Source of the DNA: Bacillota bacterium
Lineage (GTDB): Bacteria > Bacillota_A > Clostridia > Acetivibrionales > DUMB01
Assembly: GCA_023621975.1 (NCBI GenBank)
Contig: JAMOAC010000098.1
Location: 1-9,812, forward strand
Length of the DNA stretch: 9,812 nt
Direction: 5' to 3'
Position 1 is the first letter of the stretch. Every line of letters starts with the position of its first letter. A program made the position numbers and the translations under genes. The notes below the pieces were generated by a model, which saw nothing but the letters and a program-made list of their open reading frames with translations, searched no databases and was not told where the DNA came from. This document shows, piece after piece, positions 1 through 9,812 of the stretch.

Positions 1-6
1 AAACTG

Positions 7-42
7 TAAAGCTTAAGCTTTAAGTTTTAAGCTTTAAGCTTA
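7..42. repeat. AAGCTTT heptamer repeat with two perfect palindromes
   Basis: Seven-base units AAGCTTT, AAGTTTT, AAGCTTT and AAGCTT(A) start at 15, 22, 29 and 36, preceded by another AAGCTT at 9-14. The tract contains a perfect 16-bp palindrome (7-22, TAAAGCTTAAGCTTTA) and a perfect 15-base palindrome (28-42, TAAGCTTTAAGCTTA). Their centres are about 20.5 bp apart, close to two helical turns. It lies 125 bp upstream of the first gene. It could be a tandem operator for a dimeric regulator, or just a low-complexity repeat whose upstream end may lie outside the window. I do not recognise it as a known operator. Confidence 0.7.
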
Positions 43-104
43 TGCTAACATTATTTTTGTGTTTTAGCTTGTCGGTGCGGGAACCAATTTCTTAACTCAG
101 GATA

Positions 105-110
105 GATAAT
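105..110 (+). promoter_or_regulatory. Possible -10 element of the operon promoter
   Basis: GATAAT matches five of six positions of the sigma-A -10 consensus and lies in the AT-rich leader 57 bases before the first start codon. No good -35 hexamer is found 16-18 bases upstream (that region reads around AACCAA), so a promoter here would be weak or activator-dependent. A second candidate, TAAAAT at 121-126, also lacks a -35 box. This is a tentative call. Confidence 0.25.
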
Positions 111-151
111 ATTAAGTTAATAAAATTGAAAAATAATTTTAAGAAAGTAAT

Positions 152-159
152 GGGAGGAG
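152..159 (+). promoter_or_regulatory. Strong ribosome binding site of the binding-protein gene
   Basis: GGGAGGAG, nearly a full Shine-Dalgarno, stands seven bases before the ATG at 167. Its strength fits the high expression usual for solute-binding lipoproteins and supports that start. Confidence 0.85.
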
Positions 160-166
160 TTTATAA

Positions 167-1183
167 ATGAAATTAGCTAATAAGAAAATTTTGGCTATAT
201 TGTTGGCAGTTTTTATGCTTATAAGTTTAGCAGCTTGTGGCGGCACCGCACCGAATCAACAGAAAGGTGATGCAAATAATTCAGCTGAAGGACCCGATAA
301 ATCTGCAGATTCTGGAAAAGGACTGGACAAAATTGCTTTTATCGTTGCTGATATGGCCAACGAGTCCCAGGCTTTTTCATCAAGAATGTTCCAAAAGTAT
401 GGTAAAGATTATAACTTCGAAGTCATAATCCTTGATGCAAAAGGAGACGTTCAGCTTGAAACTCAGGCAGTAAACAATGCCGTAGCACAGGGTGTAAAGG
501 CTCTCTTCGTAAACCCGAATGATATCAATGCTATCGTTCCTGCTCTTGAGGCGGCAAAGAAAGCTGGCGTGGTTGTTGGATTGTATTCTTCTGACCTTCC
601 GCAGGATAAACAGAGCGCGCGTGACTTCTTTGTGGGTGTAAATGATAACCAGGCTGGTGAAGCAGCAGCAAAGGCTTTCATGGACAACTTCCCCGATGGA
701 GCAACTATTGTTGAGATAGGAGGACAATCAGGCCACGATGCGCAGATCAAACGTCATGATGGCTTTAATAACGCTATCAAGGGTTCCAAAATTCAGGTCA
801 TTGACTATAAAGCAACTCAGCAGTGGTCTACAGAACAGGCTATGGCTATCATGGAAGATATGATAACCAAGCATGGAGATAAAATCCAGGGTGTGTTTGT
901 CCACTGGGACAATGGTGCAACTGGCGTTATCCAGGCTGCAAAGGCTGCAAATATGGAAGGCTTGTTCATAGTAGGAGTTGACGGAAACAGGGCTGGCTTT
1001 GAACAAGTAAGACAAGGTGAACAGAGTGTAACTATAATGCAGAACTTTGAAAACATGGCCAAAAAGTCCCTTGAGCTGGCCAGAAAAGTTATCGACGGCG
1101 AAAAAGTTGAACCTTTGAACTTCATTCCTCTCGATATAGTTAACAAAGACAATATAGACAATTTCACTCCCCCAGAATGGTAA
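167..1183 (+). CDS. Sugar/polyol ABC transporter solute-binding lipoprotein (RbsB-like)
   Basis: This is a lipid-anchored extracytoplasmic receptor that captures a sugar-like ligand and delivers it to the membrane permeases encoded downstream. The 338-residue protein opens with a lysine-containing n-region, a hydrophobic stretch (residues 8-20) and a lipobox LAAC at 21-24, so Cys24 should be the lipidated N-terminus. A low-complexity Asn/Ser/Gly/Asp/Lys linker follows to about residue 52. The rest, from KIAFIVADM onward, is a type I periplasmic-binding fold of the Peripla_BP_4 (ribose/galactose/inositol-binding) class, with the typical GVKALFVNPND and FIVGVDGN segments. The length is normal for the family. 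The family binds pentoses, hexoses, cyclitols and, in some members, autoinducer-2. The ligand cannot be read from the sequence, but the dehydratase-like enzyme downstream suggests a polyol. The gene is first in the transporter operon and is separated from the ATPase gene by a hairpin that may uncouple their expression levels. Confidence 0.95.
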   Translation: MKLANKKILAILLAVFMLISLAACGGTAPNQQKGDANNSAEGPDKSADSGKGLDKIAFIVADMANESQAFSSRMFQKYGKDYNFEVIILDAKGDVQLETQAVNNAVAQGVKALFVNPNDINAIVPALEAAKKAGVVVGLYSSDLPQDKQSARDFFVGVNDNQAGEAAAKAFMDNFPDGATIVEIGGQSGHDAQIKRHDGFNNAIKGSKIQVIDYKATQQWSTEQAMAIMEDMITKHGDKIQGVFVHWDNGATGVIQAAKAANMEGLFIVGVDGNRAGFEQVRQGEQSVTIMQNFENMAKKSLELARKVIDGEKVEPLNFIPLDIVNKDNIDNFTPPEW

Positions 1184-1216
1184 TATAGGATGTTTTGTAT
1201 AAAATAATAAAAATAA

Positions 1217-1263
1217 AATATTAGAGCTCGTTGTGGCGCTAAGCCAAAACGAGTTCTAATATT
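1217..1263 (+). terminator. Long intercistronic hairpin (attenuator, leaky terminator or mRNA-stabilising stem)
   Basis: Arms 1217-1237 and 1243-1263 form 21 opposed positions around a five-base loop GCTAA. Twenty pair, including one G-U (1226/1254), and one is a G-A mismatch (1233/1247). On the plus strand the stem is followed by A- and T-mixed sequence (AAAATTATTTG) rather than a clean U run. On the minus strand it is followed by a T-rich tract, but no gene requires that orientation. It sits in the 122-base gap between the binding-protein and ATPase genes. At this position such stems commonly protect the upstream message or partly stop transcription, so that the receptor outnumbers the membrane components. 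The structure is directly visible, but the function is inferred. Confidence 0.7.
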
Positions 1264-1305
1264 AAAATTATTTGTATTAAAATTATCCGAAAGAGGTTAT
1301 TTCCA

Positions 1306-2823
1306 ATGGGAAATAGTAGACAGGAAATTATTCTGAGCATCAAAAACGTGAGCAAATCCTTTCCTGGAGTCAAGGCTCTGGATAAAGTTTCGCTTGAAGT
1401 ACGGCGTGGTACTGTGCATGGGATAGTAGGGGAAAACGGCGCTGGTAAATCGACACTGATGAAAATATTGTCCGGAGTGTATCAAAAGGACTCAGGCACT
1501 ATTATTTTTGACGGCGAGGAAATTAAAAGCACAACGCCCATTCAGTCTATGAAAAGAGGTCTCAGCATCATCTATCAGGAATTAAACCTTGTAAATACTA
1601 TGAGCGTCGGTGAGAATATTTTTCTCGGACGCTTCGGTGAAATGGGTGGTATGCGCGGAGTCCATGCAAAAGCAAAAGAGTTGCTTAAAAGTATTGGCAG
1701 CAATATCGATACTTACAAGTTGGTTTCCGAACTTAGTGTTTCTGAAAAACAGATGGTAGAGATCGCAAAGGCATTATCGTTCGATTCAAAGCTCATTATC
1801 ATGGATGAGCCAAGCAGCAGCCTGACTGCTGATGAAATGAAGGAATTGGTCAAGATTATTCACCATCTTAAAGAACAAGGTATTTCAATTATATATATAA
1901 GCCACAAATTGGACGAAATATTTGAGTTTTGCAGTATGGTAACTATCATGCGTGACGGGCATGTCATCGATACTAAGCCTATTTCCGAAATTACGCGTGC
2001 CGAAATGATTGCGAAGATGGTAGGCCGTCCAATTGAAAATGAATATCCCGAACGGCCTGATTGCGTAGGCGAAACGTTAATGGAAGTTCGATCAATAAAT
2101 ACAAAAAAATTGCATAATATATCCTTTAAACTTAGAAAAGGAGAGATTCTTGGTTTTGTGGGGCTTGTCGGAGCAGGAAGGACTGAGATTGTAAGGGCGA
2201 TATTCGGCGCGGACAAGGTGAAGGGCTGTGAGATCCTTATAGATGGAAAGCCCGTCAAAATAAAGAATCCCAGGGACGCAAAGAAAGCCGGTATAGCTCT
2301 TGTACCGGAGGATCGAAAGCTGCAGGGCCTTGTGCTTCCCTTCTCAGTGGAGTCCAATATCTCTATGGCAAACCTGGACAAGATAACGAAGTTTGGATTT
2401 TTGGACAGTTCGGCAGAAAGGAATATAGCCGAAAAACATGTTAAAGCGCTCGGGATTAAAACCCCCTCTATCAAGACCAAGGTTCGGAGCCTTTCAGGAG
2501 GCAACCAGCAGAAGTGTATAGTTGGGCGCTGGATGGAGACGAACCCGCGCATTCTTATTCTGGATGAACCTACAAGAGGTATAGACGTAGGAGCTAAATA
2601 CGAGATTTACCTTTTAATGAAGAAGATTGCCGAAAGTGGTGGATCTATTATACTGATATCCTCCGAACTACCCGAAGTTCTGAATATGAGTAATCGTGTT
2701 CTTACAATTTGCGACGGACGAATAACAGGAGAATTTGATCCCAGAACAGCTTCGGCAGATCAGATAATGGAGAAGGCACTTGAATTTGGCAGAAAGGATC
2801 TGGAACATGAGAGAGCAAATTAA
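1306..2823 (+). CDS. Sugar ABC transporter ATP-binding protein with two nucleotide-binding domains (RbsA/MglA-like)
   Basis: This cytoplasmic ATPase energises sugar uptake. Two ABC domains are fused in 505 residues, the usual CUT2 length. Domain 1 has Walker A GENGAGKST (42-50), Q-loop Gln91, signature LSVSEKQ (143-149), Walker B LIIMDE (163-168) and switch His200. Domain 2 has the degenerate P-loop GLVGAGRTE (286-294), with Arg in place of the P-loop Lys as is typical of RbsA and MglA, then signature LSGGNQQ (396-402) and Walker B ILILDE (416-421). The start is supported by AAGAGG at 1291-1296, nine bases upstream. The 3' end overlaps the first permease gene by 17 bases, a sign of translational coupling. 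Members of this family serve ribose, galactose, xylose, inositol and other ligands, so the ATPase does not identify the substrate. Confidence 0.96.
   Translation: MGNSRQEIILSIKNVSKSFPGVKALDKVSLEVRRGTVHGIVGENGAGKSTLMKILSGVYQKDSGTIIFDGEEIKSTTPIQSMKRGLSIIYQELNLVNTMSVGENIFLGRFGEMGGMRGVHAKAKELLKSIGSNIDTYKLVSELSVSEKQMVEIAKALSFDSKLIIMDEPSSSLTADEMKELVKIIHHLKEQGISIIYISHKLDEIFEFCSMVTIMRDGHVIDTKPISEITRAEMIAKMVGRPIENEYPERPDCVGETLMEVRSINTKKLHNISFKLRKGEILGFVGLVGAGRTEIVRAIFGADKVKGCEILIDGKPVKIKNPRDAKKAGIALVPEDRKLQGLVLPFSVESNISMANLDKITKFGFLDSSAERNIAEKHVKALGIKTPSIKTKVRSLSGGNQQKCIVGRWMETNPRILILDEPTRGIDVGAKYEIYLLMKKIAESGGSIILISSELPEVLNMSNRVLTICDGRITGEFDPRTASADQIMEKALEFGRKDLEHERAN
2793..2798 (+). promoter_or_regulatory. 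Ribosome binding site that decides the first permease start
   Basis: AAAGGA lies eight bases before the ATG at 2807, inside the end of the ATPase gene. A TTG start at 2780 in the same frame would add nine residues but has no comparable Shine-Dalgarno, so ATG 2807 is preferred. Confidence 0.6.
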
Positions 2824-3781
2824 TTTCAAAAACGTTCTTCAGACTGTATTTAGGGATTATCTGGTTTTGGCTGCGATCGCTTTACTTGTAATAGTCACCT
2901 CAATAGTTGAGCCGAAATTCCTGACAACAGGAAATATGACAAATATTATGCGTCAGTTTGGCCCCCTGATCATGGTTGCTCTTGGCATGACCTTTGTAAT
3001 TATAGGCGGTTTCATAGACTTATCAGTATCAGGCATACTTTCCCTTGTAGCTGTTGTGACCATTTCTCTTATTGAACCTCTCGGGCAGGTAGGTGCACTG
3101 ATTGCAGGCTTATGCCTGGGAACCTTTTGCGGGTACCTGAACAGCGTACTGATACTGGCCAGTGGAGCTATGAAGCAAGCTGAAGCTTTGTTTATCACCT
3201 ATGGTATGAGCACGGTATACGGTGCTTTAGCGCTGATTTACAGCGGAGGGCGAACGAAGCAAATGAGCTGGGTAAAAGCAGATACTTCCATTTTTAAAAC
3301 GATAGGTACAGGAACCGTTGGATTCCTTTCTGTGTCCTTCATCATGTTTCTCGTTTGCCTCCTGTTGTTGTATATATTCCAAAACAAAACATATATGGGA
3401 CGGACTATTTATTTGACCGGTGGTAATAAAACTGCAGCAGAACTTGCTGGAATACCTATTAAGCGAAGCATAACCTTAATTTACACGATTTCCGGTTTGA
3501 TGACTGCCCTGGGTGCCATTGTACTGTTCTCACGTGTGACTGCTGCATCACCGGTTATCGGTAAAGGTTATGAAACAAATGCTATTCTTGCTGTAGTTGT
3601 CGGTGGTACAACACTGATAGGAGGAAATGGAAGCGTACTGCGTACCGTATTAGGTACCACACTGGTCATACTCCTGTCTAACTGCTTGAATTTACTGGGC
3701 GTTTCGGTCTACATGCAATACATGTTGAAAGGTGCTATCTTGGTCCTTGCCATCTGGCTTGATAGTCGCAAGCAACTTTAG
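2807..3781 (+). CDS. Sugar ABC transporter permease 1 (RbsC-like, BPD_transp_2 family)
   Basis: This integral membrane subunit forms half of the sugar translocation channel. From ATG 2807 it has 324 residues, normal for the family. A TTG at 2780 in the same frame would give 333. Hydrophobic segments run through the whole protein, compatible with eight to ten membrane helices. Family landmarks are the GGFIDLSVSG motif after the second hydrophobic segment, the cytoplasmic loop containing TGGNKTAAELAGIPIKR, which contacts the ATPase, and the late glycine-rich GGTTLIGGNGSV. The start codon lies within the ATPase gene, and the stop codon touches the Shine-Dalgarno of the next permease, so these three genes should be co-translated in fixed ratio. 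It probably pairs with the second permease as a heterodimer, whereas ribose systems use a single RbsC homodimer. Confidence 0.94.
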   Translation: MREQINFKNVLQTVFRDYLVLAAIALLVIVTSIVEPKFLTTGNMTNIMRQFGPLIMVALGMTFVIIGGFIDLSVSGILSLVAVVTISLIEPLGQVGALIAGLCLGTFCGYLNSVLILASGAMKQAEALFITYGMSTVYGALALIYSGGRTKQMSWVKADTSIFKTIGTGTVGFLSVSFIMFLVCLLLLYIFQNKTYMGRTIYLTGGNKTAAELAGIPIKRSITLIYTISGLMTALGAIVLFSRVTAASPVIGKGYETNAILAVVVGGTTLIGGNGSVLRTVLGTTLVILLSNCLNLLGVSVYMQYMLKGAILVLAIWLDSRKQL

Positions 3782-3785
3782 GAGG
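3780..3785 (+). promoter_or_regulatory. AGGAGG ribosome binding site overlapping the preceding stop codon
   Basis: A perfect AGGAGG begins on the last two bases of the TAG stop of permease 1 and lies eight bases before ATG 3794. This arrangement suits translational coupling of the two permeases. Confidence 0.85.
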
Positions 3786-3793
3786 AAACTGGG

Positions 3794-4762
3794 ATGAAAA
3801 ATATTAACATTGGCAAAAATCTTCTAACTATAGCAACCAAACAAAAGGCAGTTATAGCCATTATAGTGATTTTGGTGATTATGCTTTTTCCAAAAACCAA
3901 CTTTTACACAGCATATAATCTGTTCGATATGATAAAATCGGTATCTATACTTATGATACTCGCTTTCGGTGTTACGCTGGTGCTTGTGGCCGGAGGGTGC
4001 GATCTGTCCATTGGGGGCATTATGATTGTGTCGGGTATAGTAGCAATCAAGTTAATGAATGCCAATGTTCCCATGTGGATTTCCATATTGGCTGCACTGC
4101 TTGTAGGAGCCATTGTGGGCGCTATAAACGGTTACTTGGTTGTTTATCATAATACAGAGCCATTCATTATTACATTGGGAATGGGCATGCTCCTCACGGG
4201 TATAGCCCAGCAGTTGACTGATGCGCACCCCATCTCTTGCAATAACCCAAATTTTGTGAAACTTGCCAACGACAAATTATTTAATACAATACCTAACCTT
4301 GTTATAGTCATGCTTATTGTATTCTTTATTATACATTACATTTTGCGTTATACTTCATTTGGCAGAAATTGCTATGCTATAGGCGGTGACTACGAGGTAG
4401 CGAAGTATTCCGGCATCAATGTCCTTCCAACAAAAGCGATGACTTTTTTAATTTGCGGTATTACTGCTGCTCTGGGTGGAGTAATGCTTTCATCCATGCT
4501 GAATTCAGGATCCTCAACATACGGTGATACTACTGCACTTGTAGTCAACTGCGGTGTAGTGGTAGGCGGTACTTCCTTCGCAGGCGGTATCGGCAGTGCA
4601 CCACAGTCAGCCATTGGTCTGCTGGTGTTCGGCGTACTTCAAAATTCCATGAACATGCTTGGTATTGATGCCTATGTTCAGCAGATTATACAAGGTATAG
4701 TGATTGTGGTCATTATCTGTCTTGACTGCTATGGCAGAAAACGCAAGCGTGAAGCTGTATGA
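3794..4762 (+). CDS. Sugar ABC transporter permease 2 (RbsC-like, BPD_transp_2 family)
   Basis: This is the second membrane-spanning subunit of the importer, 322 residues, highly hydrophobic, with a positively charged C-terminus (YGRKRKREAV). It carries the family motif in the form GGCDLSIGG, with Cys where permease 1 has Ile and many relatives have Ile or Ala. It also has the ATPase-facing loop IGGDYEVAKYSGINV and the late GGTSFAGGIGSA segment. It is clearly homologous to permease 1 but diverged throughout, so it is not a recent duplicate. With two different permeases and one double-domain ATPase, the complex is probably one receptor, two distinct channel halves and an ATPase. A 63-base gap separates it from the GRE gene, with no clear terminator, so catabolic genes and transporter are likely co-transcribed. 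Confidence 0.94.
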   Translation: MKNINIGKNLLTIATKQKAVIAIIVILVIMLFPKTNFYTAYNLFDMIKSVSILMILAFGVTLVLVAGGCDLSIGGIMIVSGIVAIKLMNANVPMWISILAALLVGAIVGAINGYLVVYHNTEPFIITLGMGMLLTGIAQQLTDAHPISCNNPNFVKLANDKLFNTIPNLVIVMLIVFFIIHYILRYTSFGRNCYAIGGDYEVAKYSGINVLPTKAMTFLICGITAALGGVMLSSMLNSGSSTYGDTTALVVNCGVVVGGTSFAGGIGSAPQSAIGLLVFGVLQNSMNMLGIDAYVQQIIQGIVIVVIICLDCYGRKRKREAV

Positions 4763-4825
4763 TATACCTGATTAAAAAGCCATTGGACTCCGGATTTTAA
4801 TTGGAGGCTTGGAGAGTGAAAGAGT

Positions 4826-7201
4826 ATGGCAAACTACATCGAAGAGATTTCAAAATTACAAATGAGCCACAGGATATCCCTGCTAAAAGAAAGAATGCTG
4901 AGCGAACCAAGGTTTCTATCCCTGGAACAGGCACTGCTCATAACACAGTGTTATAAGGAAAATGAAAATCTTCCTCGCATTCTTCAAAGAGCCAAGAGCC
5001 TTGCATTGGCACTTAACAAAATAGAGATAAGAATTGACCCATTGGAGCTGATAGTAGGAAACCGCACACCTGGCGTAAGAGCAGGTGTGGTTTCGCCTGA
5101 AGCGGGTATTTCATGGATTGACAGGGAGATTGAAATTCTTCATGAAAGGCCACAGGATAAGTTCAATGTAAGAAAAGAAGACATTGAAGAATTCAGAAAA
5201 ACTATTCTTCCATATTGGAAGGGAAAGTCTCTTGAAGATGCGGTAAATGATAGGCTGGGGGCGGAAATATCTGCTATTGCAAAAGTAGTAAAAATCAATC
5301 AGACAGACCATGCCCAAGGGCATATCTGCCCCAACACGCAAAAATGGCTGGCAATGGGGCCGGCAGGATTGAAAAAGGAAGCTGAAGAAAAGCTTAAGAC
5401 GGCTTCAGGGGATAAAAAGGTTTTCTATGAAAGTGTAATTATTGTGCTTTCTGCTGCTCAGGATTTTATGAGAAGGTATAGCAAGCTCGCAAAAAAGATG
5501 CTCGAGGAAGTCTCTGACAGCAGTCTGAGGGATAATCTTATTCAAATTGAAAGAATATGCGCAAAGCTTGCAGACAGTCCTCCAGAGACATTCCGGGAGG
5601 CAGTTCAGTCATTATGGTTCTTATTTGTCATTTTGCATATGGAATCTAATGCCTCTTCCTTCTCACCTGGAAGAGCCGATCAGTATCTGTACCCATATTT
5701 TAAAAAGGACATTGACAGCGGAAAGCTGGATCTTTCCGGTGCCTTGGAGATAATTGAAGCTTTATGGCTTAAGTTTAACCAGATAGTGTATTTAAGAAAT
5801 TCTAACAGCGCAAAATACTTTGCCGGTTTCCCCATAGGATTTAATATTGCCTGCGGCGGCCAAACTCAAGATGGCAGGGATGCATCGAATGAGCTGTCCT
5901 TCCTGTTCCTTAAGGCACAGGAACACTTGCTGCTTCCTCAGCCAAATTTATCTGCCAGATTGTTCAAAGGCTCATCCAGTGAGTTTGTAGACCAGTGTAG
6001 CAGGGTTATAGGAATGGGTAGCGGGATGCCTCAGATCTTTAATGATGAAAGCATAATTCCGGCTTTAATAAATAAAGGTATAAGCAAAGAGGATGCTACT
6101 AATTATGCCATAGTTGGATGTGTAGAGCTTACCACTCATGGAAACAACCTTGGCTGGAGCGATGCTGCTATGTTAAATCTTGTCAAAGTGCTGGAGCTGA
6201 CTCTTAACAATGGTATCTGCCTCCAGACAGGTGTCCGGATGGGCCTGCCGACAGGTTATCTGACTGACTATAAGACTTATGAGGAGCTTGAGGAAGCATA
6301 TAAAAAGCAGCTTGACCATTTTATAGACAGGATGATTGCAGTTTGTGATGCTGTTGACAGGATGCATGCTGAATTCCTGCCGACACCTTTTCTTTCCAGC
6401 GTCATTGACGACTGCCTGGAAAAAGGCATGGACGTTACTGCTGGCGGCGCTCGCTATAACCTTTCCGGAATACAGGCCATTCAGGTGGCAAATATAGCAG
6501 ACAGCCTGGCTGTTATCAAAAAGCTGGTTTATGACGAGGGTACCCTTAAGGCTGAAGAACTTTTAGAGGCGCTTCAGACAAACTATGAAGGACGTGAAGA
6601 ATTAAGGCAGTACCTTATCAATAAAGTTCCAAAGTATGGCAATGACGTTGCATGGGTCGATAATATAGGCGCCAAATGGATTGAGTACTTTGCAAAGAAA
6701 ATGGAAGGTTACAGAAACGCTAGAGGTGGTCCGTACCATACAGGACTTTACACTGTTTCTGCGCACATACCCATGGGACACAATGTTGGGGCTTCTCCAG
6801 ACGGAAGACTGTCAGGGGATCCTCTTGCGGATGGCGGCATGTCGGCAATGTATGGAAGGGATCGGAACGGGCCGACAGCACTTTTGAAATCCGTCTCAAG
6901 GATAAATTCAATGTACGGCAGTAACGGCACTTTACTCAACATGAAGTTCCTTCCTGACATTTTCAAGACTGAAGAAGGAATCAAAAAGTTTTCATCCCTG
7001 CTTATGACATTTGTGGACCTTGGGATAAACCACGTACAATTCAACGTAGTGAGGAGGGAAGACCTGATCGAGGCAAAAAAAAGGCCTGAAGAATATAGAG
7101 GACTTACTGTCAGAGTGGCAGGTTATACAGCATACTTTACAGAGCTTGCCAGTGACCTCCAGGATGAAATCATTGAAAGAACAAGCTATGGAGATATCTG
7201 A
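4826..7201 (+). CDS. Glycyl radical enzyme, dehydratase/lyase branch (PFL-like family), substrate unknown
   Basis: This is a 791-residue cytoplasmic enzyme that stores a radical on a backbone glycine and uses it, through a cysteine thiyl radical, to activate a substrate C-H bond. The PFL-like domain spans roughly residues 10-660 and the glycine radical domain about 660-791. The radical motif RVAGYTAYF puts the radical on Gly766. The catalytic motif GCVE gives Cys432 and Glu434, and WSDAAM gives Asp446. Pyruvate formate-lyase has two adjacent cysteines here, so this is not PFL. The Cys/+2 Glu/+14 Asp spacing equals that of B12-independent glycerol dehydratase (Cys433, Glu435, Asp447), and His166 in GHICPN aligns with its His164. 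The segment NASSFSPGR (275-283) appears to replace the dehydratase His281-Ser282 pair with Ser277-Ser278, and Leu rather than the common Pro follows GCVE, so the substrate probably differs from glycerol. An in-frame TGA at 4817 excludes a longer protein. There is no N-terminal microcompartment-targeting extension. Alternatives are an amino-acid or sulfonate lyase of the same superfamily. Confidence 0.95.
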   Translation: MANYIEEISKLQMSHRISLLKERMLSEPRFLSLEQALLITQCYKENENLPRILQRAKSLALALNKIEIRIDPLELIVGNRTPGVRAGVVSPEAGISWIDREIEILHERPQDKFNVRKEDIEEFRKTILPYWKGKSLEDAVNDRLGAEISAIAKVVKINQTDHAQGHICPNTQKWLAMGPAGLKKEAEEKLKTASGDKKVFYESVIIVLSAAQDFMRRYSKLAKKMLEEVSDSSLRDNLIQIERICAKLADSPPETFREAVQSLWFLFVILHMESNASSFSPGRADQYLYPYFKKDIDSGKLDLSGALEIIEALWLKFNQIVYLRNSNSAKYFAGFPIGFNIACGGQTQDGRDASNELSFLFLKAQEHLLLPQPNLSARLFKGSSSEFVDQCSRVIGMGSGMPQIFNDESIIPALINKGISKEDATNYAIVGCVELTTHGNNLGWSDAAMLNLVKVLELTLNNGICLQTGVRMGLPTGYLTDYKTYEELEEAYKKQLDHFIDRMIAVCDAVDRMHAEFLPTPFLSSVIDDCLEKGMDVTAGGARYNLSGIQAIQVANIADSLAVIKKLVYDEGTLKAEELLEALQTNYEGREELRQYLINKVPKYGNDVAWVDNIGAKWIEYFAKKMEGYRNARGGPYHTGLYTVSAHIPMGHNVGASPDGRLSGDPLADGGMSAMYGRDRNGPTALLKSVSRINSMYGSNGTLLNMKFLPDIFKTEEGIKKFSSLLMTFVDLGINHVQFNVVRREDLIEAKKRPEEYRGLTVRVAGYTAYFTELASDLQDEIIERTSYGDI

Positions 7202-8124
7202 TGTATGGTAATATTATAGATATTAAAAAATTCACGGTTCATGACGGACCAGGAATCAGAAGCACGGTTTTTCTGAAGGGTTGTCCCTTGAGATGTATCT
7301 GGTGCCATAATCCAGAAGGGATTGACAGCAAAATTAACCTGTGGTATTTCGAAAAAAAATGCATAGGTTGTCATAGATGCGTTGCAGCCTGCAAAAATAG
7401 TGCTTTGTCTATAGGTAATGCAAGCCCTCATATTGTGATTGACAGGGAAAAATGCATTAATGCTGGAGACTGTGTAGAGGTATGCCCTACTGCAGCCCTA
7501 TGCTTTGATGGAAAAAGAGTTTCCCAAGAGGAAGTGGTAGATGTACTTCTGGAAGACAAGCCGTTTTATAATAAATCTGGCGGAGGTATAACCATTTCCG
7601 GTGGAGACCCGCTATTCCAGCATGAATTTTCATTAGGAACCTTAAAGGACTGCAAGAAGCACAACATACATACAGCCATTGAAACCTGTATGTACGCCAA
7701 AAAAGAAATCTTTGAAAAATTTTTTGACTATGTGGACTTGTTCATTGTTGATTTAAAAATTTTCAACTCAGCTAACCATAAGAAATATACCGGTGTGGGA
7801 AACGAGCTTATCAAGTCAAATTTTGAATTTTTGGCTTCAAAGAAAGAAAACATTCTGGTGAGGATTCCCCTGGTACCCGGTATTACTGCAACGAAAGAGA
7901 ATATAGGCGAAATTGCATCCTTTGTCTGTGAAGTAAATAATAAAATACCTATAGAACTCATGAATTATAATCCTCTTGGAGAAAACAAATACAGGCTTAT
8001 GGGAAAATATAATGGGTTAATAAACGGTTTAAAGCCGCTGCCGGAGCCGGAACTGGATGAGCTGTATCAGGTAATTGCAGATAAAGGTGTAAAAATAGTA
8101 AGGGGAAAAAAGGTGAAGAAATGA
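7201..8124 (+). CDS. Glycyl radical enzyme activating enzyme (radical SAM, ferredoxin-insert type)
   Basis: This enzyme reductively cleaves S-adenosylmethionine to install the radical on Gly766 of the upstream GRE. The 307-residue protein has the radical SAM motif CPLRCIWC, with Cys28, Cys32 and Cys35 (CX3CX2C), right after the family segment DGPGIRSTVFLKG. A ferredoxin-like insert follows. Its first cluster motif is complete (Cys54, Cys57, Cys60, Cys64). The second reads CINAGDCVEVC, with Cys85, Cys91 and Cys95 but Ala88 where a cysteine is usual. The GGGITISGGDP motif (127-137) and DLKIFN continue the SAM-binding barrel. The length and the insert are typical of activases for dehydratase and decarboxylase GREs, unlike the shorter PFL activase, which lacks the insert. 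The start codon shares one base with the GRE stop (TGATG), so the partner proteins are translationally coupled. Confidence 0.95.
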   Translation: MYGNIIDIKKFTVHDGPGIRSTVFLKGCPLRCIWCHNPEGIDSKINLWYFEKKCIGCHRCVAACKNSALSIGNASPHIVIDREKCINAGDCVEVCPTAALCFDGKRVSQEEVVDVLLEDKPFYNKSGGGITISGGDPLFQHEFSLGTLKDCKKHNIHTAIETCMYAKKEIFEKFFDYVDLFIVDLKIFNSANHKKYTGVGNELIKSNFEFLASKKENILVRIPLVPGITATKENIGEIASFVCEVNNKIPIELMNYNPLGENKYRLMGKYNGLINGLKPLPEPELDELYQVIADKGVKIVRGKKVKK

Positions 8125-9812
8125 TAAAGAAATTTCTACAATCTGCCAATGCGGGAGAACCGGTGTTTATAAGCACTGTTTCCGAAGCCTTCGAAAACAT
8201 GAAAGAAACTGAAAAGCAGGTAATGAATTGTGTACTTACGCTGTTAGAAAACGACGAAAAGCGGCTTTTTAAAATATACCTGCCGATTCTTAATGGCCTT
8301 GGTGCCGAAGAAATCAATTTTGTTAAAAGCTACGTGTGGGCTGAAATATATAATATACTTTCCAGCCTTGGCGGAAAGGAAATGAATATCTATATAGACA
8401 AAAGGAATTCTTCACTTACTGAACTGGCAGAAGAATTAAACCGGGTATTTTATATAGACAGTAAGCGTTCTGACAGGCGGGGATATGGCAGGGCTGTCAA
8501 TGTAATAGATCGGATGCTGGGTGCTCTGTGTGCTGATGCACCAGGTTTCAGATTCAATATCCTGGACATCTCTGAAATGCCGGAAATTAATAAAATCAAT
8601 AATACTGAAGGAAGGAAAAAGAACCGAGACCTAAGTGTATTCAAAAAGGTCACGGAAAACCTTGCTGGAAAGATCATATGCGGAATTGATGTGGGAGGAA
8701 CGGTTATTAAAACTGTTCTGGTGAAAGACGGTAATATAGACAGCTTTAAGGAATATAACTGGTTTCCTGCCGGATTCAGGGAAACAAGACAGCTTATAGA
8801 TCCAATATGTCTCATAGTCAGGCTTATGAGAGCAAAGATATCACTTGAAAGTCTCGATGATTCCTCCGGCGCGAAAAATGAATTAATAAGAGATATAGAA
8901 AAGGCACTGGATAAGAACGCAAGCAATGACTATATGCTTGCTGCAGTAGAAAAAGCAGAAGCTTTTCTTAATGGTAGATATTTGGAAATAGACGCAATAG
9001 GATTGACCTTTCCTGATGTGGTTGTCAGGAATAAGATTGTCGGAGGCGAAGTATATAAAACAAGAGGCATACGAAATAACCCCAATATAGATTATGAAAA
9101 AGACTTCTCAAAACTTACAAACTTAAATGACATACTTCGTAAGTTTATCAAGAAAGACGGGTCCGTAAATATTATAAACGACGGTTCAATGGCTGCTTTT
9201 ACTGCGGCAGTAGAAAATGCGGCGGCAGGTTACTATGAATTGCTTGCTGATGGTATATTTGCACATACCCTCGGAACTGAACTGGGAACCGGCTGGATTA
9301 ACAGGGACGGAATAATTCCAGATATCCCCCTTGAGGTATATAATTTCATCATTGACCTTGGAAGCTTTGTTGAAAAGCAATATCCTTCCGACGATTTAAG
9401 AAGCATAAACAATTTTAATACCGAACTTCCCGGAACACTGCAAAAATACTGCAGCCAGAGTGGTGTTTTCCGGCTTGCAATGAAGTATTTTCCGAAAGAG
9501 AGGCCGGATCTTTACCAGGAGCTGTTTAATAAAGGTTTCGTGGTTGAAAAGGAAGTGGATGGGCATACAGGCTATTATGTACCTACCGAACCTGAGGATA
9601 TGAGAAAGCCGTTTCTTAAACATATGATGGATCTGGTTGAGAGAGAAAATGATGAAGTCAGTAAAAGAATCTGGAAAGACATAGGTGCTTTTTTAGCTGT
9701 AACCTGGCTGGAAACTGAAAAAATTCTTAATCCAGGAACAGCAAGGCGTGTACTCTTCGGCGGACTTGTGGCAAGCAAGAAATGCTTTGAATTGATAAAA
9801 GAAGGCGCAAAT
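8121..9812 (+). CDS. Divergent ROK/ASKHA kinase-like protein with long N-terminal extension, 3' end outside window
   Basis: The frame opens at ATG 8121, overlapping the activase stop as ATGA, with AGGTGA just upstream, and stays open for 564 codons to the window edge. Residues 184-564 carry the ordered landmarks of an actin-like ATPase/sugar kinase fold: phosphate-1 loop GIDVGGTVIKTV (188-199), IINDGSMAA (351-359) with Asp354 at the ROK catalytic-base position, phosphate-2 loop GTELGTGWI (385-393), and adenosine-site VLFGGLV (544-550). The ROK zinc motif CXCGXXGC is absent, and insertions enlarge the domain well beyond the usual 300 residues. Residues 1-180 are mixed-charge with no membrane segment, and I recognise no domain there. 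It could phosphorylate the imported polyol or the GRE product, but a regulatory or non-catalytic sensor role is also possible. The GGT type of phosphate loop argues against a 2-hydroxyacyl-CoA dehydratase activator. Confidence 0.8.
   Translation, partial: MIKKFLQSANAGEPVFISTVSEAFENMKETEKQVMNCVLTLLENDEKRLFKIYLPILNGLGAEEINFVKSYVWAEIYNILSSLGGKEMNIYIDKRNSSLTELAEELNRVFYIDSKRSDRRGYGRAVNVIDRMLGALCADAPGFRFNILDISEMPEINKINNTEGRKKNRDLSVFKKVTENLAGKIICGIDVGGTVIKTVLVKDGNIDSFKEYNWFPAGFRETRQLIDPICLIVRLMRAKISLESLDDSSGAKNELIRDIEKALDKNASNDYMLAAVEKAEAFLNGRYLEIDAIGLTFPDVVVRNKIVGGEVYKTRGIRNNPNIDYEKDFSKLTNLNDILRKFIKKDGSVNIINDGSMAAFTAAVENAAAGYYELLADGIFAHTLGTELGTGWINRDGIIPDIPLEVYNFIIDLGSFVEKQYPSDDLRSINNFNTELPGTLQKYCSQSGVFRLAMKYFPKERPDLYQELFNKGFVVEKEVDGHTGYYVPTEPEDMRKPFLKHMMDLVERENDEVSKRIWKDIGAFLAVTWLETEKILNPGTARRVLFGGLVASKKCFELIKEGAN

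Follow-up and report, generated by a model that had tools for sequence, protein, structure and literature searches.

A PflD-like GRE operon with an ABC importer and an extended ROK-fold protein, possibly for 1,5-anhydrohexitol catabolism

We describe an operon that joins a CUT2 ribose-type ABC importer to a PflD-like, oxygen-sensitive glycyl radical enzyme (GRE), its activase and an extended ROK-fold protein, here called ROKext, and we propose, with a probability of about 0.5, that it serves the catabolism of a 1,5-anhydrohexitol of the 1,5-anhydromannitol or 1,5-anhydroglucitol type, or of a very close cyclic polyol. Gene content, the kinship of the GRE with PflD, the fold of the putative kinase and the conserved linkage of the genes were computed here, and every substrate and reaction in the proposed pathway is one that we infer.

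Operon layout

The window, that is, the whole 9,812-nucleotide stretch of DNA that was analysed, contains seven open frames, all on the plus strand, which run from position 167 to the window end in the order binding protein, double ATPase, two permeases, GRE, activase and ROK-like protein. The lipoprotein substrate-binding protein (167..1183; RBS GGGAGGAG) matches PF13407 (8.4e-50), and its closest PDB entries are ribose-type binding proteins (98.8 bits). It is followed by a sugar ABC transporter ATPase with two nucleotide-binding domains (1306..2823), which matches PF00005 in two stretches and has xylose/arabinose/ribose ATPases as its top NCBIfam models, and by two CUT2 permeases at 2807..3781 (ATG at 2807; searched from 2810) and 3794..4762, both matching PF02653 (3e-31 and 1.3e-40, respectively). 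Downstream lie the GRE, of the PflD-like lyase/dehydratase type (4826..7201), a radical SAM GRE activase with 4Fe-4S ferredoxin-type domains (7201..8124; TIGR02494, 333 bits against a cut-off of 174) and ROKext (8121..9812), which the window end truncates after 564 codons and whose relative at locus L002 has 611 residues. Six of the seven products exceed Pfam cut-offs: Peripla_BP_4, ABC_tran twice and BPD_transp_2 in each permease, which together define a CUT2 ABC importer, then PFL-like plus Gly_radical in the GRE and Radical_SAM plus 4Fe-4S in the activase. NCBIfam cut-offs are reached by the GRE and activase subfamilies, with the transporter genes under the equivalog cut-offs.

The genes are closely packed, with overlaps of 17 bp (ATPase and permease 1), 1 bp (GRE and activase) and 4 bp (activase and ROK-like gene) and gaps of 12 bp between the permeases and 63 bp before the GRE. 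The 122-bp gap between the binding-protein and ATPase genes contains a long, strong hairpin on the plus strand (1217..1263; z = -6.33 for region 1180–1306, with 0 of 200 shuffles equally stable), where terminator prediction made no call and which may direct transcript processing in favour of the binding protein. A first-pass annotation had the operon running from importer to ROK-like gene without a break, which stands as to strand and extent but is slightly generous in view of this gap. Its remark that microcompartment, aldehyde dehydrogenase and amino-acid genes are missing is true of all seven window genes; PTS families were likewise absent, both from the window and from the subset of neighbours that was annotated.

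Kinship and active site of the GRE

The GRE carries the hallmarks C432 and E434 (GCVE; codons 6119–6121 and 6125–6127) and G766 (RVAGY; codon 7121–7123), invariant in a 13-row alignment (A3), and scores 826.7 bits against TIGR01774, the model for GREs of the PFL2/glycerol-dehydratase type (cut-off 678.2). Its top equivalog model is that of PflD (NF007437), at 813.3 bits under a cut-off of 1109, and it also falls under the NCBIfam equivalog cut-offs for CutC (553/1050 bits), HypD (585/1100) and HpsG/HpfG (577–582/1000). PflD is its best PDB match (690 bits, 44% identity; YbiW, 466 bits and 34%) and the sister of a 30-row clade that includes the window GRE (SH-aLRT 99, from a quick tree that left out CutC, HypD and glycerol dehydratase rows). 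The nearest known system by all three measures, PDB, NCBIfam and tree, is the PflD/PflC pair of the Escherichia coli frwCB-pflDC-frwD locus, of the same GRE subfamily (PFL2-3), with which the window shares pocket residues and the GRE-activase unit; that locus has PTS genes, whereas the window has an ABC importer and the ROKext kinase candidate. Records with loci of the clade come from Bacillota, Spirochaetota, Planctomycetota and Kiritimatiellota.

E. coli PflD is described as a ring-opening lyase of 1,5-anhydromannitol-6-phosphate (AM6P), and YbiW, encoded with YbiY beside FsaA, as a lyase of 1,5-anhydroglucitol-6-phosphate (AG6P). With this precedent, and with PflD as the nearest relative, the earlier suggestion of a new substrate class is unsupported as worded and only partly right. 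E. coli PflD/YbiW, and with them phosphorylated 1,5-anhydrohexitols, were absent from that annotation's list of known GRE loci.

Seventeen alignment columns, among them Q159, D161, Q164, G338, L435 and H647, hold a residue that is invariant in the clade and shared with PflD, and that none of the 8 YbiW-like or 16 other GREs has. PflD nevertheless differs at 43 of 198 clade-invariant columns (two of them gaps), including H162/K, N440/R, F339/Y, N340/T, W444/L and S445/H (clade/PflD) near the active site. Glycerol and propanediol dehydratases (1r8w, 5i2a) share the fold and the catalytic Cys, Glu and Gly with the window GRE; by contrast, glycerol dehydratase His281, Tyr339 and Asn645, present as His, Tyr and Asn in the YbiW pocket too, are replaced in the clade by Ser (28 of 30 rows), Gly (30 of 30) and His (30 of 30).

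Conserved neighbours and a candidate pathway

Linkage to the GRE clade is conserved for the importer and more so for the ROK-like gene. Of 26 loci, namely the window and a further 25 recovered with the GRE alone, 16 have the ROK-like gene beside GRE and activase; the window-type importer ATPase, 67–97% identical, recurs in 11 other loci, of which the GRE-only scan gave 8. This neighbourhood check bears out the first-pass view of a sugar-type operon, which probably acts on a carbohydrate taken up by the importer or on the phosphate of that carbohydrate. Of the 38 annotated clade loci, 35 have a sugar-kinase gene within the stretch that was fetched: ROKext in 22 (6 of which were picked because they contain ROKext), plain ROK in 9 and PfkB in 4, the ROK gene of L011 being included in these counts.

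The neighbours also recall the E. coli YbiW/YbiY system, for which the same chemistry is proposed and whose homologues often adjoin window-type operons. Counting within clade genomes only, a YbiW homologue is present in 27 of 35 (best per genome 49–60% identical) and lies 0.9–10.9 kb from the clade GRE in 12 of those 27. In the closest relative (G002) it sits 8.7 kb away, on the same island as ROK kinase and DeoR genes, and at L106 a YbiW-like gene and DeoR precede window-type importer genes. The best operon, at L111 (Vallitalea longa, name inferred), encodes an Fe-ADH, GRE, activase, ROKext and an FSA-type aldolase contiguously on one strand; L008 combines GRE, activase, ROK kinase and Fe-ADH. 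FSA-type aldolases linked to the GRE at L111, L004 and L112 retain FsaA Q59, K85 and Y131.

We propose that the neutral compound would be taken up by the CUT2 importer and phosphorylated at O6 by ROKext, importer and kinase replacing the PTS of E. coli. The activase would then place the radical on the GRE, which would abstract the C2 hydrogen and cleave the ring C1–O5 bond, giving a 1-deoxyketose-6-phosphate. This could be split into glyceraldehyde-3-phosphate and hydroxyacetone by an FSA-type aldolase, whose gene some relatives have within the operon, and an alcohol dehydrogenase would reduce the hydroxyacetone.

Several sequence comparisons count against an anhydrohexitol: the 44% identity to PflD with its missed equivalog cut-off and 43 differences; FsaA homologues that are convincing in only 5 of 22 genomes (G003, G004, G019, G022 and, as two fragments, G020); the eight of 35 genomes with no YbiW homologue at threshold, V. 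longa among them; ROKext genes in genomes that have no clade GRE; and neighbours that pass the aroE cut-off (for both, see below). With these differences from PflD at 43 of the 198 clade-invariant positions, and with no convincing aldolase gene in G002 (no match) or G001 (one of 24 bits), the two closest of the 22 genomes searched for it, the exact substrate is put forward tentatively. More tentatively still, the GRE of this clade might act, by ring opening or dehydration, on a phosphorylated cyclic polyol distinct from both AG6P and AM6P; ROKext, as a new and structurally distinct kinase family, would make this substrate, and anaerobic spirochaetes and clostridia would thereby have a route, independent of the PTS, for an overlooked environmental anhydro-sugar.

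A somewhat doubtful alternative is a standard 1,2-diol dehydratase whose substrate, new for GREs, would be a different sugar alcohol, cyclitol or deoxy sugar, free or phosphorylated, with the kinase making or consuming the phosphate. N158, H166, C432, E434 and D446 (window numbering) do not vary in any of the 30 rows and are common to glycerol dehydratase, including what we take to be the equivalents of its His164 and Asp447; the 43 clade-specific differences from PflD, the DhaK/DhaL-type genes at L014 and the Gfo/Idh/MocA genes adjoining the GRE at L151–L153 point the same way, the L151 protein being closer to scyllo-inositol dehydrogenase (188 bits) than to 1,5-anhydrofructose reductase (83 bits). 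The pocket residues shared with PflD alone, the aldolase and Fe-ADH at L111 and the YbiW linkage argue instead for ring opening of an anhydrohexitol phosphate. It is improbable that the GRE works on the unphosphorylated import and that ROKext phosphorylates the product: where PflD has Lys162 and Arg440 (window numbering), the clade has His and Asn, which could mean lost phosphate contacts, but that role for the two residues is a guess, and the kinases of three families that accompany the clade are compatible with either order.

ROKext and its wider family

Structure-fold comparison and alignment reveal a ROK fold across residues 180–611, with an invariant Asp353 at the position of the ROK catalytic Asp (putative catalytic codon 9180–9182) and a GGT motif. 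The earlier label of ROK/ASKHA protein holds for this region; the first 150 residues form a different domain, one with no PDB match. Neither the window part nor the full-length L002 relative matches any Pfam or NCBIfam family, PF00480 (ROK) included. Compared with ROK sugar kinases (NanK 6jdb, glucokinases, glucomannokinase), ROKext is 9–21% identical, carries inserts and the extra domain, and lacks from its family consensus the zinc motif CxCGxxGC that is present in the consensus of a plain ROK set (A4). The family has 1220 homologues among 7999 scored, and its members are listed as 'hypothetical protein' with no domain model. ROKext is best read as an undescribed long ROK-fold kinase family and as the newest part of the operon.

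We give little credence to ROKext being a regulator or GRE helper rather than a kinase. The 4-bp overlap with the activase gene, the extra domain, the missing zinc motif and fold matches such as 5f7q and Mlc (some ROK proteins are repressors) would fit such a role. Against it stand Asp353 and the GGT motif, as well as the lack of a helix-turn-helix family match, although this follows from there being no family match at all. Distant ROKext genes also occur apart from the clade GRE: ten further genomes found via ROKext include six with ROKext by a clade GRE, one (G345) with it by another GRE and three (G303, G341, G376) with no clade GRE. A shikimate/quinate or inositol pathway is very improbable: an AroE-family gene directly follows ROKext at L006, L007, L015 and L023 and is nearby at L002, L005 and L104, and the two proteins tested, those of L002 and L023, pass the TIGR00507 aroE cut-off (221.5 and 211.2 against 200.2), but that of L023 is nearer to 5-ketofructose reductase, its closest solved relative (234 bits), than to shikimate dehydrogenases (174), and beyond the AroE-type genes the annotated neighbours include no family from shikimate or inositol catabolism.

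If the anhydrohexitol reading is true, a pathway hitherto centred on E. coli and bound to the PTS would become a wider environmental theme, and the large family of hypothetical proteins to which ROKext belongs would gain a testable function, with the prediction that binding protein, kinase and radical lyase share one ligand. 1,5-Anhydroglucitol is described as being of medical interest, and enzymes that handle it could therefore serve as tools.

A plus-strand operon and its glycyl radical enzyme

The window carries seven genes, all on the plus strand. Pfam assigns the first six, and NCBIfam resolves the subfamilies of the glycyl radical enzyme (GRE) and its activase. The importer genes encode a ribose-type binding protein (167-1183), an ATPase with two domains (1306-2823) and two permeases (2807-3781 and 3794-4762). 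They are followed by the GRE (4826-7201), the activase (7201-8124) and ROKext, a putative ROK-fold kinase with an extra N-terminal domain, which starts at 8121 and is truncated by the window end. The run of importer, GRE, activase and ROK-like protein described in the first-pass annotation is sound, as is its sugar reading of the operon. ROKext matched no Pfam or NCBIfam family, either as the window part or as a full-length relative. Several gene starts are preceded by purine-rich stretches, candidate ribosome-binding sites, and a strong, very stable hairpin (1217-1263; region z = -6.33), in which no T-run terminator was found, separates the binding-protein and ATPase genes.

Against the PDB, the window GRE scored highest with Escherichia coli PflD (690 bits), followed by 8id0 (648), glycerol dehydratase (596) and propanediol dehydratase (587), with YbiW at 466; it shares 44.3% identity with PflD and 34.4% with YbiW. 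It passes the broad NCBIfam model PFL2-3, its nearest equivalog is PflD with the cut-off not reached (813 of 1109 bits), and it falls far under the equivalog cut-offs of HypD, HpsG/HpfG and CutC. Scanning the genome_contigs collection returned 56 loci with a GRE relative. A quick tree of 59 GREs, with six distant rows excluded and CutC, HypD and glycerol dehydratase rows absent, places the window GRE inside a 30-row clade (support 100) with PflD, on a long branch (1.3), as its sister (support 99), and YbiW and other GREs apart.

Seventeen clade-invariant columns, among them Q159, D161, Q164, F335, G338, L435, T643 and H647, surround the active-site motifs, are identical in PflD and are not seen in the 8 YbiW-like GREs or the 16 others compared. 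At the positions of His281 and Tyr339 in glycerol dehydratase, PflD has Ser and Gly; 28 of 30 clade rows share the Ser and all 30 the Gly. Among 198 clade-invariant columns, 43 are unlike PflD, two of these as gaps; clade H162, N440, F339, N340, W444 and S445 correspond to K, R, Y, T, L and H. Judged by alignment, the pocket is predicted to be PflD-like and not PflD-identical, because it combines the 17 shared columns with 43 differing ones. The new substrate class that the first-pass annotation proposed for the GRE is probably not right, and a truly new GRE substrate appears unlikely; for an anhydrohexitol as the substrate class we put the odds at about even.

Precedent and neighbouring YbiW homologues

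A 2025 review, in a passage citing Ma et al. 2024 (10.1021/jacs.4c07718), states that E. coli YbiW and PflD cleave 1,5-anhydroglucitol-6-phosphate and 1,5-anhydromannitol-6-phosphate to 1-deoxyfructose-6-phosphate, the substrates having been phosphorylated beforehand by the PTS. The E. coli records give the gene order frwC-frwB-pflD-pflC-frwD, and ybiW-ybiY adjoin fsaA. FsaA/FsaB and GldA provide the next steps after cleavage.

Among 35 clade-bearing genomes, a set without Pontiella (the source of loci L008 and L011), 27 carry a YbiW homologue at E <= 1e-150 and eight, including Vallitalea longa (G529), do not. The best homologue per genome is 49-60% identical to YbiW (the G207 match spans residues 9-586 only), and in 12 of the 27 its distance to the clade GRE is 0.9 to 10.9 kb; random placement would give 0.2 to 0.4 such genomes. 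In the closest relative, G002, whose GRE is 95% identical to that of the window, a YbiW homologue (59% to E. coli) with its own activase is followed by glyoxalase-family, AroE-family, ROK and DeoR genes and then the window-type operon. Locus L106 has a YbiW-like GRE and DeoR before a window-type importer, and L019 groups a related binding protein with a YbiW-like GRE, ROK and DeoR.

Importers and kinases across the clade

Clade loci comprised the window and 25 from the GRE scan (L001-L023, L026, L048), six more found through ROKext (L104-L106, L111, L112, L114) and seven through the GRE (L148-L153, L132); 38 were annotated, L132 (a 3.2-kb contig) being left out. A window-type ATPase (67-97% identity) occurs in 11 other loci (L001, L002, L004-L007, L023, L026, L106, L112, L114), more distant CUT2-type ATPases in L014, L016, L018, L021 and L022, and CUT1-like permeases and relatives in L017 (BPD_transp_1), L020, L148, L149 and L153, with weak similarity in L111. 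L009 has a TRAP system (DctP, DctM); there (13007-18263) an Asp/Glu-racemase family gene, a split transketolase and the TRAP importer follow the GRE in place of the ABC importer. Importer queries found no match in L008, L011-L013, L015, L048, L104, L105 and L150-L152, some of these stretches being short. In L002 (15702-22373), genes for a chemoreceptor and a histidine kinase with dCache domains directly follow the operon; in L004, too, a chemoreceptor gene adjoins the importer.

In the window and the GRE-scan set, 26 loci together, ROKext lies by the GRE and activase genes in 16; by selection, it does so in all six found through ROKext. Plain ROK kinases (L008, L011, L017, L020, L148, L149, L151-L153) or PfkB kinases (L016, L018, L021, L022) lie within other fetched stretches, so that 35 of 38 loci have a sugar-kinase gene; none of the three types was seen in the stretch of L150, and those of L003 and L026 end too early to show one. 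Such kinases are widespread among bacteria, and some of those counted lie up to 7 kb away, so the evidential weight is with the directly adjacent cases. In one sub-branch (L016, L018, L022), PfkB kinase, amidohydrolase_2 and UPF0047 genes around the GRE replace ROKext, with a GlcNAc-2-epimerase-like gene in L016 and L018; L014, from a worm-symbiont spirochaete, has Dak1 and Dak2 (dihydroxyacetone-kinase-type) genes between importer and GRE (7925-9622).

ROKext is patchily distributed. Strong matches occur in 2 of 100 genomes around G002, 4 of 199 around G022 and 3 of 196 around G004, excluding 2, 7 and 3 further genomes with matches of 17-24 bits. Among 198 genomes around G005, the GRE clade is present in 16 (15 scoring above 1000 bits, plus an edge fragment in G235), ROKext in 8 and both in 7 (Fisher p = 4e-8, kinship ignored); without five GRE-clade genomes known beforehand the table is 4, 1, 7, 181 (p = 3e-5, kinship likewise ignored). 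Ten further genomes were found through ROKext: six carry it by a clade GRE, G345 carries it by another GRE, and a clade GRE is lacking in G303, G341 and G376. A divergent ROKext in L108 (3182-8320) precedes a GRE of another kind, which is 42% identical to a YbiW-like one, and an activase; homologues in L107, L109 and L110 come from genomes without a clade GRE, the nearest clade-linked ROKext being 43% identical to that of L107 and 41% to that of L109. In L001 an in-frame TAA near the ROKext start (8019-8061; 597 aa from GTG) may reflect assembly error or natural shortening.

Candidate downstream steps and likeliest function

V. longa (L111) encodes an Fe-alcohol dehydrogenase, GRE, activase, ROKext and FSA-type aldolase contiguously on one strand, L008 combines GRE, activase, ROK kinase and Fe-alcohol dehydrogenase, and in L004 and L112 an FSA-type aldolase lies near the YbiW-like GRE. 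FsaA residues Q59, K85 and Y131 are kept in the aldolases of L111, L004 and L112; an L061 paralogue has E at 59 and F at 131. A convincing FsaA homologue was found in only 5 of 22 genomes searched (one in two fragments), the two closest genomes having none. In Vallitalea (L111, 15687-18299) and Pontiella (L011, 7250-9973), a large beta-propeller protein (870-907 aa) with a weak lambda-carrageenase propeller match is encoded next to the GRE or close by, which hints at a polysaccharide source.

The best PDB relative of the L023 AroE-family gene is 5-ketofructose reductase (234 bits versus 174 for shikimate dehydrogenase), and both this gene and that of L002 exceed the NCBIfam aroE cut-off; a published description presents 5-ketofructose reductase as shikimate-dehydrogenase-like and one clostridial relative as inactive on 5-ketofructose. 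Gfo/Idh/MocA genes immediately precede the GRE in L151-L153; for that of L151 the closest model is levoglucosan dehydrogenase (245 bits against a cut-off of 650), and its PDB list includes scyllo-inositol dehydrogenase (188 bits) and, eighth, 1,5-anhydrofructose reductase (83 bits). The likeliest function of the operon is to serve a branch of anhydrohexitol catabolism that dispenses with the PTS and uses an undescribed kinase.
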